Origin: Thermococcus zilligii AN1
Lineage (GTDB): Archaea; Methanobacteriota_B; Thermococci; Thermococcales; Thermococcaceae
Length of the DNA stretch: 64,000 nt
NCBI RefSeq assembly: GCF_000258515.1
Contig: NZ_AJLF01000003.1
Coordinates: 1-64,000 of the forward strand
Direction: 5' to 3'
Shown: in pieces, positions 1 through 64,000 of the stretch
Numbering within the stretch: the first letter of the stretch is position 1
Layout: every line of letters begins with the position of its first letter
The notes under the pieces: model-generated
Database searches by the model: none
The model's input: the letters and a program-made list of their open reading frames with translations, nothing else
What the model was told of the DNA's origin: nothing
Made by a program: the position numbers and the translations under genes

Positions 1-738
1 AAAGTTTTAGAAGAGCTCTACACCCCAATCAACGCTCCAAAGCTCTTCACCGACATTAAAACTGCTGAAATGATAAAGTACGCGTCAAACGCTTTTCTCG
101 CGACAAAGATAAGCTTCGCCAACGAGATTGGGAACATTTGCAAAAAGCTTGGCATAGACTCGTGGAAGGTTTTCGAGGGCGTTGGCCTCGACCACAGGAT
201 CAGTCCGCACTTCTTCAGGACTGGAATCGGCTGGGGGGGCTCCTGCTTCCCGAAGGACATGAGGGCGTTAATTAGGAAAGCCGAAGAGCTCGGGGAAGAC
301 CCGATAATCCTCAAGGCTGTCGTTGAGGTTAACGAGAGGCAGCCGTTGAAGTTGATAGAACTCCTCAAGAAGCATGTGCCGGACTTGAAGGGTAAGAAAA
401 TTGGCGTTCTTGGGCTGACGTTTAAGCCCAACACTGATGATGTCCGCGAGACGAGGGCTTACGTTGTCGTCAAAAAACTCCTTGAGGAGGGTGCCAGTGT
501 TATCGCTTACGACCCTCAGGGCATGGAGAACTTCAAGCGCTCTTACCCTGACGTTGGGGGGAGGATAGAGTACGCTTTCACTCCAGAGGAGGTTTTGAAG
601 TCGAGTGATATCGTTTTGATCGTCACTGAGTGGCCTGAGTTTGAGGGGTTGGATTATTCTGGTAAAATTGTGGTTGATGGGAGGCGTGTGAGGGCTGCTG
701 AGAGGACGGCGAAGGTTTACGAGGGGGTGTGCTGGTGA
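1..738 (+). CDS. UDP-glucose/UDP-sugar 6-dehydrogenase, C-terminal part
   Basis: Partial gene; the reading frame is open from base 1, so the N-terminal NAD-binding domain lies outside the window. The visible 245 residues carry the central helical domain and the catalytic cysteine motif GGSCFPKD (about 80 residues in), followed by the UDP-binding C-terminal domain (GLTFKPNTDDVRE). Enzymes of this family oxidise UDP-glucose, UDP-GlcNAc or UDP-ManNAc to the uronic acid with two NAD+. The stop overlaps the start of the nucleotidyltransferase gene, so the two are translated together and supply nucleotide sugars to the downstream glycan genes. The exact sugar cannot be read from this fragment. Confidence 0.9.
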   Translation, partial: KVLEELYTPINAPKLFTDIKTAEMIKYASNAFLATKISFANEIGNICKKLGIDSWKVFEGVGLDHRISPHFFRTGIGWGGSCFPKDMRALIRKAEELGEDPIILKAVVEVNERQPLKLIELLKKHVPDLKGKKIGVLGLTFKPNTDDVRETRAYVVVKKLLEEGASVIAYDPQGMENFKRSYPDVGGRIEYAFTPEEVLKSSDIVLIVTEWPEFEGLDYSGKIVVDGRRVRAAERTAKVYEGVCW

Positions 739-1556
739 TTAGGAAGGCGGTTATTCCGGCGGCTGGCCTCGGCACGAGGATGCTTCCAATAACAAAGTCA
801 ATGCCCAAGGAGATGCTTCCTGTTCTCAACAAGCCGGTGATTCATTATGTTGTGGAGGAGGCGATAAAGGCTGGGATAGATGATGTTCTTATAATTACTG
901 GGAAGGGGAAGCGTGCTATTGAGGATTATTTTGATAGGAGTTTTGAGCTGGAGTATTATTTGAAGGAGAGGGGGAAGCTTGAGGAGTTAAAGGAGGTGGA
1001 GGAGATTGGGGAGATGGTGGATATTTACTATGTTAGGCAGAAGAAGCCTCTTGGTCTGGGTGATGCGATTCTTCACGCGGAGAAACACGTGAACGGAGAG
1101 TCTTTTGCTGTTCTCCTGGGGGATGATATAATAATAAGTGAGGAGCCCGGGATAAAACAGTTAATAGGCGTGTATAAGAGATATACGTGCACTGTCCTTG
1201 GAGTTGAAGAAGTTGAATGGAGTGAGGTCGAGAAATACGGCATCATCAGTGGGGAACCTCTTGGGGAGGGGCTTTATGAGGTTAGGGATTTGGTGGAGAA
1301 GCCGAGGAGAGAAGTAGCTCCAAGTAACATTGCCATCGTGGGCAGATATATTCTTGAACCCGATATATTCGATGCCTTGAAGGCAGTCAAGCCTGACAAA
1401 AATGGGGAGGTTCAGTTAACCGAAGGGTTGAGGTACCTATTACAACAGCAAAAAAATATAGCCGCAAAAAGGATTGAAGGTAAGAGATATGATGTTGGAA
1501 CCCTTGAGGGGTGGTTAAAAGCGAATATCGAACTCAGCTGGGGTGTTCGCTTATGA
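729..1556 (+). CDS. galU: UTP--glucose-1-phosphate uridylyltransferase (GalU family)
   Basis: About 275 residues with the signature of sugar-phosphate nucleotidyltransferases at the N terminus (AVIPAAGLGTRMLPITKS), then KPVIHYVVEEA and a LLGDDI metal-binding motif, which points to GalU rather than the RmlA type. It makes UDP-glucose from UTP and glucose-1-phosphate, the substrate of the preceding dehydrogenase. Two GTG codons (729 and 735) can serve as start, both inside the end of the upstream gene. The first half is normal GC, while the last third becomes AT-rich, marking the edge of the variable glycan island. Confidence 0.92.
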   Translation: MLVIRKAVIPAAGLGTRMLPITKSMPKEMLPVLNKPVIHYVVEEAIKAGIDDVLIITGKGKRAIEDYFDRSFELEYYLKERGKLEELKEVEEIGEMVDIYYVRQKKPLGLGDAILHAEKHVNGESFAVLLGDDIIISEEPGIKQLIGVYKRYTCTVLGVEEVEWSEVEKYGIISGEPLGEGLYEVRDLVEKPRREVAPSNIAIVGRYILEPDIFDALKAVKPDKNGEVQLTEGLRYLLQQQKNIAAKRIEGKRYDVGTLEGWLKANIELSWGVRL

Positions 1557-1720
1557 GAATTTTAACAATTGCACCATTCTACAGGTGGTTCATTAAAGAC
1601 CCTACTGAGACCATTGCAAAACACATTGAGGAAGTTACGGTCCTTGTTCACCGTAACTATCTCTCTACTGGCTCGAGAACTCTTGTAACAATTGGAGGAG
1701 GGTGTCATTATGCCCGTTAG
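1553..1720 (+). pseudogene. N-terminal remnant of a GT4 glycosyltransferase
   Basis: An ATG overlapping the galU stop opens a frame reading MRILTIAPFYRWFIKDPTE and ETIAKHIEEVTVLVHRNYLS, which looks like the first 40 residues of a GT-B glycosyltransferase. It then loses resemblance and ends after 55 residues, overlapping the start of the next gene. No other part of the enzyme is present nearby, so the rest has been replaced by the asparagine-synthetase-like gene. The family assignment is by pattern only. Confidence 0.55.
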
Positions 1721-3329
1721 AATATCTCTCCGCAACAACTATGGATATGAATGGGAGCACTATAACGGAGTTTACTCTAAAGGGTATGCATCTCTGGATG
1801 GTGAGCTATTAAATGGGAAAAAGCTTTCTAAAGTTTTTTATGATGTTCAGAATTACAAAGAATTAAAGAATCTGCTAAAAAGGCTCCACGGGATCTTTTC
1901 AGTGATATTACAGTTTGATGACAGTATTTACTTAGCAACTGATATAACTAGGACGTTTCCAATTTTCTATACGGTTAGTGGTAACGAAGCCATTGTATCG
2001 GACGATACATTTTATATCCAAGAGATAATAAATTCTGAAAGAGATAAGGATGCCTGTGTTGAATTTTTGAGGACTCTTTATGTTACTGGGGATGAGACTC
2101 TCATCCAGGGAATAGAACAAGTCCAAGCAGGAGAAATAGTTAGGATAGGGGATAATGGAACCGTAGCCAAAGAGTTTTACCATGAGTACACAGTTGAGGA
2201 GAACGAACTCCTCAATTTGCCCTCAGAAGACATCTCATCCAAAATTGTCCGTGCTTTTGATAACACCATTGAGCGCCTAATAGAGTTCGCGCAGGGGGAT
2301 ACTATAGTTGTCCCTCTTAGTGGGGGCTATGACTCAAGGGCGATTGTAGCCTTTCTAAAGAAGCATGGGTATGAAAATGTTATATGCTATACATACGGGC
2401 GAGAAGATAGTACTGAAGTTAACACTGCTAAGGATGTTGCGAGAAAACTTGGATATGAATGGATCTATGTTAATCAAAAGGATGATATAGTTGATCCGGG
2501 CTATCCAAATGAGCAATGGTTTCTGGAGTTTTATAAGTACGCATTTAACCACGTATCGACGATTCATCTTCAAGACTTTTTTGTTTTCAAGTATCTCCAT
2601 GAAAACGGGTTAATACCAAAGCACTCGATAGTTGTTCCTGGACATACTGGAGATTTTCTGAGGGGTAGTCACCTTAGGAAGCTTTCCTTGCCAAAGACTA
2701 AGGAAGATGTCTGGAAGAGGGTGTTAGCTCTTCACTTTGTTTTAAACGAGCATGTTCCTTTAACCGAGAAGGTCATTCAAAAGTTCTGGTCATACATGAA
2801 CAGATATCCCCCAGAGGTTTTCGTTTATTCAATCGAGGAAAATTGGAACATGAAGAATAGACAGGCCAAATTTATTATAAACTCAAACAGAACTTATGAA
2901 TTCTTTGGCTACAGACACGCCATCCCGCTCTGGGATATAGAACTTGTGGAACTGTTTAGGCGGATGCCATTGAGATACAAGTACGAGAAGGTTATGTACA
3001 ATGTGGTTTTAGAAAATATAGTTTTTAAGCCGTTAGGAATTCTAATAAGGCAGGCCGACAAGGCTTCAGATTTTAGATCAAGATTCTATCACAGGGTTTT
3101 CCACTCGTGGGAAATTTTTAAGTCCTTACGCTACTGGAGTGAGTTGTATCTTCCATATCAACTAAAGAGACCGTTAAGAGATTTGGTGTGGAAGGACGAA
3201 AATAATTTTTACGCAGTAGTTAGACCTTTATTATCCGAGCTTGGCAGAAAATATTATTTCTCTGAAGCTCATGGCCTCGTGGCCGAGTGGTGCTTAAAGC
3301 GTGCAAGATGTGAGGAGGTGGTTCTGTGA
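1710..3329 (+). CDS. Asparagine-synthetase-like amidotransferase in glycan locus
   Basis: 539 residues. ATG 1710 is preferred over the in-frame TTG at 1692 because GGAGGAGGG sits about 8 bases upstream. The C-terminal half has a PP-loop ATP-pyrophosphatase motif (VPLSGGYDSRAIV), typical of AsnB-type synthetase domains that adenylate a carboxylate before amidation. The N-terminal part resembles a class II glutamine amidotransferase but starts MPVRIS, without the Cys at position 2 that hydrolyses glutamine. Such genes in polysaccharide loci are thought to amidate uronic acids; with a UDP-sugar dehydrogenase just upstream that is a reasonable inference. Strongly AT-rich compared with genes after 9 kb. 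Confidence 0.75.
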   Translation: MPVRISLRNNYGYEWEHYNGVYSKGYASLDGELLNGKKLSKVFYDVQNYKELKNLLKRLHGIFSVILQFDDSIYLATDITRTFPIFYTVSGNEAIVSDDTFYIQEIINSERDKDACVEFLRTLYVTGDETLIQGIEQVQAGEIVRIGDNGTVAKEFYHEYTVEENELLNLPSEDISSKIVRAFDNTIERLIEFAQGDTIVVPLSGGYDSRAIVAFLKKHGYENVICYTYGREDSTEVNTAKDVARKLGYEWIYVNQKDDIVDPGYPNEQWFLEFYKYAFNHVSTIHLQDFFVFKYLHENGLIPKHSIVVPGHTGDFLRGSHLRKLSLPKTKEDVWKRVLALHFVLNEHVPLTEKVIQKFWSYMNRYPPEVFVYSIEENWNMKNRQAKFIINSNRTYEFFGYRHAIPLWDIELVELFRRMPLRYKYEKVMYNVVLENIVFKPLGILIRQADKASDFRSRFYHRVFHSWEIFKSLRYWSELYLPYQLKRPLRDLVWKDENNFYAVVRPLLSELGRKYYFSEAHGLVAEWCLKRARCEEVVL

Positions 3330-4519
3330 GGGTTCTTGTGTTAGTTAATGATTTCCCAACTGAGGATAACTCGTATACGGCCAACATCTTTGTTAAAGAG
3401 CAGGTTAGGGCTTTGTCCAAGTTAGTGGATGATATTAACATTGTTGTCCCAATTCCTCATGGGCTCGATAGAAAAAGGGGAGTTGTGTATAGGGATTATC
3501 AAATGGAAAACGGTAACGTCAACGTGCATTTTGTTCGCTATTTTAATCCCCTTTTTCCAGTCACATACTATAAGTTCCGCGAGCAATGGAGATGGGTGGA
3601 GAGTAGAGTACTAAAGAACTTCATCAACGAGAAGGGCATTAAATTTGATATTATCCATGCCCACTACACTTGGCCAAGCGGTGCCGTTGCCGTGAAGCTT
3701 AGGGAAATGTTTAGAGTGCCGGTTGTGATAACGGAACATACATCTCAAACTTTTATGAGATTCATAAATACCAAGGATAAACTTATAATTTCAAGTTGGA
3801 AGATCGCTGATGCCATTATCAGAGTCAGAAGAGGGGACATTAATTTACTAACCAACTTGGGTGTTGAAACCCCGGTATATTTCATACCCAATGGGTTTTA
3901 TGAAGGGAAGTTCAAACCAATACCTACGGCATTCGCAAGGAGCCAGTTAAAACTGCCACTTGATAAGAGAATAGTGTTAAACGTCGCCCAAATGTACTCT
4001 GATGTAAAAGGACATAAAATCTTATTAAAAGCGTTTTATAAAGTAGCCAATTCCACTGACGACACTATTTTAGTTTTAGTTGGAGATGGAAAATTAAGAC
4101 CGGATCTTGAAAAGCTTGCAAGTAGACTTGGCATTTCGGAAAGAGTAGTCTTTGCAGGTTCAAAACCCCACGATGAAATTCCACTATGGATGAACGCTGC
4201 TGACCTTTTCGTCTTGCCAAGTTTAAGCGAGGGGAATCCCACGGTGATGTTTGAAGCTCTTGGAGTTGGCTTGCCTTTCGTGGGCACTGCTGTGGGAGGA
4301 GTTCCCGAGATAATAACTTCAGAAGACTATGGTTTACTGTGCCCGCCTGCTGATCCTGAGTGTTTAGCGGAGAAAATTTTAATAGGCCTTGAGAAGGAGT
4401 GGGACAGGGAGAAGATAAGGAAGTATGCCGAGCAGTTTACGTGGGAGAACATTGCGAAGCAAATATTAAGAGTTTATGAAAACATGTTGAGTCCGTCTAG
4501 ACGAAGAGTAAAACATTAA
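3326..4519 (+). CDS. GT4 family glycosyltransferase
   Basis: 397 residues starting at GTG 3326, overlapping the previous stop, with GAGGAGGTGG upstream. N-terminal Rossmann domain (VLVNDFPTEDNSYTANIF) for the acceptor, HAHYTWPSG, and a C-terminal donor-binding domain with VLVGDGKLRPDLEKL and the GT4 block PSLSEGNPTVMFEALGVGLP followed by GGVPEII. Transfers a sugar from a nucleotide donor to a lipid-linked or surface glycan; acceptor and linkage are unknown. Its last 150 bases are duplicated in a decayed form at 6801-6955. Confidence 0.88.
   Translation: MRVLVLVNDFPTEDNSYTANIFVKEQVRALSKLVDDINIVVPIPHGLDRKRGVVYRDYQMENGNVNVHFVRYFNPLFPVTYYKFREQWRWVESRVLKNFINEKGIKFDIIHAHYTWPSGAVAVKLREMFRVPVVITEHTSQTFMRFINTKDKLIISSWKIADAIIRVRRGDINLLTNLGVETPVYFIPNGFYEGKFKPIPTAFARSQLKLPLDKRIVLNVAQMYSDVKGHKILLKAFYKVANSTDDTILVLVGDGKLRPDLEKLASRLGISERVVFAGSKPHDEIPLWMNAADLFVLPSLSEGNPTVMFEALGVGLPFVGTAVGGVPEIITSEDYGLLCPPADPECLAEKILIGLEKEWDREKIRKYAEQFTWENIAKQILRVYENMLSPSRRRVKH
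4328..4480 (+). repeat. Direct repeat, donor copy (3' end of GT4 gene)
   Basis: The segment encoding YGLLCPPADPECLAEKILIG and the following helices recurs at 6801-6955. The first 75 bases differ at only one or two positions; the rest has diverged with a small insertion. This copy is in the intact gene. Confidence 0.85.
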
Positions 4520-4549
4520 AACTCTACAAAAATGTTCGGGGGTACAGTC

Positions 4550-6280
4550 ATGAGAAGAGGTAGGACAAAATTTACATATATTACTATGTTTCTCCTGTTC
4601 TTGTTATTTTCTCTTGGTTTTGTTGCTTATGAATATTATTTACTTAAAAGACTTCCCCCTATTTGGATATACTACGCAATTGTGCTGATAATGGTACTTT
4701 TTACCAGTTTGTTATATTTGAAAACGGAATCTATAATTTTTAGCCTGGGAATTCTCGCCTATTTCAAATTAATGGTAAAAGTGGCTTTTTTATCTCCCTG
4801 GCCCTCACCTATTTTAATCACTCTTGCAGATTATAGATTTTACGCTGCTAGTAGAACTTTATCTGAATCTTCGTTTATCTCATCTCCGAATTTGGTCAAA
4901 AACTTCGAAGATTTAGTAGTCCAACCTCTAGCCCCGATACTGTATACACTTTGCTCCCAGATTTCGGGAATTTCGGAAGTTTATACTGTTAAATACTTTC
5001 CTCTTATATACTCAGCTCTTATCCCTTTTACGCTTTATCTAATGTATAAACCCTTAGAATCTAGGAACAGGCTATTATCTAAAATGAGCATTCTTTTATT
5101 CGTATTTTCCCCATATCTTCTTAATATAGATCCATTGTATCTTTTCCTTAGTATTCAGTATCTAGCAATAATTGTTTATGTATTAATAAAGACTTCGGGC
5201 AAGTATATTAGTCCAAAAGAGACAATCGTCTACATTATAATAAGTTTGGCGTTAGTTTTTGCCCACTTCTCCATGACCGGACTGGGTCTTGTCATAATAC
5301 TTGGTATCACAAGTGCGATCCTACTATTATCAGACAGGAAAAAGAGTCATCACGCTATGTACTTGGGGTTAGTATACATTACAGCGTTTTTGACATACTT
5401 GATTTTTTACGCTCCGAGAAGATTGCTGGACCTTACTATGATGTGGAACTATCTCCTGGATGCAGTAGGAAGCAAAAGCCTACAGAGTATCAATTACTAT
5501 GCAGCTCCGAAAGTTGTTAAGTATCCAGCCTATGTTCAGGTAATTCAGTATGGTGGGTTTATTTTGTGGATTATAATGGCAATATTGGGCTTCTTGTTAT
5601 TTTTAAGTAGATCTATTAAGTCCCAAAAACAATATACATTATTATATGGTAACTATATATGGATCATAGGAGCAGGGGTTTTGTTAGGGTTGCCTTATAT
5701 ATTTGACCCCAAATATGGTACGGATCTGTTTCTTAGGGCAGTGTTTCTGTATGGATTTTGGGGTGGTGCCCCATTCGCAACTAAAGCGCTCCTAAAATTG
5801 AATAAAAAATCAAAAAAGCTAGGTTACATAGCACTGGTTTTCATGCTAAGTTTCGGGTTCACATTGGTCCCAGCTTATTATCAAAGTTGGAACTATCCAA
5901 TTGTTGGAGGGGAAGATATTAGACTCTTCCCATCTGAATGGCATGTTGCAGGGGCTTTTGTTCGCAACAATATTGATAAAGACGCATCCGTATGTGGCCT
6001 TCGGCAGGGATTCTACAAGATTGGAATGTTTGCCGATATTAAGTCTAGGTACATAGAGATACAACCTAGTGTAAGCAACGTACGGGGAATAATATCTCCT
6101 GATGAATGGACGAGACTGCCCAAGTTTTATACTAACTATTGTTTTCTCAGGAGAAGCATAGTGGATTATCAAGAAGTTCCGGGATATGGGGTTAAAAAGG
6201 AAATCTTTGATAACATGTATATCCTGTCAAACGTGATATACTCTGGCACGGATGTCTTTGGAATCTACATTTGGGGGTGA
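4550..6280 (+). CDS. Multi-pass membrane protein, possible GT-C glycosyltransferase
   Basis: 576 residues from ATG 4550 (GGGGGT just upstream; an ATG at 4532 has no ribosome binding site). About 11-13 hydrophobic helices fill the first 430 residues, followed by a soluble tail of about 130 residues (SEWHVAGAFVRNNID to the end) that would face outward. This layout matches GT-C type glycosyltransferases and other dolichol-phosphate-sugar dependent enzymes, but I see no decisive catalytic motif. Very AT-rich, inside the glycan island between two glycosyltransferase genes; assembly or export of the same polymer is inferred. Confidence 0.6.
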   Translation: MRRGRTKFTYITMFLLFLLFSLGFVAYEYYLLKRLPPIWIYYAIVLIMVLFTSLLYLKTESIIFSLGILAYFKLMVKVAFLSPWPSPILITLADYRFYAASRTLSESSFISSPNLVKNFEDLVVQPLAPILYTLCSQISGISEVYTVKYFPLIYSALIPFTLYLMYKPLESRNRLLSKMSILLFVFSPYLLNIDPLYLFLSIQYLAIIVYVLIKTSGKYISPKETIVYIIISLALVFAHFSMTGLGLVIILGITSAILLLSDRKKSHHAMYLGLVYITAFLTYLIFYAPRRLLDLTMMWNYLLDAVGSKSLQSINYYAAPKVVKYPAYVQVIQYGGFILWIIMAILGFLLFLSRSIKSQKQYTLLYGNYIWIIGAGVLLGLPYIFDPKYGTDLFLRAVFLYGFWGGAPFATKALLKLNKKSKKLGYIALVFMLSFGFTLVPAYYQSWNYPIVGGEDIRLFPSEWHVAGAFVRNNIDKDASVCGLRQGFYKIGMFADIKSRYIEIQPSVSNVRGIISPDEWTRLPKFYTNYCFLRRSIVDYQEVPGYGVKKEIFDNMYILSNVIYSGTDVFGIYIWG

Positions 6281-6477
6281 GAAAATAACCCAACTGGTCA
6301 CTAGACCTTTATTGGACCTTTCAACGGTAGCGTAAAATAAATCAAGAACTTGAGAAAGATGGGGGTCACTTGAACCCTGAACCACAGTTTGTAAGAATAG
6401 GATTCCCTCCTCATCAATGCGATGAAAGATGTCGCCGTTAAAGCTGTGATGGAGTGAACGATTGGGGATATGAGGAC
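6281..6477. other. Intergenic stretch without recognisable gene
   Basis: About 200 bases between the membrane protein and the glycosyltransferase pseudogene. Stops occur in all forward frames and nothing was recognised in translation. It may be debris from the same rearrangements that produced the next pseudogene. Confidence 0.5.
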
Positions 6478-6962
6478 ATGAAAACTCTGATAATCGCCTC
6501 ATCAGTCCTTAAACCTTATCTCGGCCCTTCAGCAGTTGCGAATAACTTATTAAAGGGATTCGTTAAAATAGATGAAGCGCTCAGCAGGAACGATGTTAAG
6601 ATAACTTTCCTATCCATAGGCGATGCCGTGAGCAAGAAAATAACCGGAGGACATTGAAGTCCTCGGAACTAAAAGATTTCCTCCCCTGGCATTCACCGGA
6701 GAAAATTCAGGCGCTCCTCAAGAAAATTGGCGGCTTTGATTTGATCCACTCACATGATCTTTACGAGGTCATGCCTTACCTGCTATCAGGAACCCCGACA
6801 TATGGTTTACTGCGCCCGCCTGCTGATCCTGAGTGTTTAGCGGAGAAAATTTTAATAGGCCTTGAGAAGAGGTGGAACAGGGAAAAGATAAGGAAAAGTA
6901 TGCAAAGTAGTTTATGTGGTAGAACATCGCAAAGCAAATCGTTGAGGTCTATAATGGCGTAA
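6478..6962 (+). pseudogene. Decayed, recombined GT4 glycosyltransferase
   Basis: Starts as a GT4 N terminus (MKTLIIASSVLKPYLGPSAV, then NNLLKGFVKIDEALSR), parallel to the N terminus of the intact gene at 6979. The frame breaks near 6640: the neighbouring frame continues as EDIEVLGTKRFPPLAFTGE, matching IPPVTFLGDVQ of the intact paralogue. It shifts again near 6700 to IQALLKKIGGFDLIHSHD. After LLSGTPT about 200 residues are missing and the frame runs straight into a copy of the C terminus of the 3326-4519 gene (YGLLRPPADPECLAEK). At least two frameshifts plus an internal deletion/fusion make it non-functional. Confidence 0.8.
6801..6955 (+). repeat. Direct repeat, decayed copy of GT4 3' end
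   Basis: Matches 4328-4480, nearly perfect over the first 75 bases and degraded afterwards. It lies inside the pseudogene and marks the recombination junction. Confidence 0.85.
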
Positions 6963-6978
6963 TCAGGAGGTTCCAAAT

Positions 6979-8142
6979 ATGAGAGTGGTTTTAGTAATGC
7001 CCTATGCAAGTTCACCTTCGTGGGGAGTTCAGAATGTTGCTTATAACTTGGTTAGGGGCTTTATTAAACTATGCAGAGAGCTCGAAAGAGCAGATATCAA
7101 AATCACGATACTGTCCAATGCCGGGTCGTCATTGAAGCCTCAAAAAGAACTTTTTCTAGAATGTTCACAATTGAGCATTATGTACTACAAACAAATCCCA
7201 CCAGTCACGTTCTTGGGAGATGTCCAGAACATGTTACTAAGTAAAAAGTATTTTTATCCTGTTCTTTCCTCTAGTGATGTCGTTCATAGTCACGAACCTC
7301 TTTTTTCATTAGGCGTTGCGAATATTTTTAGACATCTAAATGTTATACATAACTTCCATGGTCTTCCGTGGAATGAAAAAAGGCATACAAACTCCAGCTA
7401 TCTCCGATTTTCATATGACACAATAACATTGAGAGCTCAAAAGCTTGCTAAATTGAGTAATACCAAGTTTGTCGCGATATCAAATTTCGTTAGAAGAGAA
7501 ATACAAAGAACTCTGGGAATCTCAGATAATAAAATCTTCACAATCCCAGACCCAATCTCGGATGAATTCTTCAAAATAACGAAAAAGGAAGATGCAGGTT
7601 TGATATTTTACCCTGCAAGGCTAATTCCAAGGAAAAATCATATCCCTTTGCTTGAGGCACTGGGTATCTTAAGAAATGATGGTTTCTCTGAATTTAGACT
7701 TGCATTAACAGGTATCATTGAGGACAGAGATTATTTCAATAAAATGATGAGAACTATTCATAAGTATAGTCTTCACAAAAATGTTGTGTTTCTTGGCAAA
7801 ATTCCAAAAGAGAAACTTTTTGAGTGTTATTCTAAAGCTTCAGTAGTTGTGTTAACTTCTATGGAAGAATCCTTTTCACTTGCCGTTGGTGAGGCCATGG
7901 CAACCGGAACACCTGTGATCGCTTCACCAGTCGGCATTGTACCTGAGGCAGTTTCAAACGGAAAAAACGGGTATATAATAAATCCCGGGGATCCAAAAGT
8001 CATTGCAGAAAAGCTTAGGCTAGTACTCGAAGATGACAAAAAACGGAAAGTCATGGGAAAACGTGCGAGAAAAACTGCGGAGAAATGGAGAAGTGAAAAC
8101 ATCGCGAAAAAGCTCCTCCGGCTATGGAAGGGGATTATATGA
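6979..8142 (+). CDS. GT4 family glycosyltransferase
   Basis: 387 residues from ATG 6979 with AGGAGG upstream. N-terminal MRVVLVMPYASSPSWGVQNV, then DVVHSHEPLFSL; C-terminal donor domain with FYPARLIPRKNHIPLLEAL and the GT4 motif TSMEESFSLAVGEAMATGTP plus PVGIVPEAV. Likely transfers a hexose or derivative onto the surface glycan. The stop overlaps the acetyltransferase start (ATGA), so they are co-translated. It is the intact paralogue of the pseudogene immediately upstream. Confidence 0.88.
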   Translation: MRVVLVMPYASSPSWGVQNVAYNLVRGFIKLCRELERADIKITILSNAGSSLKPQKELFLECSQLSIMYYKQIPPVTFLGDVQNMLLSKKYFYPVLSSSDVVHSHEPLFSLGVANIFRHLNVIHNFHGLPWNEKRHTNSSYLRFSYDTITLRAQKLAKLSNTKFVAISNFVRREIQRTLGISDNKIFTIPDPISDEFFKITKKEDAGLIFYPARLIPRKNHIPLLEALGILRNDGFSEFRLALTGIIEDRDYFNKMMRTIHKYSLHKNVVFLGKIPKEKLFECYSKASVVVLTSMEESFSLAVGEAMATGTPVIASPVGIVPEAVSNGKNGYIINPGDPKVIAEKLRLVLEDDKKRKVMGKRARKTAEKWRSENIAKKLLRLWKGII

Positions 8143-8773
8143 AAAAGAGCATTGCAGTTGTAGGTCTAGCGAGAATATCCCTAGGGGTGACAACCATGAT
8201 TTCGGTACTGGAAAGCCAGTATAGGTTCATTAGATCAATAGGAAGTGCCCTAATACTTTATTTGAAGAATCGAGCTCATATTGGAAGTGGAGCGATAATA
8301 AAGCACTCAGTTCTCGGAAAAATGTGAAAATTGGAATGTTGTCAACGATTGTACGTTCTAATCTAGGTGACTACTCTAGAATAGGAAACCTCAATGAAAT
8401 TTATCATGCAACTATCGGTAACTACTCATATACTGGAAGCAATACAAAAATATACCATTGTACTGTCGGAAACTATACCTCAATTTCATGGAATGTAACC
8501 ATAGGGCCTCCAGAACACGAGATTGGAAACTTCACAACTCACACGTTCTCCTACGATCCGATATGGGGAATTGTACAAGAAATAAGATACGACCAGTTCT
8601 CAAAGCCCTGCGAGATTGGGCATGACGTCTGGATTGGAGCTAATGCTGTGATTTTGAGAGGAGTTAGAATAGGAAATGGTGCGATTATAGGGGCGGGAGC
8701 AGTGGTTACACGTGAAGTTCCAGACTATGCTATTGCTGTGGGAGTTCCGGCATTACCAGAATTAGAGGTTTAA
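8139..8773 (+). pseudogene. Hexapeptide-repeat sugar O/N-acetyltransferase with frameshift
   Basis: ATG 8139 overlaps the previous stop and has GGAAGGGG upstream. The first frame (about 61 residues) ends [16 protein letters not shown] then a stop; the next frame continues without loss as [20 protein letters not shown], with the isoleucine-rich left-handed beta helix repeats ([20 protein letters not shown]) and the CatB/NodL-like end [14 protein letters not shown]. One extra A in the A5 run at 8318-8322 would join them into a normal protein of about 210 residues. It would acetylate a sugar of the local glycan. The break may be true inactivation, phase variation, or a base-calling error. Overlaps the convergent flippase gene by 4 bases. 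Confidence 0.8.
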
Positions 8774-9990
8774 TCACTAGAGGGCCACTTTTGCAATATT
8801 CGCAATATTAAATAAGTCCCAAAGTATCCCCCAACCCACCCCCACCCAACACCTTCAATCCCGACCCTCGGAATCAAAAGGTAGCTCAGCCCGAGAAACA
8901 GTACTGCCTTAGTCACGTTAATAGCCACGACCTCCTTCACCCTCTTCTGGATGTTGAGTACGGTCATCGAGAAGTTCACCGGGACGACAAAGAAACCACC
9001 TATAACCACCAGCCTGAGGAGTCCCAGTCCTCCAGCGTATCCTTCCCCGAAGAACCTCAGAACTAACCCGCCGAAGAGCCAGACAAAGACTACTGCAAGT
9101 GCCAGGTAAAGGTAGCTAAAGACCGCCGCCTTCTTCAGTGTTCTCCTCATGTCCTTCAGTCCGTGACTCCCCTCAACAAAGAATGAAGTGTTTATCGCGT
9201 TGGGGACGAAGAGGATCAAGTTCCCAACCGTCAATGCCATGTATAAATAGGCGGCCTCCTTCTCCCCGAGCATTGCTAAAACTATCGTCGGCATCAGATA
9301 GTTCGGTGCAGAATTTGCTATTCCCGCTATGTAATTCCCAAAAGAAAACTTAAACGCATCTTTGAGGAACTTGCGGTCAAGACGCGGCAGAACCTCCCCA
9401 ATGAATATTAAGGCGTAAATTAAACCAAGCAGAATGCCCAAACCAATGGATAAAATTATCCCCAGCGCCCCAAGGGCGGTAAAAAGGAAGAGAAAAATGA
9501 ACCTGGCCGAGAACAGGAGGTTCTGGAAGAAACTGTGCTCGGCCTTTCTTCTCGCTATGGCATAGGTTGAAAAAACATTGTAGGCAGTCCCCACGACTGA
9601 GAAAAGCACGAACGTCCCTAAGAACGCGGCTGACGACAAACCGCTGAAGGAGTCTGAGGTCATCATAAGCAGGCCATACCCTACGGAAAAAACCAGGCTG
9701 GCAATGGTGGTAACGAACAGTGCAGTTTCCATGGCCTTCTCGCGGTATTCCGGGTAGAAGCGGATGAGGGAGGAGCTCATGCCGAGCATGGAGAGCTGGA
9801 ATGTCAAATTCAGCGCTGAAACGACGGCTGAAGCTACGCCTACGTCTCCCTCAGGATAAAGTCTCGCGGCAATAACCCAGAAGATAAATCCTGCGAGCGC
9901 GGTCGTGAGCGAGGAGAGTGAGATGTAGATGGAGTTCCTGTAGAGCGGACTCCTTAGGTTTTTGAGCTCCCCTTTTATGGTTCCGAGCAT
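8770..9990 (-). CDS. Polysaccharide/lipid-linked oligosaccharide flippase (Wzx, MOP superfamily)
   Basis: 406 residues from ATG 9990 (GGAG 8 bases upstream; GTG 9999 is an alternative). About 12 membrane helices with the RfbX/Wzx-like N terminus ([36 protein letters not shown]). Flips lipid-linked glycan units across the membrane. Convergent with the acetyltransferase and directly downstream of a PIN-domain gene. GC content is back to normal here, so the flippase lies at the edge of the AT-rich island. Confidence 0.87.
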
Positions 9991-9995
9991 CCGCT

Positions 9996-10532
9996 TCACT
10001 CCTTAGTCTCACTCCGGAGCGGTGTTTTAAAACTTTCACTCAACGGAGTTCTCTGTAGGAAGTTGCATTCGAGAGCCACTGAAATCCGCTTTTCTGGATC
10101 ACCAATAAGAGATGTCCCTTCACTCTCACAGGCATTGACAAAATCGCTATCACACGAAATTAGGTACCTCACGTTGTAAAACTTGCGGGTTGCGGGGATG
10201 AGCGCATCATTCGGCAGCAGGCCGTATTTTATCATGTACTCAACGGCAAGGGTTTCAACGGCCCTGTTTATTTCCAGCTCAATGAAAAGCCCGAAAAGTC
10301 CTGGGAAGTCCAAGAGTTCCTCACTCAGGTTTCTGATAATATCGGGGCTGTGTTTGAGTGTGTACGGGCGTTCACCTGTTAATGCCCTCAGGTAAACCAT
10401 AAGCGCCTCACTGAACACTATGCTGTTGGAATACAAAGCGTCGAACCTCTCTCTTATATCGAGGAGGTCAACATTGCCCTCCAGATGCTCGATTATCACG
10501 TTGGTATCCACAAAAGCCGTCAAAGGCCCCAT
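9996..10532 (-). CDS. PIN-domain ribonuclease (VapC-like toxin)
   Basis: 178 residues from ATG 10532 (a longer frame upstream overlaps the antitoxin-like frame and is not used). PIN motif AFVDTNVIIEHLEG with the first catalytic Asp, conserved Glu in VFSEALMVYL, then LLPNDALIPATRK and ISCDSDFVNACES with the last acidic residues. PIN proteins cleave RNA in an Mg2+-dependent way. A candidate but start-less antitoxin frame lies 17 bases upstream. The C-terminal 30 residues extend past the usual PIN fold. Confidence 0.8.
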   Translation of the reverse strand: MGPLTAFVDTNVIIEHLEGNVDLLDIRERFDALYSNSIVFSEALMVYLRALTGERPYTLKHSPDIIRNLSEELLDFPGLFGLFIELEINRAVETLAVEYMIKYGLLPNDALIPATRKFYNVRYLISCDSDFVNACESEGTSLIGDPEKRISVALECNFLQRTPLSESFKTPLRSETKE

Positions 10533-10548
10533 TCCTCTTCGACCTCTC

Positions 10549-10750
10549 TTAGGAGTTTTTAAGGTCCCTGCCCCTGAACTTTCCGTGGAGTTTCCGGGCA
10601 CTGTACTCTGCAATAACCTCCCTCTCAACGATCCGCTTCAACCGGTCAAGGTCAATCGTCTTCAGTATCTCGTCAGGGTGCCATGACCACCAGAGAGTAT
10701 AAGGGTCTTCATTACTAACACCAAGGATTTCATCTTGCTCGGGAGTTATA
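10549..10750 (-). pseudogene. VapB-like antitoxin frame lacking a usable start codon
   Basis: The minus strand reads EILKTIDLDRLKRIVEREVI and AEYSARKLHGKFRGRDLKNS before a TAA, a helical Lys/Arg-rich pattern like Thermococcales VapB antitoxins, in the place expected for the partner of the PIN gene. The frame is open back to a TGA near 10765 and contains no ATG or GTG; the only TTG would leave about 30 residues. A TATA-like TTTTATAA lies near 10747-10754. Either it starts at a rare codon, is frameshifted, or is a remnant. The family call is an inference. Confidence 0.4.
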
Positions 10751-10782
10751 AAAGAATTTTGGCAGATCTTGTCTCAGAGAAC

Positions 10783-11100
10783 TCATTGAAGCATAAGGTC
10801 TATGAATGCATCAATTTCTCCAGCCTCAAGGGGAATAATTTCTTGATCCTTCACATCCTGAACGTATACCTTCTTCCCCCTCTTCCAAACGAGCCAGAAT
10901 TCTACATCATAGTTACAAAACTTAACAGGGTAGATTTTCTTCGGTCTCCTATCAAAGAGCAAGAGGACTAAGAGGCGGTTACCTCTTAGAATAGCTACTG
11001 AATCCAGCACCTCGGCCCCAGCAATCTTGGCCTTTTCCTGGATGAAGAACCTGAGCTTCATCTTTTCGAGGATTTCCTCAGCCTCGTCAAGGTTCAGCAT
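10783..11100 (-). CDS. Hypothetical protein, 105 residues
   Basis: Starts at ATG 11100 with GGTGAT upstream (GTG 11112 is an alternative). The N-terminal helix LDEAEEILEKMKLRF is followed by beta-rich sequence (VAILRGNRLLVLLLF, YDVEFWLVWKRGKKVYVQD) and an acidic C terminus. I do not recognise the family. It lies in a run of toxin/antitoxin and regulator genes and may be transcribed with the PIN gene downstream. An AT-rich promoter region shared with the divergent AbrB gene lies at 11101-11211. Confidence 0.6.
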   Translation of the reverse strand: MLNLDEAEEILEKMKLRFFIQEKAKIAGAEVLDSVAILRGNRLLVLLLFDRRPKKIYPVKFCNYDVEFWLVWKRGKKVYVQDVKDQEIIPLEAGEIDAFIDLMLQ

Positions 11101-11211
11101 TTCAATCACCACATCATTTTTTGATGTAAAATCACATAAAATGATATTTAAAGTTTTTGGACACCCAAAAGAATATTAAAAACAAAATGGGGAGGTTGTT
11201 AGGGGGTTGAC

Positions 11212-11493
11212 ATGGAAGTTCTGGCGAAGTTTCACGTGATTGTCCACAAAATCGGCAGGATAATAATCCCCGCTGGCACGAGGAAGTTCTACGGCATAGA
11301 GCGCGGTGATTTCGTCGAGGTTAAGATACTGAAATATGAAAGCGATAAAAGACCAAAGGAGGGCACTTTTACGGCCCGTATTGGTGAACAGGGCTCTATA
11401 TTCATCCCCAAGCCCTTAAGAGAAGTTATGGAAATAAAACCCGGAGACGTTATAGAGGTTCTCCTGTTGTCGCATTACAAACCACAAAAGTGA
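11212..11493 (+). CDS. Tandem AbrB/MazE-type swapped-hairpin DNA-binding protein
   Basis: 93 residues. Two copies of the AbrB-like strand pattern in one chain: HVIVHKIGRIIIPAGTRKF at about residues 8-26 and IGEQGSIFIPKPLREVMEI at about 57-75, each followed by GD-V-EV. AbrB domains normally dimerise by swapping hairpins, so this chain could form a complete DNA-binding unit alone. Likely a transcription factor or antitoxin. ATG 11212 is preceded by GGGGGTTGAC. Divergent from the 10783-11100 gene. Confidence 0.72.
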   Translation: MEVLAKFHVIVHKIGRIIIPAGTRKFYGIERGDFVEVKILKYESDKRPKEGTFTARIGEQGSIFIPKPLREVMEIKPGDVIEVLLLSHYKPQK

Positions 11494-11575
11494 GTCTGGG
11501 TCTCGGTGCTTTTTAGTCAAATTTGTCTCAATGTTTCCGCTGCGCCATTGATTTGCTTTTCAAACCGCTGTCGCC

Positions 11576-11594
11576 CGCGTGAATTTTTCACGCG
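11576..11594. promoter_or_regulatory. Perfect 8-bp inverted repeat upstream of 11663 gene
   Basis: CGCGTGAA-TTT-TTCACGCG lies between the AbrB gene and the next gene, about 30 bases upstream of a TATA-like TTTTTAAAT at 11621-11629. It could be an operator or a weak terminator; the nearby AbrB-type protein is an obvious candidate binder. Confidence 0.5.
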
Positions 11595-11662
11595 ACTTTC
11601 CGCGTTCCCTTTGGCTAGGTTTTTAAATGATGAACTCTAACATCTAATTAGGTGATGAGGTC

Positions 11663-12427
11663 GTGGAGGAGGTCTTGTTAGATTTCAGGAAGTTGCTCAG
11701 ACTCCTCGCCAAATTGTACGGCGAGAATGAATTCGATACAAGAACTGTTGCAGAGGGCTTATCAGAGTATTTCTTCAAAGAAATCGATGATCCCAAGATC
11801 CTGATAAAGCTCATTGAGAGAGTGAGACCAAAGCTGATATCCAACGATCTCCGTAGGTTATATATGATGGGCCTCCTCAGGCGTCGGAAGGTTCAAAGGA
11901 CGTGTGAAAACGAGAGGGGAAAGAGATACAACTGTGGTTACAAGTACATGTACAGCATAAACAAGCAGGGGTGGAGCTACCTGAGACAGCTTATGGAGGA
12001 TGAAGAAAAACATTCCTCTCCATCCCTCACTGCTGATGACCTCAAAGAAATCTTGGAGGAGATGAGGTTTGGCATTATGAAACTTAACATGGTGACCGCC
12101 CCAGATACTTACGAAGCCAGAGGTATATGGAATTTTTACAGGAATGAGCTGAGGGAGAAATTCTCTTCTCCCGGGTTTAGGCGGTTCACCAGAAAAAGGG
12201 AGCTCTTTGAGAGGGAGGCGAGTTGCTGGATGAATATGTTCTACTTGGGGATGCAGGTATTTTCCCTCGAAAGGGAAATACAGCTGAAAGATTTGATGAT
12301 AGACTATCTTAAGAGGGAACTTGAAGCGTGTATGAAATTCAAGAGTGGGGCGTTTAGTGAGATTTTAGAAATGTCTAAAAACATTAAAACTCTTGGCCGG
12401 TCTAAGAATGAAGAACAAGGGGACTAA
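11663..12427 (+). CDS. Putative winged-helix regulator, 254 residues
   Basis: GTG start at 11663 preceded by GGTGATGAGG and a TATA-like box 35-40 bases upstream. The N-terminal 110 residues are helical with a wing-like segment (NDLRRLYMMGLLRRRKVQ, then YMYSINKQGWSYLRQLM), as in archaeal winged-helix regulators. Three Cys occur near residues 78, 88 and 180. The C-terminal half is charged helix (REIQLKDLMIDYLKRELEA) and may be a coiled coil for dimerisation. No family was recognised with certainty. The end overlaps the convergent epimerase gene by 4 bases. Confidence 0.55.
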   Translation: MEEVLLDFRKLLRLLAKLYGENEFDTRTVAEGLSEYFFKEIDDPKILIKLIERVRPKLISNDLRRLYMMGLLRRRKVQRTCENERGKRYNCGYKYMYSINKQGWSYLRQLMEDEEKHSSPSLTADDLKEILEEMRFGIMKLNMVTAPDTYEARGIWNFYRNELREKFSSPGFRRFTRKRELFEREASCWMNMFYLGMQVFSLEREIQLKDLMIDYLKRELEACMKFKSGAFSEILEMSKNIKTLGRSKNEEQGD

Positions 12428-13557
12428 ATGAACCGCGAGCTCCTGACCACCAGTTTGCCCCCGTCGTACATCCCCAGCAGGATTGAGGCGATTCTTTCTC
12501 CCGCCTTCCCATCGCCGAAGGGGTTCGGGGCGTTTGCCATCCGCCTGTAGAACTCTTCATCCTCTATGAGACGGTTCACGTACTCCAGCACTCTCCCTTT
12601 CTCCAGTCCCACGAGAACGTTTCCGCCTGCTTCGATGGTCTCTGGCCTCTCGGTGTTGTACCTTAACGTCAGGCAGGGCACGTTCAGGATTATTGACTCT
12701 TCCTGAACACCCCCCGAATCGGTCATAACGATCTTCGCGTTCTTCTGGAGCTTGAGAAAATCAAGGTAGCCGAGGGGCTTGGTCACAATTAGATCTTTTA
12801 TCTGCCCTACCCTTTCCCAGAGCCCGAAGGCTTTCAGCCTGTTCTCCGTTCTTGGGTGCATTGGATAGACTGCCGGCAGTGGGAGGGACTCGAGGATCCC
12901 GATCAGTTTTTCAAGATTCTCCCTGCTGTCGGTGTTCTCTGCCCTGTGGGCGGTTATTAATATATACCCCTTTGGCTTCAGCGAGAGCTCCTCCAGAATC
13001 CGGCTCTTTTGCTCGGCTATTTCTGAGTTCTGAAGGACGGCATCCACGATCGTGTTCCCGGTTACGTAAACGTTCTCGGTTATTCCTTCCCGCTCCAGGT
13101 TTCTCCTTGCTTCCTCCGTGGGGGGAAAGAGAACGTCACTTGCATGGTCGGTTAAAATTCTGTTTATTTCTTCGGGCATTGTCCGGTCAAAGCTCCTCAG
13201 GCCAGCCTCAACGTGCGCTGCCGGGATCCTGAGCTTTACGCTGGCCAGGGCACCCGCAAGGACCGTGTTCGTGTCGCCCTGAACTATTGTTACATCCGGT
13301 TTTTCGTCCATTAAAACCCTCTCTATTTTTATCATCGCCCTGCCTGTTTGTTCTGCCTGACTTCCCGAGCCAACTTCGAGATGGTAGTCTACCCTCTGGA
13401 GTTCCAGCTCCTCTAAAAATACGTTGCTCATCTCGTAATCGTAGTGCTGGCCGGTGTGGATTAGCAACGGCCTGATGCCTCCCTTCTCAAAGGCCCTCAC
13501 GACTGGTGAGAGCTTTATTATTTCAGGCCTAGTCCCGAAAACGATTGCAGGCTTCAT
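12424..13557 (-). CDS. wecB: UDP-N-acetylglucosamine 2-epimerase (non-hydrolysing)
   Basis: 377 residues. IVFGTRPEIIKLSPVVRAF at the N terminus, LIHTGQHYDYEMS, VQGDTNTVLAGALA, HVEAGLRSFDRTMPEEINR, ITAHRAENTDSRENL and TDSGGVQEESIILNVPCLTLR are all characteristic. Converts UDP-GlcNAc to UDP-ManNAc, the precursor of ManNAcA made by a UDP-sugar dehydrogenase such as the one at the window start. Single gene on this strand, close to but outside the AT-rich glycan island. Confidence 0.95.
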   Translation of the reverse strand: MKPAIVFGTRPEIIKLSPVVRAFEKGGIRPLLIHTGQHYDYEMSNVFLEELELQRVDYHLEVGSGSQAEQTGRAMIKIERVLMDEKPDVTIVQGDTNTVLAGALASVKLRIPAAHVEAGLRSFDRTMPEEINRILTDHASDVLFPPTEEARRNLEREGITENVYVTGNTIVDAVLQNSEIAEQKSRILEELSLKPKGYILITAHRAENTDSRENLEKLIGILESLPLPAVYPMHPRTENRLKAFGLWERVGQIKDLIVTKPLGYLDFLKLQKNAKIVMTDSGGVQEESIILNVPCLTLRYNTERPETIEAGGNVLVGLEKGRVLEYVNRLIEDEEFYRRMANAPNPFGDGKAGERIASILLGMYDGGKLVVRSSRFI

Positions 13558-13688
13558 CTCTTACCCCCAGAGAAATTGGGGGGAAGTATAAAAGTTTACT
13601 GTCCTCTTTTTGTTCTGGCTTGCTGGGTTCTACCAGCATCGTGCGAGATCAAAACGAACAAAAATAAGATAGTATAAGTCTCACCCAC

Positions 13689-14131
13689 TCACTCCTCGGT
13701 TGAATCTTTGAGAAATTCCTCCAGTTCCTGAAACTCCTCAAGAAGATAGAATGCATTAACCCCGTAGTTTTTGGCACTTTCGACCTGGAATTTGTCGTTT
13801 GAGACTAGGGCACTCCTCCGGGAGTGAGCTACACTTATGTAAAAAGAGTCTATTGCCCGACAGCCAGTTCGAAAGGCAATTTCGAAGGAGATCTCCCCGA
13901 GTCTGCATGTATCGACTGTGTCTATCTTCTCGACGAGAAGCTCATACAGGCTCATAGCCTCATCCTCGGGCATCCTTCTGACCAGTTGGCCGATGAGTTC
14001 TACTTTGAAAATATCTGGTTCAGCTATTGGAATCTTCAGCTCCTGGATAAGTCGAAAGAGATTTTAGGCAAGTTCAGTTCTTTTTTGTCGTATTCAAACA
14101 GGGCGTCGATGAACACTGAGGTATCAATCAC
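13689..14131 (-). pseudogene. Broken VapC-type PIN toxin
   Basis: The minus strand begins GTG 14131 with VIDTSVFIDALFEYDKK, the first PIN motif. The frame breaks at an A6 run (T6 at 14081-14086 on the plus strand); the next frame reads RTELA, then TAA, then NLFRLIQELKIPIAEPDIFK and VELIGQLVRRMPEDEA. It stays open to AIDSFYISVAHSRR and LVSNDKFQVESAKNYGV, the remaining PIN motifs. One frameshift and one nonsense codon thus separate the first catalytic Asp from the rest; an ATG at 13973 would give only the C-terminal half. The antitoxin partner immediately upstream is intact. Confidence 0.8.
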
Positions 14132-14133
14132 TA

Positions 14134-14313
14134 TTATCGCCGCTCCTCCAGGAACTCTTTGAGGGCATCTTTCTCAACTTTTCTGCTGAAGTTCTCGATG
14201 ATATCTGCTATTCCCATCTCAATGATAACTTTTCCACGGATCCCTTCTTTGAATCGGACATTCTTTACGGGCTTAAAGACTCCGTTCTTGTAAACGACCT
14301 CAATCTCCTCCAT
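14134..14313 (-). CDS. AF2212-like (DUF104) antitoxin
   Basis: 59 residues from ATG 14313. [19 protein letters not shown] with [13 protein letters not shown] is the typical N-terminal beta structure of this family; a helical tail ([20 protein letters not shown]) binds the toxin. The stop lies two bases before the start of the PIN gene, the usual toxin-antitoxin arrangement. In-frame sequence further upstream exists but lacks family resemblance. The partner toxin is a pseudogene, so this antitoxin is an orphan. Confidence 0.8.
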
Positions 14314-14469
14314 ATTATCCACCGAAATATGATGGTAAAGGAAAGATATAACCTCTTCACTCCACGAACGGATTCTCGAAGCTCTAGGCGACCTCATAGA
14401 CTTCGGGCCCATATATTGTCGTAGAGAGACTTTGGTATGAACTTCAAGTTAAAATAAAAAGAAACCCCT

Positions 14470-15147
14470 TCAAACCTCAAGCTCCTCGCCCGGCTCGAGG
14501 ATGACCACTTCGGCCTTATTCCCTACCAGCCTCGTGAACTCCTCGGGATCCTGAGCAATCGGCGGCCAGGTGCTGTAGTGCATCGGCACGACCTTCCTTG
14601 GCTTGAGGAGCTCAACGGCCTTTGCCGCTTCCCTCGGCCCCATCGTGAAGTGCCCGCCTATCGGGAGCAAAGCCACGTCGATCGGCCCGTAGAGCTCGCT
14701 GAACAGGGCCATGTCCGAGAACACGAAGGTGTCCCCCGCGTGGTAGATCGTCCTTCCATCGAGCCTGACGATAAACCCGGAGGCGTTGCCTATACTGTGT
14801 ACCCCATCGCTGCTCGAGTGCCAGGCCGGAACCTGAATTATGCCAACGCCTTCAATCTCCGTCGGCCCGTAGTTCATTCCCACGGTCTCAACCTGCCCTT
14901 TGGCCTGCTTGCTGATGTAGTTGGCAACGTCGTACATTGCCACTACCTTAGCCCCCGTCCTCTTGGCTATCTCTATGGCATCGCCTATGTGGTCGCCGTG
15001 GGCGTGGGTGACCAGTATGAGGTCTGCCTCGAGCTCTTCTGGCCTGGCAGCCGCCTTCGGGTTGCCGCTCAGGAACGGGTCTATGAGGACCTTCTTGCTC
15101 CCCTCTATCAGGAAGGCAGCGTGGCCCAAAAAGCGCACCTTCACCAT
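14470..15147 (-). CDS. UPF0173 metallo-beta-lactamase-fold hydrolase
   Basis: 225 residues. The metal-binding motif THAHGDHIGD (about residues 47-56), IYHAGDTFVFSDM, and late histidines in LPIGGHFTMGP and VVPMHYSTWPP place it in the UPF0173 family of Zn-dependent hydrolases. The cellular substrate is not established. GGGTGT sits in front of ATG 15147. Divergent from the acdA promoter region; monocistronic. Confidence 0.88.
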   Translation of the reverse strand: MVKVRFLGHAAFLIEGSKKVLIDPFLSGNPKAAARPEELEADLILVTHAHGDHIGDAIEIAKRTGAKVVAMYDVANYISKQAKGQVETVGMNYGPTEIEGVGIIQVPAWHSSSDGVHSIGNASGFIVRLDGRTIYHAGDTFVFSDMALFSELYGPIDVALLPIGGHFTMGPREAAKAVELLKPRKVVPMHYSTWPPIAQDPEEFTRLVGNKAEVVILEPGEELEV

Positions 15148-15309
15148 CTTTACACCCCCAGGTTAAAATAACCCGGGCTTACTTAAAGCTTTCGATGACA
15201 GGTTAAGCTCGTTAGTGACTCAAAAGACCCAACAATGCCCTAAAATGCTCCGATGACCGTTTTGGGAAAGCTTATATACGATTCCGCCGAGGTTTAAACG
15301 GTGAGGTTG

Positions 15310-16611
15310 ATGAGTCTCGACTGTTTCTTCAGGCCAAGGGCGATAGCTGTCATCGGGGCATCCAACGACCCCCTCAAGCTCGGCTACGAGGTCTTCAAGA
15401 ACCTCAGGAAATACCGGGGCGGGAAGGTCTACCCGGTCAACGTCAAGGAGGAGGAAGTCCAGGGAGTCAGGGCCTACAGGAACGTTAAGGACATCCCTGA
15501 CGAGGTCGACCTGGCAATAATAGTCGTCCCGAAGAACTTCGTAAGGGGCACCGTAGTCGACTGCGGCGAGAAGGGCGTTAAGGGGGCGGTCATTATAACC
15601 GCCGGCTTCGGCGAGGTCGGCGAGGAAGGCAAGAAAGAGGAGCGCGAGCTGGTGGAGCTCGCTCATAAGTACGGCATGAGGCTTATTGGCCCGAACTGCG
15701 TCGGCGTAATGAACACCCTCAATGACATGAACGCGACGTTCATAATGGACGCCAAGAAGGGTGACATAGCCTTCGTCAGCCAGAGCGGTGCTCTCGGAGC
15801 AGGAATAGTCTACAAGACGGTGAAGGAGGGGATTGGCTTCTCCAAGTTCGTAAGCGTCGGCAACATGGCCGACCTCGACTTCGCGGAGCTTATGGAGTAT
15901 TTAGCGGAAACAGAGGAGGACAAGGCGATAGCCCTCTACATCGAGGGCATCAGGGACGGGAGGAAGTTCATTGAGGTTGCCAAGCGCGTTACCAAGAAGA
16001 AGCCGGTCATAGCCCTCAAGGCCGGGAGGAGCGAGAGCGGCGCTAAAGCGGCTTCAAGCCATACTGGCTCTTTGGCCGGGAGCTGGAAGATTTATGAAGC
16101 GGCGTTCAAGCAGAGCGGTGTTCTTATAGCTGAGACCATAGATGAGATGCTCAGCATGGCGAGAGCCTTTACACAGCCCCTCCCCAGGGGCAGGCGCGTT
16201 GCCATAATGACCAACGCCGGTGGCCCGGGGGTTCTGACCGCTGACCAGATTGACCGGCGCGGGCTCAGGCTTGCCGAGCTCGAGGAGAAAACCATAGAGG
16301 AACTCCGCTCCTTCCTCCCGCCGATGGCGGCGGTAAAGAACCCCGTTGACATGATAGCCTCCGCGAGAGGAGAGGACTACTACAGGACAGCCCGGGCCCT
16401 GTTGCTGGACAAGAACGTTGACATGCTCATAAGCATCTGCGTTGTTCCAACGTTCGCTGGCATGACGCCAACGGAGCACGCCGAGGGGGTAATCAGGGCG
16501 GTCAGGGAGGTAAACAACGGGAAGCCCGTTCTCGGCCTCTTCATGGCAGGTTACGTCAGTGAGAAGGCCAAGGAAATCCTCGAAGCCCACCAACGAGAAG
16601 GTTGCCTTTGA
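15310..16611 (+). CDS. ADP-forming acyl-CoA synthetase alpha subunit, truncated C terminus
   Basis: 433 residues from ATG 15310 (GGTGAGG upstream, TATA TTATATA near 15270). CoA-binding domain IAVIGASNDPLKLGYEVF, the phosphohistidine region SSHTGSLAGSW (about residue 245), and TNAGGPGVLTADQIDRRGL. The alpha/beta enzyme makes ATP from acyl-CoA, ADP and phosphate; next to iorAB it would act on aryl-acetyl-CoAs. Intact members are about 455-465 residues; this one is normal up to [14 protein letters not shown] and then ends in QREGCL because the sequence jumps into the iorA gene. Roughly 25-30 C-terminal residues are lost; whether it still works is unknown. Confidence 0.85.
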   Translation: MSLDCFFRPRAIAVIGASNDPLKLGYEVFKNLRKYRGGKVYPVNVKEEEVQGVRAYRNVKDIPDEVDLAIIVVPKNFVRGTVVDCGEKGVKGAVIITAGFGEVGEEGKKEERELVELAHKYGMRLIGPNCVGVMNTLNDMNATFIMDAKKGDIAFVSQSGALGAGIVYKTVKEGIGFSKFVSVGNMADLDFAELMEYLAETEEDKAIALYIEGIRDGRKFIEVAKRVTKKKPVIALKAGRSESGAKAASSHTGSLAGSWKIYEAAFKQSGVLIAETIDEMLSMARAFTQPLPRGRRVAIMTNAGGPGVLTADQIDRRGLRLAELEEKTIEELRSFLPPMAAVKNPVDMIASARGEDYYRTARALLLDKNVDMLISICVVPTFAGMTPTEHAEGVIRAVREVNNGKPVLGLFMAGYVSEKAKEILEAHQREGCL

Positions 16612-18334
16612 GACGGCTTTGGCTGCTTCCTGGAGCGGCCTGAGGGCCATGACGGCCATGAAGCACGTGGGCCTGAACGTTGCCATGGACAGCTTCATGA
16701 CGGTAAGCTACATGGGCGTCGACGGCGGGCTGATAGTTATGGTCGCCGACGACCCGAGCATGTGGAGCAGTCAGAACGAGCAGGACACGAGGGCTATAGC
16801 CAAGACCGCCGGAATTCCAGTTTTGGAGCCTTCAAGCGTCCAGGAAGCCAAGGACATGGTCAAGTACGCCTTCGAGATAAGCGAAAAGTACAAACAGATG
16901 GTGATCCTCAGGACGACCACCAGGAGCTCCCACATGCGCGGCGAAGTCATCCTCGGAGAACTGCCCGAGGAGATAAAGCAGGCCAGGAGGAAGTTCGGGA
17001 ACTTCAAGAAGAACCCGGAGAGGTACGTCGACATACCCGCATTCCAGAAGAAGAAGCACCCCTGGTTGCTTGAAACAATTGAGAAGTTCCGCGGGGAGTT
17101 CAACGGGAGCCCCTTCAACTGGATTGAAGGCGATGAAAACGCCAAGGTCGGAATAATCGCCCCCGGCCTCAGCTACGCCTACGTTAAGGAGGCTCTGGCC
17201 TGGCTCGGCGTCGAGAACGTGAAGATACTCAAGCTCGGGACGCCCTACCCGGTTCCCTACGGCCTGCTCGAGAAGTTCTTGGAGGGGCTTGAGAGGGTAC
17301 TCATCGTTGAGGAGCTTGAGCCGGTGGTTGAGGAGCAGGTGAAGGTCTGGGCCTACGACAGGGGCTTGAAGATCCCGATCCACGGGAAAGACCTCGTGCC
17401 GAGGGTTTACGAGATGACGACGAGGGTGGCAGTTGAGGCAATGGCCAAATTCCTCGGCATGGAAACGCCGATAGACTTTGGCGAGATCGACAGGAAGTAT
17501 GAGAAAGTCCTGAAGATAGTCCCGCCGAGGCCCCCGAGCCTCTGTCCGGCGTGCCCCCACAGGAACACCTTCTTTGCCATAAGAAAGGCGGCTGGACCAA
17601 AGGCGATATTCCCGAGCGACATAGGCTGTTACACCCTCGGCGTCCTCCCGCCGCTTAAGACCGTTGACACGACCATAGCGATGGGTGGCTCGATAGGGAT
17701 GGCCCACGGCCTCAGCGTGGCAATTAACGGGAGCATGACGGAGAGTGAGCACAGGAAGGGCAAGGAAAAGCAGATCATCGTTGCCACAATAGGCGATTCA
17801 ACCTTCTACCACACAGGTCTCCCGGCCCTGGCAAATGCCATCTACAACCGCTCCAACGCGGTCATAGTAATCCTCGACAACCTCGTCACGGCAATGACGG
17901 GCGACCAGCCCAACCCGAGCACCGGCCAGACGCCGCACGGCATGGGCAAGAGGATCCCCATAGAGGACGTGGCTAAGGCCATGGGGGCCGACTTCGTCAA
18001 GGTAGTTGATCCCTACGACATAAAGGCAACTGAGGAGGCCATCAGGGAGGCCCTGGCGGTGGACGGCGTGAGCGTCGTCGTCTCGAGACAGGTGTGTGCA
18101 CTCTACAAGGTAGGCCAGATGAGAAGGAGGAACATGAAGTGGCCGATCTACCACGTCGTCGAGGACAAGTGCACCGGCTGTAAGGTCTGCATCAACGCCT
18201 ACGGCTGTCCGGCCATCTACTGGGATCCTGAGAGCAAGAAGGCAAGGGTTGACCCGACGATGTGCTGGGGCTGCGGTGGATGTGCCCAGGTATGTCCCTT
18301 TGGGGCCTTCGAGCCCGTGAAGGAGGGTGAGTGA
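16559..18334 (+). CDS. iorA: Indolepyruvate:ferredoxin oxidoreductase alpha subunit, N-terminally truncated
   Basis: The recognisable protein begins at [17 protein letters not shown] (from 16591) and runs to the two-ferredoxin end ([30 protein letters not shown]). The ThDP-binding half is clear: [19 protein letters not shown] and [10 protein letters not shown]. Intact IorA is about 645 residues; roughly 60 N-terminal residues, including the PGTPSSE segment that supplies the ThDP-activating Glu, are missing. The first in-frame GTG (16559) lies inside acdA without a ribosome binding site, giving a formal 591-residue chain. The enzyme oxidises aryl pyruvates to aryl-acetyl-CoA with ferredoxin; this copy is probably inactive. 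Confidence 0.85.
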
Positions 18335-18335
18335 G

Positions 18336-18944
18336 ATGAGGGAGTACAACGTCGTTATCACAGGTGTCGGCGGCCAGGGAATCCTGACGGCGGCGAACCT
18401 GCTCGGCTGGGCGGCCCTCCGCGCTGGCTACAAAGTCCGCGTTGGCGAGGTTCACGGCATGAGCCAGCGCTTTGGAAGCGTCATCGCCTACGTCCGCTTC
18501 GGCGAGGACGTTTACGGTGCCATGGTTCCGGAGGGGAAGGGGGATGTTATACTCTCCTTCGAGCCCGTTGAGGCTTTTAGGTACATCAACTACCTCAAGA
18601 GGGGCGGTCTGGTCTTCACGAACTCCAGGCCCATTCCGCCGGTTCAGGTCTCGATGGGGCTCGCCACCTATCCTTCCCTGGAGGAGATGAGGAAAATCAT
18701 CGAGGAGGACTTCGGTGGCAGGTTCATGGCCTTTGATGCGGAGAAGCTCGCCATGGAGGCAGGGAACATCGTTACTACCAACGTCGTCCTCATTGGGGCC
18801 CTAACCCAGACTCCGGGCTTCCCGTTATCGGCTGAGCACGTGAAAGAAGTCATCAGGGTCAGCGTCCCGCCCAAGGCCGTCGACGTGAACATGAGGGCCT
18901 TTGACCTCGGCGTTAAGGCCGCGAGGGAGATGCTGGGGCTTTGA
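18336..18944 (+). CDS. iorB: Indolepyruvate:ferredoxin oxidoreductase beta subunit
   Basis: 202 residues from ATG 18336 (AGGAGGG 8 bases upstream, overlapping the end of iorA; GTG 18327 is an alternative). Gamma-domain motifs [31 protein letters not shown] and [12 protein letters not shown] are those of IorB. It pairs with IorA and forms part of the ThDP/CoA interface. It appears complete, in contrast to iorA and acdA upstream. Confidence 0.93.
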
Positions 18945-19000
18945 TTGCCCCCCTTCCCAACATTTTTAACCCTGTATGGCGAAGTACACAAGGTGCTAAA

Positions 19001-20599
19001 ATGCCCTGGGAACCTGTTCAAAAGGTTCCGGGTGGCTTTGAGATACACTCTAAGGGTGAGTGTTCCCAGGCTTTCTACGGTGGGAATAGGTTAGTCCTTT
19101 TCGAGTGGGTGGACTACTACGTAAAATCATCCCGTGGCTTCGAGATACCCGGGTTGGACGTTAGAAAACTCGGGGACGGCTATCTCTTTAAGTTCTCAAA
19201 CTATGCGGGCATTTCCGAGGTCAGATTCAATGACGGGGGCAGCTTGCCTGTCCTTATTCTGTCAAAGAAGATAGGAAAGATGTTCAAGATTTTAGGGCCC
19301 GGGGAATGCGTGCCTCCCGATAAAGTTGGAGAGCTTGTGGGAGCTTTTGAGCACATAGCAAACACTCTGACGGAGAACATTCTGGAAATCTCTTCCAGCC
19401 TTCCCTTCTCCTTGGAGGCCCCAACCGGGTTCTCGACCGTGGAGAGCGACGAGCCGATTAACGAGCTCTTTGCCTACCACTTCCTCCGCTCGAACCGCGA
19501 AAGAATCGTCGAGGCCTTTGAGACTGTACTTCGCAGAATGAAAAGGAAGCTCGTGGTTGAAGAAGAACCGCTGAGGCCCGACGAGGTTGACGAGATAACT
19601 CCAGAAGTCCTTCTCTCAACAGTTCAGCACCCGGAATACCTGGCCCCTGCGGGAGAGGGCGTTCTGATAGCGAACTACCTGAAAGGATATGCTCCAACCA
19701 AGGTCTTGGGATACAGGAAGTACGAAAGCTTCGACACCCCAGAGAACCGCTTTGCCAAGTATTTTCTTAACTTACTCATTGAGTGGAGCGAGAGGGTTAT
19801 GGAAGCCTTCAGTGGGATGGCAAATCTGGAACCGATTAAAGAACTCCTCGGGGAGCTTGAGTTTATAGGAAGCGACGGGCTCTGGGACGACGTTGGCGAG
19901 ATGACGCTCTTCCCGTACACCTCGCAGACCCTTCTGAAGGGCGACGGCTATCGCGACCTTCTGGAACTTTACAGAGAATTCACAGCCTACGCGCCATTCT
20001 TTGAGGAACTAAGGAAGGCGATGGACAACAAAGACATCGCCAAGCTCTATGAATACTGGGCCTTCTTCAGGCTTGTGGAAGAGCTTGGAAAGATTCTTGG
20101 AAAGAAGAGACTCAGGATTCACGTTCTCCCCGCCGGAGAGCTCTCCGAGAGGGGAGACGTTTACGCTGAATTTGACAGCGGCTGGAGGCTCTACTACAAC
20201 AAGCGCCTGATCCCGGGAAGGTGGAGCTACTCGGTGGCGCTCAGACCGGATTTTTCGCTCTTTAACGGGGACCCTGAAAGAGGCGCGAAGCTCATCGGAG
20301 TTTTTGATGCCAAGTTCAAGTTTGACACGATAGATAAGTCAGAATTCGATGAGGAAACTGAAACTGCGGAAAAAACTGGGAACTACGAGACCTGGGCAAA
20401 GCTGGAGGACGTTTACAAGATGCATGCCTACAGAGATGCCTTAGGGTGCAGGTTTGCGGTCGTGGTTTATCCCGGGGAGAGGAGTGTGTTTTTTGACGTG
20501 AAGGGGAGCAAGGTTGAAAGATTTGACTTAGAAGACGTTTTGACCGGAGAACTGAATGGCGTTGGCTATTTGAGGTTTGTTCCGGAGGTGAGAAAATGA
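19001..20599 (+). CDS. McrC-like DUF2357/PD-(D/E)XK nuclease
   Basis: 532 residues from ATG 19001 (AAGGTG upstream, TATA-like TTTTTAAC near 18964). The N-terminal 200 residues resemble the DUF2357 module. The C-terminal half has YEYWAFFRLVEELGK, RPDFSLFNGD (about residue 415), FDAKFKFD (about 434) and KMHAYRDAL, the D...D-x-K layout of McrC-type endonucleases. Coupled to the next gene by an ATGA overlap, as McrB and McrC homologues are. Predicted to cut foreign or modified DNA when driven by the AAA+ partner. The order is nuclease first, the reverse of E. coli mcrBC. Confidence 0.75.
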   Translation: MPWEPVQKVPGGFEIHSKGECSQAFYGGNRLVLFEWVDYYVKSSRGFEIPGLDVRKLGDGYLFKFSNYAGISEVRFNDGGSLPVLILSKKIGKMFKILGPGECVPPDKVGELVGAFEHIANTLTENILEISSSLPFSLEAPTGFSTVESDEPINELFAYHFLRSNRERIVEAFETVLRRMKRKLVVEEEPLRPDEVDEITPEVLLSTVQHPEYLAPAGEGVLIANYLKGYAPTKVLGYRKYESFDTPENRFAKYFLNLLIEWSERVMEAFSGMANLEPIKELLGELEFIGSDGLWDDVGEMTLFPYTSQTLLKGDGYRDLLELYREFTAYAPFFEELRKAMDNKDIAKLYEYWAFFRLVEELGKILGKKRLRIHVLPAGELSERGDVYAEFDSGWRLYYNKRLIPGRWSYSVALRPDFSLFNGDPERGAKLIGVFDAKFKFDTIDKSEFDEETETAEKTGNYETWAKLEDVYKMHAYRDALGCRFAVVVYPGERSVFFDVKGSKVERFDLEDVLTGELNGVGYLRFVPEVRK

Positions 20600-22425
20600 T
20601 CGGGGAAGCTGAGCTTAGAGAATTAATTAGGGAGTACTGCCATACAGAACTCAAAAGGGCGAAGGATGAATTGGTTGGCAGGAGTGTTCAGTTCAGGAAG
20701 ACCCTCAGCGAAATTAAGAACACAGGCAATTATGAGCTTCTAAGAGATGCCCTCCGCTATCTGTATTCTGGTAAGTATGCCCTTAAGTATTTCTTTAAAA
20801 CAACAGCAGACTTGGAGATTCTCTGGGAGAATTTCCTTAAGGAGGTTGTGGAAACCCCTCCGGAGGAACTTTTAGAGAACATTGACGAACGCTTTGAAAG
20901 GTGGAGACAGATAAACGGAGCAGGAAGAGGCATTATTTCTGAATCACTGGCTTTTTATTATCCCGACTATTTTGTTCCCTGGAACAACACGGTTAACTGG
21001 TACTTTCGGGAACTGGGGTGGGGAAGGCCAACTAAATATTCAGAAGTTCTCTCTCGATTTAGAAAATTGAAAAGGCTATTCAAAGAAGAATGTGCCAATC
21101 AGGACATTAACTTTGTTCTTGTAGATTACTTTGGCTGGTGGCTCAGAAACAGAAGAAACAACAGCAGTAAGGGTAAGAACAGAAAAAACAACAGCAGTAA
21201 CAGAAAAACTCATGATAGTGATACAACGGTCACTAAGTTGGGCGAGTATCTTGCCTCAAAAGGCTATCTCTACCCCTCATACCTAGTCGCCCAGTTTTAC
21301 ACCGCCCTCAAAACCAAGGGCTTCGTCATACTCTCGGGCCTCACGGGGACAGGAAAGACAAAGATCGCCCAGGAACTCGCGGAGTTATTGGACGATTCCG
21401 GGAAAAACTTCCTCTTCCTCTCCGTCCGTCCGGACTGGCGCGATTCCAAAGCTCTACTTGGCTACTATAACCCGCTAACCGGAGAATACCACAGGACTGA
21501 ACTCCTTGAGTTTATCTTAGAAGCCAAGGAGTACTATGAGCAGAAGCGGAGGAATGCAAGGCCCTATTTCGTCCTCCTCGATGAGATGAACCTGGCCCAC
21601 GTCGAGTACTACTTTGCAGATTTCCTGAGCGTCCTTGAGAGCGGCAGGGACGAAGAAGGATTCACGAGGGAACCGCTTAGGCTCCACGACGTGGACAAGG
21701 TTGAGGAGGAAGGGATTCCCAAAGAAATCTACCTCCCGCCGAACCTCTATATCATCGGAACGGTCAACATGGACGAGACCACCTACGCCTTCAGCCCGAA
21801 AGTCCTTGACAGGGCCTTTGTGGTGGAGTTCCACGATGTTGACCTTGAAAAGTACCCTCCAGAAACCTATGAACCTGCCTCAGAAGCCATAGAAAGCCTT
21901 AAACAAACGGTCCTTCGAGACTTAAAAGGGCCTGACAAAAAGTTCCTTGCCCGCTCAAAGGACGAGCTAAACGAAGCTGTAAGGGAATTAAAGGACGAGC
22001 ACCCGGACTACTGGAAGACCCTGGTAACCCTCAACAAAGCCCTTGAACCCTACGACATGCACTTCGGCTACCGTGTCGTTGACGAGGTTGCACTCTTCTT
22101 CAAGAGCGCAAAGGAAAGTAAGGAGGCTGGCATTGTTGAATTCGAGAACTATGATGAAATCTTTGACCTTGCCATACTCATGAAAGTCCTGCCCAAGTTC
22201 CACGGCAACAGGAAGAAGCTTGAAAACCCCCTTAAGGAGGCGTTAAAGCTCTGCCTCGTGGAGGGCTCAGGCCTCAACGTTGACGAGCTTAGAAGTGCGG
22301 ATATCGTCAAAATACTGGAGGAATGGGAAAACCAGAAAACAAACTTCCGCTTCAAGCACACCTCTAAGAAAGTCCTCCGCATGCTCAGGCAGCTCCATGA
22401 AATAGGCTTCGCGAGCTTCAGCTGA
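20596..22425 (+). CDS. McrB-like AAA+ NTPase with unusual N-terminal domain
   Basis: 609 residues. AAA+ core: Walker A GLTGTGKT (about residue 248), Walker B FVLLDEMN (about 325), then YIIGTVNMDETTYAFSPKVL and LDRAFVVEF, as in McrB. The N-terminal 185 residues carry SESLAFYYPDYFVPWNNTV and DYFGWWLRNRRNN and are joined to the motor by a low-complexity Asn/Ser/Lys linker at about 186-212. I do not recognise this module as a YTH or EVE fold; in McrB proteins this position reads the DNA mark. Predicted motor and specificity subunit for the upstream nuclease. Confidence 0.82.
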   Translation: MIGEAELRELIREYCHTELKRAKDELVGRSVQFRKTLSEIKNTGNYELLRDALRYLYSGKYALKYFFKTTADLEILWENFLKEVVETPPEELLENIDERFERWRQINGAGRGIISESLAFYYPDYFVPWNNTVNWYFRELGWGRPTKYSEVLSRFRKLKRLFKEECANQDINFVLVDYFGWWLRNRRNNSSKGKNRKNNSSNRKTHDSDTTVTKLGEYLASKGYLYPSYLVAQFYTALKTKGFVILSGLTGTGKTKIAQELAELLDDSGKNFLFLSVRPDWRDSKALLGYYNPLTGEYHRTELLEFILEAKEYYEQKRRNARPYFVLLDEMNLAHVEYYFADFLSVLESGRDEEGFTREPLRLHDVDKVEEEGIPKEIYLPPNLYIIGTVNMDETTYAFSPKVLDRAFVVEFHDVDLEKYPPETYEPASEAIESLKQTVLRDLKGPDKKFLARSKDELNEAVRELKDEHPDYWKTLVTLNKALEPYDMHFGYRVVDEVALFFKSAKESKEAGIVEFENYDEIFDLAILMKVLPKFHGNRKKLENPLKEALKLCLVEGSGLNVDELRSADIVKILEEWENQKTNFRFKHTSKKVLRMLRQLHEIGFASFS

Positions 22426-22447
22426 CCTTTTCCTTCGAAACCTTTAT

Positions 22448-22489
22448 AACTTACCCGGGGGTAAGTAACTTACGGGGGAGTAAGTTGCT
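22448..22489. repeat. Palindromic 40-bp motif, upstream copy
   Basis: AACTTACCCGGGGGTAAGT followed by AACTTACGGGGGAGTAAGTT. The motif is made of alternating ACTTAC and GTAAGT arms around G/C cores and runs over the TTG start of the ATPase gene. A TATA-like TTTATAA sits at its left edge. A close copy is at 23575-23614. Confidence 0.85.
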
Positions 22490-23576
22490 GTTCGACCTTC
22501 AGCCCAAAACCCGGCGTGAAGACCTGTATGACAGGGAGAATGAGCTGAAAGAGTTTCAGAAGGCGGTGAACTTAGGTGAAAATCTGATCCTCCTGCTTGG
22601 CATAAGACGTCTCGGAAAGAGCTCCCTCCTGAACGTCGCCCTCACTGAGTCGGGATTCCCCTACGCAAAAATAGATGTTCGCTCCCTCTACTTTACCCAC
22701 GGTTCAATACCCCAGGGGATTCTGGCACAGAAAATTTTGGGTTCCCTACTCTCAACGGTTAAGCCACATAAATCCCTCCTGTTGAGGCTCGAAAAAACAC
22801 TGTCCTCCATCAGGGGCCTTAGAATCTCGGGCCTGAGTGTGGAGTTCGACAGGAAATCAGACCTCGCTGAAATCCTTGAAAAGATAAACTCCTGGGCCGA
22901 GAATGAGAACCTACGGGCGATAATTGCCTTCGACGAGGCCCAGTACCTCAGGCTTTCCGGAATCAGGTACGACGGTCTGATAGCCTATGCGGTGGACACT
23001 CTGCCCGCGATAACCTTTGTACTCACGGGATCCGAGGTGGGAATGCTCCAGGATTTCATTGGCCTGGAAGACCCCAAAAAACCCCTCTTCGGCAGGTATG
23101 CGAGGGAGATAGTGCTCCAGAGGTTCAAACGGGAAGAGAGTGTGGACTTCCTCAGAAAGGGGTTTGGGGAGATAGGCATCGAACCCGCTGAGAAAGAGAT
23201 CGAGGAGGCCGTTGAGAGACTCGACGGCATAGTCGGCTGGCTCACGATGTACGGCTATCTCCGTGGAGTTAGGGGACTTTCCCACTCCGGGGCCATGGAT
23301 GAGCTCTTTAACATGGCAGAAAAGTCAATTCGAGAGGAACTTTCGTCCCTTATCCAGAACAGCCGGAGATATGGAGTTATACTGAAGGCCGTCGCCATGG
23401 GAAATACAGGATGGAGCACCATAAAGGAGTACGTTGAGTTTAAGATGGGGCCGGTAAACGACGCGAAGTTCTCCGCCCTCCTGAAGAACCTCCTCAAGTA
23501 CGGCTACCTTGAAAAGAGGGGAAACGAATATTCCATTCCGGACCCCGTCGTTAGGGAGGTCGTGAAGAACCTTTAA
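22485..23576 (+). CDS. Archaeal ATPase-family (PF01637-type) P-loop protein
   Basis: 363 residues from TTG 22485. The start LFDLQPKTRREDLYDRENE is the standard opening of the family that is expanded in Thermococcales. Walker A GIRRLGKSSLL (about residue 39), Walker B IIAFDEAQYL (about 146), VLTGSEVGML sensor-like segment, and a C-terminal winged helix (FSALLKNLLKYGYLEKRGNE). The cellular role of this family is not established. The gene is bracketed by two copies of a palindromic motif, one over its start and one over its stop, which suggests either a self-contained transposable cassette or autoregulation. Confidence 0.8.
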   Translation: MLFDLQPKTRREDLYDRENELKEFQKAVNLGENLILLLGIRRLGKSSLLNVALTESGFPYAKIDVRSLYFTHGSIPQGILAQKILGSLLSTVKPHKSLLLRLEKTLSSIRGLRISGLSVEFDRKSDLAEILEKINSWAENENLRAIIAFDEAQYLRLSGIRYDGLIAYAVDTLPAITFVLTGSEVGMLQDFIGLEDPKKPLFGRYAREIVLQRFKREESVDFLRKGFGEIGIEPAEKEIEEAVERLDGIVGWLTMYGYLRGVRGLSHSGAMDELFNMAEKSIREELSSLIQNSRRYGVILKAVAMGNTGWSTIKEYVEFKMGPVNDAKFSALLKNLLKYGYLEKRGNEYSIPDPVVREVVKNL

Positions 23577-23614
23577 CTTATCCCGGGGTAAGTAACTTAC
23601 GGTGGGGCAAGCTA
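23575..23614. repeat. Palindromic 40-bp motif, downstream copy
   Basis: AACTTATCCCGGGGTAAGT followed by AACTTACGGTGGGGCAAGCT. It starts within the stop codon of the ATPase gene and ends at the 3' end of the convergent HDAC-family gene. It matches the upstream copy at most positions, with the central GTAAGTAACTTACGG fully conserved. Confidence 0.85.
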
Positions 23615-24613
23615 TAGCCCCCACCACTGCCTGTGCACTTCCTTTACCGCCGAGACCGTTGTTAAAGCCTGATAGGACGGCGTAACGGGGACTTCCCTTA
23701 TCTCCCCCGAGAGGTAGCCCCTGATGAAAGCTGGCAGGCCTTTTTCGAGGCCGATAGAATAGCCGCCCTCCAGGATGACCGCGAGCGGATAGCGGGATAG
23801 CGTTGAGCCGGCGTAGGCAAAGAAGGCCTCGCTAAGGCGGAGCGTTGTGAGACTCTCGCCGAGAAAGCCGTCGAAGCCGGCTGAAATAATTATAAGCCTT
23901 GGCCTGAGCTGGGCCATTACTGGAAGAACTATTTCCTCCCAGGCGTAGATGTAGTCGTCGTCACCGGCGTAATGCGGCATCGGGATGTTAATCTTCGTCC
24001 CCTCGGCACCCTTTCCGCCGACCTCGTGTTCGTAACCGCTCATCGGGTAGATATCCCTCTCGTGGAGGTCTACGTGGACAGCCCTCTCGTCGTTCCAGAG
24101 TATCTCCTGGGTGCCGTTGCCGTGGTGGGCGTCGAAGTCTATAACCAGAACTTTTCTGACCTCTTCCTCTGCCACTTTAGCAGCATAGGCGGCGTTGTTG
24201 AATATGCAAAAGCCGAGGGTCGGGGCGTTAAAGGCCCTACCGGATTCTCCGGCGTGGTGGCCGGGCGGCCTTACTAAAGCCAGGTAAAGCCCTTCCTTCT
24301 CTAATGCAAGCTCAACGGCAGTTCTTGATGCGCCGAAGGCAGTAAGAGCGGCTTTGAAAGTACCCGGAGAAACGTAGGTGTCCGGGTCGATGTAAGTAAA
24401 CCTTTCCCCCAGCGATTTCACAAGCTTAACGTAGTCCTCACTGTGAACCCTGAGGAGCTCTTCCTCAGGAACAGGCTCTGGCTCGACTGGCCTCCAGAGC
24501 CCCGCTTTTCTGAGGCTCTCAACCGCCCTCTCAAGCCTCCCGGGATTCTCGGGATGATAATTCTTCGGCCTGTGTTCGAGAAAAACTTGGGAGTAGAGCA
24601 CTCCGGGCTCCAC
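23612..24613 (-). CDS. Histone-deacetylase-family hydrolase (AcuC/APAH-like)
   Basis: 333 residues. Zn and catalytic motifs RPPGHHAG, DFDAHHGNGTQ, ISAGFDGFLGE and LEGGYS are intact. Family members remove acetyl groups from lysine, acetoin-related compounds or acetylpolyamines; the substrate here is unknown. The GTG start follows directly after the stop of the upstream gene (24614), so the two form an operon. An arginase-family ureohydrolase of polyamine synthesis lies one gene away, making a polyamine deacetylase role possible but unproven. Confidence 0.9.
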   Translation of the reverse strand: MEPGVLYSQVFLEHRPKNYHPENPGRLERAVESLRKAGLWRPVEPEPVPEEELLRVHSEDYVKLVKSLGERFTYIDPDTYVSPGTFKAALTAFGASRTAVELALEKEGLYLALVRPPGHHAGESGRAFNAPTLGFCIFNNAAYAAKVAEEEVRKVLVIDFDAHHGNGTQEILWNDERAVHVDLHERDIYPMSGYEHEVGGKGAEGTKINIPMPHYAGDDDYIYAWEEIVLPVMAQLRPRLIIISAGFDGFLGESLTTLRLSEAFFAYAGSTLSRYPLAVILEGGYSIGLEKGLPAFIRGYLSGEIREVPVTPSYQALTTVSAVKEVHRQWWGL

Positions 24614-25213
24614 TCAGAAGTACCCCCTATCCTCCCCTTTCATTGCCTTCTTTATCTCGCTCAGGAGAGTTCTGGCCTCGCTTTCCGGCATGCCAACCTT
24701 CCTGGTCAGGAAGTCGATTATCTCCCTCTCGCTGGCGCCCTTCTGGAGCCTCTCGATTATCATCATGCTGAGCCTCTCGAATATCGCCTCCTGGAACACC
24801 TCGGTTAGGCCCAGGGCGTCCATGAGAACGTTCATTCCCACCAGGAGGGCCGTCAGGGCGTCGTTGAACTCCTCCTTACCAAGGCTCTTCTCGTCAAGAT
24901 CGACGCGGAGGGTTATTTCGTCGTTCATGCCGCTCAGGGTGAACTTGAGCATGTTCATCCTCTCGTTGAGAACGAGGAGGGTGTGGTAGGTTTTGACCCT
25001 GTCCCTGAGCTCCATGGCTATCGTCTCAATCCCCGAGGTTACCACGAGCCTTACGAAGCCGTCCATGAAGAGAACGTTCAGGAGGAACGGCATCTTTGGA
25101 TGTTCCGCCACGTAGTGGTTTTCCCCAACCTGCTTAACGCTCCAGGGGAGGTCCACTATGTCCTCGGCATCATCCCTTCCCGCCTTCAGCCACTCCAGCA
25201 CCTGGCTTTCCAT
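24614..25213 (-). CDS. Conserved archaeal protein, possible YbjN/T3SC-like fold
   Basis: 199 residues from ATG 25213 with GGGTGG upstream (a longer frame to 25309 has no support and overlaps the divergent gene). The central part (FLLNVLFMDGFVRLVV, MNMLKFTLSGMNDEITLRV) alternates strands as in YbjN/type III secretion chaperone-like folds; the C terminus is helical and charged (LLSEIKKAMKGEDRG). The family resemblance is an inference. It forms an operon with the HDAC-family gene and is divergent from the agmatinase gene. Confidence 0.6.
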   Translation of the reverse strand: MESQVLEWLKAGRDDAEDIVDLPWSVKQVGENHYVAEHPKMPFLLNVLFMDGFVRLVVTSGIETIAMELRDRVKTYHTLLVLNERMNMLKFTLSGMNDEITLRVDLDEKSLGKEEFNDALTALLVGMNVLMDALGLTEVFQEAIFERLSMMIIERLQKGASEREIIDFLTRKVGMPESEARTLLSEIKKAMKGEDRGYF

Positions 25214-25307
25214 GGGAACCACCCTTAAAGCTACGGCGAAGGGGTAAAAATATTTTTGCCCGAAAGCTTTTTTAGGTGGCATCTTTCCCCCGGCTGGAGG
25301 TGAGGGC

Positions 25308-26174
25308 ATGGAGTTCCTCTACACCTACGAGACCCTTAAGCTCGAGTTTCCCCTGGTCGAGCCTGAAAGGGCCGGTTTCATAATCCTGGGCGTCCCCTTT
25401 GATGGGACAACGAGTTTCAAGGCCGGAGCCCGCTTTGGGCCGACCCTCATAAGGCAAGCAACGCTGAACCTCGAGAGCTACATTTTGGATTACGACGTTG
25501 ACATAGCTGAGCTCTCCATAGCTGACGTAGGCGATATCGCGGTTGTAGCCGGTGACTCCAGGAGAACTGCCGACAGGGTGCGCGAGACGATTGAAGAGAT
25601 AAAGAGGGCCAACCCGGGTGCCCTTCCGATACTCCTCGGCGGCGAACACTCCCAGACCCTCGGCGCCGTTGAAGCGTTAAGGCCAGCGAGCTACGTCGTC
25701 TTCGACGCTCACCTCGACCTGCGCGACAGCTATGAGGACAACCCCTACAACCACGCCTGCGTTGCCAGAAGGATAAGCGAGCTCGGCGTTAAGGAGGCGA
25801 TGTTCGGTATAAGGAGCGGCACCAGGGAGGAGGTGGAGTTCGCCGAAAAGAACGGAATACGCTGGGTTCACGCGAGGGACTATAGCTTTGAGGCCTTCGT
25901 TGACGTTGTCTCTTCTCTTCCGGAGCCGGTTTACCTCTCCGTTGACATAGACGTCTTTGACCTCTCGATGGTTCCCTCCACCGGGACACCCGAGGCGGGT
26001 GGCCTGGCTTTCTGGGACGTCGTTGAGGCAATCGAGTGGCTTGCCAAAAAGAAGAGGATAGCGGGCTTTGACATAATGGAAGTGGCCGGCGAAAGGCTGG
26101 GGGATCCCACAGCGTTGGCTGCGGCAAAGCTGCTTTTCTACTTCATCGGTGCGGTGGCAAAGTTCGGCCGCTAA
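25308..26174 (+). CDS. speB: Agmatinase / aminopropylagmatine ureohydrolase
   Basis: 288 residues. Arginase-family Mn2+ motifs GGEHSQTLG, DAHLDLRDSYEDN and SVDIDVFDLSMVPSTGTPE. Thermococcales make polyamines from arginine through agmatine and N1-aminopropylagmatine; this enzyme releases urea to give putrescine or spermidine. Strong ribosome site GGAGGTGA before ATG 25308. It stands alone with its own promoter, divergent from the 24614 operon. Confidence 0.9.
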   Translation: MEFLYTYETLKLEFPLVEPERAGFIILGVPFDGTTSFKAGARFGPTLIRQATLNLESYILDYDVDIAELSIADVGDIAVVAGDSRRTADRVRETIEEIKRANPGALPILLGGEHSQTLGAVEALRPASYVVFDAHLDLRDSYEDNPYNHACVARRISELGVKEAMFGIRSGTREEVEFAEKNGIRWVHARDYSFEAFVDVVSSLPEPVYLSVDIDVFDLSMVPSTGTPEAGGLAFWDVVEAIEWLAKKKRIAGFDIMEVAGERLGDPTALAAAKLLFYFIGAVAKFGR

Positions 26175-26278
26175 CTTTTTCTACTCACACATCCGTTGAG
26201 GAGGGAATCCTTCTGTGCCCTTCTGCTTCTAGGAGAAACCCTTAAGAAAACCTTTCCAAATTTCAGGCGGGGATTGCT

Positions 26279-26773
26279 ATGGACGTTGAGGCGGCCCTTG
26301 AAAAGTTTTACTCCATGAAGTTGGCCGAGGTAATACCCCCGATGACTGCGATGCCCGTCGTCACCGCTGATTCTGACCTCCTAAACGTTCTGAAGATCCT
26401 CAGAGCCAGGCACCACGTGTGGGTCGTCAGGGACTGGGAGAGCATGGAGCTGCTCGGGATTATAAAGTACCTTGACGTAATCGACATACTCCTCCCTCCC
26501 GAATTACACGGGTTCAAGCTGGGAATGACGAGCAAAAGCATGAAGTCCCTCCTCGGTGGGGCCGCTAAAGCCGAGGACGTTGCGGAGAGGCATCCGCTCA
26601 CCATAGAAAGAGACGCCACGGTGCTTGATACACTCAAAAAAATGAAAGTATACAGGGCCCAGGTTCTGGCCGTCGTTGAGGGAGGAAAGCTGGTCGGCGA
26701 AGTGAGCCTGAGAATACTGATAGACGAGTTCTTGAGGCTGTTGAAAGTGGGTGGTGCCCAATGGAAGGAGTAG
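26279..26773 (+). CDS. CBS-domain pair protein
   Basis: 164 residues with two CBS repeats: MTAMPVVTADSDLLNVLKIL with VWVVRDWESMELLGIIKYLD (residues 20-70), and RHPLTIERDATVLDTLKKMK with VLAVVEGGKLVGEVSLRIL (residues 105-155). CBS pairs bind adenine nucleotides and regulate attached proteins. The end overlaps the antiporter start by 13 bases, so it probably serves as a nucleotide-responsive regulatory subunit of that transporter. Confidence 0.85.
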   Translation: MDVEAALEKFYSMKLAEVIPPMTAMPVVTADSDLLNVLKILRARHHVWVVRDWESMELLGIIKYLDVIDILLPPELHGFKLGMTSKSMKSLLGGAAKAEDVAERHPLTIERDATVLDTLKKMKVYRAQVLAVVEGGKLVGEVSLRILIDEFLRLLKVGGAQWKE

Positions 26774-28080
26774 CATGGCTCATGGCGACGATCGGTATTG
26801 CCCTCATCCTTGCTAAAATCGGGGACAGCATAATCGAACGTTTTGAGCTTCCCGGCGTTCTCGGCGAGCTTATAATGGGTATGCTCCTCGGGAACCTCGT
26901 TTACTTCGGTCTCGTCGCTCCCCAGTACCTGCCCATCGTCAGCGGGCAGGGTTTTACCACCGATGTCTTCCAGATATCCGAGTTCCTGGCAAAGCTGGGG
27001 ATAATATTCCTGCTCTTCCTCGGTGCCCTCGATACTGATATAGAACAGCTGAAGAAAACCGGCGTTACGGCGACCGTGTCCACCCTCCTGGGAGTTTTCG
27101 TCCCGTTAGCCCTCGGCTGGTACGCCCTGAGGGCGATGGGTTACACAAGTAAAGAAGCCTTCGCCGGTGGTATCCTCCTGACCGCCACGAGCATAGGCCT
27201 GACAGTCAGGGTGATGATGGACCTGGGCGTTCTCAGGAGCGAGGTCGGGGCGGCTTCGCTGAGCGCGAGCGTTATGGACGACTTCCTCGGCATAGCCCTG
27301 ATTGTGTTTGCCGTTGGAAGCGGCAGTTTGATGGACCTGGGCGTTAAAATCGTGGTCTTCTTCATGATAACCGGCGTCCTCGGGTGGTACTTCATAGACC
27401 ACTATGTTAAGTTCGCGGAGAGGCTCCACGTCGAGAAGGGCATCCTCGGGATGGTCATTGGAATGATGTTCCTCTTCGCGGCCCTGGCAGAGGGCTGGTT
27501 TGCCGCCGCCATCGAAGGCTCCTTCATGATGGGTCTCATCCTCTCGAAGCTCCCGGAAGGAAAGCGCCTCATGGAAGATCTCAGGGCGATAGGCTACGGC
27601 CTGCTCATTCCATTCTTCTTCGTGCACACAGGGGCAATGCTCGACCTCAGGGTTTTTGGGCACGGGGATGCCCTCGTTTTGGCGGCAGTGCTAACCACTA
27701 TGGCCGTGGTCGGAAAAGTATTGGGCAGGGGTTTTGGAGCCTGGATAACGGCCTGGGGCAGGGGGAGGGACTTTCTCTTTACAAGGGAGAACGCCTGGAT
27801 GTCGCTCCAGATGGGCATTGGCTCGGTTCCGAGGACTGAAGTTGCCCTCGTCGACCTGATGGTGGCCATCCACGGCGGTGCCATAAGCCCCGACCATGCG
27901 CCGGAGTTCATAGCGGCGACGCTGATATTCATCACAGTGTCAGTCCTGATAACGCCGCCCCTCCTAAAGTGGGCCTTCAGGAAGGAGATGGAGGAGGCCA
28001 GGGCGAGCAAGGCAGCACAGAAGGCGGAGAGAATAAGGGAAACCAAGGAGAGGATAAAGGAGCTAAAGGGCTCCCGGTGA
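26761..28080 (+). CDS. CPA2-type cation/proton antiporter
   Basis: 439 residues, about 12 membrane helices (LIMGMLLGNLVYFGLV, GIIFLLFLGALDTD, GGILLTATSIGLTVRVM). The SVMDDFLGIALIV segment carries the paired acidic residues of KefB/NapA-type Na+(K+)/H+ antiporters. The C-terminal 35 residues are a charged helix (EEARASKAAQKAERIRETKE). Coupled to the CBS-domain gene. Exchanges Na+ or K+ for H+ across the membrane. Confidence 0.88.
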   Translation: MEGVAWLMATIGIALILAKIGDSIIERFELPGVLGELIMGMLLGNLVYFGLVAPQYLPIVSGQGFTTDVFQISEFLAKLGIIFLLFLGALDTDIEQLKKTGVTATVSTLLGVFVPLALGWYALRAMGYTSKEAFAGGILLTATSIGLTVRVMMDLGVLRSEVGAASLSASVMDDFLGIALIVFAVGSGSLMDLGVKIVVFFMITGVLGWYFIDHYVKFAERLHVEKGILGMVIGMMFLFAALAEGWFAAAIEGSFMMGLILSKLPEGKRLMEDLRAIGYGLLIPFFFVHTGAMLDLRVFGHGDALVLAAVLTTMAVVGKVLGRGFGAWITAWGRGRDFLFTRENAWMSLQMGIGSVPRTEVALVDLMVAIHGGAISPDHAPEFIAATLIFITVSVLITPPLLKWAFRKEMEEARASKAAQKAERIRETKERIKELKGSR

Positions 28081-28095
28081 GGCCCTTTCTCCGTT

Positions 28096-28575
28096 TCACC
28101 CGAAGAAGGCTCCCATCGTCTCCATCTGCTCTTCGCTCATGCTTTTTATTTTGAACTCGGGCATTTCGGGGAGAAGCCTCTCGTACTCCTCCTTCGTTAT
28201 CTCTTTTGCCTCCCCGCCCTCAACGAGGTAGAAAACCCCGTAGTCCGGGTCGCGGTAGGCGACCAGGAACCTCTCAACCTCGATGTCGTCGAAGTTCACG
28301 AAGATGACGTTCCCGCCGGTGTAGGGCCTCTTGCACTGGAAGGGGAAGCTTGACGAGTTCAGCATCGCATCGCCAAGGGCCAGGTTGGCCTTCTCACCGT
28401 TTATCTCGGTCCAGAACCTCCTCCCCTCGAAGTCGCCTTCGACGACGATGAGGAACCTCTGGCCGTCGAGCTCAACGACTGGAGCGCCCTTCCCCTGGAG
28501 TATCCTGAACAGCTCGCCGATGGTCTCGGCGTTTTTGAGAGAGGCAATGAACCCTTCAACCTTCACAGCGTTCAC
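28096..28575 (-). CDS. Hypothetical protein, 159 residues
   Basis: ATG 28575 start. Alternating beta segments (DGQRFLIVVEGDFEGRRFW, GNVIFVNFDDIEVERFLVAY) and an acidic C-terminal helix (SMSEEQMETMGAFFG); one Cys. I do not recognise the family. Convergent with the antiporter gene and divergent from the endonuclease Q gene, with a TATA-like element (TTTTATA) around 28597. Confidence 0.65.
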   Translation of the reverse strand: MNAVKVEGFIASLKNAETIGELFRILQGKGAPVVELDGQRFLIVVEGDFEGRRFWTEINGEKANLALGDAMLNSSSFPFQCKRPYTGGNVIFVNFDDIEVERFLVAYRDPDYGVFYLVEGGEAKEITKEEYERLLPEMPEFKIKSMSEEQMETMGAFFG

Positions 28576-28672
28576 CGTTCCAGGTTAGGAAGTCGGGTAT
28601 AAAAGCTTAAGTGTCCCCACCGAAAGAGGCATATACCGCGCCCACTACCGCGGATTGGGAAGAGGTGGTTTC

Positions 28673-29932
28673 ATGCAGGTTGATGCCGACCTTCACGTTC
28701 ACTCGCGGTACTCAAAGGCGGTCTCAGGGGCCATGACGATTCCCAGCTTAGCTGAAAACGCCCGCTTCAAGGGTCTCGGCCTGGTCGGGACAGGGGATAT
28801 ACTGAACCCGAAGTGGGAGGAGGAACTGCTCAAATACACGGAAAAGGTCGACGAGGGGACGTACGAGAGGGACGGAATCAGGTTTCTCCTCACGGCGGAG
28901 GTCGAGGACAGTAGGAGGGTTCACCACCTCCTAATCTTCCCGAGCATGGAGGCAGTCCGGGAGATGCGGGAAAGGCTGGGGCCCTATTCGAGCGACATCG
29001 AGACCGAGGGACGGCCGCACGTGAGCCTCTCAGCTGTGGAGATAGCCGAGCTGGCCAGCGAGCTGGACGTTCTCATCGGTCCCGCCCACGCCTTCACCCC
29101 CTGGACGAGCCTCTACAAGGAGTACGACAGCCTTATGGAAGCTTACGGCGATACAAAAATCCACTTCCTCGAGCTTGGCCTCTCGGCCGACAGCGGGATG
29201 GCTGACATGATAAAGGCCCACCATGAGCTCACCTACCTCAGCAACAGCGACGCTCACTCCCCAATGCCCCACAGGCTTGGCAGGGAGTTCAACCGCTTTG
29301 AGGTGGAGGAGATAACCTTCGAAGAAATCAGAAAGGCGATCCTGAAGCGCGGGGGAAGAAAAATCGTCCTCAACGCGGGCCTCGACCCCCGCCTCGGGAA
29401 GTACCACCTCACCGCCTGCTCGCGCTGCTATACGAAGTACAGCCTTGAGGAGGCTAAAGCCTTTCACTGGAAGTGCCCCAGGTGCGGCGGCGGGATAAAG
29501 AAGGGCGTTCACGACAGAATCCTCGAGCTGGCCGACACCGAGGAGAGGCCGAAGGACAGGCCGCCCTACATCCACCTCGCACCCCTCGCGGAGATAATAG
29601 CGATGGTCACCGGGAAGGGCGTCGAGACGGGTGCGGTGAGGGCTATCTGGGAGCGCTTTCTGAGGGAGTTCGGGAGCGAGATAAGGGTTCTCGTCGATGT
29701 TCCCGTTGAAGCTTTAGCCCAGGTTCATGAGGAAGTGGCAAAGGCAGTGTGGGCCCACCGGGAGGGCAGGCTGGTAGTAATCCCTGGCGGTGGCGGCAAG
29801 TACGGCGAGATTAAACTGCCGGAGGAGATAAGAAAAGCCCCCATAGACGAGCTTGATAGCGTTGAGGTTGAGCTCCCTGTGGAAAAGCCGAGGCAGAGGA
29901 GCATAACGGAGTTCCTGGGGGTGAAACCTTGA
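28673..29932 (+). CDS. Endonuclease Q (DNA deamination repair nuclease)
   Basis: 419 residues from ATG 28673 (GAGGTGG upstream; TTG 28655 is unlikely). PHP-type metal site DADLHVHSRYSKAVSG, GTGDILNPKW, GPAHAFTPWTSLYKEYDS and LSNSDAHSPMPHRLGREF; Zn-ribbon ACSRCYTKYSLEEAK with CPRCGGGI. EndoQ cuts 5' of deaminated bases (U, hypoxanthine, xanthine) and AP sites. The C terminus has QRSITEFL, a PIP-box-like motif for PCNA binding, which agrees with published EndoQ behaviour. Overlaps thiL at the stop. Confidence 0.9.
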   Translation: MQVDADLHVHSRYSKAVSGAMTIPSLAENARFKGLGLVGTGDILNPKWEEELLKYTEKVDEGTYERDGIRFLLTAEVEDSRRVHHLLIFPSMEAVREMRERLGPYSSDIETEGRPHVSLSAVEIAELASELDVLIGPAHAFTPWTSLYKEYDSLMEAYGDTKIHFLELGLSADSGMADMIKAHHELTYLSNSDAHSPMPHRLGREFNRFEVEEITFEEIRKAILKRGGRKIVLNAGLDPRLGKYHLTACSRCYTKYSLEEAKAFHWKCPRCGGGIKKGVHDRILELADTEERPKDRPPYIHLAPLAEIIAMVTGKGVETGAVRAIWERFLREFGSEIRVLVDVPVEALAQVHEEVAKAVWAHREGRLVVIPGGGGKYGEIKLPEEIRKAPIDELDSVEVELPVEKPRQRSITEFLGVKP

Positions 29933-30867
29933 GGGAATCCGAGATCATCGAGCTGTTCCTCAAACACCTGAAGAAACAGGGCGACCTTCCGCTCGGTGAC
30001 GATGCTGGCGCGATAAGGTTCGGTGATGAATGGCTTGTTGCTACAAACGACATGCTCGTCAGAAAAACGGACGTTCCGGACATAATGACGCCCGAGCAGG
30101 TCGGCTTTAAGGCGGTAACCATGAACGTGAGCGACGTTGCTGCCATGGGGGCAAAGCCCCTGGGTTTCCTCTTCTCCCTCGGCGTTCCAGGGGATATTGA
30201 AGAGAACTACCTCGAAGGGGTCGCGAGGGGGATCGAGAGGGCCTTAGAGTTCTATGACATAGCCGTCCTCAGCGCCGACACCAACGAGACCGACGATTTA
30301 ATCATAGACGGCATCGCCCTGGGCATTACGAGAAGGTTGCTCACCCGCTCGGGGGCGAGGCCTGGGGAGCTGGTCTGCGTTACTGGGGATTTAGGAAGGG
30401 CGCTCGCGGGACTCCTGGTCTGGAAGAGGGGTGTTGAAGTGCCCGAAGGAACCAGGAAATCCCTTTACGAGAAGCTCCTCAATCCGAGGGCGAGGGTCCG
30501 GGAGGGAATGGCCCTGGGCGGTGTTGCGAGCGCGGCCATAGACATAAGCGATGGCCTCGCCAGGGAGCTGCACCTCATATCCAGAATGAGCGGTGTTGCC
30601 ATTGAGATCCGCTCCCCGAGCATACCTATCCACGGGAGCGTTTTTGAGGCGGCGGAGTTCCTCGGGATGAATCCAATCGAGATAGCCATAGCCAGCGGGG
30701 AGGAGTTTGAGCTCGTCTTCACGCTCCCCCCGGAGGAGGTCTCCAGGGTTGACTTCGAGTTCTCAGTTATAGGGCGGGTCGTTGAGGGTAGCGGGGTCTA
30801 TTTAGATGGGAGACCCATTCGGCCCCGGGGCTGGGAGCATCTGGCTTCAAATGAAATTTTTAAATAG
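29929..30867 (+). CDS. thiL: Thiamine-monophosphate kinase
   Basis: 312 residues from TTG 29929, overlapping the EndoQ stop (TTGA). Mg-ATP binding motifs LGDDAGAIRFGD, TNDMLVRKTDVPDIMTPEQV, VSDVAAMGAKPLGFLFSLG and DISDGLARELHLIS are all present. Phosphorylates thiamine phosphate to thiamine diphosphate, the cofactor of oxidoreductases such as IorAB. The coupling to the repair nuclease has no obvious functional meaning. Confidence 0.93.
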   Translation: MRESEIIELFLKHLKKQGDLPLGDDAGAIRFGDEWLVATNDMLVRKTDVPDIMTPEQVGFKAVTMNVSDVAAMGAKPLGFLFSLGVPGDIEENYLEGVARGIERALEFYDIAVLSADTNETDDLIIDGIALGITRRLLTRSGARPGELVCVTGDLGRALAGLLVWKRGVEVPEGTRKSLYEKLLNPRARVREGMALGGVASAAIDISDGLARELHLISRMSGVAIEIRSPSIPIHGSVFEAAEFLGMNPIEIAIASGEEFELVFTLPPEEVSRVDFEFSVIGRVVEGSGVYLDGRPIRPRGWEHLASNEIFK

Positions 30868-30899
30868 TGAAGCGGAGTTTTAGTCTAAGGTGATGGGGG

Positions 30900-31280
30900 A
30901 TGAAGGTTAGGGAACTCATAGAGAGGCTTCCGGAAAAGCAGAAGGAGAGCGTGGGGAAGTGCGCTGAGAAGTGTGGCCTTGTCAGCCTGGACGAGGACAT
31001 CCCCACGGAGGTTCCGAAGGATGTCGTTGAGTTCTCCAGGGTCATATCGAACCCGTTGAGACTCAGCATCCTCCGCATGCTCCGGGACCGCTGGCTCTGC
31101 GTGTGCCTTATCGCCAAGGCGCTTGAGCAGGATCAGACGCTCGTAAGCCACCACCTCCGCGCCCTGAAGGGCCTCGACCTCCTTGAGGAGAGGAGGGAAG
31201 GGAAGCTCCGTTTTTACCGCACAAAGAAGGACGTCGTTGAGAGGTACTTCGAGGCCCTCAGGAAAGAGCTCCTCGGGTGA
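30900..31280 (+). CDS. ArsR-family winged-helix regulator
   Basis: 126 residues. The winged helix covers ISNPLRLSILRMLRDRWLCV to LVSHHLRALKGLDLLEERRE, with RFYRTKKDVVERYF as the wing. Cys pairs (GKCAEKCG near residues 19-24, WLCVC near 69) could sense metal or thiols. GGTGATGGGGG lies before ATG 30900, and a TTTTTAAATAG box near 30857 overlaps the end of thiL. Its GTGA overlap with the MazG-like gene makes a small operon. Confidence 0.85.
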   Translation: MKVRELIERLPEKQKESVGKCAEKCGLVSLDEDIPTEVPKDVVEFSRVISNPLRLSILRMLRDRWLCVCLIAKALEQDQTLVSHHLRALKGLDLLEERREGKLRFYRTKKDVVERYFEALRKELLG

Positions 31281-31567
31281 TCGGGGTGGAAGGCCAGAAG
31301 GAGGTAGACGAACTCATAAAAACTCTCGGTGGCTACTGGAGGCCCTTCGAGATGCTGGCGGCCCTTGTTGAGGAAGTCGGCGAGCTGGCCGATGTTATGC
31401 TCGCACTGGAGGGCGTTAAAGGGGGCGCCGGGAGGGAAAGGCTTGAGGAGGAGCTCGGCGACGTCCTCTTTGCCCTCTCCTCCATCGCCAACTATTATGG
31501 GGTAAACCTGGCGGAGGCCCTCAGGAAAACCGTCGGGAAGTACCGTTCCAGGGATCTCCGGGAGTGA
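31277..31567 (+). CDS. MazG-like nucleotide pyrophosphohydrolase
   Basis: 96 residues from GTG 31277. The all-alpha NTP-PPase signature LVEEVGELADVMLALEG and ERLEEELGDVLFALSSIAN carries the E-x2-E ... E-x3-D Mg2+ residues. Hydrolyses (d)NTPs to the monophosphate; often housecleaning. Co-translated with the ArsR-type regulator. Confidence 0.87.
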   Translation: MIGVEGQKEVDELIKTLGGYWRPFEMLAALVEEVGELADVMLALEGVKGGAGRERLEEELGDVLFALSSIANYYGVNLAEALRKTVGKYRSRDLRE

Positions 31568-31670
31568 GTTTTTGTTTCCGTTTCGATGCCTATGGAAATA
31601 AAGCTTATAACCCCCCGATCCATTACCTCCCCAGAGGAGAAAGTGAGAATGCCCGGGGGTTTGAAATTTG

Positions 31671-32549
31671 ATGCTCGGGGGTGTTTTGGGGGATAGCCAC
31701 AAGTACCTCACAGTTCTCGGGCAGGTTTCCCTCCCCTACCTGCTGCTCGCTATCTTCGTTTACTACCTCAGCGTTCTAATCTACGCCCTCCGCTGGAAGC
31801 TGGTTCTCAGGGGTATGGGGAAGGATGTCCCCTTCCTCGAACTCGTCAAATCCCTCCTTGCGTCGATCTTTATGAACAACGTAACCCCCATGAGCCGCAG
31901 TGGCGGTGAAGTTCTCAGGATAGCGTGGATAAGCATGAGGGGAAAAGTTCCCGCCGGGCTGTCCGCGATGAGCATCGTCTACGAGCGCATCCTGGAGGCC
32001 GTACCGGTGTTTATCCTGTTCCTCGTGGGGATGTTCTGCTTCTCCTCAATGCCGGGCTTCCTCTTCGTTCTGGGCCTCCTCGGGATTGCCCTCGTGTGGA
32101 TAAGATGGGAGGACTTTGTGAGGGTCTCGCTCAGATTGTTTAAGGCTTCCGTGAGCGAGGAAGAGCTGGCTCAAATATTGTCCCTCAAGAGGCGCCGCGG
32201 CCTAACCCTCGCGGGGATCCTCCTCAGCTCGGTCATATGGATCCTCGATGTAGTCAGGCTTAAGCTTATAACCCTCGCCCTCGGGCTTCACATAGGGGTG
32301 CTCGCCCTGGTCATCATCTCAATAGCCAGCCTTCTCCTTGGCCTAGTCGCTTTGACCCCGGGGGGAGTCGGCATCATAGAAGGCGGCCTGGTTGGCACCC
32401 TGGTGCACTTTGGCCTTCCCCCGGCCATGGCGGTCTCGGTGACCCTCCTGGAGCGTTTGGTGTCCTACGTGCTCAGCACGGTCGTTGGTTTCGTTGTGCT
32501 GGTTACTTCCGGAGGAATGGAAATATGGAGAGCCTTAAAATCGCCATAG
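31671..32549 (+). CDS. UPF0104 / LPG-synthase-TM-like flippase-domain membrane protein
   Basis: 292 residues with about 7 membrane helices. RSGGEVLRIAWISMRGK and TPGGVGIIEGGLVGTLVHFG are typical of the lysylphosphatidylglycerol-synthase transmembrane (AglD-tail-like) family. In archaea these are linked to lipid-glycan synthesis. ATG 31671 with GGGGGT upstream. Its 3' end overlaps the following GT4 gene by 25 bases, so lipid-linked glycan handling is likely. Confidence 0.82.
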   Translation: MLGGVLGDSHKYLTVLGQVSLPYLLLAIFVYYLSVLIYALRWKLVLRGMGKDVPFLELVKSLLASIFMNNVTPMSRSGGEVLRIAWISMRGKVPAGLSAMSIVYERILEAVPVFILFLVGMFCFSSMPGFLFVLGLLGIALVWIRWEDFVRVSLRLFKASVSEEELAQILSLKRRRGLTLAGILLSSVIWILDVVRLKLITLALGLHIGVLALVIISIASLLLGLVALTPGGVGIIEGGLVGTLVHFGLPPAMAVSVTLLERLVSYVLSTVVGFVVLVTSGGMEIWRALKSP

Positions 32550-33751
32550 CCAGTGACTGGTTTTTTCCTAAAATCGGTGGAATTGAGACCCACATGGATG
32601 AGCTCGCCCGCAACCTGCTAAAGGCCGGGCATGAACCCTACGTTATAACCCACGACTACCGCCACCTCGGCCCGAAGGACGACGGGTTCCCCTATCCGGT
32701 CGTCAGGTTCAGCTCGTCCATATACCTGAAGAAGCACCACATAAGCGTCGGCCCTTCCCAGCTCTGGAGGATAAACCAGTTTTACAAGGAGGTTCACTTC
32801 GATATAACCCACGTTCACAGCATATATTCCCCCTTCTCGATGGCCGTGGCGAACCTGTCCAGGGGTATACGCGACGTGCCGGTCGTTGCCACCAACCACT
32901 CCTTCTACGGAAACCCCAAGGCTGACCGGATAGTAGGCCCCATGCTCAGGTATTTCCTCAGTCGCGTGGATTCCTTCGTCGCGGTGAGCACCCCCGTCGC
33001 GAGGGACACGAAGCGGTTGCTCGGGAAGAGACTGAACGGTAGGCCCGTGCTGGTTGTTCCAAACGGTATCGACGTTGAGAAGTGGCGCCCGCCGGAGCCC
33101 GAGGAGAGGGAGAAAGCCAGGAGAAAGCTCGGGCTTTCCGATGAGACAGTCATCTTTTACACCGGCAGGATGACGAAGAGAAAACAGGCCCACAGGATTC
33201 CTTTCATAGTAACCCAGGCGCTGAAGAGCTCCGGGGTTTCAAAGGATAGGATAAAGCTCGTAGCGGTTGGCAACGGGGAGATGAGGGCTGAGTTTGAGAA
33301 GAACCTCAAAATGACCGGTCTGGATTCCCGTGCAGATGTCTTCGATTTCCTCCCCCGTGAGAGGCTCCTGGAGTTCTACTGGGCGGCCGACGTGGTCCTG
33401 ATACCGGGCATACTTGAGGCCTTTTCGATAGTCGGTCTTGAGGGCTCGGCAACAGGGAGGATGGTGGTTGGCAGGAACGAAAGCGGTCTCTCGGATATCG
33501 TATTGGACGGAACAACCGGTTTCCTCGGGAACAGCGAAGAGGAAGTCGCCCAGAAGCTCGGGAAGGTTCTTGCTGATCCGGAGCTCATTGAAAGGATGGG
33601 CAGGAAAGCCAGGGAACGCGTTATTAGGGAGTTCTCCTGGGAAGTCGTTTTGAAGAGGATCCTCGACGTCTACAGGCTGACCCTCGACCTGGCCGATGGA
33701 AGTGACAGGAGGTACCTCCTGTATAAGCTCTGGAGGAGGGCCACTGGATGA
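32525..33751 (+). CDS. GT4 family glycosyltransferase
   Basis: 408 residues; GGAGG ten bases before ATG 32525. IAIASDWFFPKIGGIETHMD at the N terminus (PIG-A-like GT4), THVHSIYSPFSMA, VVPNGIDVEKWRPPE, FYTGRMTKRKQAHRI and PGILEAFSIVGLEGSATG. Transfers a sugar from a nucleotide donor to a membrane lipid or polyprenol acceptor. Middle gene of the 31671-34470 operon, overlapping both neighbours. Confidence 0.9.
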   Translation: MESLKIAIASDWFFPKIGGIETHMDELARNLLKAGHEPYVITHDYRHLGPKDDGFPYPVVRFSSSIYLKKHHISVGPSQLWRINQFYKEVHFDITHVHSIYSPFSMAVANLSRGIRDVPVVATNHSFYGNPKADRIVGPMLRYFLSRVDSFVAVSTPVARDTKRLLGKRLNGRPVLVVPNGIDVEKWRPPEPEEREKARRKLGLSDETVIFYTGRMTKRKQAHRIPFIVTQALKSSGVSKDRIKLVAVGNGEMRAEFEKNLKMTGLDSRADVFDFLPRERLLEFYWAADVVLIPGILEAFSIVGLEGSATGRMVVGRNESGLSDIVLDGTTGFLGNSEEEVAQKLGKVLADPELIERMGRKARERVIREFSWEVVLKRILDVYRLTLDLADGSDRRYLLYKLWRRATG

Positions 33752-34470
33752 TCGTTTCAATAACCTTCGACGTGGAGCAGGACTGCCCGCCGTACTTAAC
33801 GACGACGAAGGGCATGGAAGAGGGCCTCCCGAAGCTCCTCGACCTCCTGGAGGAGAAGCGGGTAAAGGCAACCTTCTTTTTCACCGCTGAGATTGCGAAG
33901 CGCTTTCCTGACTTGGTGAAACGAGTCGTTGACGGGGGGCATGAGCTCGGGAGCCACAACTATAACCACGAAAGGCTCGACAGGCTGTCCAGGGATGAAG
34001 GAGCCAAAGCAATAGAGAAGTCCCTCAAAGTCCTCAGGGAATTTGGCGATGTGGTCTCTTTCCGCGCCCCCAACCTGCAGTTCCCCGACCACTACTACGG
34101 CGTCCTCGAGAAGAACGGCGTCCTCGTCGACTCCTCCAGGGCGACCTATAAAGGTTACGGGGACGGGGTAAAGTTCTTCGGGAGCGTTCTGGAGGTGCCT
34201 GCTTCCACGACCAGCTCCGTGATAAGGCTCCCCTGGAGGCTCCAGAGGATAATCCACTCCAGGCTCAAGGAGCCCAGGGTTTACTTCGCCCACCCCTGGG
34301 AGTTCGTGTCGATGAGGAAGGAAAAGATACGGTGGGACTGCAGGTTCAACACCGGGGATAAGGCCGTAGAGCTCCTCGGGATGCTCATAGACCACTACAA
34401 GTCTCAGAATGCAAAGTTCCTCACCATGCGCGAGTACTACGATCTCTACGGAAACCTTAAACGGGAGTGA
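33748..34470 (+). CDS. Polysaccharide deacetylase (NodB/CE4 family)
   Basis: 240 residues. NodB motifs: ITFDVEQDCPPYLT with the catalytic Asp pair, KATFFFTAEIAKRFP, HELGSHNYNHERLDRLS (metal His pair) and VSFRAPNLQFPDHYY. Removes N-acetyl groups from a hexosamine in a glycan or glycolipid. The ATGA overlap with the preceding GT4 gene suggests de-N-acetylation of the product of that transferase, as PIG-L does after PIG-A in GPI synthesis, though by a different fold. Confidence 0.9.
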   Translation: MIVSITFDVEQDCPPYLTTTKGMEEGLPKLLDLLEEKRVKATFFFTAEIAKRFPDLVKRVVDGGHELGSHNYNHERLDRLSRDEGAKAIEKSLKVLREFGDVVSFRAPNLQFPDHYYGVLEKNGVLVDSSRATYKGYGDGVKFFGSVLEVPASTTSSVIRLPWRLQRIIHSRLKEPRVYFAHPWEFVSMRKEKIRWDCRFNTGDKAVELLGMLIDHYKSQNAKFLTMREYYDLYGNLKRE

Positions 34471-34492
34471 ACCTATTTTCTTTGGTGAGAGC

Positions 34493-35542
34493 ATGAGAGA
34501 AGCCATGTACTGGGAGCCGCTCGAAGGGGGGAAAGTCCGCTGTAAACTCTGCCCCCTCAACTGCATAATCAACGAGGGAAAGCGCGGCTCCTGCAGGGTT
34601 AGGAAGAACATCGGGGGAAAGCTCTACACCCTCAACTATGGTAAAGTCTCCGCCATCGCGGCTGACCCGGTGGAGAAGAAGCCCCTCTTCCACTTCTGGC
34701 CGGGCTCCTGCGCCCTCTCGATAAGCACCGTCGGTTGCAACATGCACTGCAAGCACTGCCAGAACTGGGAGATAAGCCAGGCGGACGAGAGCTTTCCCTG
34801 CTTTCACGAGATGAGCCCGGAGACGGTAGTTTCAATGGCAAAGCGCTACGGCTGCGAGAGCATAGCCTACACCTACAACGAGCCGACGATATGGTACGAG
34901 TTCGTGCTCGATACGGCAAAGCTCTCCAGGAAGGAGGGGATATACAACCTCCTCATAACCAACGGCTACATCAACGAGGAACCCCTCAGGGGGCTGGCTC
35001 CCTACATAGATGCCATGAATATAGACATCAAGGCCTTCAGCGACGAGTTTTACATGAAGATATCGGGCGTTCCAAGCGTGGAACCCAGCAAAAGGACTGC
35101 TGTGATAGCGAAGAAAGAATTTGGAATCCACGTCGAGCTCACCTACCTCATAATTCCGACTCTCAACGACAGGGGGGAGGAGATACGCGCCTTCGCCCGC
35201 TGGGTGGTTGAAGAGCTTGGCGATGATACCCCCGTCCACTTCTCGCGCTTCTTCCCGCACTACAGGCTGACACACCTCCCACCGACGCCGCTTGAGACCG
35301 TCGAAATGGCCCACCGCGTCGCTAAGGAGGAGGGCTTAAAGTTCGTCTACATCGGGAACGTCCCGGGCCACGAGGGGGAGAACACATACTGCCCGCGGTG
35401 TGGTAAACCTTTAATAGTCCGCTATGGATTTGAGATAGTTGAGTACAACCTTACCAACGATGGAAGGTGCAGATACTGCGGTGAGAAGATCCCAGTTGTT
35501 GGAACTTACCAGAAAAAGCGTTATCCGGGCATGTGGTGGTGA
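34493..35542 (+). CDS. amrS: AmmeMemoRadiSam system radical SAM enzyme
   Basis: 349 residues from ATG 34493 (GGTGAGAG upstream). Radical SAM cluster motif CNMHCKHCQNWEISQ, VRCKLCPLNCIINEGKRGSC as an N-terminal Cys cluster, TYNEPTIWYEF, and a C-terminal zinc ribbon (CPRCGKP ... CRYCGEKIP). Members are co-distributed with MEMO1 and AMMECR1 homologues, but neither is next to it here. The reaction is not established. Confidence 0.88.
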   Translation: MREAMYWEPLEGGKVRCKLCPLNCIINEGKRGSCRVRKNIGGKLYTLNYGKVSAIAADPVEKKPLFHFWPGSCALSISTVGCNMHCKHCQNWEISQADESFPCFHEMSPETVVSMAKRYGCESIAYTYNEPTIWYEFVLDTAKLSRKEGIYNLLITNGYINEEPLRGLAPYIDAMNIDIKAFSDEFYMKISGVPSVEPSKRTAVIAKKEFGIHVELTYLIIPTLNDRGEEIRAFARWVVEELGDDTPVHFSRFFPHYRLTHLPPTPLETVEMAHRVAKEEGLKFVYIGNVPGHEGENTYCPRCGKPLIVRYGFEIVEYNLTNDGRCRYCGEKIPVVGTYQKKRYPGMWW

Positions 35543-35544
35543 AC

Positions 35545-36354
35545 ATGGCCCTTCCCGAGGTCAGGGCAAAGCTCTACCTGGAGATTTTAGGCAGAAGCAG
35601 AAAGGCCGTTGAGGAGAGGCTTGAGAGTGTCAAGCGCGGGTTGGCCGGGGAGAGACTTGAGGTGGGGGAAATAATCGAGGATCCCTCAATGGATCCACTT
35701 CGCTTCTCCTCCCTTGTGGAGGTCACCCTGAAAGCACCGCTGGATGCCCTCTTTAAGAGAGTGGTGGATTACTCTCCGACGATGGTTGAAGTCCTCTCGC
35801 CCGGAAAAATTGAGCTTCCGGCAGGGGAACTTTCTTCCCTGCTGAACGACCTGATACGGGAGATCAGGAAGGTCGCGAAGGAAAAAGGTTACGTTCCTGC
35901 GGTTCCTGACGTTAAGGAATTGCCCGGGCCAAAGATTGGGTTTGACGATGAGGAACTGTGGGAGCTGATTGATGAGGGAAGGGGCCTGCTCTACTCGGTC
36001 AGACTTAGGTTCTCGACCGGGGACGAAACCCTGGCCAGAGAGATAATCCCAAAGCTCTTTCTGCTGGAAGGGGCGGGGGTTAATTCAGTGGAGCTTTATC
36101 CAGGGGACGGAGGACTGGTGGCGGAAGTGGAGGCGGTTTCTCCCCTGGAGTCGCTGGTGGGGTTGCTCCTAAGGTATCTGCCCGAGTCGGTTAAAGTTTT
36201 GGAACCGGGGATCGTGGACATAACCGCACAGGAACTCCAGAACTGTCTCAGTGATGTGGGCTCCTTTGTCTCTTCAATTAGAATGGGGGAGGATCTGGAG
36301 GATGCCTACGAAAAGGACGTCTTCTCCTTTAGTCTTTCATCCAACCTGAAATGA
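35545..36354 (+). CDS. Unknown protein with internal duplication, 269 residues
   Basis: ATG 35545 follows GGTGGTGA at the end of amrS. Two similar halves: around residues 50-115 (SLVEVTLKAPLDALFKRVVD, MVEVLSPGKIELPAGELSSL) and 200-255 (GLVAEVEAVSPLESLVGLLL, VKVLEPGIVDITAQELQNCL). Each has a beta strand, a helix, V-VL-PG-I and an ELxxxL helix. The family is unknown to me. Co-transcription with amrS is likely. Confidence 0.7.
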   Translation: MALPEVRAKLYLEILGRSRKAVEERLESVKRGLAGERLEVGEIIEDPSMDPLRFSSLVEVTLKAPLDALFKRVVDYSPTMVEVLSPGKIELPAGELSSLLNDLIREIRKVAKEKGYVPAVPDVKELPGPKIGFDDEELWELIDEGRGLLYSVRLRFSTGDETLAREIIPKLFLLEGAGVNSVELYPGDGGLVAEVEAVSPLESLVGLLLRYLPESVKVLEPGIVDITAQELQNCLSDVGSFVSSIRMGEDLEDAYEKDVFSFSLSSNLK

Positions 36355-36375
36355 AACTTAAAAGGCAGGAAAAGT

Positions 36376-36951
36376 TTACCATTCCTCTTCCTCTTCTATG
36401 AGGTCGTATTTCTCGAGCTCGCGTATGAGCCTCTTTACGGCTTCCCAGGCATCGTTTTCGCTTTTGGCTCCGGAGCAGACTATCTTACCCGATGAGAACA
36501 GCAGGATCACGGCTTTCGGGTCCTTTACGCGGTATATAACTCCCGGGAACTGCTCGGGCTCGTACTCACAGTTGGGCAGGCTCAAAGCAACGGCATCTAG
36601 GTTAAACTCCATGCCTATGTCACCGCTGAAGACCATGTTCTGAATGTCTATCTGGGGCGGTTTTGTGAATCTTGTGCCGACTTTCTTCGAGAGCAGCTCT
36701 ATAAGCTTGTTGACACCCATCTTTATGTCGTCAACACTTTTCGCCCCGGTAACGACGAGCTTGCCTGAGCTGAATATCAGCAGAGCGACCTTGGGGTCAT
36801 CAAAACGGCAGATAATGCCTGGAAACTCCTCCGGGTTGTACTTGGAGTTCGGGCAGATTTCTATAACCTTCTCAAGGTTCAGCTGGGCGAACAGATCCAC
36901 AGAAGCGACTATATTTTCAATCCTTAGTTTGACCCTGCTCATGTCTACCAA
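36376..36951 (-). CDS. tbp: TATA-binding protein
   Basis: 191 residues. Two saddle repeats, each with the [17 protein letters not shown] / [17 protein letters not shown] block and [16 protein letters not shown] / [15 protein letters not shown], followed by the short acidic tail EEEEEW typical of Thermococcales. Recognises promoter TATA boxes together with TFB, which is encoded at 55397. Start MVDMS; convergent with the 35545 gene. Confidence 0.97.
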
Positions 36952-37084
36952 GGCTTACACCTCCGGATGGTGGGTTTAAAAACCCCTTTATAAATGAGGG
37001 GCGGAGTTTTTAAAGGTTTAGGTCAGGGGTGCATGAAAAATCGTCCCAATGTGTTCTTTTGTCCATTGAAAAAAAGGGAAAGGG

Positions 37085-37927
37085 TCACTTTTTGCCCTCC
37101 TGCCTTACCGGATAGGGCATGAACTCCACGGTACCCCTCTGTTTGATCGGTTGCTTGTAGAGCTCCATGAGGGCGTAAACTTCCTCCGGAACATCTGTCT
37201 CGACGTGGAGGCCCAGCTCCCTGGCATGGTCAACGGTTATCGGATAGTCATGTGTCCACCTGCCCTCGGTGAGTGTTTGAGCCAGTTCCCTGGCCTTCTC
37301 CTCGCCGTATTTGTCCTTGAGGAGGTCGTAAACGAAGTCTCTAACCTGCTTTATCGCCTTTTCCGCCACGTCGGCCAGGATGAGGGTCTGGTCGTCCACT
37401 TTCTCCGGGCCCTTCCTTTCTACCGCCCTTAGTATGCTCGGAGCCGGGTACTGGCCGAGCTGCGGGTCAACGGGCCCGAGAACAGCGTGCGGATCCATTA
37501 TGATCCTGTCGGCGGCCAGGGCAATCAGGGTTCCTCCGCTCATGGCGTAGTGGGGAACTATGACGCGGGTCTCGGCGGGGTGTTCCTTCAGGGCCTTGGC
37601 AATCTGGGTTGCGGCGAGAACGAGTCCGCCCGGTGTGTGGATTATTAAATCGATCGGCCTGTCCTTCGGTGCCATCCTTATTGCCCTCAGAATCTCCTCG
37701 CTGTCCTCGATGCTTATGAACTTGTAAACCGGTATGCCAAAGAGCCCGACGCTCTCCTGCCTGTGTATCATGGCTATTACCGTTGAGTTCCTCTTTTTAG
37801 CGAGCTGGGCCATGAGCCTAACCCTTGCCGCCTGGAGCGCCCTGAACTGAAGCTGGGGCCACATCAGCAGGTAGAGGAAGAACAGCCACCACAGCAGGGA
37901 GCCAAAAAACCCGCTGAGGGGGTCCAT
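37085..37927 (-). CDS. Membrane-anchored ClpP/SppA-fold serine dehydratase-like protease (SDH_sah)
   Basis: 280 residues from ATG 37927 (GGTGAAAACC upstream). One membrane helix near the N terminus (SLLWWLFFLYLLMWPQ), then a crotonase/ClpP-like domain: DLIIHTPGGLVLAATQIAKA, PHYAMSGGTLIALAADRIIM with the likely catalytic Ser in MSGG, and GPVDPQLGQYP. Predicted membrane protease acting on membrane or secreted proteins. The earlier in-frame codon at 37963 adds only an unlikely leader. Confidence 0.85.
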   Translation of the reverse strand: MDPLSGFFGSLLWWLFFLYLLMWPQLQFRALQAARVRLMAQLAKKRNSTVIAMIHRQESVGLFGIPVYKFISIEDSEEILRAIRMAPKDRPIDLIIHTPGGLVLAATQIAKALKEHPAETRVIVPHYAMSGGTLIALAADRIIMDPHAVLGPVDPQLGQYPAPSILRAVERKGPEKVDDQTLILADVAEKAIKQVRDFVYDLLKDKYGEEKARELAQTLTEGRWTHDYPITVDHARELGLHVETDVPEEVYALMELYKQPIKQRGTVEFMPYPVRQEGKK

Positions 37928-38024
37928 GGTTTTCACCTGGTTTGGTTTGATGTTTAGTGGCAATTAAACCTTTTGCCCACCAACGTTTATAAGTTGGAGC
38001 GTCCGAGCAAGTTCCGGTGAAACC

Positions 38025-38447
38025 ATGAGAAACACGATCGTTCTGGTGAGAACCGACAACTTTCAGAAGGCGAGCGTGGCTTTAGCCGACCTCGTCCGCT
38101 ATGGGGGTATGAAGATTCGCGGTGACCCCCGGATAATCCCGCCGGCTTTATCGGACTGGGCCTTTGAGCAGATAATGGGTGAGAAACCGAAGAAGAAGTT
38201 CAGGGCGCACGTTGCCGCACAGATAGACCTGCCGCCCGCTAAGGCGATAGGCAGGCTGATGGACATACATCCACCCGCTCACGTCCTCGTAATCCCTCCC
38301 GACACCGGAGTCTGGGGGGAGCTGATGCGCCTCTGGGGAACCTTTGAGAAGCTCAGGGGCTTTCATCCGCCTAAGAGAACAAAGACAGAGGATCTCAAGC
38401 GGAAACAGGAGAAAAAGGTAGATGAGGAGGAGTTAGAGGAGTTTTAA
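38025..38447 (+). CDS. DUF356 family protein
   Basis: 140 residues. NTIVLVRTDNFQKASVALAD, VHPP-like IHPPAHVLVIPPDTG and WGELMRLWGTFEKLRGFHPP are the DUF356 pattern, conserved in euryarchaea with no known function. The C-terminal 30 residues are Lys/Glu-rich (KTEDLKRKQEKKVDEEELEE). TATA-like TTTATAAG near 37986. Overlaps the convergent VapC gene by 15 bases. Confidence 0.8.
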   Translation: MRNTIVLVRTDNFQKASVALADLVRYGGMKIRGDPRIIPPALSDWAFEQIMGEKPKKKFRAHVAAQIDLPPAKAIGRLMDIHPPAHVLVIPPDTGVWGELMRLWGTFEKLRGFHPPKRTKTEDLKRKQEKKVDEEELEEF

Positions 38448-38864
38448 TCCTTCTTTCAAAGCAGCGCTCTTCAGGTCTTCGTCTAATGTTGCCAGTGTTT
38501 TAATTTCGTTTATCTTGCATGATGCGAGGATAATCGCGTCGTTTGGCAGGAGATTGTGTGCCCGCATCAGGTGATATGAGAGCTCGATAGTCTCTTCATC
38601 CGTTGGGAGAATATGAAATTGGTTAATAAAATCCCACGGCTCATCTTCCAGAATAAACTCTTTTATCTCTCCCCTCTGTTTAACTGTAAACGGGGAAACG
38701 CCGGATTTCAGGCGTATATAATGGAACAGAAACTCACTGACGACGATATCGTTTATAATTGCAGCGGCATTCTTTTCCGCCAGCAGGTTTAGGATCCTGA
38801 CGGCTTCTGGATTCCCTTTCAGTCCCTCAATCAAGACTGAAGAATCGACGAAGACCTCAATCAT
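38433..38864 (-). CDS. VapC-type PIN-domain toxin
   Basis: 143 residues from ATG 38864, in an ATGA overlap with the upstream antitoxin. PIN motifs FVDSSVLIEGLKGNPEAV (Asp), NDIVVSEFLFHYI (Glu), HNLLPNDAIILASCKINEI (Asp) and TLDEDLKSAALKEG (Asp) are all present, so it looks active. Predicted RNase held in check by the 56-residue antitoxin. Convergent with the DUF356 gene. Confidence 0.87.
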   Translation of the reverse strand: MIEVFVDSSVLIEGLKGNPEAVRILNLLAEKNAAAIINDIVVSEFLFHYIRLKSGVSPFTVKQRGEIKEFILEDEPWDFINQFHILPTDEETIELSYHLMRAHNLLPNDAIILASCKINEIKTLATLDEDLKSAALKEGLKLL

Positions 38865-39031
38865 TGGAAGTACCACTCCTCTTCATCAATAGTACCCTGG
38901 AATTTTCCCAGGTACTTTTCCAGGATTTGCCTTTTGACACCTTTTTTGCCCTCCTTTTCAAGGAGTATGGCTATCTTCCGCCAAATGACCTTCTCAAGTC
39001 CGTTGGGCACGTTTATCACTATCTCTCCCAT
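38861..39031 (-). CDS. VapB antitoxin, 56 residues
   Basis: Short gene from ATG 39031 with GGTGAGGG upstream. It reads MGEIVINVPNGLEKVIWRK, AILLEKEGKKGVKRQILEKY and LGKFQGTIDEEEWYFQ: an N-terminal strand, helices, and an acidic/aromatic tail (EEEWYF) of the kind that plugs the PIN active site. The stop overlaps the toxin start (ATGA). Position, size and pattern together make it the VapB partner. Confidence 0.85.
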   Translation of the reverse strand: MGEIVINVPNGLEKVIWRKIAILLEKEGKKGVKRQILEKYLGKFQGTIDEEEWYFQ

Positions 39032-39072
39032 ACCCTCACCACCAGTGAATAGGTAAGGGAAAATTTAAACCT

Positions 39073-39612
39073 TCACTTCTCCCGCTTCTTGATCCTTATG
39101 TTGGCGATGTCCCCTAAGGTTGGCTCGTAGTCCCGCGGGAGCGTCCTCTTCTCCTCGATGGGCTCTTCGGTTCCGCTCTCAATGAGCTTTATCCTGAAGT
39201 ACTTCTCGAGCTTCCTGGCCTCCTTTATGGTTGGCTCGCGGTAGCCGTGGGCTATCGCGCGGAGGTCGTTGACCGAAAGACCTGTCTCGTGGGACAGCTC
39301 TTCGTAGCTCTTTCCGCTCTTCTGTATTGCCTGGTAAACCCTCTCAGCGTAGTCCTCCACTATTTCCTCGGTGACGAGTGGCCTCTCGTGGTGGGGTTTT
39401 GGCTGGGGCTTGGGCCCTGGAACGGGTCTCTCGGTTCTTCTTGGCTGTCTCCCGGTTGGCATGATGCTGAACGTGCCGGGCTTTTTGCCCCCGTACTTCT
39501 CGTAGCACCTATCGCAGACGAGAACCTCCGCACCCTCAACCCTTATCCTGTGGCCCGGCCCTTTTATCGGTGCACCGCATATCTCGCAGTAGCTTGGCGT
39601 CTCCTTTCCCAT
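39073..39612 (-). CDS. Multiprotein bridging factor 1 (MBF1) homologue
   Basis: 179 residues from ATG 39612. The N-terminal zinc ribbon YCEICGAPIKGPGHRI ... VCDRCYEKYG, a proline-rich linker (RPVPGPKPQPKPHHERP), and a C-terminal helix-turn-helix (SYEELSHETGLSVNDLRAIA) are typical of archaeal MBF1 (aMBF1), which associates with ribosomes and translation. Divergent from the acetyltransferase at 39683. Confidence 0.93.
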   Translation of the reverse strand: MGKETPSYCEICGAPIKGPGHRIRVEGAEVLVCDRCYEKYGGKKPGTFSIMPTGRQPRRTERPVPGPKPQPKPHHERPLVTEEIVEDYAERVYQAIQKSGKSYEELSHETGLSVNDLRAIAHGYREPTIKEARKLEKYFRIKLIESGTEEPIEEKRTLPRDYEPTLGDIANIRIKKREK

Positions 39613-39650
39613 CTTTACCACCTTCTTGCTCCACTTAAAGCTCGGGGTCA

Positions 39651-39661
39651 GGCTTTTTAAA
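39651..39661 (+). promoter_or_regulatory. TATA box of a likely leaderless gene
   Basis: CTTTTTAAAC ends about 22 bases before ATG 39683, which has no Shine-Dalgarno sequence (GCTTATACCG precedes it). The spacing from TATA box to ATG is that of an archaeal transcription start site, so the acetyltransferase mRNA probably begins at or just before the start codon. Confidence 0.5.
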
Positions 39662-39682
39662 CCCCACGATGAGCTTATACCG

Positions 39683-40186
39683 ATGACCGAGGTAAGGGTG
39701 GAGAAGCTCCAAGAGTTCAACCAGGAGATCCTTGAGAGGCTGGTAGAGATTTACATGCGCGGCTACGAGGGACTGCGCGAGTACGGCGGAGAGGGCGAAA
39801 GCTACGCGAAGCGCTATCTCAGGTGGTGCTGGGGAAAGGCCAAGGACGGCTTCTTCGTGGCGAAGGTGGGGGATGAGATAGCGGGTTTCATCGTCTGCGA
39901 CAAAGACTGGTACAGCAAGTACGAGGGACGAAAAGTCGGGGCCATCCACGAGTTCGTGGTGGACAGGAATTTCCAGGGACAGGGAATAGGGCACAGGTTA
40001 ATGGAAAAATGCCTTGAGTACCTGGGCGAATCCACCGATAGGATAGAGCTCTGGGTCGGGGAGAAGAACGAAGGGGCTATGCGTTTCTACGAGGAGTACG
40101 GCTTCAGGAAAGTGGGCCAGAGCGGGATATGGGTGAGAATGGTTAAGGACGTGCGAAAGGATGATAAGGGCCAGGGAGAAATTTAG
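39683..40186 (+). CDS. GNAT family N-acetyltransferase
   Basis: 167 residues from ATG 39683. The acetyl-CoA binding signature VVDRNFQGQGIGHRLMEKCL (about residues 92-111) and NEGAMRFYEEYGFRKVGQ are the GNAT motifs A and B. Acceptor unknown (protein N terminus, lysine or small molecule). Followed closely by a 97-residue gene on the same strand. Confidence 0.88.
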   Translation: MTEVRVEKLQEFNQEILERLVEIYMRGYEGLREYGGEGESYAKRYLRWCWGKAKDGFFVAKVGDEIAGFIVCDKDWYSKYEGRKVGAIHEFVVDRNFQGQGIGHRLMEKCLEYLGESTDRIELWVGEKNEGAMRFYEEYGFRKVGQSGIWVRMVKDVRKDDKGQGEI

Positions 40187-40198
40187 GCGGGTGGAAAA

Positions 40199-40492
40199 AT
40201 GCCGTGCATAAAGCCGCCCCAGCCGGAGGATGTCCGGGAATTGAGGGAAGAGAGCTTCATACGTGGGGGCAAAGGTAAGCTCAGAGTGGTCATCGAGAGC
40301 GGGAATGAGAGGCTTGAAACTGTCATCAGCGGCTCGCTGAAGAGCGTTGAGGAAGTTGCCGGGATGCTCGGCGTCGAGGCCGAAAACGACAGGATAGAGG
40401 CCATTGTCGACGGAGTGAAAATCCTGATGCAACGCGGAAAGCTCGAAATGGAGTTCGAGAACGGGGATAAGATGAGAATAGAGAAGGCCTGA
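40199..40492 (+). CDS. Hypothetical protein, 97 residues
   Basis: ATG 40199 with GGCGGGTGG just upstream, 12 bases after the acetyltransferase stop. A short proline-rich N terminus (MPCIKPPQPEDVRELREES) precedes a small alpha/beta domain (LRVVIESGNERLETVISGSL, EAIVDGVKILMQRGKLEMEF). No family recognised. Overlap with the convergent DUF35 gene is avoided by 5 bases. Confidence 0.65.
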   Translation: MPCIKPPQPEDVRELREESFIRGGKGKLRVVIESGNERLETVISGSLKSVEEVAGMLGVEAENDRIEAIVDGVKILMQRGKLEMEFENGDKMRIEKA

Positions 40493-40497
40493 GGCCT

Positions 40498-40914
40498 TCA
40501 CTCTTTTTGCGGCTTGAGAACCGGCCTGAACTTGTAGGCGTAGAGGATTATCCCGTCCTCGTCGAACTCCCTGACCTTCCTCGTTACCATCTCGACCTCC
40601 ATGCCGAAGTCTATCTCCTCCGGCGCGACATCCGTGAGCTGGGCCATAACGACGGGCCCTTCCTCGAGCTGAACCAGGGCGAGGGGATACGGCTTGTAAT
40701 ACTCGAAGCCGCTCGGCGGGTTCCTCACTATTGTCCAGCTCAGCACCTTGCCCTTTCCGCTGAACTTGTACTTCTCCACGTTCCTGCTACCGCAGACCGG
40801 GCAGACCTCCCTGTGCGGGAACATCAGATGACCGTTCTCGCACTTACCCCCGATCAGGGCGTATTTCTCTTCAAAGTGCCTCCAGTGCCTCGCAACCTGC
40901 ATCGGCTTCCCCAT
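40498..40914 (-). CDS. DUF35 Zn-ribbon/OB-fold protein of the thiolase-HMG-CoA synthase complex
   Basis: 138 residues. The rubredoxin-like zinc ribbon KCENGHLMFPHREVCPVCGS is followed by an OB fold (GKGKVLSWTIVRNPPSGFEY, LALVQLEEGPVVMAQL). In archaea this protein holds acetoacetyl-CoA thiolase and HMG-CoA synthase together as a channelling scaffold. Last gene of a three-gene operon with both enzymes; GAGGAGGG sits before its ATG. Confidence 0.92.
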   Translation of the reverse strand: MGKPMQVARHWRHFEEKYALIGGKCENGHLMFPHREVCPVCGSRNVEKYKFSGKGKVLSWTIVRNPPSGFEYYKPYPLALVQLEEGPVVMAQLTDVAPEEIDFGMEVEMVTRKVREFDEDGIILYAYKFRPVLKPQKE

Positions 40915-40915
40915 T

Positions 40916-42082
40916 TCAGACCCTCCTCAGGACTGTAACCGTTATGTTCGAGCCGGTTCCACCTATGTTCTGGGTCAGGCCTATCTCAGCCCCGGGCACC
41001 TGTATCCCTTCCGGAGCCTCGCCGCGGAGCTGGAGAGCAGCCTCAACCGTCTGGTAAACGCCGGTGGCCCCAACGGGGTGCCCTCTGGCCTTAAGTCCAC
41101 CCATCGTCTGGATCGGGTAATCACCGTCTATGGCAATCTGGCCCTCCTTGGCGAGCATTACACCTTTACCCTTCTCGGCAACGCCGAGGGCTTCCAAGCT
41201 TAAAGCGGCCATTATCGTGAAGGCGTCGTGAACCTCGAAGAAGTCTATGTCCCTGGCAGTGACCCCCGCCATCCTGTAGGCCTTTTCAGCGGCCACTTTT
41301 GCCGCCGTCAAAGTCAGGAAGTCCTTCCTGTTGGCGAGGTTGATGGTGTCCGTGGCCCTCCAGAAGCCTGCTAATTCAACCCATTTCTCCTTCGGAACGC
41401 CGAGCTCCTTCGCCTTCTCCTTTGAGGTTATTATGACGGCCGCGGCACCGTCGCACATCGGTGCGGCATCAAAGAGCTTTATCGGGTCGGCGACGTAGGG
41501 GCTCTTGAGAACAGTGTCAAGCTTTATCTCCTTCTTGAACATCGCGTACGGGTTTTTAGCCCCGTTCCTGTGGGCGTTGAGGGCGAAGAGGGCAAAATCC
41601 TCCTCAGCGTAGCCGTATTCCTTCATGTAAAGCCTCATGACGAGCGCGTTCAAGGCCACAAAGCTGGCCCCGTGGAAGAGCTCCCACTCGGCATCGGCGG
41701 CGTAGGCTAAATAGCGTGTCGCGTCGCTCGGCCAGGCGTCGGTCATCTTCTCGACGCCGACTACCGCAACAACGTCCTCAAGGCCCGACATGACCGCCTT
41801 CGCTCCCTCCTGAACTGCCGCACCCCCGCTACCGCATGCCGCTTCAACCTTAATGGCCGGTATGTTGCCCAAGCCAGCCCAGTCCGCTATTAAAGCTCCA
41901 AGGTTCTCCTGCTCTATGAAGGAACCGGAGGCCATGTTTCCGACGTAGAGGGAGTCCACCCCCTCTATCCCGGCATCGTCCATTGCGTTGAGCAGGGCCT
42001 CCACGGCCATGTCCCTCAGTGACACCCTCCAGTGCTCGCCGACAGGAACCATGCCAACCCCAATAATGACGGGTTTCTCCAT
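40916..42082 (-). CDS. Acetoacetyl-CoA thiolase (acetyl-CoA C-acetyltransferase)
   Basis: 388 residues from ATG 42082. The archaeal thiolase pattern includes VEAACGSGGAAVQEGAKAV with the nucleophilic Cys, DFFEVHDAFTIMAALSLEAL and GGLKARGHPVGATGVYQTVE with the catalytic His. Condenses two acetyl-CoA to acetoacetyl-CoA, the entry to the mevalonate route. It lies between HMG-CoA synthase and the DUF35 scaffold, with 1-10 base spacings. Confidence 0.93.
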   Translation of the reverse strand: MEKPVIIGVGMVPVGEHWRVSLRDMAVEALLNAMDDAGIEGVDSLYVGNMASGSFIEQENLGALIADWAGLGNIPAIKVEAACGSGGAAVQEGAKAVMSGLEDVVAVVGVEKMTDAWPSDATRYLAYAADAEWELFHGASFVALNALVMRLYMKEYGYAEEDFALFALNAHRNGAKNPYAMFKKEIKLDTVLKSPYVADPIKLFDAAPMCDGAAAVIITSKEKAKELGVPKEKWVELAGFWRATDTINLANRKDFLTLTAAKVAAEKAYRMAGVTARDIDFFEVHDAFTIMAALSLEALGVAEKGKGVMLAKEGQIAIDGDYPIQTMGGLKARGHPVGATGVYQTVEAALQLRGEAPEGIQVPGAEIGLTQNIGGTGSNITVTVLRRV

Positions 42083-42092
42083 TCCGACCACC

Positions 42093-43145
42093 TCACATTA
42101 TGTACTTGCCCCTGTGCTTGGCATAGAGCGCGTAGTCAAGGTACTTCTTCCTGTTCACGTAGTCCATGGTTCTGGGTGCCAGATCCCTCTTCTCCTCGAT
42201 TGCATCCTGCACAACGAGGCTGAAGGCGTCGCTCCCCGCTCCCGAACCGAAGGAGACCCAGAGGATCCTGTCGCCTGGCTTCGCTATGTCGAGGACTGCC
42301 GAAACACCGACGAGAGTTGCCCCGCTGTAGGTGTTTCCTATTATCCCGCTGAGCAGTCCCGGGAGAACCTTCTCCTTCGGGATTCCGAGTATCTCGGCAA
42401 CGGTGAGCGGGAACTTGACGTTGGGCTGGTGGAAGACCGCGTAATCAAAGTCGCTCGGGGAGTAGTTGAGCTCCTCCATGAGCGTCCTGGCGGCGCTCAG
42501 TATCTGGTGGAAGTACGCCGGCTCGCCGGTGAAGCGGTTGCCGTGCCTCGGGTAGTGCTCGTGCTGCCTCCTCCAGAAGTCTGGCGTGTCGGTTACGTAG
42601 GAATAGCTCGCCTCGAAGTAGGCGACCGTCTCAGAGCTCTTCGGGGCGAGGATGTATGCGGCACCTCCGGCGGAAGCGGTGAACTCGAGGTGGTCCCCGG
42701 GCCTTCCCTGGGAGGTGTCGGCGCCGATGGCCATGGCATAGTCGGCCATTCCGGAGCCGACGAAGCCTATGGCAGCTTGAATGGCTTCGGTTCCTGCCTT
42801 GCACGCAAACTCAAAGTCGGCCGCGTTCACATCGGGGGTTGCTCCGATGGCGGCCGCCACAACCGTTCCGCTCGGCTTGACGGCGTAGGGCTTGCTCTCT
42901 GTTCCAAACCAAACGGCCCGGATAAGTTTGGGGTCAATTTGAGCCCTCTTGAGGGCGTTTCTGGCCGCTTCAATGCCTATCGTGATTGAGTCCTCATCTA
43001 AGCCGGGAACGGACTTCTCCTGGATCGGGGGGTCCGAGACTTCCCAGACCCTGTCTATTTCCTCCGCCTTGATTCTATACATCGGCACGTAGGCGCCGTA
43101 GCCGGCGATACCAACCTCGCGGTTTGGCCTCAACAGTTTTCCCAT
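42093..43145 (-). CDS. Hydroxymethylglutaryl-CoA synthase
   Basis: 350 residues from ATG 43145 (GGGTGA six bases upstream). [20 protein letters not shown] is the archaeal HMGCS opening; [20 protein letters not shown] has the nucleophilic Cys, [19 protein letters not shown] the His, and [15 protein letters not shown] the GSGAGSD loop. Makes HMG-CoA for mevalonate and archaeal isoprenoid lipids. First gene of the operon. Confidence 0.95.
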
Positions 43146-43262
43146 GTACATCACCCGCAAAAGTTGCGCATAACCTCGCCTAAGGTTCCGGGGGCGGTTA
43201 TAAAAGTCTTTCGGTGAGAGTAAAAATGCCTTTCGACGATAAACGATAAAAGGGAGGGAAGC

Positions 43263-43943
43263 TCAAGGCTTCCTCACGACGAAGAGCGCGTGGTCCTTCT
43301 CGTAGGGCTCAAGTGAAAGCCTCTCAACGACCTCGAAGTATTCGGAGAGCTCCTTTTCAACCTCCTTGAAGACCTGCTCTGGCTCTTTTGTCACGTCGAT
43401 GCTCCTGCTCTTGACCGAAATCATGCCGTAGCCGCCGCTCTTCAGGTAAACCCTGGCGTTGTCTATGAGGATTTTCGCCTGGGTCGGCTGGGCAACGTCC
43501 TCGAAGATGACGTCCACCTTCGGAACGAGCGCGCGGTAGCCCTCGGGCCTGGTGGCGTCGCCGAGTATCGGCACGATGTTCCTCCTTTCCTCGACGATTG
43601 GAACCAGCTCCCTCAGAACCCTCGGCGAGAACTCGACACCGAAGATTTTGCCTTCCCAGCCCACTATGTCGCTGACGTGTGAAGCTGTGGTTCCGCTCGC
43701 TATTCCGAGGTAGAGGACTGTTGAACCGGGCTTAATCGGGAAGTTCTCCAGCCCGTTGAGAATTGCCGCACCTAACTTCGACCTGTTCGGGTTCCAGATT
43801 CTGTATTCGTCCCCCTCGAACTTGACGGCCCTTTCACCGTAAACCCTCTGCCCGGGAACGAGGTTCTTGGTCGCTATCCTCTCGCTCCCGTCGTCCTCAA
43901 CGACTATATAAACGCCCGGGAACCTGTGCTTTTTAACCTTCAT
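43263..43943 (-). CDS. flpA: Fibrillarin-like rRNA/tRNA 2'-O-methyltransferase
   Basis: 226 residues. SAM-binding region [55 protein letters not shown] and [21 protein letters not shown] are characteristic. Catalytic subunit of C/D box RNPs, guided by sRNAs to methylate rRNA and tRNA. It directly follows the Nop5 gene with GAGGTGATG at its start. Confidence 0.97.
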
Positions 43944-43948
43944 TCACA

Positions 43949-45226
43949 TCACCTCTTCTCGCCCTTGTGTTTCTTTTTCATGAACTTCCTGTCCCCGCCA
44001 TCCTTCCCCTTCTTCTCTAACTCCCTGCCCTTTTCGTGCTTCCCACCCTTGAACATCTTGCCCTTGAACTTCTCCTTGTCCTTCTTCTCGGGCTTGGCCT
44101 TCTTCTTCGGCGGGTTCGGGTACTTCTCTTTAATCTCCTGTATCCTCTGCTCGAGCTCCTTGTTGAGTTCCTCGCCTATGTATTCGCCCGAGAAGTAGTC
44201 AACCCTCGCTGCAATGGCCAGCTTCCCAGCTAAGGCCCTCGCTATCTTGCCCCTCTGCCACCAGGGCGAGCGGTTTATCGCTGGGTACTGGAAGATAACC
44301 CCATGCTTGGGCGGCTTTGCCCCGCTCCTGAGGTGCCTGAAGAGGGCCTTCTCAGCTCCAAGAACCTGTATCGTTGAGGCAGGCATCATGGCCAGCTCTT
44401 TAAGCCCGCCGGCAATGCTCATGAGCCTCGCCGCGAGCTTGGCACCGACCAAAGCCTTGAGGTTTGGAGCGACTTCGTCCATCGCTGTCTCGAGGTAGTC
44501 CTCCACCTGGTCCCTCAGCTTGTAGAGGTCGTTTATCTCGCTCGCGAGCTTCCTTATGATTTCGCTGTCGAACTTTCCGAGGGGAGCGCCCATTGACTTC
44601 TCTGCCGCGCTGAGTATACTCTCGATTTTTCCCTCGGGGAAGCCCAGCTTTTCCAGCTTTTCTTTCGTGGCATTTTCCCTCGGGCCTATCTCCTTGACGA
44701 AGGCAACGTACTGCTCGTGCTTCGGCAGGATCTCGTCCAGCTCCGGGAAGTGGAGGCCGTACCATTCCCTTAACCTTGAAACGAGCAGGTTCGTGACCTT
44801 GTCGATGTCGTCCAGGGCCTCAATGGCCTGGATTATCATCTTGTCCCTTGCCCCGCTCTGCTCCTGTATGCGGAGCCTCGTTAAGGCTATGCCGACGTTA
44901 TAGTACTCGCTGAACCAGTCCTCCCCGAGGAACTCCTCCGGACTCGAGCGGAGCTTTTCACCGGCTAAATTGGGGAGCTCGGCGGTAGCGTTGTAGCCGA
45001 GATCCTTCAGGTTTCTGCTGAGCTCGGCGTCCTCAACGATGAACTCGTCGTAGCCTTTTTCCTTCAGCTCATCGAGAAGTGCGAGAAGTTCGTCACTCGG
45101 CTCGCCGTTTAGGAGCCTGTCCAGGCTCTCCTCTGGCTTCCCGCTGAAGGGCCTGCTTGAGATGGACTTTCCGCTTTCGTCAAAGGCGTGAATGCCCCTA
45201 ACGTTTTCTCCTATGTAAGCTTTCAT
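43949..45226 (-). CDS. Nop5/Nop56-58 C/D box RNP core protein
   Basis: 425 residues from ATG 45226 (GGAGGG upstream). The central coiled coil and NOP domain read LYKLRDQVEDYLETAMDEVA, AARLMSIAGGLKELAMMPAS and IQVLGAEKALFRHLRSGAK, with YFSGEYIGEELNKELEQRI after them. The Lys-rich tail (KPEKKDKEKFKGKMFKGG) is typical. Bridges fibrillarin and L7Ae on the guide RNA. Operon with fibrillarin; divergent from the THUMP-SPOUT gene. Confidence 0.96.
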   Translation of the reverse strand: MKAYIGENVRGIHAFDESGKSISSRPFSGKPEESLDRLLNGEPSDELLALLDELKEKGYDEFIVEDAELSRNLKDLGYNATAELPNLAGEKLRSSPEEFLGEDWFSEYYNVGIALTRLRIQEQSGARDKMIIQAIEALDDIDKVTNLLVSRLREWYGLHFPELDEILPKHEQYVAFVKEIGPRENATKEKLEKLGFPEGKIESILSAAEKSMGAPLGKFDSEIIRKLASEINDLYKLRDQVEDYLETAMDEVAPNLKALVGAKLAARLMSIAGGLKELAMMPASTIQVLGAEKALFRHLRSGAKPPKHGVIFQYPAINRSPWWQRGKIARALAGKLAIAARVDYFSGEYIGEELNKELEQRIQEIKEKYPNPPKKKAKPEKKDKEKFKGKMFKGGKHEKGRELEKKGKDGGDRKFMKKKHKGEKR

Positions 45227-45331
45227 CAGTCTTCCCTCCGGTTTGTAGCTGTAGGTTGTTGGGCCCTGTGAACTTAAACGTTGCGGAACAAAGGCTATAA
45301 GCTTGTTCCCCAACCCGCTCCGGTGGTGGGT

Positions 45332-46393
45332 ATGGGAAAGAAGTTTATAGTGAAAACCCAGAAGGGCATGGAAAGCGTTGCCGCCAATTATATTAAGGAA
45401 GCTCTGAGCGATGCCGAAGTCTGGGCTTCTCCACTTGGCTATTCAGGTCTTGTTCTGGTCGAGAGCGGGGATGAAACAGCCCTGGAGAAGATAGAGGGGA
45501 TTCCTGAGGTCGAGAGGGTGATCCCCGTTGTTGCCGAAGTTCCGGCGGTTCTCGATGAAATAGTCAAGACTGCGGAGTTAGTGGCCCCTATGATAGGTGA
45601 GAACGAGACTTTCGCCGTTAGGACTACGAGGAGGGGAAAGCACGACTTCTCGAGCATCGATGTTAACCGCACTTTAGGGGCCAGAATCCAGGAGCTAACG
45701 AAGGCTGACGTGGACTTAAGCTGGCCCGATAAGGTTGTCCAGGTTGAGATAATAGGGGATAAAGCGTACATCTCCGTCGTTCCGGGGGAAGAGTTCAGGA
45801 AATTCACACCGGATAAGATAGACGCCAGGGAGCTCTTCCGCAAGCTCACCGTAGTCCAGATGCCTTACTGGGGCGACTACAAAGCCTGCCGCTCCTTCGG
45901 CGAGAAAATAGGCAGGGCCGCACAGGCCTTTGAGGTCAAGGAGCTCATCATAGCCCCGAAGGAGAAGGTGGACGCTTTCGAACTGGCGGAGTTCATAAAG
46001 GGTGTGAGGATAGGTCAGGAGAGCAGACACCAGATCCAGAGGGAGGCCTACCCATGGAAAGTCGATAAGGTTCCCGTTTCGGTGTGGGACCTCCACCAGG
46101 TCGTTAGGGATAAGAAGAGGGACAAAAGGCTGCTCATAATCACGGATCCAAAGGGGCCGACGCTGGCTGAGGTCAAGGACCGGCTTGCGAGGGATATGTT
46201 CTACGCGAAGGAAATCGTTGTCTTCATCGGTTCACGGGAGGGCATCCCGCGCGGCCTCTTCCGGTTCGCGGACTACGTGGTCGACCTGGCCCCATACATG
46301 ACGTTTGCAACCGAGCATGGCATTCCCGCGGCGCTGGTCTCGCTCTGGGAGGTCTATGAGGAGTATTTGAGGGGCAGGGAAAAGGGGGAGTGA
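45332..46393 (+). CDS. THUMP-domain SPOUT-fold RNA methyltransferase
   Basis: 353 residues from ATG 45332 (GGTGGTGGG upstream). The N-terminal THUMP-like RNA-binding part includes VKTQKGMESVAANYIKEAL and TFAVRTTRRGKHDFSSIDVN; the C-terminal SPOUT-like part includes LIITDPKGPTLAEVKDRLAR and EIVVFIGSREGIPRGLFRFAD, followed by a knot-like end. Predicted to methylate tRNA or rRNA; the exact site is not known to me. Divergent from the Nop5-fibrillarin operon, sharing a short promoter region. Confidence 0.82.
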   Translation: MGKKFIVKTQKGMESVAANYIKEALSDAEVWASPLGYSGLVLVESGDETALEKIEGIPEVERVIPVVAEVPAVLDEIVKTAELVAPMIGENETFAVRTTRRGKHDFSSIDVNRTLGARIQELTKADVDLSWPDKVVQVEIIGDKAYISVVPGEEFRKFTPDKIDARELFRKLTVVQMPYWGDYKACRSFGEKIGRAAQAFEVKELIIAPKEKVDAFELAEFIKGVRIGQESRHQIQREAYPWKVDKVPVSVWDLHQVVRDKKRDKRLLIITDPKGPTLAEVKDRLARDMFYAKEIVVFIGSREGIPRGLFRFADYVVDLAPYMTFATEHGIPAALVSLWEVYEEYLRGREKGE

Positions 46394-46507
46394 TTCTGGC
46401 TTTTACTGCTTATTCCTTGAGTTTTGAGCCAGCGTCAGACCCTAAGGTCTTCCTCACCCCTCGGGAATCCGCCGTAGTCATCATCCGCTGGGGATTCCCC
46501 GGAACCC

Positions 46508-47227
46508 TCACGCTATTAGATAAAAGAGGCCGGCACCTGTTATACCGCCGAGGAGGGAAGCCAGGAAGTTCGTAGAGTTATTGTCCGTTATCCCCCTGTT
46601 CTCCAGGGTTGCGCCTATTAAACTGTCGAGGTTGACGCCAATAAACCCCCCGAGTGTTATGGCCACTACCATGGGAAGCCTGTGGGAGGTGAGGGGAAGG
46701 GCAAAGGGCGCTATCACCAGGGATCCAAGTAGCGCGAATACCTCGCCCGCTAAGGAGACCCCCCCGTTTGTACCGGGTGTGACTGGCTTAAAGTTCGTTA
46801 TAAGCCTTGGCCTCTTCCCGTAGACTTTCCCCAGCTCGCTGGCAAGGGTGTCACCGTTGACTGTCGCTATGGCCGAGAAAGTTGCTGCCCAGAAGATGTC
46901 CTGCCGTGTTATAGCCTCAACCACCAGGAAAAGGAGAGCGGCAAGCCCGTTTCCCAAAACGTTCCCCACACCTCTCGTTTTTTCGCTCCTGGATGAAAAG
47001 CCGAGCCGGACTTTCTCCTCAAAGCGGTGCCTGGTGGCCAGGACACCGAGAACCAGGAATATTAACAGTGCCAGGAACGTGTAAATCCCGCCTAGATGGA
47101 TAACCACTATACCGAGGACTGCCGAGAGCAGGGCTCCCCTGCCGTCGAGGGCCCGGGACTTATAGGCGGCGATCCCGAGCAGGGATATCAAAATCCCGGT
47201 GATGAGCGGGTGAACTGCGTCTTGCAT
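46508..47227 (-). CDS. DUF92/TIGR00297 family integral membrane protein
   Basis: 239 residues from ATG 47227 (GGGGTGG upstream), about 6-7 membrane helices. The signature TVNGDTLASELGKVYGKRPRLI with TPGTNGGVSLAGEVFALLGS matches the DUF92 (VTE6-like) family, whose plant member is phytyl-phosphate kinase. An isoprenoid-phosphate kinase role in archaea is plausible but unproven. Convergent with the THUMP-SPOUT gene. Confidence 0.85.
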   Translation of the reverse strand: MQDAVHPLITGILISLLGIAAYKSRALDGRGALLSAVLGIVVIHLGGIYTFLALLIFLVLGVLATRHRFEEKVRLGFSSRSEKTRGVGNVLGNGLAALLFLVVEAITRQDIFWAATFSAIATVNGDTLASELGKVYGKRPRLITNFKPVTPGTNGGVSLAGEVFALLGSLVIAPFALPLTSHRLPMVVAITLGGFIGVNLDSLIGATLENRGITDNNSTNFLASLLGGITGAGLFYLIA

Positions 47228-47378
47228 TACTGCCACCCCTGGGCTGAATGAAACGGTGCCTCTGTTGGATTAAGGGGGAGTAACCGTTTATTACTCTTTC
47301 CATCGACCATCGCCGAAAGGCCGTTCCTCCTGCCTTAGGGGCGGGGCTTTCAGGAGAAAGAGCAAGAATGAGCGGGGT

Positions 47379-47834
47379 TCAGAAAAGCTCGTATTTGCAG
47401 GTCTCTGTGATGAAAGTAACGTCCATGTGCTCTATGCCAGGCACGGCTTTTGATATCTCCTCTATTATGGCCTGTATCTCCTTCATGTCCTTGGGGGCGA
47501 CCACGTGCACAACAAGGTTGTGAGTTCCGAGGGCCTTCTGTATTATCGTTACGTGTTTGATCTCCTTCAGCTTCCCTATGGCCTCGTCGATGTTAACCCC
47601 TGCTTTCAGGGTTATGCCGAGCAGTACGTAAGAGTAGCCCAGGAGGTCAAAGTTCGGAACCACCGTGTACTTCTGGATAACGCCCATGCGCTCGAGTTTT
47701 TCCATCCTGCGTGAGATCCTCTGCCGGGTCGTCCCGAGAGCTTCCGCAAGCTCTTTGTAAGTCATCCTCGCGTCCTTGGACAGGAGCTCGATTATCCTGA
47801 GGTCTATTGGGTCAATTTTAGCCCTACCCTTCAT
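47379..47834 (-). CDS. Lrp/AsnC family transcriptional regulator
   Basis: 151 residues. HTH: IDPIDLRIIELLSKDARMTY, KELAEALGTTRQRISRRMEKL; RAM domain: YVLLGITLKAGVNIDEAIGK, IIQKALGTHNLVVHVVAPKD. Binds DNA as a multimer and responds to amino acids. TATA-like CTTATAAC on the minus strand lies about 45 bases upstream of the start. Palindromes upstream (47893-47966) suggest autoregulation. Confidence 0.93.
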   Translation of the reverse strand: MKGRAKIDPIDLRIIELLSKDARMTYKELAEALGTTRQRISRRMEKLERMGVIQKYTVVPNFDLLGYSYVLLGITLKAGVNIDEAIGKLKEIKHVTIIQKALGTHNLVVHVVAPKDMKEIQAIIEEISKAVPGIEHMDVTFITETCKYELF

Positions 47835-47877
47835 GGCATATCCCTCCGGCGATCTTCCATTATGCTAACCCGAGGGG

Positions 47878-48070
47878 GGTTATAAGACTTTCGGAAAATT
47901 TTCAACATGTTGGTGTTGCCTCACTTTTCGTGTTCCACAACGTTATGAACGGTGGGGAAAATTTCCGATTTTTTAAGGGATATTCGCGGCATTATGCACC
48001 AAAATTGCAATGTAATTAGCTCAAAAAAACTTTATTGAGTTGTGCATTACCTTTGTAATTAGTAAAAAAT
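47878..48070 (-). promoter_or_regulatory. Upstream region of the Lrp gene with AT-rich palindromes
   Basis: It contains the TATA box (47878-47885 region) plus GAAAATTTTC (47893-47902), CAACATGTTG (47903-47912) and GGAAAATTTCC (47956-47966). Further upstream are two TGTAATTAG words about 40 bases apart (near 48010 and 48053) and the near-complementary GCATTATGC and GTGCATTAC. These are candidate sites for the regulator itself. No other gene was seen in this 270-base gap. Confidence 0.5.
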
Positions 48071-48106
48071 AGGCACCTCCGGCCCGGGAATAAAAGAAAT
48101 AAGAGG

Positions 48107-51100
48107 TCAGGCCTTCTTCAGCGGAAGGCTCTCCCTGATCTTCCTCAGGAGTTCCTCCTTCTTGGGCGAGTCCGCGAGCGCTATCTCGAGTACCTCGTCA
48201 ATGGTCTCCACGGGCATTATCCTTATTTTCGCCGCCCTGTCCGGGCTGAGGAAGACGTCCTTCTCGTTGGATTTCGGTATTATGACCGTCTTTATGCCCG
48301 CTTCGATGGCCGCTTCGATCTTGGGTGTGGCACCGCCTATTGGCAGAACCTCGCCGCGGACGCTGAGGGAGCCCGTCATGGCCACGTCCTGTCTTATCGG
48401 TATCTCCTCCAGGGCAGAGATGACGGCTGTGGCAACGCTTATGCTGGCTGAATCGCCCTCAACCCCCTCGTAGGTCTGGAGGAACTGGACGTGGATGTCG
48501 TACTGGCTTATGTCCTCCCCCTTGTAGCGCTTGATTATTGCCGAAACGTTCTGCACGGCCTCCTTGGCTATCTCGCCCAGCTTTCCGGTGACGATTATCT
48601 TCCCCTCTTCCTTGCTGGCGGCGGGGGCAACGACGGCTTCAATCGGAAGCACTATGCCGCTCTGCTCCCCTATCACGGCCAGACCGTTGACCCTACCGAT
48701 CTCGCCGCCTTCGGTCTTTATGACCTGATACTCCTTCTTGTTCTCTATGTACCAGTCGGCGAGCTGCTTTTCAAGGGGTTTGGCTATTTTCATTGCCTCC
48801 AGCACGTCTTCCCTGTCAACGTACTTTTTACCCTTCTTGATGGCTATGTCTCCAGCGGCCCTTACTATTCCGCCGAGATCCCTGAGGCGGAGCGTGAGGT
48901 GGCCCTTCCTTCCTGCCCTCTTCTGGGCCTCTCTAACTATCTCCTCGACTGCATCGCGGGTGAAGTGGGGGATTTTGCCATCGCGCTTTACCTCCTGAGC
49001 TACGAACTGGACGAGCTTTCTCCTGTTTTCTGGGGTGTCCGGCATTGTCGTTCTCATGTAGACCTCGTAACCGTAGCCCCTGATGCGGGAGCGCAAAGCG
49101 GGATGCATCTTATCAACCGTATCCAGGTTTCCGGCGGCTACAAGTATGAAATCACAGGGCACTGGCTCCGTTCTCACCATCGCACCGCTTGAGAGCTCGC
49201 TCTGGCCGGTTATCGGGAACTTCTTCTCCTGCATGGCCGTGAGAAGGCTCTGCTGCATCTTCAGGCTTAGCGTTGCAATCTCGTCTATGAAGAGGACGCC
49301 CTTGTGGGCGCGGTGGATCATTCCGGGCTCAACGCGCTCATGGGCTGGCGTGCCGAGCCCGCCCGAGTTCTTGACGAAGAGGCCGTTGGCGAGCAGGTTG
49401 CCCTCCTCTGTGGTGAGGTTGTAGGTTACCTCAACTTCTTCCCAGGTCTCTATGAAGGCCCTTCTCTCGCCTTTTAGTATCTTCTCGAGCCTCTCTGCTC
49501 CCCCTCCCGCTTCCTCGAGGGCCTTCTTGACATCCTCAAGGAGTTTTGCCCTCCTTGTCGGCGAGAGAGTCATGGGCACAAATTCGAGGAGGTTCAAGAG
49601 GCTGTCTACCGATTGGGAAAGGACTAATCCGACTCTGTGCTCCTCGGTAGCTTTATCAACCCTGACCTCTGCCTCGATGCCGAAGATGCCGAGGTACCAT
49701 GCGAGCTCCTGGAAGAAGGGCAGCTCCTTTTCGGGTTCATCCGTCGGCCGGGCAACCTCAAGGGTTCCGTTGAACTTTGTGCCCTCCCGGGTGAAGAACA
49801 CGCTACCGTCCCCGCTGTAAAGGCCGTCGAAGAAGGCTAAGAATAGCGAGGGCTTGAGCCGGATCCACCACGGGAGTTCCGGCTTTATCTCTTTTCCGAC
49901 GGGGCCCCCTAAAGCCACGAAGAAACTGATTATCCTCCTGTCCCGGGTCCGGAAGAGTATGCTCCCCCCTGCCCTCCGGTTTTCTTTGATTTCGTAGTTG
50001 AACTCGCCGAAGAGCTCTTTGAGTGTTTCGGCGAACCTTTCAACCGCTTCCCTTTCGCTGGAGGCGAAGCTTAAAGTTCTGAGGTTCCCGTCTATGTTGC
50101 CGCCCCTAAACAGGGCGCCGAGGAGGAGTGCGGCCTTCTCAAGCCTCTCATCCTCGCTCGTGAGCGGGAGCAGGTTGGGGGCTTTAAGTTCTTCGATCAT
50201 CTTCAGAGACTTCGGCGTTGCCCCCTTCCCCAACCGGTTGGGGTACCCCCTGAGCTTTTCCTCCCCGTCGTAGGTTCTCGCTATCGCGAACTCGTCGAGA
50301 ACATTAACCGGAACCCTGATGGGCCCGTCTTTTACTGTTATATCGCCGGCCTCTTTGAGGCCCCCAGCTGTGTAAACCTTGTGCTCCGGTGTCAGCGCGA
50401 ACCAGTAGTCCCTCTCCAGGTTCACCACGCGCCTCAACTTCTGCCTTCCGAGCCTCTTGTTGGCGTAGAGGAGCTTCGTAAAGCCTTCCTTAGTGAGGAT
50501 CTCGACGTTTTTGTCCCTGAAGTCATGGTAAATGACCTTAATTTCCCCGTCCATTCCCTCGCCGGAGGGGGTTTTTAGGGCCTCCTCCACGAAGTCTTCG
50601 AGCTTGAGGGCCTTTATTTTGCCGTCTTCCCTGACGATGACACTCTCTTTTCCGCTAAAGCACTGAAACGGGTCGTGCCTCACATCTCCGAGCAGGGCTC
50701 CGGCGTGTGCCCCGGTTGCATCGACGAAGGGGGCTTTTGTCCTTCCGCAGTTATCAACGAGGAGCTTGGGAACGAGGACGCTGGTCCTCATCCTCATGTT
50801 GGAGAGAACCATCATGGTGAGGATTATTACGAAGAGGCCCATCAGGAAGTTCGTGGTGCTGTAGTCTATGAGAATCGCCATCATGACCATGAAAACTACG
50901 GCCATTAGAAGGTAGGACTTTATGTTCTCCTGGCTTCTGGCCTTCTCGCGGTAGTGCTCGACTATTCTCCTCCCCTGGCAGGCGGGAACGGTCTTTATCC
51001 TCGGCATGTTCTCGTCTTCAGGGTTCGGGAAGACGAGGATATCCTCCAGGTTCTCCGTTGGCAATAGCTCAGCCATGGCTTGCCCGAGCATGGACTTCCC

Positions 51101-51298
51101 TGTTCCTGGCTCGCCTATGAGGAGTACGTGCCTCTTCTGACCGGCGGCGGTCTTTATGACCTCAACGGCATGCTCCTGGCCAATGACCTGATCGATGAGC
51201 TTTTCGGGTACTTTTATCTCCTCCGTCGTTGAAAACTCGAGACCTAAATCCAGGCTCTCACCGCTCTGACTGGAGGTGACGGCTCTCTCATCCTCCAT
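48107..51298 (-). CDS. lonB: Archaeal membrane-bound Lon protease (LonB) precursor with intein
   Basis: 1063-residue precursor from ATG 51298 (AGAGGG six bases upstream; ATG 51319 is an alternative). Walker A GEPGTGKS, two membrane helices ([32 protein letters not shown]) inserted in the AAA+ domain as in all LonB, Walker [11 protein letters not shown], and protease domain with the catalytic Ser in [13 protein letters not shown] (about residue 950) and Lys in [14 protein letters not shown]. The AAA+ domain is interrupted after HDPFQ by a 432-residue intein; the mature protease is about 631 residues. An ATP-dependent membrane-anchored quality-control protease. Confidence 0.96.
49367..50662 (-). 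mobile_element. Intein in LonB with DOD (LAGLIDADG) endonuclease domain
   Basis: 432 residues between HDPFQ and SGGLG of LonB. It starts [17 protein letters not shown] (Cys1 nucleophile); the B-block [12 protein letters not shown] carries the TxxH-like histidine. The homing-endonuclease motifs are [16 protein letters not shown] (first, with Asp replaced by Gly-Asn) and [13 protein letters not shown] (second, intact). It ends NGLFVKN before Ser+1. The penultimate residue is Lys rather than the usual His. The site is the known Lon insertion point of Pyrococcus inteins (from memory). Confidence 0.93.
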
Positions 51299-51426
51299 GT
51301 GCATCCCTCTTAAGCTCATTTCTCACACTGATGGTGGATGCCCGGGCAGGCTTATAACTTTATCTTTGGAGGGCCAGTGAAAAAAGCTAAAATACCTCGG
51401 CGGTCAAGGTTTAGGTGGTGGAGACA

Positions 51427-52224
51427 ATGTCAAGGAGCGTTGAAGATCACGTAATGTTCACCGCGAAACACGGTAGCTGGAAGGTCGCCGATAAGTTGCT
51501 GGACGTAGACGACAGGGCCAGGATTGCCCACTTCCTGGCGATGGTTTCCAACACCGTCAACTCGAAGATCCCGGAGTACCTCACCGGGGTTATGAACGTC
51601 GCCGGGATAATGAGCCTTGCCGAGGAGCTGGCGAGGGGCGACCTTACGAAGGTGGTCTCATCCCTTAAGTCTCCGGGAACTTCCAAGAAGCTCGGTGACC
51701 TCGTCTTTGAGGACGATAAGACTCTCAAGAAGCTTCTGGTGGACGTGGCCAGGGCGGTTCTCGTCAGGATGACGCTTTCCAGGTTCGTCCCGGTCTCTTA
51801 TCCAGAGGGGGAGCTGGCAGAGGTCAGGGTTGTCTTTCCCTTCCCGGATGATCACGTTAATTTCACGGCCAAACACGGGGAGTGGATAGTCGTTAAAAGG
51901 CTCATAATAGACGACGCAACACCCATGGTTGACGTCGCGAGGCTCCTCGCCAGCATAAACGAGACAACGACCCTTAAAATACCTGTCTATGCCGATATAG
52001 ACCTTGAGGGGATCGAGGAGTGGTTTGGTGGCCTTAAGAAGGTTAAAAAGTCGGAGATTCCGACCGTTATTGAGAAATACCTCCACTTCCAGCCCTCATC
52101 CTTTGCCCCGGCGGAATTTGAAGGGCACGCGAGGGTTTATGCCCTCAGAAAGGCGCTTGAGGTTATAGACCTCCCCCTGGACGTTCCGGCTAAGAGCCTT
52201 GAGAAGTACCTGGAAAAGAAATGA
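51427..52224 (+). CDS. Unknown protein with two tandem repeats, 265 residues
   Basis: ATG 51427 with AGGTGGTGG upstream. A clear internal duplication: DHVMFTAKHGSWKVADKLL followed by VDDRARIAHFLAMVSNTVNS and KIPEYL (residues 6-60), and DHVNFTAKHGEWIVVKRLI followed by IDDATPMVDVARLLASINET and LKIPVY (about 140-195). The shared DHVxFTAKHGxW opening is striking. No known domain recognised. First gene of a same-strand run with RidA, JAMM and DtxR genes; divergent from lonB. Confidence 0.75.
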   Translation: MSRSVEDHVMFTAKHGSWKVADKLLDVDDRARIAHFLAMVSNTVNSKIPEYLTGVMNVAGIMSLAEELARGDLTKVVSSLKSPGTSKKLGDLVFEDDKTLKKLLVDVARAVLVRMTLSRFVPVSYPEGELAEVRVVFPFPDDHVNFTAKHGEWIVVKRLIIDDATPMVDVARLLASINETTTLKIPVYADIDLEGIEEWFGGLKKVKKSEIPTVIEKYLHFQPSSFAPAEFEGHARVYALRKALEVIDLPLDVPAKSLEKYLEKK

Positions 52225-52251
52225 CGCCAGGAACGCGCTGAGGTGGTGAAA

Positions 52252-52635
52252 ATGGAGAAGCAAATCGTGATCCCTCCCGGGGCTCCCTCTCCCATCGGGC
52301 CGTACAGCCCGGGTATCCTTGCCTCCGGGAGGCTTCTCTTCGTTTCGGGCCAGATCCCAGTTGACCCCGCAACAGGAAAGCTCGTTGAGGGCAGCTTTGA
52401 GGAGAAAGTCAGACAGACTCTGAGAAACCTCCTCTCGGTCGTTGAAGGTGCCGGAGGGAGTGCCGAGAACGTGGTAAAGGTAACGGTATACCTCAGGGAC
52501 ATTGGGAAGTACGATGAGTTCAACAGGGTTTACTCAGAGTTTTTCAGTGAATCCAAGCCCGCCAGAGCGGTGGTTGAGGTTTCAAACCTTCCCAAGGGTG
52601 TGGACATCGAGGTGGAGGCCATAGCGGTGTTTTGA
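52252..52635 (+). CDS. RidA (YjgF/YER057c/UK114) family enamine deaminase
   Basis: 127 residues from ATG 52252 (GAGGTGG upstream). PPGAPSPIGPYSPGILASGR, LFVSGQIPVDPATGKLVEG and RNLLSVVEGAGGSAENVVKVT with the Arg in PARAVVEVSNLPKGVDIEVEAI are the full family pattern. It hydrolyses reactive enamines/imines from PLP enzymes to ketoacid and ammonia. Part of the 51427-53536 run. Confidence 0.95.
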   Translation: MEKQIVIPPGAPSPIGPYSPGILASGRLLFVSGQIPVDPATGKLVEGSFEEKVRQTLRNLLSVVEGAGGSAENVVKVTVYLRDIGKYDEFNRVYSEFFSESKPARAVVEVSNLPKGVDIEVEAIAVF

Positions 52636-52659
52636 TCTTTATTTTTGAAGGTGAAGCGG

Positions 52660-53034
52660 ATGGTCGCCAAAGTGAGAATCCGCGGGGAGCTTTTGGAGTA
52701 CCTTCTGGAACTGTCCAGGGACTTTTACCCGAACGAGTTTGCCGGGTTTCTCCGGGAGAAAGATGGTGTCTTGGAGGAGGTCTTAATAGCTCCGGGAGGT
52801 TATTTTGGCCCGACCTCTGCTTTCTTCAACACCTGGCTCCTGCCCCTTGACGGGGAGATAAAGGGAACCGTCCACTCCCACCCGGACCACGTTTGCCAGC
52901 CATCGCCGCAGGACCTCTGGTTCTTCTCCAAGTTCGGGGGCTTTCACCTGATAATATGCTACCCCTATTCCCTGGAGGACGTCAGGGCATACGACAGCGA
53001 GGGCAATCCGGTGGAGATTGAGGTGATCCCGTGA
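52660..53034 (+). CDS. JAMM/MPN+ metalloprotease (SAMP deconjugase-like)
   Basis: 124 residues from ATG 52660 (AAGGTG upstream; in-frame TTG 52645 less likely). The JAMM motif is complete: Glu in FYPNEFAGFL, then HSHPDHVCQPSPQD, which fits H-S-H-x7-S-x2-D. Archaeal members cleave ubiquitin-like SAMP conjugates, as described for the Pyrococcus furiosus enzyme; others are sulfur-carrier proteases. The N-terminal half (LLEYLLELSRDFYPNEF) fits an MPN fold. Confidence 0.9.
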   Translation: MVAKVRIRGELLEYLLELSRDFYPNEFAGFLREKDGVLEEVLIAPGGYFGPTSAFFNTWLLPLDGEIKGTVHSHPDHVCQPSPQDLWFFSKFGGFHLIICYPYSLEDVRAYDSEGNPVEIEVIP

Positions 53035-53074
53035 ACGAAAACTACTTAAACATTTTTGGCTATCCTAAATCCAG

Positions 53075-53536
53075 GTGGTGGGATTGGAAATAACCAAGAG
53101 GGAAGAGGAGTACCTTGAGACCATTTACCTGCTCCACAAGAATAAGGGAGTAATCCGGGTCAAGGACATAGCAAAGGCCCTTCGCGTGAAGCCCCCGAGC
53201 GTTGTTGATGCCCTCAAAAAGCTCAGCGAAAAGGGGTTAGTTGAATACGAGAAGTACGACCGCATACTGCTGACGGACAAGGGTAAGGAGATCGCGGAAA
53301 GTACCTATCTAAAGCATGGGCTTCTGACTGAGTTTTTCATTGAAGTTCTTGGGATCCCGCCCGAGATAGCCGAACATGACGCCTGTCAGTTTGAGCACTA
53401 CGTTCACGATATAACCGTTGAGAGGATCCGGGAATTCGCCCAGTTTATTCGTGAACAGTGCCCATACGTTCTCAAGCAGTTTCTGAAAGAGAAGTTAGAA
53501 AAGAACAGCGAAAATCAGAAAGCCCCCCCGAGGTAG
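53075..53536 (+). CDS. DtxR/MntR family metal-dependent transcriptional regulator
   Basis: About 150 residues; GTG 53075/53078 or TTG 53084 could start, with AGGTGG upstream. The N-terminal winged helix reads EEYLETIYLLHKNKGVIRVK and KALRVKPPSVVDALKKLSEK; the second domain TEFFIEVLGIPPEIAEHDAC with EHYVHDIT carries metal-binding residues (Glu, His, Cys). No SH3 domain, so short. Likely Fe2+ or Mn2+ sensor. Overlaps the convergent purine permease gene. Confidence 0.9.
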   Translation: MVGLEITKREEEYLETIYLLHKNKGVIRVKDIAKALRVKPPSVVDALKKLSEKGLVEYEKYDRILLTDKGKEIAESTYLKHGLLTEFFIEVLGIPPEIAEHDACQFEHYVHDITVERIREFAQFIREQCPYVLKQFLKEKLEKNSENQKAPPR

Positions 53537-54849
53537 GCAAAGTAGAGGGCGAAGATGACAGCGAGCACCCACATGAGCGGGTGCACGTCCCTCCATTCTC
53601 CTTTGAAGGCTTTTATCACGGCGTAGCTTATGAAGCCAAGGCCTATTCCGACTGAGATAGAGTAAGTGAATGGTATCGACATGATCACGAGGAAGGCGGG
53701 GATAGCCTCGGCTGGATCGCTGAAGTCTAATTCTTTTATGGTGCTCATCATGTAGTAACCCACTATGACGAGCGCTGGAGCCGTTGCAAAGGATGGTATT
53801 GCCCCGGCGAGGGGCGCTATGAAGAGGCCTATGCCGAGGAAGAGCAGTCCCGTAACGAGCGCAGTCATTCCCGTCCTTCCACCCTCTTCTATTCCCGCGG
53901 CGCTCTCTATGTATGTTGTTACCGTGGAAGTCCCGAGGAGCGCTCCCAGGGTAGTTCCTATGGCGTCGGTGAGGAGAACCTTCTCGGCGTCCGGGACTTT
54001 TCCGTCCTTCGTCAGGTAGCCTGCCTTGGCGCTCAGCCCGGTAACGGTTCCGAGGGTGTCAAAGAAGTCCACCATGAAGAAGGCAAAGATGACTCCCAGT
54101 GCTCCGATGTTTAGGAGTCCTCTGAAGTCGAGCTTCAGGAAGGTGTAACTTATGTCCGGGGTTGAAAACAGGTGGCTGGGCCAGGGTGTGACACCAGTTA
54201 TCCACCCGAGCACCGCGGTGGTGAGGATCGAAATGAGGAGGGCGCCCTTTATGCGGTGGGCTATGAGGATAGCAGCAAGGAGAAGGCCGAAGAGGAAGAG
54301 CAGGCCGGGCTTGCTTATCAGGGCGTGGGCGTTGAGTTCCGTGAAGAGGAGAACACCTTTATCTGTTGCCGCGGTTATGAGTCCAACGTCGTTGAGGCCT
54401 ATGAAAGTCAGGAAAAGGCCTATTCCAGCTCCAACTGCGTACTTCTGGCTGAGCGGGATGGCGTGAATTACCGCGCTCCTGACTCTGGTGACGCTGAGAA
54501 GGATGAATATCAAACCCTCAACGAAGACCGCTGCCAGGGCGACGCGCCAGTCGTAGCCCATGCCGAGGACGACGCTGTAGGTGAAATAACCGTTCAGGCC
54601 CATGCCCGGTGCCAGTGCAAAGGGCTTCCTGGCGTAGAGGGCCATTATAATGGTGCTTATTCCGGCCGCAAGGGCGGTGACGGCTACGAGGGAGTTGAAG
54701 GCCTCTTTCCCCATGGCATTGCTGAGTATACTGGGGTTAACAAAGAGGATGTAGGCCATCGTCATGAAAGTGGTAACGCCGGCTAAAACCTCAGTCTTCA
54801 TGTCGGTGCCGTACCTTTCAAATTCGAAGTACTTTTCAAACCATCCCAT
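53515..54849 (-). CDS. AzgA-type NCS2 purine permease
   Basis: 444 residues from ATG 54849 (GGTGA upstream). The opening FEFERYGTDMKTEVLAGVTT FMTMAYI and LAPGMGLNGYFTYSVVLGMG, GALLGTSTVTTYIESAAGIEEG, and 12-14 helices identify the adenine/hypoxanthine/guanine importers. TATA-like CTTATAAAT near 54895 on the minus strand. Supplies purine bases for salvage. Confidence 0.93.
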   Translation of the reverse strand: MGWFEKYFEFERYGTDMKTEVLAGVTTFMTMAYILFVNPSILSNAMGKEAFNSLVAVTALAAGISTIIMALYARKPFALAPGMGLNGYFTYSVVLGMGYDWRVALAAVFVEGLIFILLSVTRVRSAVIHAIPLSQKYAVGAGIGLFLTFIGLNDVGLITAATDKGVLLFTELNAHALISKPGLLFLFGLLLAAILIAHRIKGALLISILTTAVLGWITGVTPWPSHLFSTPDISYTFLKLDFRGLLNIGALGVIFAFFMVDFFDTLGTVTGLSAKAGYLTKDGKVPDAEKVLLTDAIGTTLGALLGTSTVTTYIESAAGIEEGGRTGMTALVTGLLFLGIGLFIAPLAGAIPSFATAPALVIVGYYMMSTIKELDFSDPAEAIPAFLVIMSIPFTYSISVGIGLGFISYAVIKAFKGEWRDVHPLMWVLAVIFALYFAYLGGAF

Positions 54850-55090
54850 GTGTTTCACCCTCCGTGTTGACTGGTTGCTGATAATAGAATAGATTTATAA
54901 GCATTTTTTTGACATGAATTTGTTAAACCCGGCGCCACCCGTGTACAAAGCGAAAATTGCCCTCTGTTTGGGTGGTCTAAATTTCGTTGCTATCTATTTA
55001 CCTCTTAAAAACTTTTTGCAGGGGGCCGAAACGTTTATAAGGTCATTAACCAATAAAATTTACGAGGATATGTCTTTCTGGGGTGGGGCC

Positions 55091-55390
55091 ATGAAGAGGC
55101 TGGGCCAGGTTTCTCACTATGCCAGGCAGGGCTTTTTGATCCTTCGCAGTTCCTGGGTACCAAATCTCAACGATCGAGTTGTTGATAAGAACCTGAACTT
55201 TGTGGGTGTCGTTAAGGATGTTTTTGGTCCCGTGGAGGCTCCGTTTATAGCGGTTAAGCCGAGTGTCAGGAATCCCTCCGATTACGTTGGTGCCGTGCTC
55301 TACGTTGAGACCAAGAAGGCCAAAGGTCAGGGGAAGGAAAAGCAATCCAGGCACGTTAAGAAACGCCCCGCCCCCGCGAAGAGGGGGTGA
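55091..55390 (+). CDS. gar1: Gar1 H/ACA RNA-protein complex component
   Basis: 99 residues from ATG 55091 (GGGGTGGGG upstream; TATA-like GTTTATAAG at 55035-55043). The beta-barrel core reads RLGQVSHYARQGFLILRSS, FVGVVKDVFGPVEAPFIAVK; the Lys/Arg-rich tail is HVKKRPAPAKRG. Part of the H/ACA guide RNP with Cbf5, Nop10 and L7Ae that makes pseudouridine. Followed directly by the TFB gene. The preceding 180 bases are an AT-rich leader in which I see no separate gene. Confidence 0.9.
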   Translation: MKRLGQVSHYARQGFLILRSSWVPNLNDRVVDKNLNFVGVVKDVFGPVEAPFIAVKPSVRNPSDYVGAVLYVETKKAKGQGKEKQSRHVKKRPAPAKRG

Positions 55391-55396
55391 AGGCCT

Positions 55397-56308
55397 TTGG
55401 CTGATACACGGGTGTGTCCCAATTGTGGTTCAACGGAGTTTTTTTATGATCGAAGCAGGGGAGAGTATTATTGTGCAGGGTGTGGCCAGGTTCTTGAGTG
55501 GAACATAGTCGATGAAGAACCTGAGTGGAGGGCATTTGAGCCGGAGCAGAGGGAAAAGCGCGCCAGAACTGGCCCCCCAATGACGAATATGATCCATGAC
55601 AAGGGCCTCTCCACCGACATAGACTGGCGTGATAAGGACATACACGGGAACCCGATAACCGGTGTGTACCGAAACAAGATGAGACGCCTCAGAATGTGGC
55701 AGAGAAGGATGCGCATAAACGATGCCGCCGAGAGGAACCTTGCCTTTGCACTCAGCGAGCTCGACAGAATGGCCGTTCAGATGGGACTTCCAAAGAGAGT
55801 AAAAGAGCAGGCGGCCGTACTGTATAGAAAGGCCGTCATGAAAAAGCTCATCCGGGGCCGTTCTATTGAGGGAATGGTGTCTGCTGCACTTTACGCGGCC
55901 TGCAGGATGGAGGGCATTCCAAGAACACTGGATGAGATAGCGCGGTTTTCGAAGGTCACCAAAAAGGAGATTGGAAGAAGCTATCGCTTCATGGCCCGGG
56001 GACTTGGCTTGAACCTCCTTCCCACCAGCCCGATAGATTACGTTGACCGCTTTGGGGACGCCCTCGGTGTGAGTGCACGGACAAAGAAAAGGGCCAGGGA
56101 GATACTGCAGGAAGCTATAAGGGTGGGCATCACGAGTGGAAAGGGGCCCACAGGTCTTGCCGCGGCTGCCCTTTACCTTGCTTCCCTGCTCGAGGGTGAG
56201 AAAAAGACCCAGAGGGAAGTCGCCGAAGTTGCAAACGTTACCGAGGTAACTGTCAGAAATCGCTATAAAGAGCTCGTTGAAAAGCTCGGCATAAATGTGC
56301 CGACGTGA
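55397..56308 (+). CDS. tfb: Transcription initiation factor TFB
   Basis: 303 residues from TTG 55397, six bases after the gar1 stop, with GGTGAAGG upstream. The zinc ribbon [24 protein letters not shown] is followed by the B-reader/linker [20 protein letters not shown], then two cyclin repeats ([40 protein letters not shown]) and [19 protein letters not shown]. Recruits RNA polymerase to TBP-bound promoters. Operon with gar1. Confidence 0.96.
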
Positions 56309-56312
56309 GAAT

Positions 56313-56807
56313 ATGAAACTTGCAGTTGTCAGCGATACTCACTACGGCGATAAGACAAAGAACCTCCCCTTTTTTCTCTTTAACGACCTCAAAAAGATTT
56401 CCCCGGATATGATTCTTCACGCGGGGGATATTACCTCTCCCGAGCTCCTTGAAAAGCTTGAAGAAATCGCTCCGACACTGGCCGTCAGGGGAAACACCGA
56501 CAGAGTGAACCTGCCGGAGGAGAGGGTTGAGAGGTTTGGTGACGTCTCACTTGGAATGGTCCACGGCCACCATTTCATCTCTCTAAACGCCCATTTCCTC
56601 ACCCTTAAAGCCCTTGAGATGGGTGCCGACGTTCTCGTTTTCGGGCATACCCATAGGTTTTATTATGACACATACTCCCTCCATGGGAGAATTGTTCATC
56701 TTCTAAACCCCGGTTCGCCACTCTTTCCCCGTTTCGACTCCTCAGGATTCGCCGTCCTTGAGATAGCCGGAGAGAACATCAGCGTCAGAAGGATAGAGTT
56801 CTGGTAA
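56313..56807 (+). CDS. MJ0936/YfcE-type metallophosphodiesterase
   Basis: 164 residues from ATG 56313. Motifs VVSDTHYGDKTKNLP, LHAGDITSPELLEKL, VRGNTDRVNLPE, GMVHGHHF and VFGHTHRFYYD are the binuclear metallophosphoesterase set. Hydrolyses phosphodiesters in vitro in related enzymes; the physiological substrate is unknown. Follows tfb with a short overlap if an upstream GTG were used. Convergent with the histone gene. Confidence 0.92.
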   Translation: MKLAVVSDTHYGDKTKNLPFFLFNDLKKISPDMILHAGDITSPELLEKLEEIAPTLAVRGNTDRVNLPEERVERFGDVSLGMVHGHHFISLNAHFLTLKALEMGADVLVFGHTHRFYYDTYSLHGRIVHLLNPGSPLFPRFDSSGFAVLEIAGENISVRRIEFW

Positions 56808-56814
56808 CCAAATA

Positions 56815-56830
56815 GTGGAAGAAAAAAGGA
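56815..56830 (-). terminator. Oligo-T terminator of the histone gene
   Basis: The minus strand reads CCTTTTTTCTTCC just after the histone stop. A run of six T followed by more pyrimidines is the standard archaeal factor-independent termination signal. Confidence 0.5.
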
Positions 56831-56837
56831 AGCACCA

Positions 56838-57041
56838 TCAGCCCTTGAGGGCGAGCTTGATGTCCTCGGCCTTAACGGTCTTCCTGCCGGCGTGGTGGGC
56901 AAGGTCGACGGCCTTCTTGGCGATCTCAATGGCTTTCTCCTCAAGGTGCTCGGCGAGGGCCTTGGCGGCGTCCTCACTAACGCGGGCGGCGCCGGCCTTC
57001 CTTATAAGCCTGTCAACCGGGGCAATTGGAAGCTCGGCCAT
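56838..57041 (-). CDS. Archaeal histone (HMf family)
   Basis: 67 residues from ATG 57041 (GGAGGTGTTG upstream). Histone fold: [61 protein letters not shown], no tails. Dimers and larger assemblies wrap DNA. TATA box TTTATATAT at 57102-57110 (minus strand) with a purine BRE before it. Divergent from the RuBisCO gene across a 370-base gap. Confidence 0.96.
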
Positions 57042-57100
57042 CCACAACACCTCCTATCCATTGTTTGCAGATACCTGCGTTTTAAATTGAGAGCAAAGGC

Positions 57101-57115
57101 ATATATAAACTTTTC
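57101..57115 (-). promoter_or_regulatory. Histone gene promoter (BRE + TATA box)
   Basis: The minus strand reads CCGAAAAG then TTTATATATGCC. With initiation about 25 bases downstream this leaves a leader of about 35 bases including the GGAGGTG site. Confidence 0.7.
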
Positions 57116-57119
57116 GGAA

Positions 57120-57345
57120 AAGCGCTGTTTTTAGGGCATATTTCAGCCGGTTTTAGATTGGTGAGTTAGAACTTAGGCCAAAAAGACGTGCTGGATGATG
57201 GTGGTTGGAACCGGGTGGCCTTAACCTGTTGGGGGTGAGGCGGGGATATCTCTGCGTGTTTTGGAAACACCTTCCGTGTTGCCCGAAACGGCGTAAGCTT
57301 GCCTTAACCCTGCCCAATTTTTCTGTCCTTTATTGCCCATGTCTG
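57120..57345. other. Intergenic region with small hairpins, possible non-coding RNA
   Basis: No ORF with a plausible start lies in this part of the 370-base gap between histone and RuBisCO. It contains a perfect hairpin GTGTTT-TGG-AAACAC at 57256-57270, an adjacent CCGTGTT/GAAACGG stem at 57274-57291, and GGTTGGAACC upstream. A TGATGG word near 57187 resembles a C box but has no matching D box. It could be a structured RNA or part of the RuBisCO upstream region. Confidence 0.35.
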
Positions 57346-57349
57346 ACCA

Positions 57350-57363
57350 ATAAATTTTTTATA
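57350..57363 (+). promoter_or_regulatory. RuBisCO gene TATA box
   Basis: CAATAAATTTTTTATA about 50 bases upstream of ATG 57412; the ribosome site GGTGGAGGTGG lies at 57396-57407. The predicted leader is about 25 bases. Confidence 0.6.
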
Positions 57364-57411
57364 GCCCTCCGATAAGCTATTATTTACCCCAAAAGTGGTG
57401 GAGGTGGGAAA

Positions 57412-58746
57412 ATGCCCGAGAGGTTTGACGAGATATACGACTACTACGTGGACAAGGGCTACGAGCCGAACAAGAAGAGGGACATAATAGCCGTTTTCCG
57501 CATTACTCCGGCTGAGGGCTACACGATCGAGCAAGCAGCTGGTGGAGTTGCCGCTGAGAGCTCAACCGGGACCTGGACGACCCTCTATCCCTGGTACGAG
57601 GAGGAGCGCTGGTCTGACCTTTCGGCCAAGGCCTACGACTTCGTGGACATGAAGGATGGAAGCTGGATAGTCAGGATTGCATACCCGTTCCACGCCTTCG
57701 AGGAGGCAAACCTGCCAGGACTGCTCGCGAGCATAGCTGGCAACGTTTTTGGCATGAAGCGCGTCAAAGGGTTAAGGCTCGAGGACCTTTACCTCCCGGA
57801 GAAGGTCATAAGGGAGTTCAGAGGCCCTGCCTTCGGTATCGAGGGAGTACGGAGGATGCTTGAGATAAAGGACAGGCCCATCTACGGCGTTGTTCCAAAG
57901 CCAAAGGTCGGCTATTCGCCTGAGGAGTTCGAGAAGCTCGCCACGGAACTCCTCATGAACGGTGCAGACTACATGAAGGACGACGAGAACCTCACCAGCC
58001 CGTGGTACAACCTCTTTGACGAGAGGGCCGAGATAATGGCGGGGATCATAGAGAAGGTCGAGAACGAGACCGGAGAAAAGAAGACGTGGTTCGCCAACAT
58101 AACGGCACCGCTTCTTGAAATGGAGCGCAGGCTTGAGGTCCTCTCCGAACTCGGGCTCAAGCATGCAATGGTGGATGTCGTCATTACCGGCTGGGGTGCC
58201 CTTGAATACATAACCGAGCTTGCAGCTGACTACGGCCTGGCTGTCCATGGCCACAGGGCGATGCATGCCGCTTTCACGAGGAACCCCTACCACGGCATCT
58301 CGATGTTCGTTTTGGCCAAGCTCTACAGGCTCGTTGGCGTGGACCAGCTCCACGTAGGAACAGCTGGAGCGGGCAAGCTTGAGGGCGGCAGGTGGGACGT
58401 CATCCAGAACGCCAGGGTACTAAAGGAGGAGCACTACAGGCCGGATGAGAACGACGTCTTCCACCTGGAGCAGAAGTTCTACGGTATAAGGCCTGCCTTC
58501 CCGACGAGCTCCGGAGGGCTTCACCCGGGCAACCTCGAGCCGGTTATAGAGGCCTTAGGAAAGGACATAGTTCTACAGCTCGGCGGTGGAACCCTGGGCC
58601 ACCCCGATGGGCCTGCCGCAGGGGCCAGAGCCGTCAGACAGGCCATAGACGCCATAATGCAGGGGATACCGCTTGATGAATACGCTAAAACTCACAAAGA
58701 GCTCGCCAGGGCCCTGGAGAAGTGGGGCCACGTTACCCCCGTTTGA
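57412..58746 (+). CDS. rbcL: Ribulose-1,5-bisphosphate carboxylase, type III
   Basis: 444 residues. TTLYPWYEEERW, catalytic Lys in GVVPKPKVGYSPEEF, the carbamylated Lys in GADYMKDDENLTSPW (about residue 187), LAVHGHRAMHAAFTRNPYHG, HVGTAGAGKLEGG and SSGGLHPGNLEPV, LGGGTLGHPDGPAAGARA are all intact. In Thermococcales it works with AMP phosphorylase and ribose-1,5-bisphosphate isomerase to turn nucleoside ribose into 3-phosphoglycerate. Strong GGAGGTG site; own promoter. Confidence 0.98.
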   Translation: MPERFDEIYDYYVDKGYEPNKKRDIIAVFRITPAEGYTIEQAAGGVAAESSTGTWTTLYPWYEEERWSDLSAKAYDFVDMKDGSWIVRIAYPFHAFEEANLPGLLASIAGNVFGMKRVKGLRLEDLYLPEKVIREFRGPAFGIEGVRRMLEIKDRPIYGVVPKPKVGYSPEEFEKLATELLMNGADYMKDDENLTSPWYNLFDERAEIMAGIIEKVENETGEKKTWFANITAPLLEMERRLEVLSELGLKHAMVDVVITGWGALEYITELAADYGLAVHGHRAMHAAFTRNPYHGISMFVLAKLYRLVGVDQLHVGTAGAGKLEGGRWDVIQNARVLKEEHYRPDENDVFHLEQKFYGIRPAFPTSSGGLHPGNLEPVIEALGKDIVLQLGGGTLGHPDGPAAGARAVRQAIDAIMQGIPLDEYAKTHKELARALEKWGHVTPV

Positions 58747-58758
58747 CTTATTTCCCTT

Positions 58759-58899
58759 TTAAACGTCCTTCCAGCTTTCGTTTACATAACTGGCTATTTT
58801 TTTAGTTGATTCATTTATTGTCTTTCCGGCCTGCTCGGCCGCCTGCTTTCCGTACCTTATTACCACTGCAACCATCATGAGGGCCACAGCTACCATCAT
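58759..58899 (-). CDS. Candidate 46-residue single-pass membrane peptide
   Basis: On the minus strand ATG 58899 opens MMVAVALMMVAVVIRYGKQA, AEQAGKTINESTKKIASYVN and ESWKDV before TAA: one hydrophobic helix followed by a basic/polar amphipathic helix. There is no Shine-Dalgarno. The frame continues from the preceding gene across its TGA stop (58933), through NATKVLNIFYL, so it could be a separate leaderless gene or a decayed or read-through C-terminal extension. Confidence 0.4.
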   Translation of the reverse strand: MMVAVALMMVAVVIRYGKQAAEQAGKTINESTKKIASYVNESWKDV

Positions 58900-58932
58900 T
58901 AGGTAAAAAATGTTTAAAACTTTGGTCGCGTT

Positions 58933-60141
58933 TCAGTAGAGCATAACATCGAACCCAAGCTCGCTGAGCAGATCAGCAAGTTCTTCGCTGTCCACATAAG
59001 CCAAAAGGTGGTGGTTTCCGAGGGTTCCGTCTATGAACTCCGGGGCATCTTCGATTTTTAGTTTAACCTGGGTCCTGCACCTGTTTTCGTTCTTTTCTCC
59101 GCCAACTACCTCGACCCCGGCAACCACGGCTCTTCTTCCCCTGATCTTGAAGAGCGAGGCCCTACCCCCGGGAAGTTCCACTTCCACGCCGACGCCTTTG
59201 CCGCTTTCGAAGTGCGACCTGAGAACGTACCTTCCAATGAGGGGAGCCGTGCAGTGGGCCAATATCAAGTAGTCCTTGCCATAATCCGCAACGTTCCCCA
59301 TGAAGGCAGGCTTGCTGAAGAACTTTCTGATGATCATCATGCCGAGTAGAGAGTTCAGCTCCCCTTCACACGCCGCCGGAATTCCATCGGCGTTGAACAT
59401 GGCCAGAGCGAGACACGGCGTCCCCCCGAGCTTTTCAATGAGATCGAAGCACCCGATTGTGAACCCATCAAGCCTGTAATCCTCGAGGATGCGTTTTATG
59501 GCTAAATATACCCTGCCCGCTATTGCAAGGTCTTTTTTGGACGGTTCCTTTATCTCGGTTGCCTTTTCCACCTTTTCCTCGATGGCCCTCAGGCCCTCTT
59601 CCTCGGTAGTTTTTTCATAGTACTCGTAAAACTTCTTCAGGCTTATCCCGGTGTAGGGTATGTCGAGCTTTTCGTTGATCAACCACGGGGATATCCTGCC
59701 TATCAGGCCAATCCTCGTTCGTAGGAACTTTTCGAGAGTTTCTTTTAGGTCATCGTAAGCCAGAAAAGCCGCTTTAAGTTCTTCGAAGCTCTTTACTAAG
59801 GTTGTTGGTATCAGTCTTTCCCTGAAATACTCCCTGAGCTCTATTCCCGCAGCCAGGGAGTTGTTGTATGGGTCCCCGTATATCACGGTTGGCCTCCTGA
59901 AAACAGCGAACTCCTTAAGGACGCCTTCCGTTCCCCCGGTTAGGGGGTACAGCAGAAGGGCATCAACGTCGTTGAAGTTGACTTCGTTTTTTGCCTCTTT
60001 GAATTCTGCCCTGGTCGATACGACAAAACCTCCGGAAACGTCGAACTCCCTTGCGAGTTTTGTTATAAAACCGGAGATCTTCTCCTCAAAGGTCTTTGGG
60101 CTGGCGAGTTCGCTGATCCCGAAAACAACCCCCACTTTCAT
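58933..60141 (-). CDS. L-fucose/L-arabinose isomerase-like protein
   Basis: 402 residues. N-terminal VGVVFGISELASPKTFEEKI and DALLLYPLTGGTEGVLKEF; later FTIGCFDLIEKLGGTPCLAL, GIPAACEGELNSLLGMMIIR and LAHCTAPLIGRYVLRSHFES fit the fucose-isomerase superfamily, with the Glu in CEGE and the His in AHCTAP as likely metal or catalytic residues. Sugar substrate unknown. Downstream is a small membrane-peptide frame and then the convergent RuBisCO gene. Divergent from the PIN gene at 60194. Confidence 0.75.
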   Translation of the reverse strand: MKVGVVFGISELASPKTFEEKISGFITKLAREFDVSGGFVVSTRAEFKEAKNEVNFNDVDALLLYPLTGGTEGVLKEFAVFRRPTVIYGDPYNNSLAAGIELREYFRERLIPTTLVKSFEELKAAFLAYDDLKETLEKFLRTRIGLIGRISPWLINEKLDIPYTGISLKKFYEYYEKTTEEEGLRAIEEKVEKATEIKEPSKKDLAIAGRVYLAIKRILEDYRLDGFTIGCFDLIEKLGGTPCLALAMFNADGIPAACEGELNSLLGMMIIRKFFSKPAFMGNVADYGKDYLILAHCTAPLIGRYVLRSHFESGKGVGVEVELPGGRASLFKIRGRRAVVAGVEVVGGEKNENRCRTQVKLKIEDAPEFIDGTLGNHHLLAYVDSEELADLLSELGFDVMLY

Positions 60142-60193
60142 ACTTTCACCTAACTTTTTAAATTCCGGGGCTTATAATAACCTTGTGGTGAAC

Positions 60194-60802
60194 ATGGCGC
60201 TGATAAAGTTCGTCCTGGACACCAGCATCTTTGTAAACCCCGAGATACGCTCCTCTTTTGGAAGCGACCCAACCAGTGCCATGAAGGCTTTTCTTGAATA
60301 CGCCGAGAAGCTCTTCGGGAAGGTTGAGTTTTACATGCCTGCAGGGATATACAGGGAGGTCATGAACTTCGTGGACGCCGAGGAGGTCTCACCCGACATC
60401 GAGCTCTACATTATCAAAAAACCTCCCGATGTGCACAACATCAAAATACCGGCCTTCGTTGTCTATGAGCTAATAGACGATATTCGCCGGAGGATCGACA
60501 AGGGGCTCCGGGTTGCGGAAAAAGCCGTCAGGGAGAGCGTCCTTGAGACAGACAACGTCGATAGAATCATCCAGAAGTTAAGGAGAAACTACAGAAAGGC
60601 CCTTCGTGAGGGCATCGTTGATAGCAAAGAGGATTTTGAGCTTATCCTGCTGGCAAAAGAGCTTGACGCGGTAATAGTGTCCGCCGATGTGGGAATACTA
60701 ACGTGGGCCCAGAAGATGGGAATAAAGTGGGTAGACGCCGCCAGGTTCAGGGATGTCCTGGAGGAGCTCGTGGAGAAAATCGGGCGAGAGAAAAATTTAT
60801 AA
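60194..60802 (+). CDS. HARP-type RNA-free RNase P / UPF0278 PIN protein
   Basis: 202 residues from ATG 60194 (GGTGGTGAAC upstream; the open frame further upstream is antisense to the isomerase gene). FVLDTSIFVNPEIRSSFGSD is the first PIN motif; VRESVLETDNVDRIIQKLRR and REGIVDSKEDFELILLAKEL, then AVIVSADVGILTWAQKMGIK, complete the UPF0278 ('RNA ligase partner') pattern. The family includes Aquifex Aq_880, a protein-only RNase P that trims tRNA 5' leaders. Just 26 bases separate its stop from a tRNA-Thr gene. Confidence 0.87.
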   Translation: MALIKFVLDTSIFVNPEIRSSFGSDPTSAMKAFLEYAEKLFGKVEFYMPAGIYREVMNFVDAEEVSPDIELYIIKKPPDVHNIKIPAFVVYELIDDIRRRIDKGLRVAEKAVRESVLETDNVDRIIQKLRRNYRKALREGIVDSKEDFELILLAKELDAVIVSADVGILTWAQKMGIKWVDAARFRDVLEELVEKIGREKNL

Positions 60803-60803
60803 A
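60796..60803 (+). promoter_or_regulatory. TATA box of the tRNA-Thr gene
   Basis: TTTATAAA overlaps the stop codon of the PIN nuclease gene and lies about 26 bases before the mature tRNA 5' end. This spacing implies little or no 5' leader. Confidence 0.6.
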
Positions 60804-60828
60804 TGCCTGACCTCATGATGTAATCGAC

Positions 60829-60905
60829 GCCCCGGTGGCTCAGCCTGGTGGAGCGGCCGCTTGGTAAGCGGCAGGTCGCGGGTTCAAACCCCGCCCGGGG
60901 CTCCA
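60829..60905 (+). tRNA. tRNA-Thr (GGT anticodon)
   Basis: 77 bases including an encoded CCA. The acceptor stem GCCCCGG pairs with CCGGGGC, discriminator T. D arm GGCTCAGCCTGGTGGAGC; anticodon stem GCCGC/GCGGC with loop TTGGTAA, giving anticodon GGT (Thr, codons ACC/ACU). T arm GCGGG-TTCAAAC-CCCGC. No intron. Confidence 0.95.
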
Positions 60906-61006
60906 TAACCTTTCTCGTCGTGTTCTGATTCCCACGGTTCGGTTTTAACCTTTGAATTCTCTGCAATTGACGATAGGTTTATAACAGTCTGGCCGTAATC
61001 AGTGCC

Positions 61007-61738
61007 ATGCTTGAGAAGGAGAAAGAGGCCCTTGCGAGAAGAATAGCGGGCGAAATAACCCTCTCCTCCGACCCCGGCAAAACGATGAGAAAGTGGAGGG
61101 AGATATTCGGAGTAAGCCAGACTGAGCTGGCGGAGCACCTCGGCGTTTCCTCTTCGGTGATAAGCGACTACGAGGGCGGGAGGAGAAAGAGCCCGGGTGC
61201 GGGCACGATAAAGAAGTTCGTCGAGGCCCTCTTAGAAATCGATGAGGCGCGCGGCGGCAACGTGATAAAGGCCTTCAGCAGGACGATAGACGTTGAACTG
61301 CCGACGTCGGCGATACTCGACATCAGGGAGTTTGCAGTTCCGATGACGGTTAAAGAGCTAATCGAAGCCGTTAAAGGCGAAGTCGTTGCCTGCGAGGAAG
61401 CGGTGAACAGGGTGATATACGGCTACACCGTCGTCGACAGCATCCAGGCCATACTTGAGATGAGCAGCGAGGAGTTCCTCAAGCTCTACGGCTGGACAAC
61501 CGAGAGGGCCCTGGTCTTTACGAAGGTCAGCACCGGAAGAAGCCCCATGGTTGCGGTGCGCGTTCAGGGCCTGAAACCGGCTGTTATAGTCCTTCACGGG
61601 GTCAAAAAACTGGATGAACTCGCTGTAAAGCTGGCCCAGAGGGAGAGGATACCGCTGATAGTCTCGAGGATCGAAGGGGAGCCCGAGCTTATAAACAGCC
61701 TCAGAAAACTTGCGGAAAGGACAGAAAAAGAAGTCTAA
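61007..61738 (+). CDS. XRE-type HTH transcriptional regulator (COG1709-like)
   Basis: 243 residues from ATG 61007. The helix-turn-helix is RKWREIFGVSQTELAEHLGV, SSSVISDYEGGRRKSPGAG (about residues 26-65). The C-terminal 130 residues form an alpha/beta domain (LYGWTTERALVFTKVSTGRS, GLKPAVIVLHGVKKLDELAV) of unknown ligand. Conserved in euryarchaea; target genes unknown. TATA-like GTTTATAAC at 60978-60986 gives a near-leaderless message. Convergent with the phosphopantoate ligase gene by 4 bases. Confidence 0.85.
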   Translation: MLEKEKEALARRIAGEITLSSDPGKTMRKWREIFGVSQTELAEHLGVSSSVISDYEGGRRKSPGAGTIKKFVEALLEIDEARGGNVIKAFSRTIDVELPTSAILDIREFAVPMTVKELIEAVKGEVVACEEAVNRVIYGYTVVDSIQAILEMSSEEFLKLYGWTTERALVFTKVSTGRSPMVAVRVQGLKPAVIVLHGVKKLDELAVKLAQRERIPLIVSRIEGEPELINSLRKLAERTEKEV

Positions 61739-62517
61739 AGCTCCTTCCGCCTCCATACCCCTTCTTCGGCCAGTTTGGTTAATCTGTCTCTCATGTGGAT
61801 CAGAACATCGCTCAGGGTTTTTCCGTTGTCGTAGCCCTTTACAATCCCTTCGAGCTCTTCCCTCGGAAGGTTCTTCATTTCTCTGGCGAGCTCAATCATC
61901 CTCGGGTAGGCTCTGACGATGTTGTCCACTATCGTTATATCAGCCATCCTGGCGCTTCTCGAGAGCGGGTTGAGGTCTATCGTTATCACGAACTTGCCCA
62001 TTTTCACCAGTGCCTCCGTCCTGTCCCCGTCCTCGAGGGAGACAACGACGACGTCAGCCTTCCATATCCCGTTCTCGTCAACTTTTCCGCGCTCGTGCTC
62101 CAGACCCGGAATCCTCTTCGTCGGGTTTATCCCGAGGAGCTCTATCCCCGGGTCATAGTTCCTCAGCTCTTCTGCTATGGCCTTAACCCTCTCCTCAGTC
62201 CTGTAAAAGAGGTTTATCTCAAGCTTTGCGTTAAGGGCTTTGGCAAGCTCTATGGTCTCCTTTGGGACTAAAGCGGCGACGTTCCCGTTGACTGAGATTA
62301 CCGGATGCTCCGCCAGGAGGAGCTTAGCCACCGCGGCCTTCATTGCCCTTTCAGCTGGCTCTATCGTCTTCTCTCCTATTATGTAGTCGAAGGCCTCCCC
62401 GCGTCCGTGGGCTATCAGTCCCGCTTTCGCGGTCATGCCTTTCTCCATTCCCTCGATGATCTTCTCCCTGTAGTAGAGGCTCCAGTAGCGTGGATGGCTC
62501 TTTGGTATGTTCACCAT
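61735..62517 (-). CDS. 4-phosphopantoate--beta-alanine ligase (phosphopantothenate synthetase)
   Basis: 260 residues. IPKSHPRYWSLYYREKIIEG, GLIAHGRGEAFDYIIGEKT, SVNGNVAALVPKETIELAKA and VVSLEDGDRTEALVKMGKFV are characteristic of archaeal PPS. With pantoate kinase it replaces the bacterial pantothenate synthetase/kinase route to CoA. Divergent from the NfnS gene; the 184-base gap carries the SurR-type site. Confidence 0.92.
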   Translation of the reverse strand: MVNIPKSHPRYWSLYYREKIIEGMEKGMTAKAGLIAHGRGEAFDYIIGEKTIEPAERAMKAAVAKLLLAEHPVISVNGNVAALVPKETIELAKALNAKLEINLFYRTEERVKAIAEELRNYDPGIELLGINPTKRIPGLEHERGKVDENGIWKADVVVVSLEDGDRTEALVKMGKFVITIDLNPLSRSARMADITIVDNIVRAYPRMIELAREMKNLPREELEGIVKGYDNGKTLSDVLIHMRDRLTKLAEEGVWRRKEL

Positions 62518-62610
62518 CGCATATCACCCCCAACGCCTTGGGGATGCACCCTAAAAAGCTTCCTAAACGCCCCCGAAGGAGCAACCTCCCGCCTTCTTAG
62601 CGTGGGTGCG

Positions 62611-62627
62611 GTTCTAAACCTTTGGTT
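62611..62627 (+). promoter_or_regulatory. SurR-type operator upstream of nfnS
   Basis: GTTCTAAACCTTTGGTT matches the published extended SurR consensus GTT-n3-AAC-n5-GTT exactly. It lies directly upstream of the BRE/TATA (CCGTATAAAC near 62637-62645), the position associated with activation. SurR is the redox switch of sulfur metabolism in Thermococcales. Confidence 0.75.
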
Positions 62628-62701
62628 TAAGAAAGCCGTATAAACCCGAGGTTCAAAATTCATGGTGAACAACGCTGTCCACATGCACAGGGTGGTGCAC
62701 C

Positions 62702-64000
<1,299 letters not shown>

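Follow-up and report, generated by a model that had tools for sequence, protein, structure and literature searches.

A probable deletion joining acdA to iorA in the aromatic amino-acid catabolic operon of Thermococcus zilligii AN1

The acdA-iorA border in relatives

In Pyrococcus furiosus, the gene for the alpha subunit of ACS2 (PF0532) lies in one operon with the indolepyruvate oxidoreductase (IOR) genes and is up-regulated on peptides; the substrate ranges of ACS4 and ACS5, aromatic or broad, overlap with that of ACS2 (PMC3942289). The same gene families in the same order, acdA-II, iorA and iorB, are present in the window, the 64,000-nucleotide stretch of Thermococcus zilligii AN1 analysed here (NZ_AJLF01000003.1, positions 1 to 64,000, forward strand). 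Their products are 93% (AcdA), 91% (IorA) and 93% (IorB) identical to those of the closest relative, genome G036. In every Thermococcales operon of this kind that was examined the border between acdA and iorA is complete, whereas in the present genome it is deleted.

The border was compared in 34 distinct relatives in which acdA and iorA can both be read at one place, and it is complete in all of them. iorA was also surveyed in 61 Thermococcus genomes. A full-length primary iorA (positions 2–595 of profile TIGR03336) is found in 54 of these; the exceptions are the present genome, G009, whose copy is interrupted by a mid-gene frameshift, and incomplete assemblies. Only in the present genome is the iorA amino-terminus lost away from a contig end. 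Neither the border comparison nor the survey contains a relative that naturally lacks the carboxy-terminus of AcdA or the amino-terminus of IorA. The frameshift in G009 (a single-contig Thermococcus genome; locus L009) is located around residue 277 of iorA and is an independent event.

Two truncated genes and their junction

acdA, which encodes an aryl/acetyl-CoA synthetase alpha subunit of the ACS2/ACD-II type and is orthologous to PF0532 and PH0766, occupies positions 15313–16587 of the forward strand. It follows its normal frame from 15313 through codon 425 (GAA GCC, with GCC at 16585–16587), after which the frame runs out of register through iorA sequence (16588–16611, forward strand), adding seven codons, HQREGCL, before a stop at 16611. 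Intact AcdA of relatives continues for about 32 residues past the break (NGIPSYERPEDVAAGAYAL...), the loss being 31–33 residues with respect to most of them. The match to TIGR02717 scores 533 bits, below the curated cut-off of 567, and covers positions 2–424 of 447; the protein is not full length. The structure of the P. horikoshii orthologue (PDB code 2csu, 457 amino acids) can be aligned only as far as residue 425; the end of the final subdomain is missing.

From 16587 or 16588 onwards the sequence is that of iorA, in a frame different from that of acdA. The iorA remnant (16589–18334, forward strand) begins with the codon ACC, for the threonine of TNEK, at 16589, is coding to 18331 without an internal stop and ends with the stop codon at 18332–18334. 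It lacks its first 66 codons and the native start; IorA of relatives begins 66 residues earlier (MAKVTDIVLWDKPGERVLLLGNQAIARGALEGNIAVFAAYPGTPSSELTDTM...). The remnant passes the cut-off of the indolepyruvate ferredoxin oxidoreductase alpha profile TIGR03336 (817 bits, cut-off 651), with a match from position 53 to 595 of 595. The missing part, profile positions 1–52, is where the ThDP-binding domain begins and includes the YPGTPSSE loop. iorB, downstream at 18336–18944 of the forward strand, is intact: it matches TIGR03334 over its full length (1–189 of 189; 303 bits, cut-off 206) and is also over the cut-off for NF005326. The original prediction of a deletion scar that fuses acdA to iorA in another frame, breaks both genes and leaves iorB intact agrees with these results. 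The expected losses of 25–30 residues from ACD and about 60 from IorA were, however, set too low.

The junction lies at 16587–16588, within GAAGCCCACCAACGAG. The sequence is derived from acdA up to 16587 and from iorA from 16587 onwards; the overlap with either parent sequence is 0–1 nucleotide, whichever relative is taken as proxy, and an origin from a repeat or long microhomology was therefore rejected. A CCAACG hexamer common to both ends in relatives does not explain the observed join either. DNA of G036 matches both flanks up to the join and has 909 bp between them, which amounts to a net loss of 904–906 bp. Across relatives the corresponding distance is 294–342 bp in those without an insert and 889–904 bp in those with a small open reading frame and a gene for a PIN-domain protein between acdA and iorA. 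The 250–300 bp first named for the missing segment therefore needs correction: it is near the size in relatives without this module, whereas the closest relative has roughly 904 bp, including a vapBC pair. The missing segment was sought across the rest of the genome (G000), other contigs included, and was not found; the idea that it sits on another contig was rejected on this ground.

The ThDP-activating glutamate had been thought lost together with the PGTPSSE motif, which is probably wrong. Alignments with KorA and with pyruvate:ferredoxin oxidoreductase (PFOR) of D. africanus, for which the fragment used was confirmed as that of 1b0p/1kek, place the equivalent of PFOR Glu64 on one of the two glutamates of NEKVAFE, both of which are retained, while the lost PGTPSSE motif aligns with PFOR Thr31. 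We take Glu64 to be the ThDP-activating residue of PFOR; a literature search on the roles of Glu64 and Thr31 gave no account of them, its one match concerning a different enzyme. The activating glutamate thus probably lies just downstream of the junction, in the STNEKVAFE segment.

A VapBC-like pair in the spacer

The acdA-iorA spacer holds a complete VapBC-like pair in nine of the 34 relatives (loci L002, L004, L008, L019, L020, L024, L027, L028 and L029), tightly packed between the two genes. In one other (L012) vapC is internally shortened, in four (L003/L046, L010, L017 and L018) a vapB remnant is left with or without a vapC tail, and in the remaining 20 the pair is absent. The predicted toxin of the G036 spacer has a PIN domain (PF01850, E = 1e-12); the open reading frame upstream of it is conserved and small, of about 53 amino acids or more, and matches no Pfam family. 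In G036 the acdA stop codon is directly followed by an ATG, and the vapC stop codon directly by the ATG of iorA, a tight packing which suggests that acdA, vapBC and iorA form one operon.

Because the pair is complete, shortened or a remnant among relatives, deletions recur at this spacer, and those in other genomes are independent deletions at the same spot. The frequent presence of a predicted VapBC-like pair in the spacer is a new observation, and the comparison shows its repeated decay within an aromatic amino-acid catabolic operon. The chromosomal spot is the same here, but the deletions are partial in five relatives, while in the present genome the entire spacer is lost and the deletion extends into both flanking genes. 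Tentatively, the spacer may be a long-standing home of a putative toxin-antitoxin pair, the recurrent removal of which overshot in this case and cost the flanking catabolic genes.

The lost DNA probably measured about 900 bp, the VapBC-type pair included (at a minimum, about 300 bp), since the spacer often holds such a pair and it is complete in the closest relative. The ancestor probably carried the pair as well, because it is complete in G036 and in its relative G002 and present as a remnant in G027; the deleted piece would therefore have been about 0.9 kb long. The present genome contains no close copy of the spacer vapC, the best match being 36%. A second VapBC-like locus lies at 13689–14412 of the reverse strand, with an antitoxin-like open reading frame starting at 14412 and a PIN-domain toxin; the toxin frame is broken, with one TGA and one TAA on read-through, and has apparently decayed.

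Origin of the join, remaining isoenzymes and the surrounding contig

The join is best explained by one recent deletion, non-homologous in kind, that struck the acdA-iorA-iorB operon in the present Thermococcus lineage; we consider this probable. With breakpoints at acdA codon 425 and around iorA codon 66 that share essentially no sequence, it would have taken away the end of acdA together with the start of iorA and, between them, the spacer, which probably included the VapBC-type pair (about 0.9 kb; at least about 0.3 kb). Both gene products would then be dead, AcdA being without the end of its final subdomain and IorA without the first part of its ThDP domain and its start site. In kind this is ordinary gene loss, a deletion yielding two pseudogenes; the blunt join, the change of frame and the two truncated genes are as in pseudogene formation by illegitimate (non-homologous) deletion, and no difference is evident.

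Alternatively, the chromosome may be complete and the join an artefact of assembly or culture, the segment having been dropped by mis-assembly, gap closure or a chimeric read. That the join is found in one genome only, and that acdA and iorA still keep their conserved residues, would fit such an origin. It is nevertheless improbable: the junction offers no overlap that an assembler could have used, the spacer has no repeats elsewhere in the genome, the neighbourhood has no comparable damage, and the join is in mid-contig in a genome (1.76 Mb, five contigs) that is 99.9% complete. Neither a repeat nor an overlap of k-mer length would account for a false join, because the join is inside a 104-kb contig (contig 3) and has 0–1 nucleotide of overlap. 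A comparison with G036 over these 104 kb matched 79 G036 open reading frames, some of them spurious. A poor assembly with many frameshifts was rejected, as the breaks inspected proved to be spurious reading frames, wrongly set starts or the in-frame LonB intein. The blunt mid-contig join and the lack of other convincing gene breaks over the 104 kb thus favour a real deletion, present in the DNA of the cell.

Highly improbable, in our estimate, is that the shortened proteins function, as a tail-less ACD and an IorA restarted at GTG 16559 or at a downstream ATG. Both frames are open and conserved, the in-frame GTG would give an IorA of 591 amino acids, and the likely ThDP glutamate is retained. 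Yet no relative lacks either end, the 66 lost residues comprise the first part of the ThDP domain with the YPGTPSSE loop, and the GTG, which is internal to acdA but in a different frame, lacks the native leader.

As to the age of the deletion, when relative rates are compared across 30 genes of the neighbourhood, acdA ranks second, iorA third and iorB sixth in excess nonsynonymous change on the present branch, with ratios of 2.15 for acdA and 1.78 for iorA (median 1.24). The branch is faster in most neighbouring genes: 346 amino-acid changes are private to it, and 111 to G036. The ranks suggest relaxed constraint on acdA and iorA, as a weak sign. Long-standing decay as pseudogenes was considered and is not demonstrated: the rate ranks are high, yet unique changes at genus-invariant positions (three in iorA, two in acdA) are not above those of functional copies. 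Because the frames are open and these changes are no more numerous than in functional copies, the loss would be recent. The earlier expectation that the event is either recent or an artefact is supported.

Indolepyruvate oxidation and the associated aryl-acid ATP synthesis had been predicted to be lost, which is too strong. A search of the genome found a second, intact IorA (C1:862645-864555; 47% identical) and a second, intact IorB (C2:66993-67574; 41% identical), together with four further ACD alpha genes, also intact; since these remain, the loss does not follow. A suspected stop codon in the second iorB was dismissed, the TGA being its normal stop. A second, more distant iorA is carried by nearly all of the 61 Thermococcus genomes. 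Some of the lost activity is probably supplied by IorA2/IorB2 and the remaining ACD alpha subunits. If real, the deletion makes this strain a natural mutant disrupted in both ACS2 alpha and IOR1, which could reveal to what extent IorA2/IorB2 and the other ACD isoenzymes can sustain the fermentation of aromatic amino acids.

Three other features of the contig were noted. Directly behind iorB, at 18941–22425 of the forward strand, a gene for a DUF2357/PD-(D/E)XK nuclease and one for an AAA ATPase form a McrBC-like pair, absent at the syntenic place in G036 and likely a defence insertion. At about 49367–50662 of the reverse strand, the archaeal Lon protease gene contains an intein-like in-frame insertion of about 432 codons, which is absent in G036; LonB inteins are known in Thermococcales. 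The RuBisCO large-subunit gene (about 57400–58740) is syntenic to G036:C1:1261635-1262984, and 67 of the amino acids encoded by its 445 codons are private; its divergence from G036 and two outgroups is far above that of any neighbour, and replacement by a foreign copy is possible.
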